Source: a virus. Taken from it: a DNA stretch of 42,094 nucleotides. Below are positions 1 to 42,094 of the stretch, one piece after another (the first letter of the stretch is position 1; each line of letters begins with the position of its first letter). The position numbers were made by a program, and so were the translations under genes. The notes beneath the pieces were generated by a model that saw only the letters and a list, made by a program, of their open reading frames with translations, was not told the DNA's origin and did not search any database. The DNA lies in the IMG/VR virus record IMGVR_UViG_3300042691_019997, positions 1 through 42,094 of that record, one strand, 5' to 3'.

Positions 1-16
1 ATGTAAGCAGCGCGTG

Positions 17-427
17 TCATCTGCGCCCCCTGATAGCGCCCGCGAGCGCGGTGATGCCCTGCCCGATGACGTGAACGCCAAAGAACGAGAGCAGGATGGC
101 CCCCTGCCATTGGTCGAACGGGGCCGGATAGGCGGGGATGCGCCAACCCAGCTTGAACGCGGTGTCCAAGCCAACAAGGTTGAGATGCAGGACGAAGGGC
201 GCGGCGATGAGGACGGTGATCAGCCGCATTTCCCAGAAGCCGGCAGTGGCTAGGCGGATTTCCTTGGCAGCGGCACGGTCTGCCATCTGCCGCTTAATGT
301 CCTCAATCGCGACATCAGCAATCAGGCGTTCAGTCTCGTTCGCAGCCTTCAGCCGGGCTTCATAGGCGCGGGTTAGCTGTCCGATGAGGTCGCCTGTCAC
401 CCATTTCAGGATCGCGCCCCAGAACAT
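17..427 (-). CDS. Holin-like membrane protein of the lysis cassette
   Basis: Predicted 136-residue protein with a charged N-terminal half (residues about 20-60, rich in E, R and K) and two hydrophobic segments (about 70-95 and 107-132), ending in a basic tail. Small membrane proteins of this kind beside an endolysin normally act as holins, forming lesions in the inner membrane so the muramidase reaches the wall. I start it at the ATG at 427 because GGAGG lies 7 nt upstream; a GTG directly before it (430) is the alternative. The stop codon of the upstream endolysin gene overlaps this start, so the two are probably translated together. It resembles the 3-TM holins of gene transfer agents and rhizobial prophages, but the family assignment is from memory of sequence style. 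Confidence 0.7.
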   Translation of the reverse strand: MFWGAILKWVTGDLIGQLTRAYEARLKAANETERLIADVAIEDIKRQMADRAAAKEIRLATAGFWEMRLITVLIAAPFVLHLNLVGLDTAFKLGWRIPAYPAPFDQWQGAILLSFFGVHVIGQGITALAGAIRGRR

Positions 428-1287
428 CACTCACCCTCCGGCACAAGGTCGAGGGCTTCGGCCTGTTGCTTGGCCTTGCGGTTGGCCCACCAGCGATAGG
501 CGAGGCCACCAGCCACAAGGATGATGCTCAGAACGGCAAGCGTGGCGATGATTGTGTTGACGGTGCTCGTGCCTGCTAGCGGCTCAAGGCTTTCGCGCGT
601 CTGCCTCACCGTCTCGGCAATTCCGCCAGAGACACCGCCGCCGCCAATCGCAGCGTCAGCCGGGGCCTTAGACGGAGGCTTGCTTGCGTCGCTCACACGT
701 CCGCGCGGTGACGGATTTTGCGGCGACGGGGGGGCGGGAAGAATGCGCCCCGATGCCCACGCCTTTGCGGTCGTGCGAACGCCGGCAACGCGGGATGACC
801 AGCCGCGTCCGAAGTCCCCCCAGGTACCTAGAGCCTTCAGGAACGCAAGGCGACGGTCGCAGATGGCGTCGATCAGCGCAGCCTTGTTCGGATGCTCATT
901 CAGTGCGTCAATCGTCTGCTGGCCCATCACGCCATCGGAGCGGAGGCCGACAGCACGCTGTGCCCACTTGATCGACTGGACAGGGCCTGAGTTAACCGCG
1001 CCATCGAACAGGACATAATCGACGCCAGCGGGAAGGTCGTCACCGGCTACCTTGTCCCAATACTGAAGGCGGTAGATTTCGTCTCGCTCACGCTTCCATT
1101 CAGTCGTGCCGCGCATGGCCGGAGTGAGCGGCTTTGTCGGCAGACCCTTGCGGCGACGATAAGCGTCATAGGTGCGCTGGATCACGCCCTCTAACGTGAC
1201 ACCGCCCGGATCGGCGCTATGGTTGGAATACCCGCCCTCATGGGCAAGGACGCGCGGTAAGGCACGCGCAAAGCTGCTGGCGCTCAT
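427..1287 (-). CDS. Endolysin, glycoside hydrolase family 108 muramidase with C-terminal membrane segment
   Basis: Predicted 286-residue lysozyme-like enzyme that cuts the glycan strands of peptidoglycan. The N-terminus carries the GH108 signature HEGGY (E17 is the expected catalytic acid) followed by DPGG and a conserved Y/W-rich core. A peptidoglycan-binding-like segment with GVMGQQTIDALN follows at about 115-160. Residues about 175-225 are a Pro/Ser/Gly-rich linker. Residues about 245-268 form one clear transmembrane helix followed by a basic tail. A C-terminal anchor is unusual for an endolysin and suggests membrane tethering until release. The start overlaps the stop of the 37-residue membrane gene (ATGA), and the holin-like gene follows directly. 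Confidence 0.88.
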   Translation of the reverse strand: MSASSFARALPRVLAHEGGYSNHSADPGGVTLEGVIQRTYDAYRRRKGLPTKPLTPAMRGTTEWKRERDEIYRLQYWDKVAGDDLPAGVDYVLFDGAVNSGPVQSIKWAQRAVGLRSDGVMGQQTIDALNEHPNKAALIDAICDRRLAFLKALGTWGDFGRGWSSRVAGVRTTAKAWASGRILPAPPSPQNPSPRGRVSDASKPPSKAPADAAIGGGGVSGGIAETVRQTRESLEPLAGTSTVNTIIATLAVLSIILVAGGLAYRWWANRKAKQQAEALDLVPEGE

Positions 1288-1397
1288 CGCTCGCGCTCCC
1301 TGATGTTCCGGTTCATGTCGATGACGAAGAGGGCCAACAGGGCGAACGTGATCAGCCCCGCCGCAATCACGGCGAGGTCAGCCCAATCGAGCGTCAT
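1284..1397 (-). CDS. Tiny single-span membrane protein in lysis cassette
   Basis: A 37-codon gene that fits exactly between its neighbours. Its ATG overlaps the tail-fibre stop (ATGA) and its TGA overlaps the endolysin ATG (ATGA). The product has a short acidic N-terminus (MTLDWADL), one hydrophobic helix at about residues 8-26, and an R/E-rich tail. The two 4-base overlaps and the clean topology argue that it is real. Position and shape suit a pinholin, antiholin or spanin-like lysis accessory, but no family is recognised. Confidence 0.65.
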   Translation of the reverse strand: MTLDWADLAVIAAGLITFALLALFVIDMNRNIRERER

Positions 1398-4060
1398 GAT
1401 GCGCGGTAACGACCGCGAAGAATGATGCGATCCCCCGACACCACAGGGTAAGCCCCTGCCGCCGTGAAGACCGCCGCGTTGCCGCTGCTGGTGTAAGCCA
1501 TGAGGCCGACACCCGTTGACACATTCGCTCCCGACAGCGCGATATTGCCCGCAGACGTAAGCGGCAGGCTGACGTTGAGAAGCCCCGAGCCCGTGCCGTT
1601 TGTGGTCACGGTCACATCGGCTTCAAACTCAATCTCGCCATCGATTTCGCGGTATCGTCCTGTCGCCGTGTATGTCGTGATAGAGCCCGCAGACGGAGCG
1701 ACGGTGACGGTGTAGCTCGTCCATGGATCACTATCGTTGAAGACCCTCGACCCCTCTGCCGAGATGCCATTAATGTGCCGGACGCCGGTCACGGTCGGCG
1801 TCACGCCCTGGACGTAGATTTGTGCCCCGGTATCGACGGAAACCTCGTCAAGCACCGAGTTCGATGCGTCAACGAAGCAGCCGAGGGTCGCGACAATATC
1901 AGTTCCCGCGTTGCCGTAGATGCCCGCGCTGTCCGCCTTGATATAACCGCCCGCCGCAGTGACGCCATGCCCTGATCCGCCGGAAGCGCGCCCGCCCGTC
2001 ACCCATGCCTGCGTCAGAATGATCTTACCGCAGTCGGGAGCCTCGATGTTCTCGCGGGCATTGCCGGCGCAAATCCAGCGGGTAAGGTCGAGGGTTCCAT
2101 ACAGGGCGTAGATACCTGACAACCCCGCGCCGATGGATACGCCCTCGTTGACGTGCCACCCGCCCGGATTGGTCACACGGAAGTTCATTCCGCTATTGCC
2201 CCACGCAAAGGGCAACTCGCCATAAACGACCGCACCATCCAGCGCGACAAGGCCGTCGGTCAGGTTGCCTGATGCCCTCATTTCGGTAATGAGAGCCTTT
2301 GACCCCGCGTTCAGATAGACGCCATATCCACCATTTCCTGTGATGGATGTTTCGCGAAGACCAACATCAGCGCCCTCCATGGCCCAGACGCCGAAGGAAT
2401 TGTTGCCGCTGACGAAACTCCGGCGAAGCTGCATGGAACAGCCAATGCCGACAAAGGCACCCCTGCCCCACCCAAGAACCGCAAAGCCATCGCCCGCCTG
2501 AAAATCAGCCACAGTTCCAAGCTCTGTCGGCCCTTCCGTTGTGCGCCCGTTCAAGGCAATGCCGTGCGTTCCGGTCGAGCCGTAGTTGCTTTGGATGGCG
2601 ATGTTGTTGCACCAACCAAGACGACCGCCCTGCCTGAAGAAAATCCCGTCTCCGCTGTTCGTGCTTTTGAGAACGGTCCTGATGACACGGACAGCGCCGC
2701 CCGAGACACGGTTGACCGGCGGGGCGAAGGGGCCTTGCCAGCGGTTCCGGACGGTGATCTGCGTACCGGACACCGCAGTTACCTCGTGCGCGCCCTCATG
2801 GGCGCAAGCAGGCGTGATGATGCTGTAGGGGGTTCCCGCGCCAAGGTTAATTGCCGGAGAGACCGTCATCGACGTGGCGCTGGCAATGGCCGTGATAGTC
2901 ACAATTCGCCCGTCGGCGATGAGAATGTCCCCGACGTTGCCCTGCGTGGTGAAGAGCGTAGATGCTCCAGTTACGGTCGTGCTTGAACCGGCTGTTGAGA
3001 TTGTCCCGGTGTTTCGCCGGGAAACTACGCAGGCCCTGGTCCCCGATACGGTGCGGTTCCATGTGCCATTGACGTTGAGCGTCACGGGCGCGCTAAGCGA
3101 TGTCACCTCCAGGGACTGCCCGGAAGCCGGCACGGTGACAAGGTAGCCTGCCGCGAAATAGTCGGACAGAACACCGGAACTAACAGATGCGAAAACAACC
3201 GTGCTGCCGCCCGATGTAATGCTTGCCGTGCCGAGAAGCGCGGACTTGTAAAGCATTTCGTTCAACGCAACGCGGAGACGCGAAACGGAGTTGTTTCCGG
3301 AAAGATGCGGGAGCGGAACAGCGTCTTCAATGCAGAGGACGTGCCCAACCTCAATGCCCGTTCCAGACGCGACGTTATAGACAACGGCGTAATCGCCGCT
3401 TGAACCCGATACACTTGCAACGCTGGTTAGCGTCGTGGAAATGGGCGAAGCGCCGAGCAGGCGGATGTTGCTGTTTGCCGGACCGACGTTGATCAGCGGG
3501 TCGCTTCCCGTCGATTTCGTCAGTACGCCAGCGGGGAGGTTCAGATCCACAGACGAGACCGCGCTAATTGTATCGAGCCGGTTGAGGACGTTGAGAACGT
3601 CACCGGACGAAAGTGTCAGCGAGGTAACAGACGGGGAAATGACAGCCGGAAGGCTGGCACCAACCGCACTTACAAGGCCGCTGGCAGATGTCACATCAAC
3701 GGTGCCTGCCGTAAAAGAAATCGCGTCCGTATCGACCGTGATTGTGGCGGTCGGCAACATGTACCAGAACGTGTTTCGGTAGGTCGTTCCTTCCTCAACC
3801 GTGACGTAGATCGGCCCCTTGAAATCGTCCGAGGTTGAGAGGTCGCGGGCGCGGGTCCAAATTCCAGTTTTGGCGACATAGATGCCATTTTGGGATGTCG
3901 TTGACTGACCCTGAACGAGAACGCGATCACCGCTTTCCAGCGTCACGCCGTCAATGGTCTGAAGACCTGACAGGGTGATGTTTGAGGTCGAGACGACGCG
4001 CACGTTCCCACGGAAAGGATCGTCACGAAGCGGGGTCCCGAAGCGGTCAACGGAGGCCAT
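1394..4060 (-). CDS. Tail fibre / tailspike protein with beta-helix region
   Basis: Predicted 888-residue receptor-binding protein. Residues about 15-115 match the N-terminal domain common in podovirus fibres (NITLSGLQTIDGV, GDRVLVQGQ, QNGIYVA, WTRARDL), which attaches the fibre to the tail. The middle is Ser/Thr/Gly/Val-rich beta structure. Residues about 480-730 show the short repeating pattern of a right-handed parallel beta-helix (VSGNNSFGVWA, ITGNGGYGVYL, ASGNLTDGLVA). The C-terminus is a beta-sandwich-like trimer tip. I start it at ATG 4060 because GGAG lies 6 nt upstream; an in-frame TTG at 4072 is less likely. It occupies the T7 gene 17 position, after the internal virion proteins and before lysis. 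Confidence 0.85.
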   Translation of the reverse strand: MASVDRFGTPLRDDPFRGNVRVVSTSNITLSGLQTIDGVTLESGDRVLVQGQSTTSQNGIYVAKTGIWTRARDLSTSDDFKGPIYVTVEEGTTYRNTFWYMLPTATITVDTDAISFTAGTVDVTSASGLVSAVGASLPAVISPSVTSLTLSSGDVLNVLNRLDTISAVSSVDLNLPAGVLTKSTGSDPLINVGPANSNIRLLGASPISTTLTSVASVSGSSGDYAVVYNVASGTGIEVGHVLCIEDAVPLPHLSGNNSVSRLRVALNEMLYKSALLGTASITSGGSTVVFASVSSGVLSDYFAAGYLVTVPASGQSLEVTSLSAPVTLNVNGTWNRTVSGTRACVVSRRNTGTISTAGSSTTVTGASTLFTTQGNVGDILIADGRIVTITAIASATSMTVSPAINLGAGTPYSIITPACAHEGAHEVTAVSGTQITVRNRWQGPFAPPVNRVSGGAVRVIRTVLKSTNSGDGIFFRQGGRLGWCNNIAIQSNYGSTGTHGIALNGRTTEGPTELGTVADFQAGDGFAVLGWGRGAFVGIGCSMQLRRSFVSGNNSFGVWAMEGADVGLRETSITGNGGYGVYLNAGSKALITEMRASGNLTDGLVALDGAVVYGELPFAWGNSGMNFRVTNPGGWHVNEGVSIGAGLSGIYALYGTLDLTRWICAGNARENIEAPDCGKIILTQAWVTGGRASGGSGHGVTAAGGYIKADSAGIYGNAGTDIVATLGCFVDASNSVLDEVSVDTGAQIYVQGVTPTVTGVRHINGISAEGSRVFNDSDPWTSYTVTVAPSAGSITTYTATGRYREIDGEIEFEADVTVTTNGTGSGLLNVSLPLTSAGNIALSGANVSTGVGLMAYTSSGNAAVFTAAGAYPVVSGDRIILRGRYRAS

Positions 4061-4070
4061 GCGTTTCTCC

Positions 4071-4101
4071 AAAAGAAAAGGCCGCCCCGGAGGACGGCCT
4101 T
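4071..4101 (-). terminator. Intrinsic terminator-like hairpin before tail fibre gene
   Basis: Read on the minus strand: a 10-bp stem AAGGCCGTCC / GGGCGGCCTT (one G-T pair) around the loop TCCG, then TTTTCTTTT. The T-tract runs directly into the GGAG of the tail-fibre ribosome site. The plus strand has no T-tract, so direction is minus. It should reduce readthrough from the internal virion genes into fibre and lysis genes, or it may be a processing site. Confidence 0.75.
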
Positions 4102-4150
4102 GCTGGTCGGATCGTGTGCGCTGTAGGCTCCCGGAAAACGGGGAGGTCTG

Positions 4151-4546
4151 ATGCGCTGGATTCTCTTGGTTGCGGGCCTTGGGCTCGCCGGGTGCACTAC
4201 ATCGTCAAACGACGGACCCCTGAACTACGACGCCGAACTCAGGGCCTATATCGATTGCAACCACCGCGCTTCTGTCGCCGTCTCAACCCAGTCTGGCGAG
4301 GTATTGGCCCTTGCCGTGGCTGCTCGCGGTCTGTGCGGCAATGAAGGGCAGCGGCTGCGTAACAGGGTTTCAGAGGGCCGCTCCGTCGTTCTAACGGATC
4401 GGATCATGCGAATATTCGAGACGGGCGCCATCGAGGCCAACACGACTACGATAGTCACCTCGCGCGCCGCTCAATCCAGACCGGCCCCGCGTCGTGAAGC
4501 CCCGGCCGCACCCATTGTCAGGCGACCGCCAGAGGTCCGCGTCTAG
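4151..4546 (+). CDS. Small lipoprotein, opposite-strand moron
   Basis: Predicted 131-residue protein with a signal peptide ending in a lipobox: MRWILLVAG followed by LAGC, so Cys15 is the expected lipidated residue. The mature part has a region with two cysteines (residues about 37 and 62), then a Pro/Arg/Ala-rich tail (residues about 107-131). Start ATG has GGGGAGG 4 nt upstream. The gene runs against the late operon, between the tail fibre and the giant internal virion protein, and its stop codon interlocks with that gene's stop in a CTAG. An isolated, oppositely oriented gene in a virion operon is typical of a moron expressed in the lysogen. A lipoprotein could alter the cell surface, for example in superinfection exclusion, but an Rz1-like role is also possible. 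A weak promoter (TTGCTG, 18 nt, TAGGCT) sits at 4100-4129. Confidence 0.75.
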   Translation: MRWILLVAGLGLAGCTTSSNDGPLNYDAELRAYIDCNHRASVAVSTQSGEVLALAVAARGLCGNEGQRLRNRVSEGRSVVLTDRIMRIFETGAIEANTTTIVTSRAAQSRPAPRREAPAAPIVRRPPEVRV

Positions 4547-7500
4547 TCCGCGTTATTGCTTTCTTCCGCACGCTGCCGGCGGCGGCGCGACTGCGTAGAC
4601 TGCCTGCGTAGCTCTTGAGGCATCAGGTCCGTTAGGTCGGCATTTTGACGATCCGCGAGAAGGCGGCGGCGTGCCTCTGCCCAATTGTCCCGCACGTGGA
4701 TGGGCGACAAGATCGCGGAAGCCTTCATGCGCGCCTCAATCTCGGCAGCTACTTCAGGCGAGAGTGACCGGATAGCAGAGAGCCGCGCAGCCGTGTCCGT
4801 AACCTGCATCTCACGATAGCCAGGCATTCCAGCAATCGTCAGGCCGTTCTTGATCTCTTCGGAGGCCCATGAGTTGATCGTGTTGGTGATGCCGCGCGCC
4901 ACAGCGGGGTCAACTCGTATGATCTCACGCTCCTGCCCCCTTGCCGCCGAGCGGTCCTGCACGACGAGCCGGTTGAGGGATATGTCGCGGGTGACGGCCG
5001 ATGCCAACTTTGCGAACGATTCCGCGTGTTCAAGCGGGTGGAGGTTCCGGTTGCCCGTTGAGAAGGAATGGCCGGAGACGGTCATCAGTGTTTTGCCGAT
5101 ATCATCCTGCGCGGCATAGCCTTGCTCGGCGGCTTCCCAGCGCCCCAGCCGGATTGCTTCTGCGTAGCTGTTAGCCGGCGCTCGATATTTGGCCTCATCG
5201 GCGCTCATGAGACGGTTCAACTCATTCCGCATCTGGCCGACGCCGCGCTGGCGACGGATGAGCGCGCCGAAGAACATCTTCGTAAAGGCGTCACCGGGCG
5301 TCATGTTGGGGTTATTGCCGAGCGTTGCGGTCAGGGCGTCGTTCACATCTCGCCCAGCCGTGCCGCCTAGTCCGTTGATGACGTGATCGACAATCAGCGG
5401 GGAAAGATTGAACTGCTGCCCCATCCGGCGCGCGAATTCCGAGGTGTTGCCCGAGAACTGCTCGGCGCGAGTTAATTTCCGCAGCTGCTGCGGGATGATT
5501 GGCGAGGGGGCGCTGCCCTCAAAACCCATGCGCTGCCCAAGCTGCACTTCGTAACCCGTCTTGAAGAAGGGGTTTGACCCAAGGAAGTCCTGAAGCCCAC
5601 CGAATTGCCGGGGGATAAAGCCCTCTCGCAAGGCCCCAAAGACACGATGGGCGCCTTCGGGGTCGGCGCGGCTGATGCCTTCCGCCGCCCCCTCCATGGC
5701 TGCGATGAGCGCGCCGGGGAGATCGAAGGGCTTGGGGATGGAAATGTATTGATCGTCCTCGCCATTCTGGCCCTCTCGCAAGGGAATGATCCAGTAGCGC
5801 TTCCGCATGTACTCGGTCGTGCGCTGATAGATGGGGTCATCTTTGACCGCCGCCCACCAGCCAAGGCTTGCAGTCACCATGGCCGCGATCACGCCCCAGT
5901 TGATCGCAGCGTCACGCAGGGCGGACTTATACTCGCCGTCCAACTTGTCGTATCCGCCGCGCTTATAGGCCTGAACGGCAGCGGCCAGCGGGTCACCGAT
6001 CAGGTTCTTATTCGCGCGGGCGGTGCCCTGAATTCCGGGGTTCAGAAAGGGGAGGAAGCGGGTGAAGCCTTCCATGGCCGCGCCGCGCCGGTCGTAATCG
6101 AGGACATCCCGCCCCTCGAATACGGCGGCATTGAACGCCGTATAGTGGTCAAGCCCCTGCTTCCGAAGGTGGTTGTAGACGATCTTGGTTTGGCCGACAC
6201 GCCCGACCGTTTCCGTGGCTTCCAGCAGTTTGAAGTAGCTCTTGACGCCGTTCTGCACGCTTTCAAGCGCCGCCTTTGGCCACGATGTCGGGTGCGCCAG
6301 CGTCTGCCCAAACTCTCGCACGCGCTCGCCTGTCGCGCCGAGAACGGCGGGGATGTAGGTTCCGGGCTGCCGCAAGTCGCCGCCCGCGTCCGCCAGGCGC
6401 TGCCCCACGCCAGCGGCGCCAATATCGATTGCCGATAGGCCGCCGGTCTTTTCCAGATCGCGAAGCGCCGAGGATACGACACCGCCCCGGATGCCTCCTG
6501 AGGCCGCATAGGCTTTCGCAAATTCCTTGTCCGCGATGCTCGTCCAAATTCCGGCCGCGAGTGGAGCAAGGGGAATACGGCCAAGCAGTCCCGTATGGCG
6601 GGCCATTGGAGCGCGCGTAATCGCGTCCATGAGCAGGTTCTTCAGGGCGAATTGGGGCGCGTTCGTGATGAACTGTGAGAACATGGCGTTGCCAGTCCCC
6701 ATGATCTTTTTCCAGAAGTCCCTATCTGCCTCAGTCATATTGGCGATGAGGTCGTAAAAGCCCCTCGTCATCTCGTCATTGGCGAGCTTATACGCTTGGC
6801 GCTGGCCGCCCTCCCACACAAACAGGATGTTCTCGCCGGTATCCGCCTTGATGTCCGTGCTGCGGAAAACCCGCGCCGTCGCGTCTTCACCGACGAATTC
6901 TTCAATCGTGCGGAGGATGGTTTCCGTATCCGCCTTATCCAGCCCACTCTCGCGCGCCTTGCTTCGCACCGCCTCCAGGATATCGACCGACTGGCCCTTC
7001 ATTTGGCTGTTGGGAACGCGCTCCCAGAACTTGCCAGCAAATTCGCCGCCAGCCTCAGCAACCTTGGCATAAGCCTTGTTGATCTCGTTCAACGCGATGA
7101 CCCGCTCAAACTGGGCGGTGTTGAGCATCGTCTGTTGAATGGGGTCGAGGATATCGCGCGTCGACCCCTTGGCCGCTCGGATCGAGTTGGGGGCGTTCAC
7201 GCCACCGCCAGAACCGCCGGGCTCTCGATCGTCGAAGTAGCGGTTCAGAGGAACGTAATCCTCGCCCCGACCAGCGACCGCCTCGAACATCTCCTTGTCA
7301 ATGATCCCGGCGTCAAAGAGCCGGCGCCATTGAGCGCGGTTGTAGGCGAATATTTTGTCAGCAGCGGATTTGAACGTCGGGTTGGCCGCCTCGAAATCTG
7401 CGATAGCCCGCTCGACTTCTGACATCGACATACGCACGGGAGCCTTGGGCACATCGCCCGCAATGAAGCGGAGATACCGGCCGCGAGCGGCGCGCATCGT

Positions 7501-10410
7501 GGTATAGGCACTGAAGGCCCGGTATTCGGGGGTCGTCTCGTCCGTCATTTTGGCGAGGTTGCCGCCGCCGGCTTCTTTCAGTGCGTCACGAACAGAAGGG
7601 CTTACAGGCCCATCAGCATAGCGCCCGAAAGCGCGAACACCGTTCTGGATAGAGTCAATGCCGGTCTGTTTTGCCGAGGGCAGCGCACGCAGGCTCTTGT
7701 GGGGATTATCCCAGCCGAATTCGTCCATCGGCTTGCCCGTTTTCTCAAACTGGGCATCCTGAAGGTTGCGGAGTAGTCGCTTGCCGTAGTGGTCCTTCCC
7801 CGTCACGTTGACGAAGAAGCGATCCATGAGCACCCCAATAGTCGTGGGGAGCCCTGCCTTGCGGTTTATCTCCCGGACTTCAGCCAAGCCGCGCGGGTCA
7901 ACAGCCGGCCGGATCATTGCCTCAGCGGCTTGAACAGGGTTACGACCGCTATCGATTTGTGAAAGCCGAGACGCATCGGCAATCAACTGGCGAAGACCGG
8001 GAGCGCCCTCGGTAAGCAGGCTATCGAAGGCCGTTGCAAAGTTGGGGGCCTGCCGGGCAGCGAACGCCGGATTGTTAATGAGCATTCGGATGAATTCGCC
8101 CAGCCCCTCACGCGCGGTCTGCGCTCCAGGGTCCGAGGTGTTGGCGTCAAGACGCTTTAGCTCGTCCCCATGTCGCGTCAGTATCGCATCAAACCTCGCG
8201 CCAAGGTCGGTTCTGATCTGCTGTTCAAGCGCGTGCCCCAACTCGTGGGAGAACGTCTCCATATCGCCGTATTGGCGAACGCGGATAACGCCTTGCTTGA
8301 AGTCATACTGCCCCTCAGCGTTGCGCAAGGAGAAGCGATTATCGACCTCTAGTTTGCGCCCGATGCGGGCAGCAAGCTCCTGTTGAGCATCGCCTAGTCG
8401 TGTATTGCGGATTTCGTCCGGCGTCGCGTTCTCGGGCAGAGCGCGTGGCTTACTGGTCTCCCCGGCCAATTCACGCCGACCCGGAAAGGCGCGATCCGCC
8501 GTGCGGTCGTTCGTCTGCCTGGCCATGGGGGCAATGCCGTTGTCGGCCATGCTCCGCTGGACAGCAGCGTCAGCCTGACGAGCCATCGCTGCAAACTGCT
8601 GCTGCCCTGCGTCATTGGCCGCTACGCGGGCAGGCTCAGGAGCGGCAAACTCGCGCAGGTCAGCACGTGTGACGCGGATGTCCGTCTCGGGGTTGAAATA
8701 GATTACAACCCTGTGCGGCGCAGTGTTCGTCCGAAGGCCGCCGAGGTGCGACATGCCGTCAAACCCCAGGGATCGCGTGTGGTAGTTCACCACATCGAAA
8801 ATCTCTTGGATCGTATCGGCGGACAGGCCCTCTCCGGTTCCAATTTCTCGAATGTTGTCGTAAAGTTCCCGGACGTTCTTCGGCTTTTCATCGAAAGCCA
8901 TGCGAAGCACATCTTCAATGTCGGATGCGCGGCCCGTATCGTCAGGCTCCAGAAGCTGACGCAAGTTGGCGGGGATTTCTGCTTCGCCATCAAGAATGCG
9001 AAGGGGCCGCGTTTCTTCTACCCGATAGACGAAGCGTCCACCTGTTCTCTGACTTCCGCGCCTTGAGTAGCCATAGGCTACGTCCGCAGCGTCGGTCGTG
9101 TAGAAGCCCTGCCCATAGTAATTTTTGGTCGAATAATGCTCGCCGTATGGCTGGAGGTCCGGCTCTGAGGTTCCGTGAAGTTGCGACCCGGTGCCGCGTG
9201 TATCGTTGAACCTGATGCCGTCGCGTTCAACTACTCTGGCTTCTGAGGTTGCCTGTCCCCCGGCTTGCGCTTCTTGACCTTGATCGCGCGCAAGTCCTTC
9301 AGGAAGGCGTCCCGCATCTCCTGCGTTACCTGTTTCGTTTCGTCCGCCATCTGGCGCTCCTACAATCTGTTCAGGCGCTACAGCCTCGACACGATCAGCC
9401 GGCACCCCAGCGGGCGCTTCAGTCCTAGCAGGCTCAGGGCTGACGGCTTCCGCCTGACGTTGGACAGGGCCAGCCTCCGGTACATCTCCGCCTTCGCGAG
9501 CAGCCGGCGGCATCTCTCCGATGATGCGTGCTTCGCCTGCCGCTCTAGCCGGAGCGCCCGTTGCTTCAGTTCCCACGCTGACAGTCGGCGCGGCTTCGGG
9601 CTCAACTCGTGCGGCTTGCGGAGTAACACCAAGCGCCTGCGCTTCCCTGCGAGCGAATGACGGGGCCTCGATGACGCCACGGATCGCAGCGCCAGCGGCA
9701 CCGCCAACAATGGGGGCAAGAGCCGTCTGTTCGGGACTATACGCCTCTTGCCCGCCGGATTGAAGCCTGCCGGCCTGAAGCAGCGGATCAATCGCCGTGT
9801 TTGTGACAGCGGCGTCAATCGCGCTCTCAGCCACCCGACCAGCGGCTGGACCAAAACGACCGGCCACAGCAGCAGCACCGCGACGGAGGACGTTTGCCGG
9901 AAGGCTGACAAGGTTCTCAGGCGACATCAGGCCGCGAGCGAGAACACCGCCCACGGACTGCGGCGTGATCCTGGACTGTGAAAGGTCGTAAGCCGCCTGC
10001 TCAAAGACGCGGTTGTATGCCGCCTCACGACGGGCCGCCATGTCCTCCGGCGTGCTTTCCGCCTCGATCCTCTGGCGAACACGGGCGGGAAGGTTGCGAA
10101 GCTGCGAAGGCTGGAAACCGCCCGGCTGCGGCGCACCACGAGCTGCCTCAATCGAAGCAGCTTCACCCATGACGCCGATCAGGTCAGCGCCAGAACCAGC
10201 GCCCCGGAAGTTCTCCCCGAACGTCATCTGGTCGCGAGCGGGACCACCGAAACCAAGATCGACGGCGGGCGGATAGGCAGGAGCCGGAAGGTTTGGCTCT
10301 CCCCTCTGCCTCTGCTGTTTCTGTTCCGCGACAGCCAAGGCCCCACGGTCAAAGACCGGCAGAACCATGTCCTCGGAACGCCCGAAATCAGGCAGGATGC
10401 TATCGGTCAT
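4543..10410 (-). CDS. Giant internal virion protein (gp16-like position) with ART-like and zincin peptidase segments
   Basis: Predicted 1955-residue protein in the position of T7 gene 16, whose product is ejected into the cell. Residues 1-400 are Ala/Pro-rich and low in complexity. About 400-600 resemble an ADP-ribosyltransferase fold as found in polyvalent phage proteins (GSQLHGTSEPDL, YGQGFYTTD, GFDGMSHLGG, VVIYFNPETDIRV). About 720 carries HELGH (FSHELGHALEQQ), the zinc-binding signature of metallopeptidases. The C-terminal third contains long helical stretches, including PFLNPGIQGTARANK, like the LPD38-type domain of large polyvalent proteins. Start ATG at 10410 overlaps the preceding gene by 11 nt; an in-frame TTG at 10425 is less likely. 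Inference: it is injected with the DNA and acts on host proteins as well as building the ejection channel. The catalytic claims rest on motifs only. Confidence 0.8.
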   Translation of the reverse strand: MTDSILPDFGRSEDMVLPVFDRGALAVAEQKQQRQRGEPNLPAPAYPPAVDLGFGGPARDQMTFGENFRGAGSGADLIGVMGEAASIEAARGAPQPGGFQPSQLRNLPARVRQRIEAESTPEDMAARREAAYNRVFEQAAYDLSQSRITPQSVGGVLARGLMSPENLVSLPANVLRRGAAAVAGRFGPAAGRVAESAIDAAVTNTAIDPLLQAGRLQSGGQEAYSPEQTALAPIVGGAAGAAIRGVIEAPSFARREAQALGVTPQAARVEPEAAPTVSVGTEATGAPARAAGEARIIGEMPPAAREGGDVPEAGPVQRQAEAVSPEPARTEAPAGVPADRVEAVAPEQIVGAPDGGRNETGNAGDAGRLPEGLARDQGQEAQAGGQATSEARVVERDGIRFNDTRGTGSQLHGTSEPDLQPYGEHYSTKNYYGQGFYTTDAADVAYGYSRRGSQRTGGRFVYRVEETRPLRILDGEAEIPANLRQLLEPDDTGRASDIEDVLRMAFDEKPKNVRELYDNIREIGTGEGLSADTIQEIFDVVNYHTRSLGFDGMSHLGGLRTNTAPHRVVIYFNPETDIRVTRADLREFAAPEPARVAANDAGQQQFAAMARQADAAVQRSMADNGIAPMARQTNDRTADRAFPGRRELAGETSKPRALPENATPDEIRNTRLGDAQQELAARIGRKLEVDNRFSLRNAEGQYDFKQGVIRVRQYGDMETFSHELGHALEQQIRTDLGARFDAILTRHGDELKRLDANTSDPGAQTAREGLGEFIRMLINNPAFAARQAPNFATAFDSLLTEGAPGLRQLIADASRLSQIDSGRNPVQAAEAMIRPAVDPRGLAEVREINRKAGLPTTIGVLMDRFFVNVTGKDHYGKRLLRNLQDAQFEKTGKPMDEFGWDNPHKSLRALPSAKQTGIDSIQNGVRAFGRYADGPVSPSVRDALKEAGGGNLAKMTDETTPEYRAFSAYTTMRAARGRYLRFIAGDVPKAPVRMSMSEVERAIADFEAANPTFKSAADKIFAYNRAQWRRLFDAGIIDKEMFEAVAGRGEDYVPLNRYFDDREPGGSGGGVNAPNSIRAAKGSTRDILDPIQQTMLNTAQFERVIALNEINKAYAKVAEAGGEFAGKFWERVPNSQMKGQSVDILEAVRSKARESGLDKADTETILRTIEEFVGEDATARVFRSTDIKADTGENILFVWEGGQRQAYKLANDEMTRGFYDLIANMTEADRDFWKKIMGTGNAMFSQFITNAPQFALKNLLMDAITRAPMARHTGLLGRIPLAPLAAGIWTSIADKEFAKAYAASGGIRGGVVSSALRDLEKTGGLSAIDIGAAGVGQRLADAGGDLRQPGTYIPAVLGATGERVREFGQTLAHPTSWPKAALESVQNGVKSYFKLLEATETVGRVGQTKIVYNHLRKQGLDHYTAFNAAVFEGRDVLDYDRRGAAMEGFTRFLPFLNPGIQGTARANKNLIGDPLAAAVQAYKRGGYDKLDGEYKSALRDAAINWGVIAAMVTASLGWWAAVKDDPIYQRTTEYMRKRYWIIPLREGQNGEDDQYISIPKPFDLPGALIAAMEGAAEGISRADPEGAHRVFGALREGFIPRQFGGLQDFLGSNPFFKTGYEVQLGQRMGFEGSAPSPIIPQQLRKLTRAEQFSGNTSEFARRMGQQFNLSPLIVDHVINGLGGTAGRDVNDALTATLGNNPNMTPGDAFTKMFFGALIRRQRGVGQMRNELNRLMSADEAKYRAPANSYAEAIRLGRWEAAEQGYAAQDDIGKTLMTVSGHSFSTGNRNLHPLEHAESFAKLASAVTRDISLNRLVVQDRSAARGQEREIIRVDPAVARGITNTINSWASEEIKNGLTIAGMPGYREMQVTDTAARLSAIRSLSPEVAAEIEARMKASAILSPIHVRDNWAEARRRLLADRQNADLTDLMPQELRRQSTQSRRRRQRAEESNNAD

Positions 10411-12694
10411 TATCGGAACCACCAAGGCGGCGCATGAGGTCGGTCAGGGCTGCACTCGCAGCGCCTCGTCCGTATTTCTGCTCAAAGGCCCCGACGATCT
10501 CGGGATTTCCCCTGCCCTCAAAGAGACGGCGAAGGTCTGCCGCTTCATAGGTCGCGGGCGGGGCAGCGGGAGCCGTGGGGGCCGATTGGCGAGACGGCTG
10601 CGGCTCCCACCCCATCGAGCCACCGAACGCCTCAGCGGCCATCTCTGCGTCTGACGGTCGCGGAACCGGGATCGGGGCCGAAAGCATCTGAAGGGCAGAC
10701 TGCATCTCTTGGCGGTTTGAGGCGGTCATCAGGCGGTTGAGAACAGCACGAGCGGCCACGCCAAGGTCGCGCGAAACATTGGCGTGCTCCAGCGACGATT
10801 GAAGGACATCATCAGCAAACTCGCCATAGTTCCGACGAAGCGTGCCCATGAACCGCTCAAGGCCCGCGCCGTCATCCTCGCCAATGGTGCGAAGCTCACG
10901 GGCGATAGTTCGCCCCTCGGCAACCGTCACCGGATGGACGTTTGAGATGCCAAGCTGCTGTTGTGCCGCCATTCGGGCACGGACAAGAGCCTGAAGGGAT
11001 TCCGGCGTTGGTGCGCGGCGGCTGTCGTCCCCCTCATATTGTAGGCTTTGCCGGGCTGTCTGGACTGACGGCAATCTTTCAACGGAAAGCGCCGGATCGC
11101 GCTGGCGGGCCATGCGGATCGCATCGGCACGTTGACGTGCCCGGTCATACGCTTGGGCGTCGTCAACGTATCCTTCAGAACCGGGCTGCGGCTGAAGGGC
11201 CTGCAAGCGGCGCTCGATGTCGCCCTCGGGAAGGCTTTCGATGCCATTAAGAGCATCGTGGACCTTCTTGGCCCTCGACCGCTGGACCTCCCATGCACGA
11301 GCACCCTCTTCCCCCATGACGGAGGCGATGCGCTCGCGTGACAGTCGTTCAGCCGGGACGCCCTGCCCCGATCTTTCGACGGACGCCAGATCGTCACCGA
11401 TGGCCGCCTGAATGGCCGCCGCTTCCTGTCGCCTGCCAACCTCAGCCTGTCGCTGCGCCTGAGCGATCTCCTGCTCGGTCTGGACAAGCATCTGCTGACG
11501 GACTTCAGTCGGAAGGCCCGCAGCCATGGCCGAGCCACGCGATGCAGTGGCCTGCGGCTGCGGCCTTGAAGCGAGCGCAGACCGTTCCGGGGGAGAAGAC
11601 CCGCCGGTCTCCATCAGCCGCTGAAGGTGTGGCCTTGCCCAAGCAGGAAACGTCTCGATAGGCGATCCACGGTAGCCGTTCGGCCCCCAGATCGCCGGGG
11701 CATCCCGCGTGTCAATGTGGATATTGCCGGAAGGATAAATGCCGATACCGCGAGCGCCGTTCGCAATCGCCGCCGCAAGAACCTTGGCCTTGTCCTCATC
11801 GGACAGACGTGCGGTCTGAAGGTCCATGGCGTTGCCATGAATGTGCTGAGATCCACGCGCACCACCGGCCGCAGCGTTTCTTTCGGGATCACGATGCCCT
11901 GAGTTGATAACCACGCGCGGAAGATCAGGGGTCGTCTGAAGCCCCTGAAGCAACCGTTGTGCTGGCTCTGAAAGCCGCTGGTCAACACCGGGCGCAAACG
12001 AGATACTGCCACGGTTTTCGCGAAGGGCTGCGGCGCGCTCCTCCGGCGGAAGCTGGTTAAGCGTGGCTGTCCGGTAATCCGTCGTCCATCGCTGACGAAG
12101 AGACTGTCCCTGCTGCTGCGAGATAAACCCGCGCTGAATGGCATTGTCGATGGCCTGCGAACCGGACTGGATCAGTCGCTCACGCTCGGCATCGTCGTTC
12201 GTCTTGATCGCCGCTTCGCGGGCCTGCTCAAGCGTTCCGTTCAGCCCGGCAATGCCAGCATCCCGGTTCCTGCCGTCAACAAGACCCTGAATGCGAGCGG
12301 AGCCCGTAGCCACCTGCGGCTGGGTCTCCAGAAGGAACCGCTCACGCCTTTGCGGATCGCGGATACCAGAGGCGGCTTCCTGACGGATGCGCTCGGCCTC
12401 GGTGGAGTATCGCTCACCCCACTGGGTATAGTTCGGGTCATCCTGGCGGAAGGACGATTCCAGATTGACACGCCCGGTTGACCACGCGGCACGAGCCCGC
12501 GCCGTCTCAATGTCGTCGGTCTCGGACTGGTTCCGGCGAGCCTCGGCAAACAAGGTCCGGCTGCTATCCTGAAGGCCAGCCCCGAGGTCACGGATGCCCT
12601 TCGCGTAGCCGGACACATCGACTTCAGCGATAGCCCTACCACTTCGTGCGGACGGGGCCTCTCCGAGATCAACGAAGGTCGGGAGCCTCGCCAT
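10400..12694 (-). CDS. Internal virion protein with embedded M15 peptidase domain
   Basis: Predicted 764-residue protein, gp15-like in position. Most is Q/R/A/E-rich helix. A compact peptidase M15 (D-Ala-D-Ala carboxypeptidase/endolysin type) domain sits at about residues 255-350. It shows NSGHRDP near 263, the zinc-binding SQHIHGNAMD near 281 (His and Asp ligands) and IHID near 326. Such enzymes cut cross-linking peptides of peptidoglycan. In T7 the wall-degrading activity is a transglycosylase in gp16, so here the wall-opening function appears to be moved to a neighbour and changed in chemistry. It overlaps the upstream gene by one base (TGATG) and the downstream gene by 11 nt. Confidence 0.85.
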   Translation of the reverse strand: MARLPTFVDLGEAPSARSGRAIAEVDVSGYAKGIRDLGAGLQDSSRTLFAEARRNQSETDDIETARARAAWSTGRVNLESSFRQDDPNYTQWGERYSTEAERIRQEAASGIRDPQRRERFLLETQPQVATGSARIQGLVDGRNRDAGIAGLNGTLEQAREAAIKTNDDAERERLIQSGSQAIDNAIQRGFISQQQGQSLRQRWTTDYRTATLNQLPPEERAAALRENRGSISFAPGVDQRLSEPAQRLLQGLQTTPDLPRVVINSGHRDPERNAAAGGARGSQHIHGNAMDLQTARLSDEDKAKVLAAAIANGARGIGIYPSGNIHIDTRDAPAIWGPNGYRGSPIETFPAWARPHLQRLMETGGSSPPERSALASRPQPQATASRGSAMAAGLPTEVRQQMLVQTEQEIAQAQRQAEVGRRQEAAAIQAAIGDDLASVERSGQGVPAERLSRERIASVMGEEGARAWEVQRSRAKKVHDALNGIESLPEGDIERRLQALQPQPGSEGYVDDAQAYDRARQRADAIRMARQRDPALSVERLPSVQTARQSLQYEGDDSRRAPTPESLQALVRARMAAQQQLGISNVHPVTVAEGRTIARELRTIGEDDGAGLERFMGTLRRNYGEFADDVLQSSLEHANVSRDLGVAARAVLNRLMTASNRQEMQSALQMLSAPIPVPRPSDAEMAAEAFGGSMGWEPQPSRQSAPTAPAAPPATYEAADLRRLFEGRGNPEIVGAFEQKYGRGAASAALTDLMRRLGGSDNDR

Positions 12695-13164
12695 CAGCGA
12701 TAGCCTCGATACTTGGTGTAGAGGCTGGAACCGCCCGACAGAAGCCCGCCGGCCGCGCTGAAATACGACCCCATCTGCGTCGCCTGTCCTGAAGCACGAG
12801 CCGCCGCAGCCTGATCCTCACGCCCCCTCGCCCGGTTCTCGCCAAGGGCAAACTGCATGAGGGCCTGTTGTTCACCCTCAGCCGCGATGTCCGAAGCAAG
12901 GCCAACCACAGTCGGGTCAGTCGTTCCGCCACCAGAGGCAGCCGAGACAGCCTGCAATCGGGACTGGGTTAGCTGTTCTTTCTTGCGTTCCTTGAAGGCC
13001 TCACGCTGGGCAGCCGCGCGCTCTTCCTGCGCCTGCTTCTCCAACTGTGCCGCCTTGAACTCAGCCTGATCAGCGGCCGCCTGCCCGCCGGCAATCGTGC
13101 CAACGGCAGACACGGCGGTGCCGGCAAGGCTGGCAATCGTCGCTAGTGCCTCAAGTCCTGCCAT
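12694..13164 (-). CDS. Internal virion protein, gp14-like
   Basis: Predicted 156-residue protein. A hydrophobic Ala/Gly-rich N-terminus (residues about 4-32) is followed by a Q/E/K/A coiled coil (about 33-75), a Gly/Thr-rich turn, a second helix with an N/R/A-G-R/E-D motif, and a Gly-rich end. This is the usual build of podovirus gp14-like core proteins (internal virion protein B), which enter the outer membrane during DNA ejection. It lies between the gp13-like GNAT protein and the M15 protein, matching T7 order. Confidence 0.75.
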   Translation of the reverse strand: MAGLEALATIASLAGTAVSAVGTIAGGQAAADQAEFKAAQLEKQAQEERAAAQREAFKERKKEQLTQSRLQAVSAASGGGTTDPTVVGLASDIAAEGEQQALMQFALGENRARGREDQAAAARASGQATQMGSYFSAAGGLLSGGSSLYTKYRGYR

Positions 13165-13602
13165 TCACACCTCCAAGGCCCACACATCGCCCTTGCGGAC
13201 AAAGCCGAGCCTCTCCAGCCACCGTTGAGCGGCCGGAACGTTCTCGTCTGCCAATGCAATGATCCGGGGTATCCCCCGCTCTTTCGCTTCCCTCAGTCCC
13301 CGCTTGACGGCCTTGTGGAAGGCCACCGGGAACCGGCTGATGTGCTCATGGCCCTGCATGAAGGCCACGACGTATTCAGGCATGAAGGCCAGCCCACCAA
13401 AGGCCAGCACCTCGCCATTCAGTTCCGCCGCATAGCCCCATAGCCTTACCGGGGGGACTTCCACCCACGCCCGTACATCCGGGGCAGTGAGTGGACGGAT
13501 GATCAGGCTTTCTCGTGCACCGTCATGCCGATCACCGCAGCGGCGACCGTCGCCGGCCTCGGGCTCGCAGCCTTCAGGCACAGCCTTGCATCCGTGTCCC
13601 AC
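13165..13602 (-). CDS. GNAT-fold protein, gp13-like internal virion protein
   Basis: The recognisable domain is about 112 residues: IIRPLTAPDVRAWV, then GEVLAFGGLAFMPEYVVAFM, a helix with HKAVKRGLREAKERGIPRIIAL, and AAQRWLERLGFVRKG. This is a GNAT acetyltransferase fold, as in T7 gp13 (DUF2833-type). The first 32 codons of this reading lie inside the gp12-like gene. No ATG, GTG or TTG exists near the expected start, which is next to the upstream stop (13503-13505); a CTG sits at 13506. The real start may therefore be that CTG or the GTG at 13581. The canonical acetyl-CoA loop is not obvious, so it may be structural rather than enzymatic. Confidence 0.72.
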   Translation of the reverse strand: MGHGCKAVPEGCEPEAGDGRRCGDRHDGARESLIIRPLTAPDVRAWVEVPPVRLWGYAAELNGEVLAFGGLAFMPEYVVAFMQGHEHISRFPVAFHKAVKRGLREAKERGIPRIIALADENVPAAQRWLERLGFVRKGDVWALEV

Positions 13603-16268
13603 ACTCCGGGAAGTTCAATTCCCGGCAGTTCTGTTTCCGTCCAGATCGTGTCGTCATCGATGTTGAACCCCTTTTCGTTCAGGGGGAGCGCGTCCATCGT
13701 CGTGAGGTCCTGCCCGAAGGTCACACCCTGGCAATGCGTGTCGTTCAGCAAGAGCGCGACGTGATCCAGCCGCTTCCTCTGTGTCAGGGGGGACGGCGAG
13801 AGATAGGCAAGCTTTGCGGACTTGAACTCGGCCTGATACGCCAACCCGACACAGGCATTCGTCACCGAAGATGACAGCCCGGTAATCTGGCCGGATGAGA
13901 CGGTCTTTGTTCCAAGGTCCCGACCCACGGTCTGCGTCGTTCCATCGGGGAGGGTTACAGTGAACGGGCTTGAGGTATTCCAGCCCCACACAACCACCGT
14001 CTCGCCCTCAAGATGGGACAGACCGGTAATCGTCGTGACCGCCGACCCTGAATAGGCAAGGTGGCAATCGGCCAGATAGGCGTCCGGCTGTCCAAGGCAC
14101 TCGTCATCCCTGACGATGCGCTCCAGATACCGCTTGGTCGAACCGTTGATGGTTCGCTTGACGATGTAATAGACCTTATCGCCGGTATTCGAGGGAAGGA
14201 CACACACGTCCTCGACCTCATCACCGGAGGTCGTTTCCCACTTGTACCACGCAAGGACTTCCTCGCGCGGCTCATAAACGAGAATTGCGACCGTTCCGTC
14301 TTCAAGAACGACGTGAATGCGGGTGTCCGGCTGGCGCTGGACGCCGATCCTCTTCACACCAGCCGATAGAATGTCTGTCGCCAGCTTGTTCAGGTCGCGG
14401 CTGTCGTAGTCCTGCGTTTCCACGTCAAAGGCGAGTTCGTAAATCTTCTCAAGCCCCGCCTGCACATAGACGCCACGGCGGTCGATCTTCATGGCCGGGA
14501 TACGAGCTGAGCCTTGGGTTGACGCGCCCTTGATCGCAAAGTTCGTAGGCGATAGGGGCTCATCGAATGACGAGGATTTCACCACCAGTTCGGCGGCATC
14601 CGTCCCCATGAGAAGGCGCTGCATGGACAGGAGCCACGCAATCGTCTGGACAGGGCCAGAACCAATCGAGCGGTTGATCGGCCCGGCATCCCCGTCATAG
14701 TCGATGTCGAACGAGGTGAAGCTATCCGAGACGGAGGCCCACAGTTTATCATTGCCGGCCCAGCACAGGCGCTGCTCGTAGAACTCGACGGCAGAAGGCC
14801 AGCCCCTTCGATCCGACCATTCCCCCTCGTTCCAATCCTCTGATGTCGTGGTGGACGAGAATGTGGACAGTACCTCCGCTTCGGCCGAAAGCGAGTTGGT
14901 GATGGAAGTAATCCGAGCGATGCCAGCGCGTCCGCCGAGAGACGTTGATCCGCCACTAACGAAGCCGCCACCACCACCAGAACCCTGGAACGTCAACGTC
15001 AGAGAAACCGTGCCGGACGTGTAGTTGCCCGTCTTGATGCCAACCCGATAGTAGGCAATCGAGTTGTCGAAGCCGTCAGAGATCGTGTGCGTTCCAGCCG
15101 CATAATTCCCGACATCGGCAAAGCCGGAGGTTTCCCCGTCGAAGGACCGCTGGAGCGTCACCGTTGCCGAGAACGTCCCCGCAACCACAAGGGTGAAGTT
15201 TCGCCCCGATCCCGTGCCAGAGACACGGATGGCCGGGGTAAAGGTGTCATCCCGCGCTACGGTAAAGGTCGCGTTGTAGCCGGGCGTGAAAATCCGAAAC
15301 AGACCGCCGACATTCGTGCTCTTGAACGTCGGGCGCGTCGCCGTGATCGTGATGTTCCCGTAAGCCGCAGAGACGGACAGCTTGCCGCCGTTTGAGGGCA
15401 CAGCCAGGAACGGGCCGTCGTTGGCGTCATACTCAACGATGGACCATGAGTTTGTGGCCCGTCGTTCAATGCGGCGCTGCTTGTAGCCATCGCAGGCGAT
15501 GAACACCACGTCGGCGGATTGCGTCCAGCGGATGTTCGGAAGGTCTGCCGTGGCGTAGGGCGTCGGCAGCGTCATCGCCCCCGAAGCCTCAACCGTGATT
15601 GAATCCACGATCACGTCACGAGACAGGAGGCTTTCAAACTGCGGATAGACCGTCGCTGCGTTCGGGGTAAACGCGAGGGAATGGGTGCCGGTCAGAAGCG
15701 TCGTCTGCGAGATAATGTCATCATCGCCCGCCGTGGTGCCACAGCGGAAGGTCACAGGCCCCCGGTCAATGACAATCCGGAATGCGTGTTCCGTCGCCTG
15801 ATCCCCGCCAGAGACAGACACGGACCGATCAACCGTCACCTGCCCATTCAGGTTGGCGCAGTCCATCGTCAGCTTGCCGCCGGAGATCGTTCCGGCAGCA
15901 CCGCCAACGACAGTCACATTCCAACCGGTTCCAGATGAGAAATCGCCGTTGGTGACTGAGGTCGAGACGCTGGCCCGCGTGATCGGTGCCTCGCTGATCA
16001 ATGGTCGAAGGATGGCGTTGGAAAACTCAAGAAGCGCCGTGGTGTCGAGCGCCCGGATGAAAGGGATATTCACCGCCTCCGCATCGGAATAGGTCGAGCG
16101 GATATACCTGGTGCCGGGGCGCAGGGACATCGGCCCCAGGATCGTCGGCTGCCAGTTGGTCATCTCGGCTGCCGATAGCTTCAGCTTCTCGACATCGACA
16201 CGGCCAAGAGCCTGCTTGGAGACGATGCCACGGTTGAAACTGTAAAGGGCTGGCAAGCCTTTGCCCAC
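13503..16268 (-). CDS. Tail tubular protein B-like (gp12-like nozzle)
   Basis: Predicted 921-residue protein forming the tail nozzle of T7-like podoviruses. The N-terminus FNRGIVSKQALGRVDVEKLKLSA and LRPGTRYI is characteristic of the family, as is ADVVFIACDGYKQRRIERR near residue 255. The remainder is beta-rich. GTG start three bases after the gp11-like gene; T7 gp12 has 794 residues, so this one carries extra beta-domain material at about 330-470. It interacts with the adaptor ring and the fibres. Confidence 0.87.
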   Translation of the reverse strand: MGKGLPALYSFNRGIVSKQALGRVDVEKLKLSAAEMTNWQPTILGPMSLRPGTRYIRSTYSDAEAVNIPFIRALDTTALLEFSNAILRPLISEAPITRASVSTSVTNGDFSSGTGWNVTVVGGAAGTISGGKLTMDCANLNGQVTVDRSVSVSGGDQATEHAFRIVIDRGPVTFRCGTTAGDDDIISQTTLLTGTHSLAFTPNAATVYPQFESLLSRDVIVDSITVEASGAMTLPTPYATADLPNIRWTQSADVVFIACDGYKQRRIERRATNSWSIVEYDANDGPFLAVPSNGGKLSVSAAYGNITITATRPTFKSTNVGGLFRIFTPGYNATFTVARDDTFTPAIRVSGTGSGRNFTLVVAGTFSATVTLQRSFDGETSGFADVGNYAAGTHTISDGFDNSIAYYRVGIKTGNYTSGTVSLTLTFQGSGGGGGFVSGGSTSLGGRAGIARITSITNSLSAEAEVLSTFSSTTTSEDWNEGEWSDRRGWPSAVEFYEQRLCWAGNDKLWASVSDSFTSFDIDYDGDAGPINRSIGSGPVQTIAWLLSMQRLLMGTDAAELVVKSSSFDEPLSPTNFAIKGASTQGSARIPAMKIDRRGVYVQAGLEKIYELAFDVETQDYDSRDLNKLATDILSAGVKRIGVQRQPDTRIHVVLEDGTVAILVYEPREEVLAWYKWETTSGDEVEDVCVLPSNTGDKVYYIVKRTINGSTKRYLERIVRDDECLGQPDAYLADCHLAYSGSAVTTITGLSHLEGETVVVWGWNTSSPFTVTLPDGTTQTVGRDLGTKTVSSGQITGLSSSVTNACVGLAYQAEFKSAKLAYLSPSPLTQRKRLDHVALLLNDTHCQGVTFGQDLTTMDALPLNEKGFNIDDDTIWTETELPGIELPGVWDTDARLCLKAASPRPATVAAAVIGMTVHEKA

Positions 16269-16271
16269 GGA

Positions 16272-16889
16272 TCAGGCCCTGTTGTATTTCTGAGCAAACC
16301 CGCCACGCGAGTTCACCCATGAGCCGGTGGGAAGCCTGCCGACGGGATCGTTCATCGCGTCTTTGGATCGCGCGTCAATCAGCCGGCGCTTTTCAAGGCG
16401 ACGAAGTTCCTCATGCTTGGAGGCGTTCTGCGTCAGCCGCTCGCAGATTTCAGCCGCAATGTGGGTCGCCACGTACTTCGTGAACGTCTCCGGCCAGCGG
16501 GTCAGGTCCAGCCCGTAGTCCCCGTCATTCGAGACATAGCGGATATAGAGTGGATCGACGTGAGCGAGGAAATAGCCCGTCTCGTCGTTGTACTCCCGGA
16601 GGGGCGTGGCGAAGGTGTCGCCAGCCGAAAGCGCCGCCGTCCTGATCCAGTCGGAAGGCTTCTCGAAAGCGTAGGTGTAGCCGAAGGCGGGCTCCACCGT
16701 GAGGGAGGCGGACAGTTCCGCGCTCCGCATGGCATGGTTCCAAAATCCCTGCTCCAGTGCATAATCGAGCGCCTGATCATAAACCTCGTCCAGCACCCGG
16801 CGAGGCTCACGGTTCTCGGAGACGGACGACAGCGACCGCTCCCCGATCAGCCTGAGAGCTTCGTTGTAGATGCCGAGCTTGGTTGCCAT
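16272..16889 (-). CDS. Tail tubular protein A-like (gp11-like adaptor)
   Basis: Predicted 205-residue protein opening with MATKLGIYNEALRLIGER and a helical YDQALDYALEQGFWNHAMR segment, followed by FEKPSDWIR and TFTKYVATHIAAEICERLT. These are hallmarks of the T7 gp11 adaptor, which joins the portal to the tail nozzle. Length is close to T7 gp11 (196 residues). Its ATG overlaps the upstream stop by one base, and it precedes the gp12-like gene by three bases. Confidence 0.88.
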   Translation of the reverse strand: MATKLGIYNEALRLIGERSLSSVSENREPRRVLDEVYDQALDYALEQGFWNHAMRSAELSASLTVEPAFGYTYAFEKPSDWIRTAALSAGDTFATPLREYNDETGYFLAHVDPLYIRYVSNDGDYGLDLTRWPETFTKYVATHIAAEICERLTQNASKHEELRRLEKRRLIDARSKDAMNDPVGRLPTGSWVNSRGGFAQKYNRA

Positions 16890-17320
16890 CAGGCGGCCAC
16901 CTTCTGATTGTGCTGGTCAAGCCAGGACTTCGCGTCCTCAGCGGTGGGGAAGCCGTCCTTCACCCGCTCGTTGTCGCTCTCGCGGACAACTGACCACTTC
17001 GCCTTGCCGCGCCACTCGACCTTGAGTCCGTTGGACACAGCGCCGCCGGACGCGGAATGAGCCGTCAGGGAATGCTTCTCGATCTCGACGGCATCCACCC
17101 ACAGGCGGTCAGCCGCGCGAACGTACAGCCGGGCGTAGAAGGTGTGAGCCTCATCCCGAACATGGATGATGTCGCCAGCCTTGAACTTGGAGCCGATGTG
17201 CGCCCATGCATCGCGCTCGAATAGCTGATCGTAGGGGAACGACAGCGGGAGCGTGATTGAATGGTCCGTGTGGCGGTATTCGGCCAGTGCGTAGGTCGAG
17301 GCGTGAAGCTGAAGGCGCAT
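16889..17320 (-). CDS. Unrecognised virion-region protein
   Basis: Predicted 143-residue protein. Residues 1-90 are beta-rich with an aromatic and charged pattern. Residues about 100-140 (WRGKAKWSVVRESDNERVKDGF then a helix) resemble the short alpha/beta repeat of DUF2188-type proteins. It starts with AGGAG 5 nt upstream, just after a strong terminator hairpin, and overlaps the gp11-like gene by one base. Position between capsid and tail tube suggests a head completion or accessory structural role; I do not recognise a family. Confidence 0.7.
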   Translation of the reverse strand: MRLQLHASTYALAEYRHTDHSITLPLSFPYDQLFERDAWAHIGSKFKAGDIIHVRDEAHTFYARLYVRAADRLWVDAVEIEKHSLTAHSASGGAVSNGLKVEWRGKAKWSVVRESDNERVKDGFPTAEDAKSWLDQHNQKVAA

Positions 17321-17330
17321 GTGCGCTCCT

Positions 17331-17363
17331 TGAAATGAAAAGGGCGGCCCCGAAGGACCGCCC
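17331..17363 (-). terminator. Intrinsic terminator downstream of capsid genes
   Basis: Minus strand: GGGCGGTCC, loop TTCG, GGGCCGCCC (9 bp with one G-T pair), then TTTTCATTTC, followed immediately by the AGGAG site of the next gene. This matches the classic placement of the terminator after the T7 capsid gene, which raises capsid output relative to tail proteins. Confidence 0.85.
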
Positions 17364-17377
17364 CATTCCGTTGATGT

Positions 17378-17653
17378 TTAGTCCGAATCCGTGGCAGCCG
17401 TGGCGTTGGTGATGTCCGTGGTGGACGCGCCAACGACATTGATGCCAGCGAAGCCGATGGTCGGCGGCGAGGCATCGGTGTCAACAACCGTGACCTGACC
17501 ACCGACAACCATGCCGAGGTCAACGCCGTTGGTGAAGTAACCAGCAGCGTCAACGTCGGTGTTGGCGTCGGTCGAAGCGTAGTACCAGAGCTGACCACCG
17601 CCACCGATGCGCTGGGCAACGAGGGACGGAGGGGACGAAGCGGAATAAGCCAT
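17378..17653 (-). CDS. Small structural protein next to major capsid
   Basis: Predicted 91-residue beta-rich, acidic protein (MAYSASSPPSLVAQRIGG, AAGYFTNGVDLGMVVGG, VTVVDTD). Small proteins of this style follow the capsid gene in many alphaproteobacterial phages and are thought to be head decoration or structural proteins. No catalytic feature. It lies 13 nt after the capsid stop and ahead of the terminator, so it shares the high capsid expression. Confidence 0.72.
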   Translation of the reverse strand: MAYSASSPPSLVAQRIGGGGQLWYYASTDANTDVDAAGYFTNGVDLGMVVGGQVTVVDTDASPPTIGFAGINVVGASTTDITNATAATDSD

Positions 17654-17666
17654 GTGTCAATCCTCC

Positions 17667-18503
17667 TTACGAAGCGACGTAGGCCGAGCCATCGTGATTG
17701 ATGTTCACGACGCCGGTGTTCTGAAGGAGCTTCGCGCCCATGTAGATCGACGTGCGAGCGTAGGAATAATCCTGCTCGTCGTCGTACCCGACAGCGACAC
17801 GAACGTCCTTGTTCGAGGCATGACCGATGGCGTCACGATGGAAGATGTAGCAATCCTCCGTCGAGGTGGCGTTGCCGGTCAGGTTCGGATGCACGATCCA
17901 GTTGATGCCGTACCAGCGGCGCATACGGCGAGCCGGACCCGAGAAGGGCTTGACATCGACGTAATCAGCGGAGGTGAAGGCCGGAATCTGCATCAGGTAG
18001 GCATGGGCGGCCGGAGAAATCAGGCCGAACATGTTGTCCTCTTCCTCGACCGGAACCTCGGCATTGCCAAGAATGGCAACCGCCTTGGCGACCAGCGACA
18101 GGGACATGGTGGCCGAAGAGCCGGTGTCCTGGGTCGCCGTGTCGAGTTCGGTGATGATCTGCGCGTCAATCTTGCGATTGATCGTGCCCATCGAGGACAT
18201 CTGCATGATGCGACGGGCGTCGCCCTGCGAAGACTCGACATTGAAGCCGGTGCGCTGGACCAGATCATGCCATTCCGTGAGGGTGGCGGTGTTCTGGGTC
18301 AGATCATCCGAGCGGGCCGGGATGAGGCCGTTGACGCCACGGGTCACGGCGGAAGCACCGCCCGAGCCGGCAACGAGGAATACGGCAGCATTGCCGTTGA
18401 CGTTCGCCTGAGTGGTCACGGCGGAACGAAGCAGCGACGCGCGCTGCTCGAAGCTCGCAACAAACTCCTGGCGATAGATAGTCTGGAAAGCCATCGAGGC
18501 CAT
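17667..18503 (-). CDS. Major capsid protein
   Basis: Predicted 278-residue protein lying between the scaffold and the tail genes. It begins MASMAFQTIYRQEFVASFEQR and contains the expected mix of an N-terminal helix, an extended loop region, and a C-terminal beta section with KDVRVAVGYDDEQDYSYARTSIYMGAKLLQNTGVV. I infer the HK97 fold. The start is the ATG at 18503, because GGAG lies 7 nt upstream; the ATG at 18509 would leave only 1 nt. An ATG at 18494 is a third option. Confidence 0.88.
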   Translation of the reverse strand: MASMAFQTIYRQEFVASFEQRASLLRSAVTTQANVNGNAAVFLVAGSGGASAVTRGVNGLIPARSDDLTQNTATLTEWHDLVQRTGFNVESSQGDARRIMQMSSMGTINRKIDAQIITELDTATQDTGSSATMSLSLVAKAVAILGNAEVPVEEEDNMFGLISPAAHAYLMQIPAFTSADYVDVKPFSGPARRMRRWYGINWIVHPNLTGNATSTEDCYIFHRDAIGHASNKDVRVAVGYDDEQDYSYARTSIYMGAKLLQNTGVVNINHDGSAYVAS

Positions 18504-18567
18504 TTCCATTCTCCATCGTAGAGGGGTTGAGGTTGGGAGCCGTCTTCACGGGTGGCCGGGCACGACG

Positions 18568-18598
18568 AAGGGAGGGATGGCCTTGCGGGGCCTCCCTT
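18568..18598. other. Inverted repeat between scaffold and capsid genes
   Basis: AAGGGAGG and CCTCCCTT are separated by 15 nt, which also contain GGCC. Neither strand has a T-tract after it, so it is not a convincing terminator. It lies in the 172-nt gap that precedes the capsid gene and may be a processing site. Confidence 0.3.
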
Positions 18599-18675
18599 TG
18601 GTCAGTCCGGGGCGCTCAGAGTGGCGGGGTGGTCTTCAGCGGGGCCTTTCGGGGTGGCCGCCTCCAACCGGAAGA

Positions 18676-19626
18676 TCACGCCGCGCGGGCGTTCATCTTC
18701 TCTCGCGCGGTGACAAGCTGGGCGTAACGCTCCTGCTTTTTCTCATCGCGCCAGTACTTGTCCGGATCGTTGGACATCAGTCCTTCAATCTCGGAAATCT
18801 CGTCATTGATCGACTTGCCGGCGTTCTGCGTTCCGACCGGAACCACAGAGGCGGCGGGGTTGAGTTCGCGGCTCATGGACGAGAGCCACTTCAGGACGTG
18901 AGGATTATTCCCAAGAAGGTTCCCATCCGGACCACGGCCCGACAGAAGCGCCTCACGGACCTCGGCAGGTGCATTGCTGTCGAGGAAGTTTTTCACGCCG
19001 TTGATCTCGGAACGGTAGGCAGAGCCCCATTCCTCACGGAGTTCGTCCTGTGCCTGAGCCTGGAACGCCTTGTCCTGCTCGACACGATGACTAAGGATGC
19101 GCTCCTGCTCGGCAGCATACCAAGCCACCGCGTCGTTCATCTGTGACGGCGACCAGTTGCGCTCATGGGCAACCTTGGCGAAGGACTCCAGAACCGGCTT
19201 GTCAGCCTCGCCAAAGACCATGCCCTGCGGAGGCTGGACGGCCTTCAGCATGTCTTCCACGGTCTCGGGAAGGCCATTCTCCTTGCGCCACGCCGCAACC
19301 TCTTCGGGCTTGGCGTCGGCGGCAAGAGGCTTCTTCACCTCGCCGGATCGGATCTTCTGCTGCGCCTCATAGCCCGCCTTGGCGTAGTTCGCCGGGGACG
19401 AGTACCGCTTGAGGTGCTTCAGGAGGGTTTCGTCATTGCCGGCAAGGCGCTCTCGCCAGTCTTCCGGCCACTCAGCCTTTGAGGGCTGCTCTGCGTCGCT
19501 CTCGGAGGCGCTGAGCAGGGTTTCTGCCTTGGCTGCCTCTTGGGTCGCGGGCGCGGCTTCTTGAGCCTGTACGGCTTCGGGAGCGGCTGCATCCGTCACG
19601 TCTGTTTCGATAGCTTCATCAGCCAT
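18676..19626 (-). CDS. Capsid assembly scaffolding protein
   Basis: Predicted 316-residue acidic, helical protein. Residues 1-60 are an E/A/Q-rich disordered stretch. The middle has WPEDWRERLAGND and LLKHLKRYSSPANYAKAGYEAQQKI, typical of podovirus scaffolds (gp9-like). The C-terminal helix EIEGLMSNDPDKYWRDEKKQERYAQL is the likely capsid-binding part. It precedes the capsid gene, as in T7, and overlaps the upstream gene by 8 nt. Confidence 0.83.
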   Translation of the reverse strand: MADEAIETDVTDAAAPEAVQAQEAAPATQEAAKAETLLSASESDAEQPSKAEWPEDWRERLAGNDETLLKHLKRYSSPANYAKAGYEAQQKIRSGEVKKPLAADAKPEEVAAWRKENGLPETVEDMLKAVQPPQGMVFGEADKPVLESFAKVAHERNWSPSQMNDAVAWYAAEQERILSHRVEQDKAFQAQAQDELREEWGSAYRSEINGVKNFLDSNAPAEVREALLSGRGPDGNLLGNNPHVLKWLSSMSRELNPAASVVPVGTQNAGKSINDEISEIEGLMSNDPDKYWRDEKKQERYAQLVTAREKMNARAA

Positions 19627-19909
19627 TCGGTGTTCCTAGTTTCTCGGCCATTGCGGCGGTCATGTTGACCATCAGGACGAGTTTGAGCCCCACAAAGCGC
19701 CGACCCTCTGCGAAGGTCGTTGCTCTGTCTGCTTCCGGTCCTCCGGGGCGATAGGACTGGTCATAGGTTCCGCTGAGATTGCGGATGATCAGATCAAGGC
19801 AACGCTTCTGCTGCCCCTCGTTCGCCTTGCCGTCGCGAAGAGCCTGGATGGCGTAAACGTCGTGCTTGTCGAACTGGACGATGAGCGGGTCTGCGACCTT
19901 CCGCGCCAT
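19619..19909 (-). CDS. Small conserved phage protein (Bbp19-like)
   Basis: Predicted 96-residue protein with the pattern C-x(2)-I-I followed by TTFAEGRRFVGLKL, resembling the Bbp19-like family found beside portal genes of podoviruses. Function is not known. Its ATG overlaps the preceding TGA by one base and its end overlaps the scaffold start by 8 nt. Confidence 0.68.
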   Translation of the reverse strand: MARKVADPLIVQFDKHDVYAIQALRDGKANEGQQKRCLDLIIRNLSGTYDQSYRPGGPEADRATTFAEGRRFVGLKLVLMVNMTAAMAEKLGTPNG

Positions 19910-20142
19910 CAGTCCGTCACCCCGCGCGCCATCACCTGAATAGTGCCCGCTTCGCCACGAGTGACCGATACGGACAGGTCAAGAACCCGCTTTCCATTCC
20001 GGCGGATGGACTCCAGTTGGTCCACAGTCGCCGCGTACACGTCTTCGGGCAGTTCGATCAGACTGAACGGCTCCTGCCCATCAGCAACGGCCCCCCACTT
20101 CCCGAAGGCAGGGAAGGACCGGATATGCTCTATGACCCTCAT
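19909..20142 (-). CDS. Unrecognised small phage protein
   Basis: Predicted 77-residue protein, mixed alpha/beta, with no recognisable domain. Start ATG overlaps the portal stop (ATGA) and its stop overlaps the following ATG, so it belongs to the head operon. Confidence 0.62.
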   Translation of the reverse strand: MRVIEHIRSFPAFGKWGAVADGQEPFSLIELPEDVYAATVDQLESIRRNGKRVLDLSVSVTRGEAGTIQVMARGVTD

Positions 20143-21761
20143 ACAACACCCGTCTGCTGGAAGGCGCTGGCGGTCTCACCAACGGCCTTTGCAATGTCGA
20201 GGCCCTGAGTAGTCGCACCAGCCAGTTCCTGAAGCTGTTGCGCCTGCTGTGCCCCTTCCAAGGCCTGTGCCGACAGATCCTCGGGAACGATCCAGTCCGC
20301 GTCGGGAATGATGCCGTTGGCTGCGTCGCGGAACGCCCGGCGAGTGTCCACTTCCATGACCAGCTTCTGGTCCACCTGAATGCCGGCGGCGAGAAGCTGG
20401 ATAAGCTCCTGGAACGATGCGGCCTTTTCGCGTTCCTGCGCCGACTGAAGCGGGGTCTGGAACGAGAACGAGATGTCCTGCCCCTGAAGCTCTTTCGGCA
20501 TTTCCTCACGGAGGTTCCCGAAGGCCCCTTCCCTCATGAGGATGTTCCACGTCTTCTCGCAGAGAGCGCCGTTGTAGTCGGTCTCCAGCGGCTCAAAGAG
20601 CGGCAGTGCGGCCCGGACATATTCTTCTGTCCTGATCCTGACCTCGGTTGCCGTCATGGCATCACCCACCGGGGGAAGCATGATCTTGTTGAGGTAGAAG
20701 GCCTCCTTGAGCAGGTCGGACATGCGAGCGATCATGTCCATACCAAAGGCAAGGCCGCCGCGATCCGTCGTCAGCGGGCGCAACGCATCGCCCAGCTTCT
20801 CGTCATATTCAGCATCAACCCACGTCACGCCGCCGGCATAGACATTCACATCCGAACGGACGGCTTCCTGCGTGGCGACCAGAGGCGGGTTGACCGCCTT
20901 TTCCCCAGCCTCGAACAGCGTCAGCGTCATCGCCTGAAGCGTGCGAGCCTCGGGGAGAGCAACCACCGTCGCCGGGGAATGGGCATACTGAGAGCCGACA
21001 AGGGTCCAGCGCGGGATGACATAGGGATGATCGATCAGATCGACCTTCTCCAACTCGTGTTCGTTGTCCACGTCCACGTAGTAGGAGCAGTAGTTATACC
21101 GACCTTCCTTCTCGGTCGGCACGATGATGCGGCGAAGGTTGATGTCCTTCAGCGGCTCTTTTCCGGCTGCCTTCCGCACCGCCTCGTGGCAGGTCTTGGG
21201 GAACAGCTTCAGCACGTCACGCGCCGGAAGTTTCAGCCTGTGGTGTATCTCGTTGATGTGCCGGGCGTAGTTCTCAGCCCAGGCCACGTCCCTCAGATGC
21301 CAGTCGCGATAGAGCAGCGACTGCTTCATGCGGTCGAGTTCAACCGTAAGGACGGCCTGCCCGAACGTCACGAAATCATGGTCTGCCGTCTTGGTCGAGC
21401 GGACGAAGCCGGAATGGATGTCATAGACCGCACGGCGCATGACCGCGCTCTTGTCCTGGCACCACAGCTTGATCCGCTGATCCTCTGCCAGCCGCTCGTC
21501 TGACGGAGCGACCTCAAACCAGTCCTTGCCCCTTGGACGAAGCATGGCGGAAATCTGGTTCGCCAGATCGCGCCGGATCATCAGGGGCAGCGATGTCATC
21601 AGGTGCGAGGCAAACTCGTCCCCGATGTCGCGGGATGTGGTGAAGTCAGCCCGCTCGACATAGAAATTCTCTGCAAGCTCCTGCCAGAGCGTAAGCGCAG
21701 GTTCCCGGTCTGAGAACAGCTTGTCTCCGCGCTTGACGAGGAACTGAAGGTCAGAGTTCAT
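20139..21761 (-). CDS. Portal protein, head-tail connector
   Basis: Predicted 540-residue protein of the T7 gp8-like head-tail connecting family; length matches T7 gp8 (536). It begins with the helical NSDLQFLVKRGDKLFSDREPALTLWQE and has the conserved SLPLMIRRDLANQISAMLRPRGKDWF, TFGQAVLTVE, GSQYAHSPA and MLPPVGDAMTATEVRIR segments. A dodecamer would form the DNA channel at one vertex. It overlaps the following small gene by 4 nt. Confidence 0.92.
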   Translation of the reverse strand: MNSDLQFLVKRGDKLFSDREPALTLWQELAENFYVERADFTTSRDIGDEFASHLMTSLPLMIRRDLANQISAMLRPRGKDWFEVAPSDERLAEDQRIKLWCQDKSAVMRRAVYDIHSGFVRSTKTADHDFVTFGQAVLTVELDRMKQSLLYRDWHLRDVAWAENYARHINEIHHRLKLPARDVLKLFPKTCHEAVRKAAGKEPLKDINLRRIIVPTEKEGRYNYCSYYVDVDNEHELEKVDLIDHPYVIPRWTLVGSQYAHSPATVVALPEARTLQAMTLTLFEAGEKAVNPPLVATQEAVRSDVNVYAGGVTWVDAEYDEKLGDALRPLTTDRGGLAFGMDMIARMSDLLKEAFYLNKIMLPPVGDAMTATEVRIRTEEYVRAALPLFEPLETDYNGALCEKTWNILMREGAFGNLREEMPKELQGQDISFSFQTPLQSAQEREKAASFQELIQLLAAGIQVDQKLVMEVDTRRAFRDAANGIIPDADWIVPEDLSAQALEGAQQAQQLQELAGATTQGLDIAKAVGETASAFQQTGVV

Positions 21762-21955
21762 CAGCCGCCCAGCTTCGTGCCGGTGAAGATGCCGCGATCC
21801 TCACCCTCGGAGAGCATCGTATCGGCGCGACCGCCTCGGCCCATCATGTTCGACCGCTGGCGACGCCGGGCCTCCAGCACGCCAGGGGACATGTCATCGG
21901 GAAGCGGAGCCGTGGGCTTCGTCTCCGGCATCTTCGGGGAAAACAGTGCTGCCAT
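21761..21955 (-). CDS. Small phage protein upstream of portal
   Basis: Predicted 64-residue protein (MAALFSPKMPETKP, then a Met/Arg/Gly-rich RRRQRSNMMGRGG and a basic-acidic end). Short proteins of this style directly precede portal genes in many podoviruses. ATG 21955 is chosen because GGAG lies 8 nt upstream; the longer reading from 21994 has no ribosome site. Stop overlaps the portal ATG (TGATG). Confidence 0.7.
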   Translation of the reverse strand: MAALFSPKMPETKPTAPLPDDMSPGVLEARRRQRSNMMGRGGRADTMLSEGEDRGIFTGTKLGG

Positions 21956-22008
21956 TGGGATTTCTCCAATGTTGTGATAGAGTTGAAGCCTCACAAAGGA
22001 GGCCAGCG

Positions 22009-22389
22009 ATGAGTGAAGCAGAACGCGCCAAAGTCATTGCAGAGCTACAGCCCGGCGAGGCTGCGATGACGCTGCCGGGCCACCACTCGGGAGCCCTTGC
22101 TGTCATCACACACCCGCTTCGTCCGCCTCAGTTGCTGTTTGAGGACGGCTCCCGCATCGACGTTGTGACGGAGCGCGATTACTTGGTTGAGGTGCCTCGC
22201 CAATGGCGGGAACCACTCGTTGACCTGCCTAAGCCGCCGGACGTTGACCCCGACGAAGCGCGCCGCTTTACCTCGTCCGATGTCAGGCGAGGGTGGGAAA
22301 TGCTTAAACTTCGCCCCAGCCAAGAATGGACTGACCGCATCAACGCGCCGATGCTTGCCGCCCTTCGCAGGCTTACCGACGCCTCATAG
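22009..22389 (+). CDS. Unrecognised opposite-strand gene (moron candidate)
   Basis: Predicted 126-residue acidic protein beginning MSEAERAKVIAELQPGEAA. It has a beta-rich first half (ALAVITHPLRPPQLLFEDG) and a helical end (SSDVRRGWEMLKL). AAAGGAGG sits 6 nt before the ATG, one of the best ribosome sites in the window. A candidate promoter TTGGGA, 17 nt, TAGAGT lies at 21955-21983. It runs against the late operon and converges on the large terminase gene, overlapping its last 17 nt. Such placement suggests expression in the lysogen; function unknown. Confidence 0.7.
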   Translation: MSEAERAKVIAELQPGEAAMTLPGHHSGALAVITHPLRPPQLLFEDGSRIDVVTERDYLVEVPRQWREPLVDLPKPPDVDPDEARRFTSSDVRRGWEMLKLRPSQEWTDRINAPMLAALRRLTDAS

Positions 22390-23938
22390 CCGGCCGGCCC
22401 ATGTTGGCCGTGGCCTGTAGTTTTCCAGACTGCCGGCCAAGGATGGCTTTCCTGACCGCCGCGTCGCCCTCGGATAGGGCCATCACGCAAGCGTCTCCCC
22501 GGTCAGGAGACCGTCCGATCCGCGCCTTGATGTCGTCCTTCGATTCGATCTTGATGCCGCGCGTGGTCAGTTCCCACGTCGGCGCTGCAAGGTCCGCCCT
22601 CAACTGAGGATCGGGGGGAAGCGCAATTCCCGAGCCGCCCTGCTGGTTAGGGTCCAGTTCCTCGCGGAACTTCCACCACGCCTCGGCCCGCTTGTTGACG
22701 AAGGACAGCCTTCCGTCCCGCGTCTTGGCGGTCGAAGCCCCGGCACCATTAAACGCCCGGTAGGCAATGCCGTTCTCCTTGAACAGCAGCATGGATGCGC
22801 CGCCGAAGCCGCCACCCACGTCCACCACCACCGGGCAGTTGTCCTTCCTGTGCTTCAGCACGAGAGCGCCAGCATGAGCCGGGTCCCTTGCGCTCTCTCC
22901 CGTCACAGCCTCTAGGGGCGCGTACCAGCCGCCGAACCTTGAAGCCGCCACCGTCTCGTCACGACCGGCCCCGATATCGAGGGCCATAGCCGTCATCATC
23001 AGGCCCCTGAACCCGTCAGGCTTCCATCTGGCCTGAGCCTGGATGATCCAATCAGTAGGGATCACCTGATAGTCAGCGTCCTGAAGCCCGAGATCAAAGC
23101 GCCCTGTCAGCATCATCGTGCGGAAGGGCTCCTGCATCCCTTCCAGCGTCGCGGCGTAGCCTGTCCTTGCCAGAGCAGGATTGTCCTTCAGCGTCGCCTT
23201 GATGAAGCTGCGGGACTTAGCAAGATACCTCTCGCCGTTGATCGTGTGAGGACCGGGGCCGTCAACCTCGATGTCCTTGCCGTCCACCACGGCGAACCAG
23301 CGAAGCTCTCCGTCCTTGGCGGGCTTGGGATAGGTCGGGTCCAGCCACGGTGCCCAATACTTGATGACCCACTGACCCTCTGCCGAGAACGGCGGGTTGC
23401 CAGCGGCGATAACCCTGCACTTCTTGCCAGTCGCAGAACGGGTCCAGCCGATCAGGAAACGGTACTGGCTTTCCGTGAAGTGAGTAATCTCATCGAAGCC
23501 CACGAAGTCATGGGCGCGGCCCTGATACCGCTCCTTGTCGTCCTCATGGGGGACAGAGCCAAATTCTAGCGTGTTTCCGGTCGGAAGCCGCCAGAACTTG
23601 TCCTGTGCGTTATACCCTTCCCGCGTTCCGATCAGGCCGGCCACCTCATCCACGAGGCCCTTAATCTGCGGGTACTCCCTGCGGAAGATGATCGACTTTT
23701 CGTGATGATCGACGGCCACGCCGCAGAGCAACAGGCTCTTCCCGCCCCCAGCAGCGCCGCCGAAGAACAGTTCATCAGCGTCGCATTGCAGCGCGTCGAA
23801 CTGAGGGCCAGGATTTGGGATGAACCTCATCCCCCTGGTGGCCTCTAGCGCCGTTTTCTCCAGTTCCGCCCTTGCTTTCGGGTCCAGCCCGCTTATGCGA
23901 GCAAGGATGTCATCAAGCAAGAATCTGTCCAAAAACAT
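22373..23938 (-). CDS. terL: Terminase large subunit
   Basis: Predicted 521-residue DNA-packaging motor. It has Walker A GGAAGGGKS (about residues 60-68), Walker B FVGFDE (145-150) and the motif III-like AAGNPP near 180. The C-terminal RNase H-like nuclease shows ALDIGAGRDE (Asp near 321), VVVDVGGG (near 363) and GDACVMAL near the end. It cuts and pumps concatemeric DNA into the prohead through the portal. I use ATG 23938, which overlaps the upstream gene by 26 nt; a GTG at 23962 is the alternative and neither has a strong ribosome site. Confidence 0.93.
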   Translation of the reverse strand: MFLDRFLLDDILARISGLDPKARAELEKTALEATRGMRFIPNPGPQFDALQCDADELFFGGAAGGGKSLLLCGVAVDHHEKSIIFRREYPQIKGLVDEVAGLIGTREGYNAQDKFWRLPTGNTLEFGSVPHEDDKERYQGRAHDFVGFDEITHFTESQYRFLIGWTRSATGKKCRVIAAGNPPFSAEGQWVIKYWAPWLDPTYPKPAKDGELRWFAVVDGKDIEVDGPGPHTINGERYLAKSRSFIKATLKDNPALARTGYAATLEGMQEPFRTMMLTGRFDLGLQDADYQVIPTDWIIQAQARWKPDGFRGLMMTAMALDIGAGRDETVAASRFGGWYAPLEAVTGESARDPAHAGALVLKHRKDNCPVVVDVGGGFGGASMLLFKENGIAYRAFNGAGASTAKTRDGRLSFVNKRAEAWWKFREELDPNQQGGSGIALPPDPQLRADLAAPTWELTTRGIKIESKDDIKARIGRSPDRGDACVMALSEGDAAVRKAILGRQSGKLQATANMGRPAMRRR

Positions 23939-24335
23939 AAAAGTCGCACGTCGCCGCCGCACCCTGCGGCGTCGAAAGCGACAAATAGAGCGTGCTAAGA
24001 TTTGTTGCGCGACCGGTAGCGGCCGAAGACACAGCGATCCACACGGAACTGGCAGTCAGGCCGGAATAAACCTGGCTTGCCGCCACAATCGGAGTGCCGC
24101 CCTTCGCCGTCGTTGGATAAATGCCGCCCACCGCCGTCGTCATCGAGATCGACGGATTGGTCGCGGTAATGTTGATGATCATCGAACTTGTGAACGATCC
24201 GATCTTGGTAAAAAGCTGATCGGATGTGCTGTTCATGTCGGCCCCTATGAGCCTCCAGAGCAGAACGTTTGACCCGACAGGAAGCTGCGAAGAACTCGCA
24301 ATCCTCTTGCGTGGGAGAACGAAGGGGCTTTGCAT
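23913..24335 (-). CDS. Unrecognised beta-rich protein between terminase genes
   Basis: Predicted 140-residue Ser/Thr/Ala-rich protein of beta-strand character (MIINITATNPSISMTTAV, LYLSLSTPQGAA), which suggests a virion surface or decoration protein. Start ATG has GGAGG 5 nt upstream and overlaps the previous stop (TGATG). No family is recognised. Confidence 0.65.
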   Translation of the reverse strand: MQSPFVLPRKRIASSSQLPVGSNVLLWRLIGADMNSTSDQLFTKIGSFTSSMIINITATNPSISMTTAVGGIYPTTAKGGTPIVAASQVYSGLTASSVWIAVSSAATGRATNLSTLYLSLSTPQGAAATCDFYVFGQILA

Positions 24336-24670
24336 CAATCCCTCCAGAAGCTCGCCGTGACGATTCCAGCATCAGCCGAGATGACGCTGATTGTGGTGCA
24401 GTCGTTCGGGATGAACCTCATGGCCGGGTTCAACTCGCTTGCCGAACCATCCGTCACGTCACCAGGGACTGTCGCTGTGGTCGTCCAGTTCACATAAAAA
24501 TCCACATTGGACGAGAACAGAACAAAACGAGCGCGAGGGCTGGTCGGAACCGTGATGCTCTCGGCCGTCGATGCCGCAAGGCTGCGTGACAGAACATAGT
24601 CTGACGGGCGCAGCGCAAAGGCGGTATCGTCCCGCACGATGTCGAGGGGCTGGATCGTTCCACCTGCCAT
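24335..24670 (-). CDS. Unrecognised small beta-rich protein
   Basis: Predicted 111-residue beta-rich protein (ARFVLFSSNVDFYVNW, MRFIPNDCTTISVISADAG). It resembles small phage proteins that bind the head or tail surface, but there is no definite match. It follows the small terminase gene by 5 nt and is coupled to the next gene by TGATG. Confidence 0.65.
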   Translation of the reverse strand: MAGGTIQPLDIVRDDTAFALRPSDYVLSRSLAASTAESITVPTSPRARFVLFSSNVDFYVNWTTTATVPGDVTDGSASELNPAMRFIPNDCTTISVISADAGIVTASFWRD

Positions 24671-24675
24671 AGCTT

Positions 24676-25083
24676 TCAGTCCTTTGTCGCTTTCGACAGG
24701 AGGAACGCCACGCGGCGCGCTACGTCCATGTCGTCTGTCTTCGTTTCGATGGGGCCGCCGTCAGGGCCAGAGTGTTCCTGCACGATCTTCTCGCGCCACT
24801 CGTCAGCAGCCATGTTCTTCAAGCCGAAGATGGCAGAGGTGGCGTTACCACCGCCCTCAACCGCGTTTTTCCGGTTCACCCGCTCCCACCATGCCGCGCA
24901 TTTGGCCTTGGCGATCTTTATGGCTTCCGAAAACTCGGGGTGATGCTCCATCCATTCGTTGATGGTCGAACGGGCAACGCCGATTTCCCCGGCAAACGAG
25001 GTGATGGACGCGCCCTCGCTCATGTGGCTGATGACGTGCTCGCAGAATGCCGGGTCGTACTTTGTGGGCCGCCCGCCTGCCAT
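24676..25083 (-). CDS. terS: Terminase small subunit
   Basis: Predicted 135-residue DNA-recognition subunit. It opens MAGGRPTKYDPAFCEHVISHMSEG and has a clear helix-turn-helix at about residues 25-46 (ITSFAGEIGVARSTINEW). An oligomerisation region with FGLKNMAADEWREK follows. It selects phage DNA for packaging by the large subunit encoded two genes downstream. ATG 25083 overlaps the previous stop by one base. Confidence 0.87.
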   Translation of the reverse strand: MAGGRPTKYDPAFCEHVISHMSEGASITSFAGEIGVARSTINEWMEHHPEFSEAIKIAKAKCAAWWERVNRKNAVEGGGNATSAIFGLKNMAADEWREKIVQEHSGPDGGPIETKTDDMDVARRVAFLLSKATKD

Positions 25084-25247
25084 CACTCTGCGCTCATGAT
25101 CTCGTCGGGTCGGGCAATGGCTTGCGGCTCAATGCCCAACCCGTTCATTCGGACTGCCAGTGCGAAACTCTCCCGCTCGGCCTTCGTCATTCCCCGCATT
25201 TCCTTTCGGAGGCGGCGATACTGGGGCCAGATCGGGAAACGGGTCAC
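25083..25247 (-). CDS. Unrecognised small protein before terS
   Basis: Predicted 54-residue basic protein (start VTRFPIWPQYRRLRKEMRGM read as Met at the GTG). The GTG at 25247 overlaps the previous stop (GTGA) and the stop overlaps the terS ATG, so it appears translationally coupled to both. A longer reading from 25307 is possible. No function is recognised. Confidence 0.55.
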   Translation of the reverse strand: MTRFPIWPQYRRLRKEMRGMTKAERESFALAVRMNGLGIEPQAIARPDEIMSAE

Positions 25248-25813
25248 GCCACGGACACGTTCAGGATGTCGAGGCGGCACGAGTTGCTCCCCGAAGTCGT
25301 GGACCACTGGCCAGAAACCGCCATGACGGTCGCGGCGGTCGTGTCGAGGGTCGTGGACGCAAGGATGTCGTCCTTGATCGTCATGGTCCCTTCAGCAGCC
25401 GGGATGCTCTTGAACGTGCCGACGCCAACCACCGTGCCCGAAGAACCGATGGTGCGGACCACCAGCTCGTATTCGCCGGTGAACACGTCGTTGTTGGCAA
25501 CGTCAGTCGCCGCCATGGAGATCAGGGCCGTACCGGACAAGCCACCCAGATATGCCTTGATGGTCAGGGTGTCGGTGGAGTTGGTCGCGGTCGCAATGCC
25601 CTGAAAGCGCATTCGGATGATGGAGCCGACTTCCAGCGTGTTCGCCGGGATCGTCACAGAACCGAGAGAGGTTTCCGTCGAGGAGGCCGTGAGAGCCGTG
25701 CCGGCAGCAACCAGACCAGCCTTGAACAGCGGAACGCGCCAGTCGTCCTTGCCTAGAATGCGACCAGCAGCAGACAGGCCCAGGTCGGGGCCGTAGAGGG
25801 GAACGAGTGCCAT
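25244..25813 (-). CDS. Probable virion structural protein
   Basis: Predicted 189-residue beta-rich Thr/Ala/Gly protein (ALVPLYGPDLGLSAAG, LGSVTIPANTLEVGSIIRMRFQG, GEYELVVRTIGSSGTVVG). This is the style of phage head-fibre or decoration proteins. AAGGAGG lies 6 nt before ATG 25813, a strong site that predicts high output, and the in-frame reading upstream is not needed. It is located ahead of the terminase genes. Confidence 0.72.
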   Translation of the reverse strand: MALVPLYGPDLGLSAAGRILGKDDWRVPLFKAGLVAAGTALTASSTETSLGSVTIPANTLEVGSIIRMRFQGIATATNSTDTLTIKAYLGGLSGTALISMAATDVANNDVFTGEYELVVRTIGSSGTVVGVGTFKSIPAAEGTMTIKDDILASTTLDTTAATVMAVSGQWSTTSGSNSCRLDILNVSVA

Positions 25814-25824
25814 CTTTGGCCTCC

Positions 25825-26031
25825 TTAGTGGGTTGTGGTGGATTCTTCCGCTCGGACGATATCGACCGCCGAAATCAGAACGTCTGAAACGGCCGCCTCG
25901 CATTCAGGAGCCGATACGCAGGCAATGCGAACCATCCCTTCGCTATCCAGCGTCAGGACCAGAACCATCACCGCGTCTTTTGTGATCGTGTCGTCTAGTG
26001 CCTCTAGCCCGTCGTCGTAGAGGTCGCTCAC
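25825..26031 (-). CDS. Unrecognised small acidic protein
   Basis: Predicted 68-residue protein rich in Asp, Glu, Val and Ser. GTG start overlaps the upstream TGA (GTGA). No family is recognised. Confidence 0.58.
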   Translation of the reverse strand: MSDLYDDGLEALDDTITKDAVMVLVLTLDSEGMVRIACVSAPECEAAVSDVLISAVDIVRAEESTTTH

Positions 26032-26189
26032 GCCACCATGAAACCCGGATCATTCGGATACGGCTCGAACTTCTTGCCCAGGATCACCCGCTTCGCTCCA
26101 TCCTCAGTCGGACACGCGCACACAATCGCGCCGTCTTCCCTCACGACCCAGAACGGGAAGTCTGATGCGGGGCGGTATTCAATCGTCAT
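26028..26189 (-). CDS. Small protein, 53 residues, at start of late operon
   Basis: ATG at 26189, product begins MTIEYRPASDFPFWVVREDG and contains two cysteines (CAC). It ends NDPGFMVA, with the stop overlapping the next GTG (GTGA). It overlaps the preceding tiny membrane gene by 11 nt. The pattern of aromatic and charged residues looks like a real small domain; no function is assigned. Confidence 0.6.
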   Translation of the reverse strand: MTIEYRPASDFPFWVVREDGAIVCACPTEDGAKRVILGKKFEPYPNDPGFMVA

Positions 26190-26256
26190 GGAGGAAATCC
26201 CATATCGCCAGTGCCAGGGGGATGCCCACCGGAAGCGTGAGCGCGTAGAGGATCAT
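26179..26256 (-). CDS. Tiny membrane peptide, 25 residues
   Basis: Product MILYALTLPVGIPLALAIW plus an acidic end (DFLHDD): essentially one membrane helix. GGAG lies 8 nt upstream, and its ATG overlaps the previous stop (ATGA). It is short, so only the ribosome site and the tight overlaps support it. Confidence 0.5.
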   Translation of the reverse strand: MILYALTLPVGIPLALAIWDFLHDD

Positions 26257-26351
26257 TCGAACAGCTCCACAGCGAAGCGGTAGCCGATGCGCCCGATGAT
26301 CACCGCCACCAGTGCGAGGCAGGTGATGAAGCCAGCGGCAAAGAGCAGCAT
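26253..26351 (-). CDS. Tiny membrane protein, 32 residues, first gene of the late operon
   Basis: Product begins MLLFAAGFITCLALVAVII and ends with a charged tail (RFAVELFE), one membrane span. GGAGG sits 6 nt before the ATG, a strong site. It is the first gene downstream of the IS1595 insertion; before insertion the T-rich tract of the hairpin now at 28982-29009 would have run directly into this ribosome site. Confidence 0.58.
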   Translation of the reverse strand: MLLFAAGFITCLALVAVIIGRIGYRFAVELFE

Positions 26352-26367
26352 CGCCAGCCTCCGAAAT

Positions 26368-26375
26368 GAAGAAGG
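26368..26375. repeat. Target site duplication, left copy
   Basis: GAAGAAGG abuts the outer end of the left inverted repeat; the identical 8 bases abut the right repeat at 28977-28984. Eight base pairs is the duplication length expected of IS1595-family insertions. Confidence 0.92.
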
Positions 26376-26399
26376 GGCAATTATCACCTTGACGTAGTA
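26376..26399 (+). repeat. Left terminal inverted repeat of IS1595 element
   Basis: Starts GGCAATTATCACCTTGAC. It matches the complement of 28953-28976 at 22 of 24 positions. The -35 box of the transposase promoter lies within it. Confidence 0.92.
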
Positions 26400-26416
26400 C
26401 GCTCTACCTGTATGAT
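26389..26416 (+). promoter_or_regulatory. Transposase promoter
   Basis: TTGACG (26389-26394), 16-nt spacer, TATGAT (26411-26416), close to sigma-70 consensus, starting within the left inverted repeat. The transposase ATG is 24 nt downstream of the -10 box. Confidence 0.75.
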
Positions 26417-26439
26417 GGGCTCAATACCGGAGCCTATCC

Positions 26440-27357
26440 ATGTCGAACCTGTCCAACCCGATCTTTCACGACGAGACCAAAGCCCGCGAGTGGCTTGAAG
26501 CACGGGTTTGGCCGAACGGCCCGGTGTGCCCTCACTGCAAAGAGGCCAACCGCGCCACCCTCATGAAGGGCAAGAGCCACCGTCCCGGTCTCTACCAGTG
26601 CAATGCCTGCCGCGAGCCGTTCACGGTCACCGTGGGGACGCTCTATGAGCGCTCCAAGGTCCCGCTGCACACTTGGCTGGCCGTGACCCACCTCATGATG
26701 GCGTCGAAGAAGGGCATGAGCGCCCTCCAGATCAGCCGCATGATCGGCAAGCCCTACAAGACCGTGTGGTTCCTCTGCCACCGTATCCGCGAGAGCCTTC
26801 GCGAGGTCCACACCGGCCCCCTCGGTGGTGGCGGCAAGACCGTGGAAGCGGACGAGACGTGGGTTGGCGGCAAGGCCAAGAACCGCGCTACTCGCGAGCC
26901 CGCTCCCAAGAAGCCCGTGCTGTCCCTCATTGAGCGCGACGGCAAGGTCCGCTCGTTCCATATCCCGTCCGTGACCGCCGCCACACTGGCCCCGATCATT
27001 CAGGCCAATGTCGATAAGGCGTCAGCCCTCATGACGGACGAGAGCACGGTCTATCCGGGCATCGGCAAGAAGTTCGCCAGCCACGGCACCGTGAACCACT
27101 CAGCAAACGAGTATGCTCGCCTCGGTGGCTTCATCCACATCAACACTGCCGAGAGCTATTTCAGCCTCGTGAAGCGCGGCATCACGGGTTCGTTCCACCA
27201 CGTCTCGGAAGCCCATCTGCACCGCTATCTCGCGGAGTTCGATTTCCGCTACAACAACCGCACCGTGACCGACTACGAGCGCTTCTCAGCCTCGATCCCC
27301 GGCATCGTGGGTAAGCGTCTCACCTATCGGCGGCCTGACGCGCACGGGCGCGGTTGA
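26440..27357 (+). CDS. IS1595-family transposase (ISXO2-like)
   Basis: Predicted 305-residue DDE-type recombinase. An N-terminal zinc ribbon has CPHC (30-33) and CNAC (54-57). An HTH-like region follows (about 90-115: KKGMSALQISRMIGKPYKTVW). The catalytic core shows EADETWVGG (D138), LMTDEST (D200) and HINTAESYF (N235/E238), as expected of ISXO2-like transposases. It ends with the usual GKRLTYRR. GGAG is 7 nt before the ATG. Full length with all expected residues, so probably active. Base composition resembles the phage, with strong C/G third positions. Confidence 0.95.
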   Translation: MSNLSNPIFHDETKAREWLEARVWPNGPVCPHCKEANRATLMKGKSHRPGLYQCNACREPFTVTVGTLYERSKVPLHTWLAVTHLMMASKKGMSALQISRMIGKPYKTVWFLCHRIRESLREVHTGPLGGGGKTVEADETWVGGKAKNRATREPAPKKPVLSLIERDGKVRSFHIPSVTAATLAPIIQANVDKASALMTDESTVYPGIGKKFASHGTVNHSANEYARLGGFIHINTAESYFSLVKRGITGSFHHVSEAHLHRYLAEFDFRYNNRTVTDYERFSASIPGIVGKRLTYRRPDAHGRG

Positions 27358-27500
27358 TACGACCCTGCGACGTTTCTTCCGCAAGGCCGGCATCCGCCTG
27401 ATCCGCCGCAAGCTCAGGTATCCCCGGACAAAGTGACGGTTGCACCGCGCACACCTTTCGCGCGCGCGGAGAATCGGCTCTGATGCTCAGTTGACGAAAC

Positions 27501-27533
27501 GGAGAGACCGCCAGTTTGCCGCTGGCGGCCTCC
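27501..27533. other. Hairpin in gap downstream of transposase
   Basis: CCGCCAG and CTGGCGG around a 7-nt loop, extended by outer GGAG and CTCC, then GATTTCTCC. It is the main structure in the 292-nt gene-free stretch between transposase and the first passenger, and a plausible weak plus-strand terminator for the transposase. Confidence 0.45.
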
Positions 27534-27589
27534 GATTTCTCCGCGCATTCCCTTGGCCGGGCTGCGGAGCATCATGGGGTAGTTAGCAC

Positions 27590-27605
27590 CCGGAGGAGAC
27601 TCCGG
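27590..27605. other. Short hairpin with GNRA-type loop ahead of passenger gene
   Basis: CCGGAG, loop GAGA, CTCCGG: a perfect 6-bp stem with a GNRA tetraloop on the plus strand, 45 nt before the first passenger gene. It may be a leader or transcript-stability element. Confidence 0.4.
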
Positions 27606-27649
27606 AATCACTCCATCGGTCAAGCCCGGTCTTCGTATAGGAGGCCTGA

Positions 27650-27952
27650 TTGGGCATCTTCATCGTGACGTTCCGCATCTATGACGATGCGGGCTATGCC
27701 GACCGCTACCAGTCCGTCGTGGAGCAAATCAAAAAGTGTTGCCACGACGGGATCTTCTGGGACCAGACGACCTCGTTCTTCGTGTTGAAGAACCCGTCTA
27801 CGGCAGAAAAGATCGCAGAGTATATCGACGCCAACTCGACATTCAGTCCGACGCGCGATCTGCTCGTCGTGATCGCCCTGTCGCAGAAGGATCATGCAGT
27901 GATCGGCAACATCACCGATACCGACCTGCATAAGCTCATGGCGCTGCGGTAA
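27650..27952 (+). CDS. Passenger gene 1: small ferredoxin-like (Cas2/SinR-like) protein
   Basis: Predicted 100-residue protein starting at TTG 27650 with AGGAGG 5 nt upstream. It has a beta strand FIVTFRIYDD, a helix (RYQSVVEQIKKCC), then FWDQTTSFFVLKN, a second helix (AEKIAEYIDANS) and the strand DLLVVIALS. This beta-alpha-beta-beta-alpha-beta order with a W-x-x-T-T-S-F motif matches small standalone proteins related in fold to Cas2/VapD, often labelled SinR-like. No CRISPR array or other cas gene is present. Nuclease activity cannot be judged from sequence. The fold assignment is inference. Confidence 0.65.
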   Translation: MGIFIVTFRIYDDAGYADRYQSVVEQIKKCCHDGIFWDQTTSFFVLKNPSTAEKIAEYIDANSTFSPTRDLLVVIALSQKDHAVIGNITDTDLHKLMALR

Positions 27953-27958
27953 AGAAGT

Positions 27959-28018
27959 GCTGCCGGACATCGATCGGCACGCGCATCACTCGCGCGAACC
28001 AGAGAACCGTCCGGCAGC
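27959..28018. repeat. Inverted repeat between convergent passenger genes
   Basis: GCTGCCGGAC (27959-27968) and GTCCGGCAGC (28009-28018) are perfect 10-bp complements separated by 40 nt. They lie in the intergenic gap between convergent genes (100-residue gene on plus, 52-residue gene on minus). A bidirectional termination or recombination role is possible. Confidence 0.5.
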
Positions 28019-28026
28019 GCATTCGC

Positions 28027-28185
28027 TTAACGAGGGTCACGCTCTCGCTCCTTCGGCTTCGTCGCGGGCTTATGCTTCGGCCCGCTCTTGATTGCAGCAT
28101 CAACCGCGCGCTCGAAACGGTCCCACCCATCGGGATGCTCGCTGTCCGGCTCGCTCGGCTTCACGTCCTGCTTAGGTGACGGCAT
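28027..28185 (-). CDS. Passenger gene 2: small charged protein, 52 residues
   Basis: Product begins MPSPKQDVKPSEPDSEHPDGWDRFERA and ends in a Lys/Arg/Glu-rich tail, with disordered ends around a short WDRFERAVDAAIK helix. The WxRFExxVD core is common in small alphaproteobacterial proteins of unknown role. GAGG lies about 10 nt upstream. Its start codon shares bases with that of the divergent 242-residue gene (CATGG at 28183-28187), so the two starts interlock. It could act as an antitoxin-like partner; that is speculation. Confidence 0.55.
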   Translation of the reverse strand: MPSPKQDVKPSEPDSEHPDGWDRFERAVDAAIKSGPKHKPATKPKERERDPR

Positions 28186-28912
28186 GGCAAACGACCTCAA
28201 ACACGTTCACGCCAAGCTAGCTTGGGCTAAAGCCCAACTGCCAATCTTGGGGGCTGAAACCCAGTTCTTCATTGACTCCAAACCGTACCGAATCTGGAAG
28301 GAGGTCAATGAGGAACGCGGGGGCTTTGACTACAAGATCAAATACACCCAACCCGTCCCCGACAGCATCCTGATTTCCGCGAGCAATCTCGCGCATCAGA
28401 TCCGTTCGAGCCTTGACCAAATGGCGGCCACGCTCGCCGTAAGGAATGGAGCTACCAACACGAAAGACGTTCACTTTCCCATCAGTCACGACCGAGACTC
28501 GTTCTTCGACGGCAAGAGGGCCGGCGTCAAAAAAATAGCTCGCCTGTCCGCTGTCGACCGGCAGATCATCATCGACCTCAAGCCCTATTTCGGAGGCAAC
28601 GACCTCCTGTATGCCCTTCATCAAATGAGCATTACGGACAAGCACAATCGGCCTCTGCGAGCCGCTGGTTTCACAGCGTCCGTTGCGGTGGATGAGATGA
28701 TAGGCGACCTGATGATAGGACCCGACATCGGGACGTGGAGCGCGCTGGATGACGAGCGCACGGTGCTCTGGACCACAAGCCCTTATCTCAAAGCGTATGT
28801 GACGACGCATGTATGCATCGAGGAGATTGGGCAGCGCCCAGGAATAGCGCTTGCTCCAATGTTCGGTGAGTTCATTGGCGCGGTGAAGTCGATTGTAGCC
28901 CTGTTCGATTGA
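28184..28912 (+). CDS. Passenger gene 3: 242-residue helical protein of unknown function
   Basis: Predicted protein with a largely helical N-terminal half (SNLAHQIRSSLDQMAATLAVRNG), an HFPISHDRDSFF segment, a helix with VDRQIIIDLKPYFGGNDLLYALHQM, the motif ITDKHNRPL, and a beta-rich C-terminal half. The LDxxA...DKHxR pattern is seen in a widespread family of uncharacterised proteins with a HEPN-like helical core, but the canonical R-x(4-6)-H ribonuclease motif is not evident. ATG 28184 has AGGTGA upstream. Cargo position in an IS inside a prophage makes a host-defence or stability role worth testing. Confidence 0.7.
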   Translation: MANDLKHVHAKLAWAKAQLPILGAETQFFIDSKPYRIWKEVNEERGGFDYKIKYTQPVPDSILISASNLAHQIRSSLDQMAATLAVRNGATNTKDVHFPISHDRDSFFDGKRAGVKKIARLSAVDRQIIIDLKPYFGGNDLLYALHQMSITDKHNRPLRAAGFTASVAVDEMIGDLMIGPDIGTWSALDDERTVLWTTSPYLKAYVTTHVCIEEIGQRPGIALAPMFGEFIGAVKSIVALFD

Positions 28913-28952
28913 ATGAGTGCCGGCCTGTCCCGATTGTTCTACCACTAGCGCC

Positions 28953-28976
28953 TACTATGTCAAAGTGATAATTGCC
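28953..28976 (-). repeat. Right terminal inverted repeat of IS1595 element
   Basis: Plus strand ends GTCAAAGTGATAATTGCC. Its complement matches the left repeat at 22 of 24 positions. It contains an inward TTGACA, mirroring the left promoter -35 box. Confidence 0.92.
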
Positions 28977-28984
28977 GAAGAAGG
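28977..28984. repeat. Target site duplication, right copy
   Basis: GAAGAAGG, identical to 26368-26375. Confidence 0.92.
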
Positions 28985-29009
28985 GCTCCCGACCGAAGCC
29001 GAGAGCCCT
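28982..29009 (-). terminator. Strong TTCG hairpin at head of late operon
   Basis: Minus strand: AGGGCTCTCGGC, loop TTCG, GTCGGGAGCCCT (12 bp, with G-T pairs), then TTCTTC. If the IS is removed the tract continues as TTCTTCATTTC into GGAGG of the gene at 26351, exactly the hairpin/T-rich/ribosome-site layout seen at 4071-4101 and 17331-17363. It is a probable terminator or antitermination target for the late operon. Confidence 0.65.
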
Positions 29010-29041
29010 AGCACTGGTGCGACTTACGCCCTCACAGAGGG

Positions 29042-29373
29042 GCCGATGATCGGCTCGATTGGGCCAACGCCTTGCGGCTGTCCAGTCCATCCCAAATTTG
29101 CGAGGTGCAGGTGCGAACCCTGCGCTTATCCACCTTCGCGGGCGTGTGACCTTGCGGTCGCCCCTAACGCTAGTGGCCTCATTCTCAACACAGCCCCGCA
29201 TCGTCGGGTCGCTGACAGGTTCCTTGCCAGTGCAACCGGTGTTCGATGCCCGGTCGGAACCCGTCGCTGTGTATGCTGTCAGTCGGGCCGGTGGTCGTTT
29301 GGTCCCCGCTTATACCCACCGAACATTGCTAGCGACGGGTCGCCCGACTGATCTCTGCCCGGACGCAAGTCCG
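29042..29373. other. Gene-free, highly structured region; candidate noncoding RNA
   Basis: This holds most of the 434-nt gap between the replication module and the late-operon hairpin. Readings through it on either strand look non-coding. It contains many complementary segments: GCCG/CGGC (29042-29054); GCC/GGC with GCAA loop on minus (29069-29078); GCAGG/CCTGC (29107-29123); GACC/GGTC with GCAA loop on minus (29148-29159); ACCGG/CCGGT inside GGTTCC/GGAACC (29218-29261); ACCCGTCGCT with AGCGACGGGT (29259-29268, 29331-29340); TCAGTCGGGC with GCCCGACTGA (29279-29288, 29342-29351); CGGTGG/CCACCG (29289-29321); and CGGAC/GTCCG (29360-29373). The two 10-bp pairs interleave, as in a pseudoknot. Could be a regulatory RNA, packaging site or origin. 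Confidence 0.45.
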
Positions 29374-29389
29374 AGCCTATTGAAATGAC

Positions 29390-29418
29390 ACAGAACACCA
29401 TCCCTAGTGATTTGTCAA
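29390..29418 (-). promoter_or_regulatory. Candidate late promoter
   Basis: Minus strand TTGACA (29413-29418, perfect -35), 17-nt spacer, TTCTGT (weak -10). It directs transcription into the structured region and the late operon. The poor -10 could mean an activator is needed. Confidence 0.35.
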
Positions 29419-29443
29419 TGCCCGGCATACACAATCTTGTGAA

Positions 29444-29992
29444 TCAACGGGCGTAATACTCTGCCAGCGCCCACAGCGCATCGTATGTCGATTCAATCGT
29501 GGTATGCCCCGGTGACCAGTCCTCGGGCTGATCCTCAAGAATGACGTTCGTTGCCGCCTCGAATACGCGGGCGGGCTGAGACGCAAACACCTCGACCGTC
29601 TTGCCATAGCGGGCGATAGCCTCGTTCGCGATCTGGATGGATCGCTCTTCGTCAAAGGACCTCGGAGCCGGCCTGTTCTCGTTCGCCCAAGCCCTGCGGG
29701 ACGCCTTCGCCCGCTGCCATGCCTGATACTCTCGCTTGAACCTGTTCCCTGCATCGTAAAGCTCGGCGGGGCCATACTTGAGCCGCCTGCCCTGATCGTC
29801 GAAGCCCCAGGATCGGTCGAGGATCATCCGGCCGAATAACTCACAACGCCATTCATGCTCGGGGACGCGTGAGCCCTTCCGGTGGGGCTGATCCATGGCG
29901 ACAGACATGGTGGTCTGCTCCTCCTTCGTTCGGGACTGGCGCTGGGGGCGACCGTTAGGCTCGCGGTGGGGAATGGCGATGCTCACGACCAT
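29444..29992 (-). CDS. Unrecognised phage protein after helicase operon
   Basis: Predicted 182-residue protein. Basic N-terminus (IPHREPNGRPQRQSRTKEE), then EWRCELFGRMILDRSWGFDDQGRR, a helical centre and ALWALAEYYAR at the end. It looks like a conserved phage replication-region protein but I cannot name a family. GGAGAG stands upstream of ATG 29992, 3 nt after the previous stop. Last gene of the replication operon. Confidence 0.68.
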   Translation of the reverse strand: MVVSIAIPHREPNGRPQRQSRTKEEQTTMSVAMDQPHRKGSRVPEHEWRCELFGRMILDRSWGFDDQGRRLKYGPAELYDAGNRFKREYQAWQRAKASRRAWANENRPAPRSFDEERSIQIANEAIARYGKTVEVFASQPARVFEAATNVILEDQPEDWSPGHTTIESTYDALWALAEYYAR

Positions 29993-29995
29993 CCT

Positions 29996-30487
29996 TCACT
30001 CTCCTGTGGGCTTGGCGGGGGAAGCGATGCCACTGACAAAACGGGACACCTCGGCGTCGAGCGTGTTCGGCCCGAGCCCCATCGCGTCCAAATCCCATAT
30101 ACCCGCCTTGCGGATACGGTCCTCGACGGGCTTCTGCGGCATCTGGTTGCGGCGCTTCATGCACCAGACCGCAGCGCCCCACTCGCGGTCTTTTTCCCAG
30201 TGCCCGTAAAGGGCTTCTATTTCAGAATACGGAAGGCGCTCCGCGTCTGAACAACCCCACGCAAAGACATCGTTGCAGGCCACATTGAGAGAAGCAGCTT
30301 CTTTGGCGCGATCAGGCCAATCATTTTCCCACCAGTGATCATTCAGAAACACGACTTCGTGCGCCAGAAGAACCGCTAGGGCCGGGTCCTTCTCGAATAT
30401 ATCTTCCGGTGGGCGGTCACCCCAGTTCATCGTCCAACGAACATCCTTGGCCGAAACAACAGCCAACGGCTTAACGTCATCGCTCAT
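29996..30487 (-). CDS. Conserved phage protein of unknown function
   Basis: Predicted 163-residue protein with an aromatic-rich pattern: HEVVFLNDHWWENDWPD, NDVFAWGCSDAERLPYSEIEALY, HWEKDREWGAAVWCMKRRNQMPQ and GIWDLDAMGL. The strong W/C pattern suggests a conserved fold that recurs beside phage helicase genes; function unknown. GAGGAG lies 7 nt upstream of the ATG. Confidence 0.75.
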   Translation of the reverse strand: MSDDVKPLAVVSAKDVRWTMNWGDRPPEDIFEKDPALAVLLAHEVVFLNDHWWENDWPDRAKEAASLNVACNDVFAWGCSDAERLPYSEIEALYGHWEKDREWGAAVWCMKRRNQMPQKPVEDRIRKAGIWDLDAMGLGPNTLDAEVSRFVSGIASPAKPTGE

Positions 30488-30505
30488 GCTGCGCTCCTCT
30501 GTGCC

Positions 30506-31981
30506 TCACTCGATGAACAGGCGCTTCACTGGGTCGAAGTCGAGATCCACTTCGCCCGGCAAGCCCATGTCCGGCTGATGCCTGATCTTCTTCACAAGCA
30601 CTGCCGTCAGCGTGTCCATTTCCAAATTCCCCTTGCGGGCAATAATGACGCCAATGTCAGCCTTGTTCGCAAAGTGTGCGCTGTCCGAAATGTCGTATAA
30701 TGATAGCTGATCCGGGCCTTTTTCCTTAGCACTTTTTGTCGGATGCGCCACGATTACCACAAGAACGTTGTAGCTGCTGGCAAACCGCTTCAACTGACGG
30801 ATGGCCCGCCCGACGTATTCTGTCTGGCTCTCATCCCGTCGCCTCAGATGATCGACTTCGTTCCATGGATCGATGACGATGCACTTGGCACCGTGCCGAA
30901 TGACCGCTGCCTCAGCCCGTTCGATCAGCCAGGATATGTCCGCGTCATCGTCGCACTCGGCATCAGGGCCGATGAAGACGAAGTGATCCGCAACCCACCG
31001 CTCGGCCCGGTCCTCTTCCGCCTTCGTCCAGTTGATCTTCCGGTCAACCCACTTGGGCTTGTCGAGAAAGGCGGCCCCTAGCGCGTCCACCACATAGGGC
31101 CGGATCATCATCTCGAATGAAGCGATGGCCGTGACCCAGCCGTATTGCCTCGCCAGATTGGCAACAAGCTGCTGCGTCCATGTGGACTTGCCCTGCCCCG
31201 CAAAGCCCGTCACGACCATGAGCGCCGGGCTGTAGAGCTTCACGTGCTTGTCGAGGCTCTTCCATCCGCTGGACAGGCCCTGAAGCGGCGGCGGGATCGG
31301 AATGTCTGCCAGGCGGTAGAGCCCCGAAACAGGATACTCTTTCGCCTGATTGATGATGCGGATGACCTCAGGCCCGCCGTGGTTCACGAGGACATCGTTG
31401 AAGTCCTTGCAGCCCTCGGGATAGGCCACCCATGAGCAGCGGAGCCGGTCCAGACGCCTGACCAGTTCCTCGGCAAGCCGCTTGCCCGGCCCGTCGTTGT
31501 CCGTGGCGATGATGATCCGCTTGATGCCCTTCAGCCGATCCCAGTTGTTGTGGATGAAGCTGTATTTCGTATCATGGTCGAGGTCGGTGACTTCCGACAC
31601 AGGCCCCTCGGGAGGCGCACCGTCAGGGACGGAGACGGCGAAGGGATAGCCAGCCTGGATGACCGCAAGGGAGTCCATCTCGCCTTCGGTGATGACCAGC
31701 GCATGTGTCCCTGACTTCAGCGCGGGATCGTCCAGAACGTCGGCATTCCAGAACGTCTTCCGGGCGTTCGGCTTCTGCCAGAACCGCTTCTGAGGACCAC
31801 GATACTTGGCCCCGATTTCCTTCTCGCCTTCGATGAACGGGAAGACGAGGATGTCGCCGGCATCGTCAGGCGTGACGGAACCATTCTCGCCGCGCCGAGC
31901 GGTGTAAATCCCCAAGCGGGTCGCGAGTTCGGGATCGATCCCCCGCTTGTCGAGCCATGCCAGATGCGTCGTTCCCAGCAT
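30506..31981 (-). CDS. Toprim-helicase (DnaB/Twinkle-like replicative helicase)
   Basis: Predicted 491-residue enzyme with a toprim domain and a RecA-fold helicase, like the T7 gp4 C-terminal part. The toprim shows VITEGEMDSL (E99) and IIIATDNDGPG (D161/D163). The helicase has Walker A GFAGQGKST (259-267), SFEMM (motif near 290), IVIDPWNEVDH (Walker B region) and the VVIVAHPTKSA motif 3. It unwinds DNA ahead of the polymerase. The zinc-binding primase part is encoded separately in the gene at 31866-32171 and overlaps it by 116 nt, one base out of frame. Confidence 0.9.
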   Translation of the reverse strand: MLGTTHLAWLDKRGIDPELATRLGIYTARRGENGSVTPDDAGDILVFPFIEGEKEIGAKYRGPQKRFWQKPNARKTFWNADVLDDPALKSGTHALVITEGEMDSLAVIQAGYPFAVSVPDGAPPEGPVSEVTDLDHDTKYSFIHNNWDRLKGIKRIIIATDNDGPGKRLAEELVRRLDRLRCSWVAYPEGCKDFNDVLVNHGGPEVIRIINQAKEYPVSGLYRLADIPIPPPLQGLSSGWKSLDKHVKLYSPALMVVTGFAGQGKSTWTQQLVANLARQYGWVTAIASFEMMIRPYVVDALGAAFLDKPKWVDRKINWTKAEEDRAERWVADHFVFIGPDAECDDDADISWLIERAEAAVIRHGAKCIVIDPWNEVDHLRRRDESQTEYVGRAIRQLKRFASSYNVLVVIVAHPTKSAKEKGPDQLSLYDISDSAHFANKADIGVIIARKGNLEMDTLTAVLVKKIRHQPDMGLPGEVDLDFDPVKRLFIE

Positions 31982-32171
31982 TCTCAGCGCCCTTCCATCC
32001 GCAGTGGTGGCAGTTCCATTTCGCGCCGTCCGGGGTGACGGCTACCGACAGGCACGGTTCGGATTTGTTGCGCCTGAGGTGTGAGCACTTGGGGCATTTG
32101 GTCTTCTGGTTGCCCATCCGGTGGGGATTTGCCCGGATTTGGTATTTCGCGAAGATGTCCGCCGCGCTCAT
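31866..32171 (-). CDS. Primase zinc-finger protein (split from the toprim-helicase)
   Basis: Predicted 101-residue protein. The N-terminal half is a primase-type zinc finger: KCPKC (C26, C29) and NCHHCGWKG (C54, C57), with the SAADIFAKY helix ahead of it. Everything after GWKGAE is read through the start of the helicase gene in another frame and looks unlike a natural domain. ATG 32171 overlaps the previous stop (ATGA). In T7 gp4 the same finger is fused to the rest of the primase-helicase, so this could be a natural two-gene arrangement, a programmed +1 frameshift, or a sequence error near 31985. Confidence 0.8.
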   Translation of the reverse strand: MSAADIFAKYQIRANPHRMGNQKTKCPKCSHLRRNKSEPCLSVAVTPDGAKWNCHHCGWKGAENAGNDASGMARQAGDRSRTRDPLGDLHRSARREWFRHA

Positions 32172-32887
32172 ACCGACCCCCACACCCGCTTCGGTGGATC
32201 GCGAGTTCGCATCCGGCTTTCGATTGTTCGCCTGATCCACGGCACCGGATCGGCTGGACGCGCCTCGCTGGCAGCGTCGATTGCCTCAAGCACGATCACG
32301 GCTTCGTCGTTCGCCAGCTTCAGCCAGGAGCCGATGAGGGTTCGCGCCTTGGGAGCCGGCATTCCCGTCATTGCCTCAACGGCGGTTCGGCCACGCTCGA
32401 AAAGATCGCCTCGAAAATCTGTCTGGGCCGCTTGCGGCGCAGTCGAAGGTTTTCTCTCGACCGTAGGGAGAGAGATAACCTGAGAATGTTCTATTCCCCT
32501 CCTATCCTCTCCGTCTTGGAACGTTCCCGGAATGCTCTTGGAACGATCCTGCAAGGTCGCCGGAGGAGGCGGGAATTTGGCTGGTTGAGGCTTGTCAATG
32601 CGCTGATGCGACCAGCCGGTCACTTGAAGATATTCTTTATCGTCAACGGCATAGCGGAGAACGAGCCCGTTTCGTTCTAGTTCGTGGATCAATCCGCGAA
32701 CATTCTCGACCGTCATGTCGTCGCTCGGCAGAACGAGAGCCTTGATCTGCTTGGGAGACGCGCCGATCCGCCCGGCATCATCGCAGAAGTTCCAGATGCC
32801 GATGAACAGGAGGCGGGCTGCGATAGAGCATTCCGTCACCTGCTCTGATGTCCAGAACTCAGGCTTAATGGAACGGATGCGGGCCAT
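32168..32887 (-). CDS. Phage replication initiator-like protein
   Basis: Predicted 239-residue protein. The N-terminus ARIRSIKPEFWTSEQVTECSIAARLLFIGIWNFCDDAGR is the signature of a widespread phage replication protein with a winged-helix DNA-binding domain (replisome organiser type). A Pro/Lys-rich linker follows, then a helical C-terminal section (DAVIVLEAIDAAS style) likely to contact the helicase. It sits between the RuvC-like gene and the primase gene, coupled by 1-nt and 4-nt overlaps. Confidence 0.78.
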   Translation of the reverse strand: MARIRSIKPEFWTSEQVTECSIAARLLFIGIWNFCDDAGRIGASPKQIKALVLPSDDMTVENVRGLIHELERNGLVLRYAVDDKEYLQVTGWSHQRIDKPQPAKFPPPPATLQDRSKSIPGTFQDGEDRRGIEHSQVISLPTVERKPSTAPQAAQTDFRGDLFERGRTAVEAMTGMPAPKARTLIGSWLKLANDEAVIVLEAIDAASEARPADPVPWIRRTIESRMRTRDPPKRVWGSV

Positions 32888-33363
32888 TAGGCTGCCTCCT
32901 GCTGGCGATAGAGGTGTGCGGCGTAATAGGCGAGCAAAGCTGCCTCAGCCCTGTTGTGGTCCTTCACGCGGTAGAACCTGGGGGCGATGGCCGGGAACGT
33001 CCTGAGAGCCATGGCGCGGGCTGCCTCCTTGTCAGAGGACAGGCCCATCTGTCGCTTCCACTTGGCGGGCGTGACGAGGCTGAAGGGCACGTTGAGAGCC
33101 CCCAGCGTTCCGTGGATGATCCCGGTCGAAAAGCCAAACTTGAACGTGCTGGACACGCCCTGTTTCGGCATCGATCCGACCAGTTCAACCATGGCTTCGG
33201 TGGGCTGGTATCGCCGGATCATGTCAGCGAGCATCGCCCCGGATACCTGACCGTTGACGACCGGCATGTCCTCGATGACCACGAGGCCGGGAGCCTCTGG
33301 CCAGTAGAAGGCGCAAGCACCTGAAGCGCCGGGATCAATGCCCATCACCACACGGTCACGCAT
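32887..33363 (-). CDS. RuvC-like Holliday junction resolvase
   Basis: Predicted 158-residue RNase H-fold nuclease. Acidic residues fit the catalytic set: GIDPG (D10), VELVG (E60) and KDHNRAEAALLAYY (D135, E140). It would resolve branched DNA before packaging. ATG 33363 is preferred because GGGGAG stands 7 nt upstream; a longer reading starts 24 nt earlier. It overlaps the upstream DnaA-like gene by 8 nt. Confidence 0.88.
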   Translation of the reverse strand: MRDRVVMGIDPGASGACAFYWPEAPGLVVIEDMPVVNGQVSGAMLADMIRRYQPTEAMVELVGSMPKQGVSSTFKFGFSTGIIHGTLGALNVPFSLVTPAKWKRQMGLSSDKEAARAMALRTFPAIAPRFYRVKDHNRAEAALLAYYAAHLYRQQEAA

Positions 33364-33757
33364 TGGCGCGCTCCCCGTATCGGTCATAGGTGTTGAGCAG
33401 ATAGAGGATCGTCGTGTGATCCCTCTTCATGCGCCTCGCCACGTCGGTGAGGCTGTAACCGCGCTCCCGCAGGTGATGACAGATGCGAGCCCGCGCCTTG
33501 ACCAGATGGTGCTTGCGGACCTTCCCGATGATGTCTTCTGCCGTCACGTCCAGATCGGCGCACAGCGTCTCCACAAGCACCTTCAGCGGTGTCTTGAGAG
33601 ACGCGATGTCGGGCACAGGCCCCATGACCACACGCACCGGCCCAATGGGCTCGGGATAGTGGCGAAGGTCATAGAGACGGCGACGGCGAGCGGCAGGCGG
33701 CATCATCAGACGCCGCCGCACCTCCGCGTAATGAGCAATGAGAGCTTCCGTGTTCAC
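33356..33757 (-). CDS. DnaA domain IV-like DNA-binding protein
   Basis: Predicted 133-residue protein. Residues about 80-125 (RARICHHLRERGYSLTDVARRMKRDHTTILYLL) match the DnaA-box-binding domain IV of the bacterial initiator, including the DHTT signature. The AAA+ domain of DnaA is absent. It could bind DnaA boxes at the phage origin, mark it for the initiator-like protein, or compete with host DnaA. GTG start overlaps the upstream stop. Confidence 0.85.
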   Translation of the reverse strand: MNTEALIAHYAEVRRRLMMPPAARRRRLYDLRHYPEPIGPVRVVMGPVPDIASLKTPLKVLVETLCADLDVTAEDIIGKVRKHHLVKARARICHHLRERGYSLTDVARRMKRDHTTILYLLNTYDRYGERANA

Positions 33758-34098
33758 TTCATCCTCTCAATCGCTTTACGAGCCGTCGCCAGCGCGCTTT
33801 CCAGCGAGCGCATGTCGTCGTGATCCGGGCTCGTGCCCATCTGAAGAAGAAGCTGCCGCTCGTGTTCGAGCTTGGTGAGTTCATTGCTCAGGTCCGCGAT
33901 TGCTGCCGAAACGAGACGGTCGCGCAGGTCGGCGCTGACGGTCTTGATGCGCTCCCGAATGAGGTTCGAGAGAGAGCCCGCGCCAATCTTGATGCGGCGG
34001 GCAACAGTGTCTCGCGCTGCCTGAGGACACCCAAGCCTGCTCTTCTCACGTTGAATCATCCCTCTCGCGACTTGTGCGAGGGCCGGAACGCTAGACAT
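33754..34098 (-). CDS. HTH-type phage replication-operon regulator
   Basis: Predicted 114-residue protein, first gene of the replication operon. Residues about 22-60 (CPQAARDTVARRIKIGAGSLSNLIRER) look like a helix-turn-helix. The C-terminal half is a coiled helix (LTKLEHERQLLLQ). ATG 34098 has GGAG 6 nt upstream. An ATG at 34146 also has AGGAG, but the extra 16 codons are poorer in G/C third bases, so the shorter form is preferred. Confidence 0.72.
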   Translation of the reverse strand: MSSVPALAQVARGMIQREKSRLGCPQAARDTVARRIKIGAGSLSNLIRERIKTVSADLRDRLVSAAIADLSNELTKLEHERQLLLQMGTSPDHDDMRSLESALATARKAIERMK

Positions 34099-34160
34099 TT
34101 CCGTCTCCTGCTTTGACTGAATTATCCCGAAACGGTGGCTGTTCATGTCGATGGCTCCTG

Positions 34161-34178
34161 TCAGTGTGTGAACACTGA
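34161..34178. promoter_or_regulatory. Palindromic operator candidate before replication operon
   Basis: TCAGTGT, 4-nt GTGA, ACACTGA: a perfect 7-bp inverted repeat in the divergent gap between the replication operon and the plus-strand gene at 34199. It differs from the CI/Cro operators, so another regulator (perhaps the first gene of the operon) would bind. Confidence 0.55.
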
Positions 34179-34198
34179 GAGCCAGTCACGGAGGCCCC

Positions 34199-34453
34199 AT
34201 GGAGAACTTGCAGACCATTCTCGACCGAGTGCTTGCAGGCGTTGGCGAGATGGTTGCTCAGAGAAAAGGCGACCCCATTCGCGGGGCCGCAGTCATCGCG
34301 CCTATCGGGAGGGACGGAGGCGCGGGAAAGGTTGCCGGTGACGCTAGCGGCAGGGCTCTCAAGTCGGCCGCTAGCGCCTTCACCACCGATGACACGCTGC
34401 CGGCGCAGCGCGGGTGCGATCCCAAAAGCACGATGGGCGGCAAACGGGGATGA
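34199..34453 (+). CDS. Unrecognised plus-strand gene in replication region
   Basis: Predicted 84-residue protein with a helical start (MENLQTILDRVLAGVGEMVAQRKG) and a Gly/Ala/Ser-rich remainder. GGAGG is 4 nt before the ATG. It runs opposite to all neighbours between 29444 and 35539 and is divergent from the replication operon. No family is recognised. Confidence 0.55.
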   Translation: MENLQTILDRVLAGVGEMVAQRKGDPIRGAAVIAPIGRDGGAGKVAGDASGRALKSAASAFTTDDTLPAQRGCDPKSTMGGKRG

Positions 34454-34485
34454 ATGCTCAAATCGTGCAGTTGTTCGGTGGATAG

Positions 34486-34623
34486 TCATGCGATGAGAAC
34501 CGCAATGATGCAGGCCAGGATCGGCAGAGCGATCACCGACACGGAGAACCGGAAGTGATGGTCCGCAATATGCTCGGCGGTGTCTGCGGCGCGGGTGAAG
34601 CCATTGGCGAGGCGGTCGATCAT
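34486..34623 (-). CDS. Tiny membrane protein, 45 residues
   Basis: Soluble helical start MIDRLANGFTRAADTAEHIAD, then one membrane helix FSVSVIALPILACIIAVLIA at the C-terminus. ATG overlaps the previous stop (TGATG). Last of four consecutive tiny membrane genes. Confidence 0.5.
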   Translation of the reverse strand: MIDRLANGFTRAADTAEHIADHHFRFSVSVIALPILACIIAVLIA

Positions 34624-34778
34624 CAGAACCACCCGCGTTCTTCTGCGGCACAGAGCGCGAGGAGAACCCAAATCCCGCACCCAACCCCGGCCATGAAGGC
34701 GAGGGCCTTAAAGTCGGTCGAGGCTGCCAGGATTGGTCCGACAGCGACCATCAAGAGGCACTTCGGGAGCGACGGCAT
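34623..34778 (-). CDS. Tiny membrane protein, 51 residues
   Basis: Two short hydrophobic segments (CLLMVAVGPILAAS and FMAGVGCGIWVLLALCA) with an acidic-basic end. ATG overlaps the previous stop (TGATG) and its stop overlaps the next ATG. Confidence 0.5.
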   Translation of the reverse strand: MPSLPKCLLMVAVGPILAASTDFKALAFMAGVGCGIWVLLALCAAEERGWF

Positions 34779-34852
34779 CACCGCACCGCCCATGAACCGA
34801 GGACGCAGCACAGGCCGAACAGAACCAACTGCACGAACAGGTTCGGGTCCAT
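34778..34852 (-). CDS. Tiny membrane peptide, 24 residues
   Basis: MDPNLFVQLVLFGLCCVLG then SWAVR: one membrane helix. GGGAG lies 7 nt upstream and both ends overlap neighbours as TGATG. Confidence 0.45.
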   Translation of the reverse strand: MDPNLFVQLVLFGLCCVLGSWAVR

Positions 34853-34950
34853 CACAGAACTCCCGTCCAGAAGAGGAAGATCAGAGCAGCCGCAAGCGCG
34901 ATGCAGGGGCCGAATGCGATGAGGTAGGTCTTCCAGTCGCCGTCGTTCAT
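34852..34950 (-). CDS. Tiny membrane protein, 32 residues
   Basis: MNDGDWKTYLIAFGPCIALA continues as one hydrophobic helix to WTGVL. GGAGG stands 6 nt upstream; ATG overlaps the previous stop (ATGA). Confidence 0.55.
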   Translation of the reverse strand: MNDGDWKTYLIAFGPCIALAAALIFLFWTGVL

Positions 34951-35330
34951 GACGGGCCTCCGGGTTTCTTCGGAGGCGACGGCCATGAGGGCATCTGGTT
35001 GTATTGGTTGAGCGTCCCGACGCTGTGATTGACCGGGGAGTGATCCTGATGACCGCCGACAAGAAGCCCGTTCCAGCTCTGGACCCGGACAATGTTCCCG
35101 TCCGCATCGTCAATGGCGTTCAGGGGATTGATTACCTCGGGAGCGTCTTCGACTGGACGCTCTGCACAGCAAGGCTTGGCGTGAACAGTGAAGGCCAGCT
35201 TGAATCGCAGAACATCATCTGCGCCCGCCTCCGCTTCGATTTGCAGATCGCGCACGTCCTCAGAGACGCACTCGACAGGCAGATCGCCCTTCTCGCTCGA
35301 CCGCCCGATAGTGAAGCGAACTGAGGTCAT
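34947..35330 (-). CDS. Unrecognised 127-residue protein in the cro operon
   Basis: Starts MTSVRFTIGRSSEKGDLPVE and is acidic and beta-rich through residue about 90 (VEDAPEVINPLNAIDDADG), ending in a Pro/Ser-rich tail. ATG overlaps the cro-like stop (ATGA). No family is recognised; it is co-transcribed with cro. Confidence 0.65.
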   Translation of the reverse strand: MTSVRFTIGRSSEKGDLPVECVSEDVRDLQIEAEAGADDVLRFKLAFTVHAKPCCAERPVEDAPEVINPLNAIDDADGNIVRVQSWNGLLVGGHQDHSPVNHSVGTLNQYNQMPSWPSPPKKPGGPS

Positions 35331-35539
35331 GACGCATCCTCCGGCTTGCCGAAGATGTCAGGGCGTAGGTCGTGGCGGCTGATGCCAGTCACATCCTCGA
35401 CGGCAAGAGCCTTGTCGGCAGGAACCTTGTTCCGTTCCCATTTCCAGACGGCTGCCTTCTGGACGCCAAACTTCGCGGCCAGCGCCTCAAGGGTCAGGCC
35501 GTTGTCCTTCCGGTACTGGTAGAGGGGTGACGTGCTCAT
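35327..35539 (-). CDS. Cro-like repressor
   Basis: Predicted 70-residue helix-turn-helix protein (LTLEALAAKFGVQKAAVWKWERN, residues about 15-37), YdaS/Cro style, with no further domain. It is divergent from the CI-like gene and would oppose it at the shared operators. The promoter -10 box ends 8 nt before the ATG, so its mRNA is nearly leaderless. Confidence 0.85.
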   Translation of the reverse strand: MSTSPLYQYRKDNGLTLEALAAKFGVQKAAVWKWERNKVPADKALAVEDVTGISRHDLRPDIFGKPEDAS

Positions 35540-35547
35540 GGTTGCCG

Positions 35548-35576
35548 AGTATCCACATAGGAAACCCTTTCGTCAA
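35548..35576 (-). promoter_or_regulatory. Leftward early promoter (cro operon)
   Basis: TTGACG (35571-35576), 17-nt spacer, GATACT (35548-35553) on the minus strand. The spacer and -10 box are covered by the operator at 35549-35565. Predicted start point is within 1-3 nt of the cro ATG at 35539. Confidence 0.82.
35549..35565 (-). promoter_or_regulatory. Operator at cro promoter
   Basis: On the minus strand GTTTCC-TATGT-GGATAC, a 17-bp imperfect palindrome with the same half-sites as 36024-36040 and 36060-36076. Bound repressor would block the cro promoter. Confidence 0.82.
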
Positions 35577-35583
35577 GCCCCAT

Positions 35584-35600
35584 GTTTCCAAAACGGATGA
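35584..35600 (+). promoter_or_regulatory. Degenerate operator in CI leader
   Basis: GTTTCC-AAAAC-GGATGA, 10 of 12 half-site bases conserved, centred 35 bp from the cro-promoter operator. It lies upstream of the CI-like start and could serve autoregulation. Confidence 0.5.
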
Positions 35601-35635
35601 CGACGCCGCAACATTGCAGCGCAATAGTCCGGGTC

Positions 35636-35956
35636 ATGGATCGGATCGGAAACCGTCGCGCTATTCACTGGTATGTGCGAGAGCACAGGGAACGGCGCGG
35701 CCTGACCCAGGAACAGCTTGCCGAGCGACTGGACACGAACAAGGGCCAGGTCAGCAAGCTCGAACGCGGCGCGCAACGCATGAATGACGATTGGGCCGCC
35801 CTGATTGCCGACGCATTGAACATCGAACCCTGGCAGCTACTCCGACATCCAGACGCGCCAGACCCGGCTGACCTCCTTACCGGCCTGCTAGAGAAAGACC
35901 GCGAGCGCGTCCGGCAATTTGCCGAAGCCCTGAAAAAGACGGGCACGGACGGCTAA
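35636..35956 (+). CDS. CI-like lysogeny repressor (short form)
   Basis: Predicted 106-residue protein with an XRE helix-turn-helix at about residues 8-62 (IHWYVREHRERRGLTQEQLAERLDTNKGQVSKLERG) and a helical C-terminal tail likely for dimerisation. It lacks the S24/LexA-like self-cleavage domain of lambda CI, so induction should not depend on RecA-stimulated cleavage. Start ATG 35636 is chosen because the fold begins there; an ATG at 35582 would run through the operator. It is flanked by operator pairs on both sides. Confidence 0.85.
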   Translation: MDRIGNRRAIHWYVREHRERRGLTQEQLAERLDTNKGQVSKLERGAQRMNDDWAALIADALNIEPWQLLRHPDAPDPADLLTGLLEKDRERVRQFAEALKKTGTDG

Positions 35957-35987
35957 CGCCACAAAACACCATTCACAACCTGCCGTT

Positions 35988-36003
35988 GCGCCAATTCTGG
36001 CGC
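35988..36003 (+). terminator. Possible terminator after CI-like gene
   Basis: GCGCCA, loop ATTC, TGGCGC, then TTTGG: a perfect 6-bp stem 31 nt after the CI stop. The T-run is short, so termination may be partial. Confidence 0.45.
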
Positions 36004-36023
36004 TTTGGCCGTTCGCAAAAATA

Positions 36024-36040
36024 GTTTCCGTATCGGATAC
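36024..36040 (+). promoter_or_regulatory. Operator, rightward auxiliary site
   Basis: GTTTCC-GTATC-GGATAC, perfect match to the consensus, centred 36 bp upstream of the site over the rightward promoter. It lies upstream of the -35 box and no good promoter overlaps it, so cooperative binding is likely. Confidence 0.78.
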
Positions 36041-36048
36041 GATTCCGC

Positions 36049-36077
36049 TTGACGTGACGGTTTCCGCATTGGATACT
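36049..36077 (+). promoter_or_regulatory. Rightward early promoter
   Basis: TTGACG (36049-36054), 17-nt spacer, GATACT (36072-36077), same boxes and spacing as the cro promoter. It drives the plus-strand operon running to the integrase. Confidence 0.82.
36060..36076 (+). promoter_or_regulatory. Operator over rightward promoter
   Basis: GTTTCC-GCATT-GGATAC, covering the spacer and -10 box of the rightward promoter. Binding would silence the early operon in the lysogen. Confidence 0.82.
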
Positions 36078-36107
36078 GCCCTCCATCAGATCGCGATGGA
36101 GAGCGAC

Positions 36108-36227
36108 ATGACCGCCAAGATCAACGGCAAGACCTTCAAAGCCAAACAGACCAACGGCCAGTTTTTCTATTGGTCGCCCCGAGCCCTCCGTTGGCTCCCT
36201 GTCGCAGCCGCGAAGGTGTCGGCATGA
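36108..36227 (+). CDS. Small basic protein, 39 residues, first early gene
   Basis: MTAKINGKTFKAKQTNGQFF continues to SPRALRWLPV. GGAG lies 6 nt upstream of the ATG, and the stop overlaps the next start (ATGA). Lys/Arg-rich; function unknown. It is the first gene of the repressor-controlled rightward operon. Confidence 0.6.
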   Translation: MTAKINGKTFKAKQTNGQFFYWSPRALRWLPVAAAKVSA

Positions 36228-36466
36228 CCTTCGTTCTGGGCCCCGAAGTCAACGGCACAGGCAATGGCGATGTGTCAGTACGGACGCATCCCGGTGGAGT
36301 GCTGGTGGCACTTATCTACGCCCGCTCCGATGCCGAGGAAACACGACGCTATGCGGAGGTGGCGTGCTGCGCTCTCAATGCGGCGTTCCGCCCGTCAATG
36401 ACAGACATGATGGTCACGCCAGAGCAGCTTGACGCGTGGCTAGAGCAAAACCCACCCAGCGCCTGA
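36224..36466 (+). CDS. Unrecognised early protein, 80 residues
   Basis: Mixed alpha/beta protein (TFVLGPEVNGTGNGDVSVRTH, then a helix with RSDAEETRRYAEVACCALNAAF). ATG overlaps the previous stop. No family is recognised. Confidence 0.6.
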   Translation: MTFVLGPEVNGTGNGDVSVRTHPGGVLVALIYARSDAEETRRYAEVACCALNAAFRPSMTDMMVTPEQLDAWLEQNPPSA

Positions 36467-36520
36467 CCTTCCACATTGCCCCTCCGTGAAGGGGCAGCAG
36501 GAAGTTCAACGGAGAGCGAC

Positions 36521-36787
36521 ATGGACCTCAAGCCTCCCACCCTCCCGATGTACCCCACGCCCCGCGACTGGGAGTGGCTGAACAACGAACTGCGCCATCA
36601 GGTCATGCTGATCAGCGAGCACATGGAACGCTTTGCCGAACTGGTCAGCGACAACGCCCGCACCAACAGCGGTCAGGTCCCGTCCCGCCATGTTCGCGAG
36701 CTTGTCCGTGAGGCTCTTGAGGGAGCGGTACAGGACATCGAAGCAGCGATCACCAACAACCACGTCGATGCGATGGAGAGCGTTTGA
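36521..36787 (+). CDS. Unrecognised early protein, 88 residues
   Basis: Helical protein (RDWEWLNNELRHQVMLISEHMERF and a second helix near the C-terminus). GGAG is 6 nt before ATG 36521, the same leader string as at 36108. TGATG coupling to the next gene. Possible coiled-coil dimer; function unknown. Confidence 0.6.
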   Translation: MDLKPPTLPMYPTPRDWEWLNNELRHQVMLISEHMERFAELVSDNARTNSGQVPSRHVRELVREALEGAVQDIEAAITNNHVDAMESV

Positions 36788-37164
36788 TGGATACCGCAAT
36801 CATTCAGAAGCGCCTTAACGCACTGTCCAAGGCCATGCTGGCGAAGGGGCTGATTGCCCCCGACGCGACATATCATCTGAAGTCAAACGCTGACGCCGAT
36901 GTGTCGCTGACGCACCGCAAGGCAGATGGCCGCTGGGGTCACGACCGCGACTACTTGTACTTCAAGTCTCTGGACGAAGCTGACGCTGCCATTGCGGCCA
37001 TGCCCGACAAGGCGTCGCGCAACCTCACTGAGTTCCTGTCGCTGGTCGCCAAGGCCGCCGACTACGGAAACGAGGTCGGCATCGACGCCGAACTGGTCAA
37101 CCCTCTCGTCGCCGCGATGAAGCAGATCAGCGAGAACGCCCTCACCTATCAGGGGGCCGCGTGA
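36787..37164 (+). CDS. Unrecognised early protein, 125 residues
   Basis: Begins MDTAIIQKRLNALSKAMLAKG. Contains VSLTHRKADGRWGHDRDYLYFKSLDEADAAIAAM, a pattern resembling short phage proteins of unknown role. ATG overlaps the previous TGA by one base. Confidence 0.62.
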   Translation: MDTAIIQKRLNALSKAMLAKGLIAPDATYHLKSNADADVSLTHRKADGRWGHDRDYLYFKSLDEADAAIAAMPDKASRNLTEFLSLVAKAADYGNEVGIDAELVNPLVAAMKQISENALTYQGAA

Positions 37165-37394
37165 TGTCCGACGCGATCCATTCCGACCATTACGTCGTGC
37201 CGCCCGCCATCGTTCTTGAGCAGCAATTGGCGATGATCCGCAGCGACATGGAGAACATCAACGCCCGGCTTCCGACTGGCGATTTCTACCTGATCCGCGA
37301 TCAGCGCGACACGCTTCGGGAGATCGCCCGCTTGGCTTGTGAGGCGGTCCAGAAGATCGACAGCCGTGATTGGGCTGACAGGAGGGTGGCGTGA
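37164..37394 (+). CDS. Unrecognised early protein, 76 residues
   Basis: Helical (VLEQQLAMIRSDMENINARL, IRDQRDTLREIARLACEAV). ATG overlaps the previous stop by one base; its stop overlaps the next GTG. Confidence 0.58.
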   Translation: MSDAIHSDHYVVPPAIVLEQQLAMIRSDMENINARLPTGDFYLIRDQRDTLREIARLACEAVQKIDSRDWADRRVA

Positions 37395-37705
37395 GCAAGC
37401 ACACACCGGGGCCGTGGGGAACCGATGCTAGGTTCATGAGCATCGTGACCACCAACGTCAAAATCGGCGGGCCAGCCAAACTCTTTGACGTTCGCGGGTG
37501 GGGTTACCTCACCGGCATGGGGCACGGCGGATTGGGGCTCGACCCTGACGCAGCCTACGAAATTCAGAAGGCCAACGCCCGGCTGGCTTCTGCCGCGCCT
37601 GATCTGCTGGCCGCGCTCAAGGCGATACTCGACAGCATTGAGGTCAACGACGATTGGGCTGTCTCCAAGGCGCTTGCCGCCATCGCTAAGGCAGAGGGCA
37701 AGTGA
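37391..37705 (+). CDS. Conserved small phage protein (HTPGPW type)
   Basis: Predicted 104 residues beginning SKHTPGPWGTD, a motif shared by many phage-encoded small proteins. It ends with the helix ARLASAAPDLLAALKAILDSI that the family usually shows. The function of the family is not known. GTG start overlaps the previous stop. Confidence 0.75.
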   Translation: MSKHTPGPWGTDARFMSIVTTNVKIGGPAKLFDVRGWGYLTGMGHGGLGLDPDAAYEIQKANARLASAAPDLLAALKAILDSIEVNDDWAVSKALAAIAKAEGK

Positions 37706-38382
37706 TGGCTCACCTCTACATCGATTTGGAGACGTTGCCCGCCTCCGATCCCGCCATCATCGCGGAAATCACTGCCGGCATCACTCCCCCCAAGACCATG
37801 ACCAAGCCCGAGACAATCGCGGCATGGGAGGCTGAGACAAGGCCTCTCATCGTTGCGGATGCTGTGGCTAAGACCTCCTTCAACGGCGCGCTTGGTTCGA
37901 TCTGCGTCGTTGGCTGGGCGTGGGATGACGAGGCCGCACATAGCGAGGACCTGAGCCGGTTTAGCGAGCGCGAATTGCTTGAGCGGTTCGCCACCTTCAC
38001 CGGCCAGTATGAGGCCAACTACACATACGGCCCCAAGACCGTCGTCGGGCACAACGTCACCTTTGACCTGCGCTTCCTGTGGCAGCGCGCCATCGTTCTT
38101 GGCGTTCGAATGCCCCACTGGATCCCGCGCTCGCCTGCACCTTGGGCTCGTGAAATCTTCGACACCATGACGGCCTTTGCCGGCCAGCGGGACACGATCA
38201 GCCTGGACAACCTCTGCAAGGCGCTCGGCATCGAAGGCAAGGGCGACTTTGACGGCTCCATGGTCGCGGCGGCTTGGGCTGCCGGGGAATACGACAAGGT
38301 GGCGAGCTACTGCCGGGCGGACGTTGATCGCGTTCGGCAAATCCACCGGAAAATGCAACTGGCGTTCGGGGAGACTGTCTGA
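37705..38382 (+). CDS. DEDDy 3'-5' exonuclease (DnaQ-like)
   Basis: Predicted 225-residue nuclease. Exo I IDLET (D7, E9), Exo II VGHNVTFDLRFL (D121), Exo III SYCRADVDRV (Y202, D206), all expected metal ligands present. It resembles the exonuclease domain of family B polymerases (DNA_pol_B_exo2 type) standing alone. It would trim 3' ends during recombination or repair. TGATG coupling to both neighbours, followed by a possible annealing protein. Confidence 0.85.
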   Translation: MAHLYIDLETLPASDPAIIAEITAGITPPKTMTKPETIAAWEAETRPLIVADAVAKTSFNGALGSICVVGWAWDDEAAHSEDLSRFSERELLERFATFTGQYEANYTYGPKTVVGHNVTFDLRFLWQRAIVLGVRMPHWIPRSPAPWAREIFDTMTAFAGQRDTISLDNLCKALGIEGKGDFDGSMVAAAWAAGEYDKVASYCRADVDRVRQIHRKMQLAFGETV

Positions 38383-39209
38383 TGCCGCGCCCTCTCGACA
38401 AGACGATCTCCGAAGTCCTGTCCAAGTATGGCGAGACGCCGAAGGACGCTTGCTGGGACTGTCATGGAGTTTGGGTGGTCTATCACAAGGCCATCGAGCG
38501 CATGGCCGCTCGGGCTGGCATTGCCTTTGACCAGCCGACCGTCATCGAAGCGAACACGCAAGCCAAGACGGCAACCATTGTCGTCACCGGCACCATGGGC
38601 GACCGTGCCGAATGGTCCTTTGGCGAGGCGTCACCGGCCAACAACAAGAACGCCTATCCGTTCGCCATGGCTGAGAAGCGGGCGAAGGATCGCGTGGTCC
38701 TCAAACTGCTGGGCCTTCATGGCTTGGCCTATTCCGAGGACGAGAGCGACGATTTCAAGGACACTGCCGCGCCCTCTCGCGGGAACGGCAGGGCCGATGA
38801 GCCAGACCCGACTATAGGGCGTTCATCGGCCACCCAACCGGCTGGCAATCCCGCCAGTCGCGGCGCGGGGGCTGATCGCTCTCTGCAGGCTCCCGCGCCA
38901 GCCAATCGAACGCCCGGTGGTGAAACTCTCGCCGGTCGAGAAGCGGGGGCCGTGAAACAAGGGACGGCTCCCGCTTCGATCACCCAGGATCAGGCGACGT
39001 TCATTGACGGCAGCAAGCGGGCTCTAGCCCTCGCTGAATCCGTGACGGACGTTGCCGAATGGGAAGAGCGCAACAAGCCCGAGGCGGCCCGCCTTGGCTT
39101 CCGGCGCGACAACCCCGCTGGCGTGGCGCTTCGCAAGGCGATCAACGACCGGATCGCAGAGATTGAGTTGGCAGACATGCCGGCTGGGCAGTTGGAGGCG
39201 GCGGAATGA
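38382..39209 (+). CDS. Putative single-strand annealing / recombination protein
   Basis: Predicted 275-residue protein. Residues about 15-125 carry the conserved part: HKAIERMAARAGIAFD, TGTMGDRAEWSFGEA, NAYPFAMAEKRAKDRVVLKL and YSEDESDDF. A disordered Pro/Ala/Gly-rich linker (about 130-195) precedes a helical tail. The AEKRAKDR helix and the location between an exonuclease and NinB suggest a Rad52-like annealing protein. That label is inference; no catalytic motif settles it. Confidence 0.55.
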   Translation: MPRPLDKTISEVLSKYGETPKDACWDCHGVWVVYHKAIERMAARAGIAFDQPTVIEANTQAKTATIVVTGTMGDRAEWSFGEASPANNKNAYPFAMAEKRAKDRVVLKLLGLHGLAYSEDESDDFKDTAAPSRGNGRADEPDPTIGRSSATQPAGNPASRGAGADRSLQAPAPANRTPGGETLAGREAGAVKQGTAPASITQDQATFIDGSKRALALAESVTDVAEWEERNKPEAARLGFRRDNPAGVALRKAINDRIAEIELADMPAGQLEAAE

Positions 39210-39571
39210 GCGACGGATATTCCTACGGCGATCACGAGCCAACGCGGCCGTGTCCATATTGCCAAACAATCTGCCGGGCCGACTTCGTGGATATTGGCGT
39301 CGGCATGACCCAGTGCGGCCCCTATCACTGCGATGAGTGTGGGGCCTCCGAAGTCGGAGGCTATGATGACCCGCGCCCTCTGAATTCAGATGAAGAGCGA
39401 ACTGGTTGGTACGCCCCAAATTCACAGCCTGGAAGCTCTGCTAACGTTATCGGCGGCAGGATTGTTTCTCACGTTCAGGCGCGAGCCGCCTACAAACGCG
39501 AGTTTTTCGGCAACATGCTGTGGCACGAAAAGGAGCGTGTCGCGGCGTGGTGGGCGGCCCACCGCAAGTGA
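39206..39571 (+). CDS. Zinc-ribbon phage protein
   Basis: Predicted 121 residues with a clear zinc ribbon: PCPYC (residues 16-19) and HCDEC (about 42-45), followed by a basic helical end (ARAAYKREFFGNMLWHEKERVAAWW). It may bind nucleic acid or a partner protein. ATG overlaps the previous stop (ATGA). Confidence 0.7.
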   Translation: MSDGYSYGDHEPTRPCPYCQTICRADFVDIGVGMTQCGPYHCDECGASEVGGYDDPRPLNSDEERTGWYAPNSQPGSSANVIGGRIVSHVQARAAYKREFFGNMLWHEKERVAAWWAAHRK

Positions 39572-39963
39572 CCCGCGCCACCCTCATCCTCGCCAGCCCG
39601 TCCGTGCGCGACAAGGCGCATACGTGGATCGACAAAGCGCCATCAGGAACACGCCTCGACTTCAAGGCTCCGCGTCGCACGCTGCCCCAAAATTCGCGGA
39701 TGTGGGCGATGCTCAGTGACGTGGCTGCACAAGTTCCCTGGCACGGCCTGAAGCTGTCGCCTGACGACTGGAAATTGCTGTTCCTCGACGCCCTCAAGCG
39801 TGAGGTCCGCATGGTGCCCAATCTGGACGGGAACGGCTTTGTCAGCCTTGGCCGCTCGTCCTCTGATCTATCAAAGGCGGAAATGGGCGATCTGATGGAG
39901 TTGATCAGCGCCTTCGGTGCCAATCACGGCGTCAAGTTTCACGAACAGGAGAACGCAGCATGA
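39568..39963 (+). CDS. ninB: NinB-like recombination protein
   Basis: Predicted 131-residue protein of the NinB family, which binds single-stranded DNA and helps phage recombination. It shows RRTLPQNSRMWAMLSDVA, the WKLLFLDALKREVRM helix and the SSDLSKAEMGDLMELISAFG segment that are diagnostic. GTG start at 39568 overlaps the previous stop (GTGA). Confidence 0.88.
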   Translation: MTRATLILASPSVRDKAHTWIDKAPSGTRLDFKAPRRTLPQNSRMWAMLSDVAAQVPWHGLKLSPDDWKLLFLDALKREVRMVPNLDGNGFVSLGRSSSDLSKAEMGDLMELISAFGANHGVKFHEQENAA

Positions 39964-40211
39964 GCACCCGCTACGAAATCAAGGCATGGCGCAAGAGCCG
40001 GAACGACAAGGCATACACCGTCCGCATCGGCTCTGCGTGGACCGATGACAAGGGCATCATCCGGCTGGACTTCGATGCGTCCCCCATCGTGGACGACAAG
40101 GGCCGCGTGACCGCGTTCCTTGAAGTGCCGCGTGAGCGTGACGACCGTCAGGGCTCCCGTCCTGCGGCGCGGGATGATGACGAGATCCCGTTTGGCCCGG
40201 AGACGCGGTGA
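39960..40211 (+). CDS. Unrecognised early protein, 83 residues
   Basis: Small beta-rich protein (YEIKAWRKSRNDKAYTVRIGSAWTDDKG, LDFDASPIVDDKG) with an acidic, disordered end. It resembles single-strand-binding-like fragments, but no OB signature can be claimed. ATG overlaps the NinB stop. Confidence 0.55.
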   Translation: MSTRYEIKAWRKSRNDKAYTVRIGSAWTDDKGIIRLDFDASPIVDDKGRVTAFLEVPRERDDRQGSRPAARDDDEIPFGPETR

Positions 40212-40456
40212 TGACTTTGATCCTCCCCCGTCGCCGTTTCCTCGCTGGCCTTGTCGGCATCATTGCTGCCCCGGCCATCGTGCGGGCGGACAACATCATG
40301 AAGGTGGCGAGCGCGCCTATCGCTTCCGATACCGTCTTCGTGAGCGAATACAGGGATGCGTTCATCCGCGCCTTCGAGGAGCGCCAATTGCACCTCTTGC
40401 AGTGGGTAAGTTCCGTCGAACGTGATGGAGTTTTCTTTCTGGTGAAGGCCTCCTGA
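40211..40456 (+). CDS. Early protein with twin-arginine (Tat) signal
   Basis: Predicted 81 residues beginning MTLILPRRRFLAGLVGIIAA with PAIVRA next, a textbook Tat signal (RRRFLAG, hydrophobic core, AxA-like cleavage near residue 25). The remaining about 55 residues are charged and have no recognised domain. Tat export of a small folded phage protein is unusual, although rhizobial prophages often carry similar genes. TGATG coupling to neighbours. Confidence 0.7.
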   Translation: MTLILPRRRFLAGLVGIIAAPAIVRADNIMKVASAPIASDTVFVSEYRDAFIRAFEERQLHLLQWVSSVERDGVFFLVKAS

Positions 40457-40857
40457 TGGCCCACACCCTCCCCACCTTCGCCCCCATCGGCAGCCTCTTG
40501 AAAGGCGACAGGAAGGCCCGCAAGCCCGCCAAGGCGAGAGCCAGGGATGACGGCCACCTTCGCTTCATCGCAAGCCTTCCCTGTGCCGTCTCTGGCGTTC
40601 AGGGGAGGACGCAGAGTGCCCACCTCCGATTTGCGTCTGCGGAGTATGGCAAGCCCATAACCGGGATCGGCACGAAGGCGTCGGATTGCTGGGTGTTGCC
40701 CCTGTCCGTCGAGATGCACGACGAACAGCACCGCGCCGGGGATGAACTGGCGTGGTGGCAGTCCAAGGGAATTCACGATCCGCTTTTGCTCTGCCTCCGC
40801 CTGTTCGCCGTGAGCGGGGATGAGGTCGAGGCGCGGAAGATACTGGCGAGGATGTGA
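40456..40857 (+). CDS. DUF968/Ref-like HNH-type protein
   Basis: Predicted 133 residues. HLRFIASLPCAVSG, SAHLRFASAEYGKP, GIGTKASDCWVLPLSVEMHDEQH and GDELAWW fit the DUF968 (recombination enhancement) pattern with His/Cys metal ligands. Phage relatives assist RecA-dependent recombination and nick DNA. It sits after the NinB and exonuclease genes, consistent with a recombination module. Confidence 0.78.
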   Translation: MAHTLPTFAPIGSLLKGDRKARKPAKARARDDGHLRFIASLPCAVSGVQGRTQSAHLRFASAEYGKPITGIGTKASDCWVLPLSVEMHDEQHRAGDELAWWQSKGIHDPLLLCLRLFAVSGDEVEARKILARM

Positions 40858-41111
40858 TGAGCGAAGCAGTTGGCATTGCAGAGCGCCTGCGGGAGCGCAC
40901 GGCGATGAAATATATGGGCGACTGCAAGTGCGGCATTTGCCAGCTTGTGCCGCACGCTGACGTGGCCGAGGCCGCCATCCTGATCGCAGCCATGACAAAG
41001 GTGCTTCAGGACATTGACACTTACGCCCCCGACATTGGGCTTGACGAGTTCCGAGACGCCGTTCGGCGTGGTCGTCACCTTGCTGAGCGCGCAAAGGAGC
41101 CCACCCGATGA
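40857..41111 (+). CDS. Unrecognised early protein, 84 residues
   Basis: Contains a compact CKCGIC cluster (residues about 23-28) that could bind a metal, followed by two helices. ATG overlaps the previous stop (TGATG). Function unknown. Confidence 0.6.
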   Translation: MSEAVGIAERLRERTAMKYMGDCKCGICQLVPHADVAEAAILIAAMTKVLQDIDTYAPDIGLDEFRDAVRRGRHLAERAKEPTR

Positions 41112-41353
41112 GCAAGGCACTAGAAGCGGCTGTGAAGGCGATCCGCGATTATCATGACGGGGAAGCTGACGAATGCGACGAGGCGCACGCGCGTCTGGCC
41201 ATCACCGCGTTTCTGGACGCGGCGGCGGGGGATCGTGACCTGTGCGAGGCCCTATGGGATGCCGCCTATGACGAATGGGCGGAGTTCGGATCGCTAGACC
41301 ACGACGGAGGCAAAGCCGCCATCCTCGCACTGAAGGAGGCGGTCAATGGGTAA
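41108..41353 (+). CDS. Unrecognised early protein, 81 residues
   Basis: Acidic helical protein (AHARLAITAFLDAAAGDRDL, LWDAAYDEWAEFG). ATG overlaps the previous stop (ATGA). It resembles short phage proteins of unknown role. Confidence 0.58.
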   Translation: MSKALEAAVKAIRDYHDGEADECDEAHARLAITAFLDAAAGDRDLCEALWDAAYDEWAEFGSLDHDGGKAAILALKEAVNG

Positions 41354-41567
41354 GCTGACGCACCCGCCCCGCATCTTTGCGACCGTCAACGGGGCTTCAA
41401 CGCGCCTGCCAGATGGCGGGCGTCAGTTGCTCGGTGGATGGTCTGAGGACAAAGACCGCCCCGGTGCCGTCGAGTACGTGCGTGCGGATATCGCTGATGA
41501 CCTGACAACGGCTTACATGGCGGGTTTTGAAGCCGGCCGAGCCGCACTGAAGGAGAGCGTGGGGTGA
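41346..41567 (+). CDS. Unrecognised early protein, 73 residues
   Basis: Begins MGKLTHPPRIFATVNGA. Contains VEYVRADIADDLTTAYMAGFEAGRAAL, a pattern typical of small phage proteins of unknown function. Overlaps the previous gene by 8 nt; stop overlaps the next GTG. Confidence 0.6.
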   Translation: MGKLTHPPRIFATVNGASTRLPDGGRQLLGGWSEDKDRPGAVEYVRADIADDLTTAYMAGFEAGRAALKESVG

Positions 41568-41761
41568 CGAGACGCGCCGCGCTCTTCAGGCAGACGGATC
41601 TCGCACGCGCCATTCGCACCGCGAAGGCCGAGGGTATGCCGCTGGCTGGCGTTCGCATCAGTCCAGAGGGCGAAATCTTTGTCGCCTTCGTCAATGCCGA
41701 GCCGAAGCCGGCAACATCATTCGATGAATGGAAAGCCAGCCGTGACGCGCGTAAGGCTTAA
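41564..41761 (+). CDS. Small protein immediately upstream of integrase
   Basis: Predicted 65 residues, basic start TRRAALFRQTDLARAIRTAKAEG and VRISPEGEIFVAFV. GTG start overlaps the previous stop. Its last 20 nt overlap the integrase start. Size and position would suit an excisionase-like DNA-binding protein, and similar small genes often precede rhizobial prophage integrases, but no HTH is clear. Confidence 0.6.
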   Translation: MTRRAALFRQTDLARAIRTAKAEGMPLAGVRISPEGEIFVAFVNAEPKPATSFDEWKASRDARKA

Positions 41762-42094
41762 GGGCCTCAACAAGAAGACCGTGAAGCTCGCAAGCGGCGT
41801 GACCGTCACCTATTGGTATGCGTGGAAGGGCGGTCCCAGGTTGCCCGGCAAGCCCGGCTCCAACGAGTTTATGGCCGCTTACAACAAGGCGGTATCGGCG
41901 CGCACCGACAAGAGCGCAGGCACGCTGCAAAGCCTTCTGGACGCATTCCAGAAGAGCCGCGACTTCACCGGATTAAGGGATCGGACCCGCCTCGACTACA
42001 CCGCCAAGATCAAGGCCATCGAAACCGAGTTCAGCGACTTCCCGCTGGCAGCCCTTGGGGACAAGCGCACCCGCCACGAGTTCATGGCATGGCG
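41742..42094 (+). CDS. int: Tyrosine-type integrase, N-terminal part (cut by window end)
   Basis: Open to the right edge with no stop: 117 residues visible. GTG start 41742 with GGAAAG upstream. N-terminal beta segment (RVRLKGLNKKTVKLASGVTVTYWYAWKGG) as in arm-binding/N-terminal domains of phage integrases, then a core-binding-type helical region (TLQSLLDAFQKSRDFTGLRDRTRLDYTAKIKAIETEF). The catalytic R-H-R-Y domain is outside the window. It ends the rightward operon, so it lies under repressor control. An att site would be expected downstream, out of view. Confidence 0.85.
   Translation, partial: MTRVRLKGLNKKTVKLASGVTVTYWYAWKGGPRLPGKPGSNEFMAAYNKAVSARTDKSAGTLQSLLDAFQKSRDFTGLRDRTRLDYTAKIKAIETEFSDFPLAALGDKRTRHEFMAW

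Follow-up and report, generated by a model that had tools for sequence, protein, structure and literature searches.

Which of the genes behind a transposase are passengers, and which belong to the transposon itself? This question is raised by a 2601-bp IS1595-family element at positions 26376-28976 of the virus record IMGVR_UViG_3300042691_019997, whose 42,094 bp are called the window here. Besides its transposase the element encodes proteins of 100, 52 and 242 residues, and it is bounded by terminal inverted repeats (TIRs) and target-site duplications. Its features are as follows, each with its basis in brackets.

26368..26375, no strand: left target-site duplication GAAGAAGG (sequence reading; one copy at the empty site of contigs L121 and L122)
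26376..26406, plus strand: left TIR, 31 nt (inverted-repeat search)
26440..27357, plus strand: IS1595-family transposase, 305 aa (Pfam, NCBIfam)
27480..27650, plus strand: strongly structured stretch between the transposase and the 100-aa gene (fold -75.5 kcal/mol, z -3.1)
27650..27952, plus strand: cargo gene 1, 100 aa, TTG start behind AGGAGG (AlphaFold model, structure match, relatives)
27961..28018, no strand: hairpin TGCCGGAC...GTCCGGCA between the convergent 100-aa and 52-aa genes (fold -39.5 kcal/mol for 27950-28030)
28027..28185, minus strand: small gene of the constant part, encoding a basic protein of 52 aa (alignment; homologues in 81 of 85 elements)
28184..28912, plus strand: cargo gene 2, 242 aa, uncharacterised, its start overlapping that of the 52-aa gene in CATG (relatives)
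28946..28976, minus strand: right TIR (inverted-repeat search)
28977..28984, no strand: right target-site duplication GAAGAAGG (sequence reading; overlaps the base of a phage hairpin, AGGGCTC...GAGCCCT)

An insertion in a temperate phage

The two TIR arms of 31 nt pair at 27 of 31 positions (87% complementary) and form the longest inverted repeat in 3.4 kb. They are real, and longer than the 22 of 24 matches that an earlier sequence-only reading had given them; the perfect 8-bp duplication that it reported can be read directly, and both copies of GAAGAAGG are identical. The corresponding empty site was found in the related phage contigs L121 and L122. Both encode the protein next to the insertion (25244-25813 in the window) at 97% identity and then run on through the site as GCCTCC-AAATGA-GAAGGGCTCC; the element is missing, and the target is present once, one base shorter. 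Because L121 and L122 show this uninterrupted site with one target copy, the stretch 26376-28976 is a genuine insertion into a temperate phage. Phage relatives with a single target copy were just what the sequence-only reading had suggested looking for, and the contrary case that it named, an uninterrupted phage holding the passenger genes natively, is not what they show: homologues of the transposase and of the 100-aa and 242-aa proteins were absent from L121 and L122 in tblastn searches.

The phage itself carries genes for terminase, capsid, tail and replication, a CI/Cro-like HTH pair and NinB, a temperate-phage set that fits the earlier placement of the element inside a prophage. Judging from the relatives of the element, the host of the phage is probably alphaproteobacterial. 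The element adjoins a hairpin that resembles a terminator and lies between the phage genes for replication and those for packaging; this hairpin (AGGGCTC...GAGCCCT) is present at the empty site of L121 too. Since the insertion lies at the hairpin base in an intergenic stretch, it probably came at little cost to the phage. No Rfam family was found in the window and no tRNA by ARAGORN; tRNA-like sequences occur in L121 (6150-6330) at the counterpart of window positions 29000-29400. At 41679-42092 an ORF that runs off the right end of the window resembles the N-terminus of a tyrosine recombinase, with no Pfam match. Another related phage (L016/L128, IMGVR_UViG_3300023266_000001) carries a different IS1595 element of 2193 bp, with the duplication TTTCCCGG, a HEPN gene and a small gene, about 2 kb from its homologue of window gene 25244-25813.

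The transposase is intact at 26440-27357 and fills the first third of the element, as had been read. It matches DDE_Tnp_IS1595 (1.4e-35, cut-off passed) and Zn_ribbon_IS1595 (PF12760, 3.9e-11) in Pfam, and IS1595 in NCBIfam (4e-56). Its N-terminal zinc ribbon (C30/C33/C54/C57) is conserved in relatives, and D138, D200, E238 and K245, kept in at least 94% of 85 relatives, are by their motif the presumed catalytic residues. With its DDE domain, zinc ribbon, D-D-E plus K residues and GG-ended TIRs with an 8-bp duplication, the element has the features of the IS1595 family, and domains, TIRs and duplication all agree with the claim of an IS1595-family unit with exact ends and passengers. The left TIR includes the -35-like TTGACG of a possible transposase promoter (26389-26416), a single promoter-like match where 0.7 would be expected by chance. 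The structured stretch at 27480-27650 is not conserved in relatives.

The small gene as a constant part of the element

Transposase searches yielded 37 viral and 80 genomic loci, the genomes being mostly Alphaproteobacteria, and ends could be resolved for 85 distinct elements of 1860-4627 bp (median 2652). An 8-bp duplication was seen in 77 of 118 loci when small end offsets were allowed; 42 loci, the window included, combine GG/CC ends with an exact 8-bp duplication. Behind the transposase, all 85 resolved elements have one or more additional ORFs of at least 70 aa, in a count that comes from greedy ORF calling and in which some ORFs may not be genes. The nearest relatives, L041 and L042 (72-73% at the nucleotide level), share only three islands of nucleotide similarity with the window: the transposase, some 50 nt within the 52-aa gene, and the right end. 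A DNA search with the whole element gave no match in phages and transposase-level matches only in plasmids, and no resolvase was seen in these IS1595 elements. One relative (L030/L191, IMGVR_UViG_3300016667_000580) is an internally deleted copy of 1192 bp that retains both inverted repeats but has its transposase truncated.

The gene that stays when all else changes is the small one. Profiles of its family, a basic ORF of 40-70 residues, detected it in 81 of the 85 elements whatever their cargo; this figure is partly circular, the profiles having been built from the same elements, which does not apply to the flank control, with no match in 272 kb of flanking DNA, or to independent genome searches with the small-gene and HEPN profiles, in which the small gene again stood beside related transposases. 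The family comprises several diverged classes, whose shared descent is indicated more by pattern and position than by sequence. In the window the 52-aa protein shows the motif WxRFERAVDxxxKSxPxH followed by a K/P-rich tail. Codon differences in the conserved core (124, 160 and 352 at positions 1, 2 and 3) are distributed as expected of a translated gene. On the transposase tree the strand of the small gene changes only 5 times, compared with 25 in shuffles, and we therefore rejected the 52-aa gene as ordinary cargo. Because homologues occur in 81 of 85 elements irrespective of cargo and their strand follows the transposase tree, we count the gene with the constant part. Hence the earlier view of three passenger genes holds for two of them, the 100-aa and 242-aa genes, which behave as exchangeable cargo, and fails for the third. 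Most likely the tiny protein binds nucleic acid and helps or regulates the transposon.

The position of the small gene depends on its strand. In 31 elements it lies on the minus strand, and 18 of these 31 share a CATG head to head with the next plus-strand gene. At this junction in the window the start codons of the 52-aa and 242-aa genes overlap, and each has its Shine-Dalgarno-like site inside the other gene. A HEPN-like protein occurs in 20 of the 31 minus-strand elements, with RxxxxH invariant in all 20, and it is the coupled plus-strand gene in most of the CATG cases. Plus-strand small genes either lie within 4 nt of the transposase end or overlap it (12 elements), or they follow a PIN or other cargo gene. 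In the window, the hairpin at 27961-28018 is a possible bidirectional terminator.

This arrangement also invites the chief rival explanation, which we regard as rather unlikely: the small gene could be the antitoxin or regulator partner of the neighbouring effector, so that the IS carries a toxin-antitoxin-like pair. The head-to-head start in 18 of 31 minus-strand cases would suit such a pairing. So would the restriction of HEPN to minus-strand small genes (20/20, Fisher 1.8e-11) and of PIN and DUF3800 to plus-strand ones, although this association could stem from shared ancestry on the transposase tree. In L185 a small gene-HEPN pair has no close transposase relative in the 12.6 kb examined, the nearest transposase being about 3 kb off and only 34% identical to the clade; however, another pair without a transposase, in L188, retains a short transposase remnant. 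Against the pairing stands that the effector class changes (PIN, HEPN, DUF3800, others) while the small gene persists with a strand that follows the transposase tree, and that in 12 elements the gene lies no more than 4 nt from the transposase end or overlaps it. The L185 locus (6039-6762), where these two genes start head to head, may be a stand-alone pair or a remnant.

Exchangeable cargo

For the 100-aa protein an AlphaFold model (pLDDT 87.8) predicts a Cas2/GhoS-type ferredoxin-like fold. Cas2 chains fill the top rows of a VIA-align comparison (Z 8.9 to type I-C Cas2, rmsd 2.4 over 73 residues), and the predicted fold thus agrees with the Cas2-like small protein of the sequence-only reading; sequence identity to Cas2 chains is mostly 8-18%, and no Cas2 family matched at E <= 1 in Pfam or NCBIfam. 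An aspartate near the end of strand 1, D12, is invariant, and by its modelled fold the protein is a putative nuclease. Relatives are found in elements L086 and L092, there with other partners. A single-sequence search of viral contigs gave no close relatives, and a family profile search returned only an already known member.

The 242-aa protein has a conserved Asp78 and His154 and an R-x3-D motif; it has no match in Pfam or PHROG and no significant one in NCBIfam, and its structure model is too poor for use (pLDDT 53). Single-sequence searches of viral and genome contigs found no close relatives, and PDB sequence searches with profiles of both cargo proteins gave nothing convincing. Relatives do occur in elements L066, L067 and L104, and a profile search of 385 alphaproteobacterial genomes added 5 more, of which 3 adjoin a related transposase and a small gene. 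The protein fills the CATG-coupled slot that a HEPN-like protein holds in most relatives of the same layout, and only by this analogy of position might it be an effector. A diverged HEPN was considered and dropped (hhalign probability 0.3% against 20 HEPN cargo proteins), the protein having R-SSLD-Q where HEPN has RxxxxH. An unrelated minus-strand ORF of 242 codons at 28217-28945 was set aside; it has no Pfam match, and relatives were found for the plus-strand ORF.

Across the clade, with its relatives in soil bacteria, cargo is replaced freely. On the transposase tree PIN (12 elements, 12 changes) and DUF3800 (9 elements, 9 changes) are scattered like shuffled labels, as are the families of the 100-aa protein (3 elements, 3 changes) and the 242-aa protein (4 elements, 4 changes), in both cases with small numbers. 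HEPN follows the tree a little (20 elements, 12 changes versus 18 in shuffles). Most of 137 cargo proteins belong to no recognised family; Pfam assigned 14 to DUF3800 and 11 to PIN, and further domains were NYN, Mrr, GIY-YIG, DNA methylases, Vsr, GmrSD, putAbiC, SocA-Panacea, IrrE and Schlafen. Among 136 flanking control proteins the top families are mainly housekeeping ones (response regulators, Mg-chelatase, transporters etc.). PADLOC matched both the cargo of relatives and the flanking controls (197 versus 54 families, many of the models being methyltransferases), and we do not lean on its counts because matches occur in the control set too.

The recognisable cassette genes of the clade, mostly PIN, HEPN, DUF3800, restriction-modification and AbiC-like, suggest that the element is most likely a mobile conflict module. 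A defence or stability module had been proposed before, and the cargo families of relatives make this the probable class of cargo. It is improbable, in our view, that the cargo is selfish or neutral baggage gained by chance on an element that spreads by transposition alone. Free replacement and the many proteins that match no family are what baggage would look like, but in addition to its transposase every one of the 85 resolved elements has another ORF of 70 aa or more, a small number of nuclease-like families that are missing from the top flanking-gene families makes up most of the cargo that can be recognised, and a cargo-poor copy was seen once, in the 1192-bp element with the truncated transposase. 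That these are ordinary phage accessory genes between coincidental repeats has virtually no chance of being right: a relative of the 100-aa protein does adjoin phage-type genes (holin/NinG) on a P. aeruginosa plasmid, but the empty site of L121 and L122, with one target copy and no homologue of transposase or cargo, contradicts it.

A probable unit transposon and its counterparts

Taken together, we consider it likely that the element is a unit transposon, with a core of TIRs, transposase and small gene around an exchangeable conflict-type cassette, which acts as a mobile conflict module and has entered a temperate phage. Its constant part is made up of the DDE transposase, the tiny basic protein and the inverted repeats at both ends. 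The transposase would pair the ends and carry out the insertion, which is itself evident from the 8-bp duplication and the empty site. Between the constant parts lies the exchangeable cassette, here the Cas2-fold protein and the 242-residue protein, which may shield host or lysogen from other phages or make its own loss costly, while the tiny protein would help or regulate the transposon. More tentatively, and with some doubt on our side, this whole clade of IS1595 elements might be a vehicle specialised in exchanging small conflict genes of nuclease type, in which the constant 40-70-aa protein helps transposition or licenses unrelated effectors and the CATG junction is a slot for swapping.

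If the unit-transposon reading is true, short members of a common transposon family supply defence or toxin genes not yet characterised, which can be gathered by simply reading the stretch between transposase and right repeat. Such transposons could also hop into temperate phages, which may carry the cargo genes between hosts. The constant small gene poses a clear question as well: does it act in transposition, or is it a single partner compatible with many effectors?

Several known systems resemble parts of this element. With Cas2/GhoS-type ferredoxin-like RNases the 100-aa protein shares its predicted fold and the invariant D12 near the end of strand 1; unlike them it stands outside the Cas2 profile families, with identities of mostly 8-18%. 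Tn7-like transposons have different transposition genes and are larger elements. Nearly all of them carry cargo, enriched for defence and toxin-antitoxin genes (PMC8649781), and in this near-universal cargo of defence/TA type they are alike. Here, by comparison, the cargo is one to few genes in 2-4.6 kb. Among Tn3 transposons toxin-antitoxin pairs were found in 39 of 190 elements, with PIN/HEPN toxins, repeated independent acquisition and a fixed position beside the transposition genes (PMC7157771), all of which recalls the present elements. Unlike in Tn3, all resolved elements here have extra genes, and one small family is the constant companion; a resolvase was not seen.

Passengers have precedents in the IS1595 family, ISNwi1 and ISNha5 being groups that carry them. 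In size and passengers our element presumably agrees with the ISNwi1 group. It resembles these groups in its DDE_Tnp_IS1595 domain with zinc ribbon, GG-ended TIRs and 8-bp duplication, and, as we take it, in extra genes and size. No description of a constant small gene or of such a cargo range in IS1595 elements was found in the literature searched, which did not extend to key IS papers. The IS1595 family, with groups including ISNwi1 and ISNha5, has been described as having a single transposase gene (PMC8101967), whereas the elements studied here add a constant gene of 40-70 aa and swapped nuclease-type cargo.
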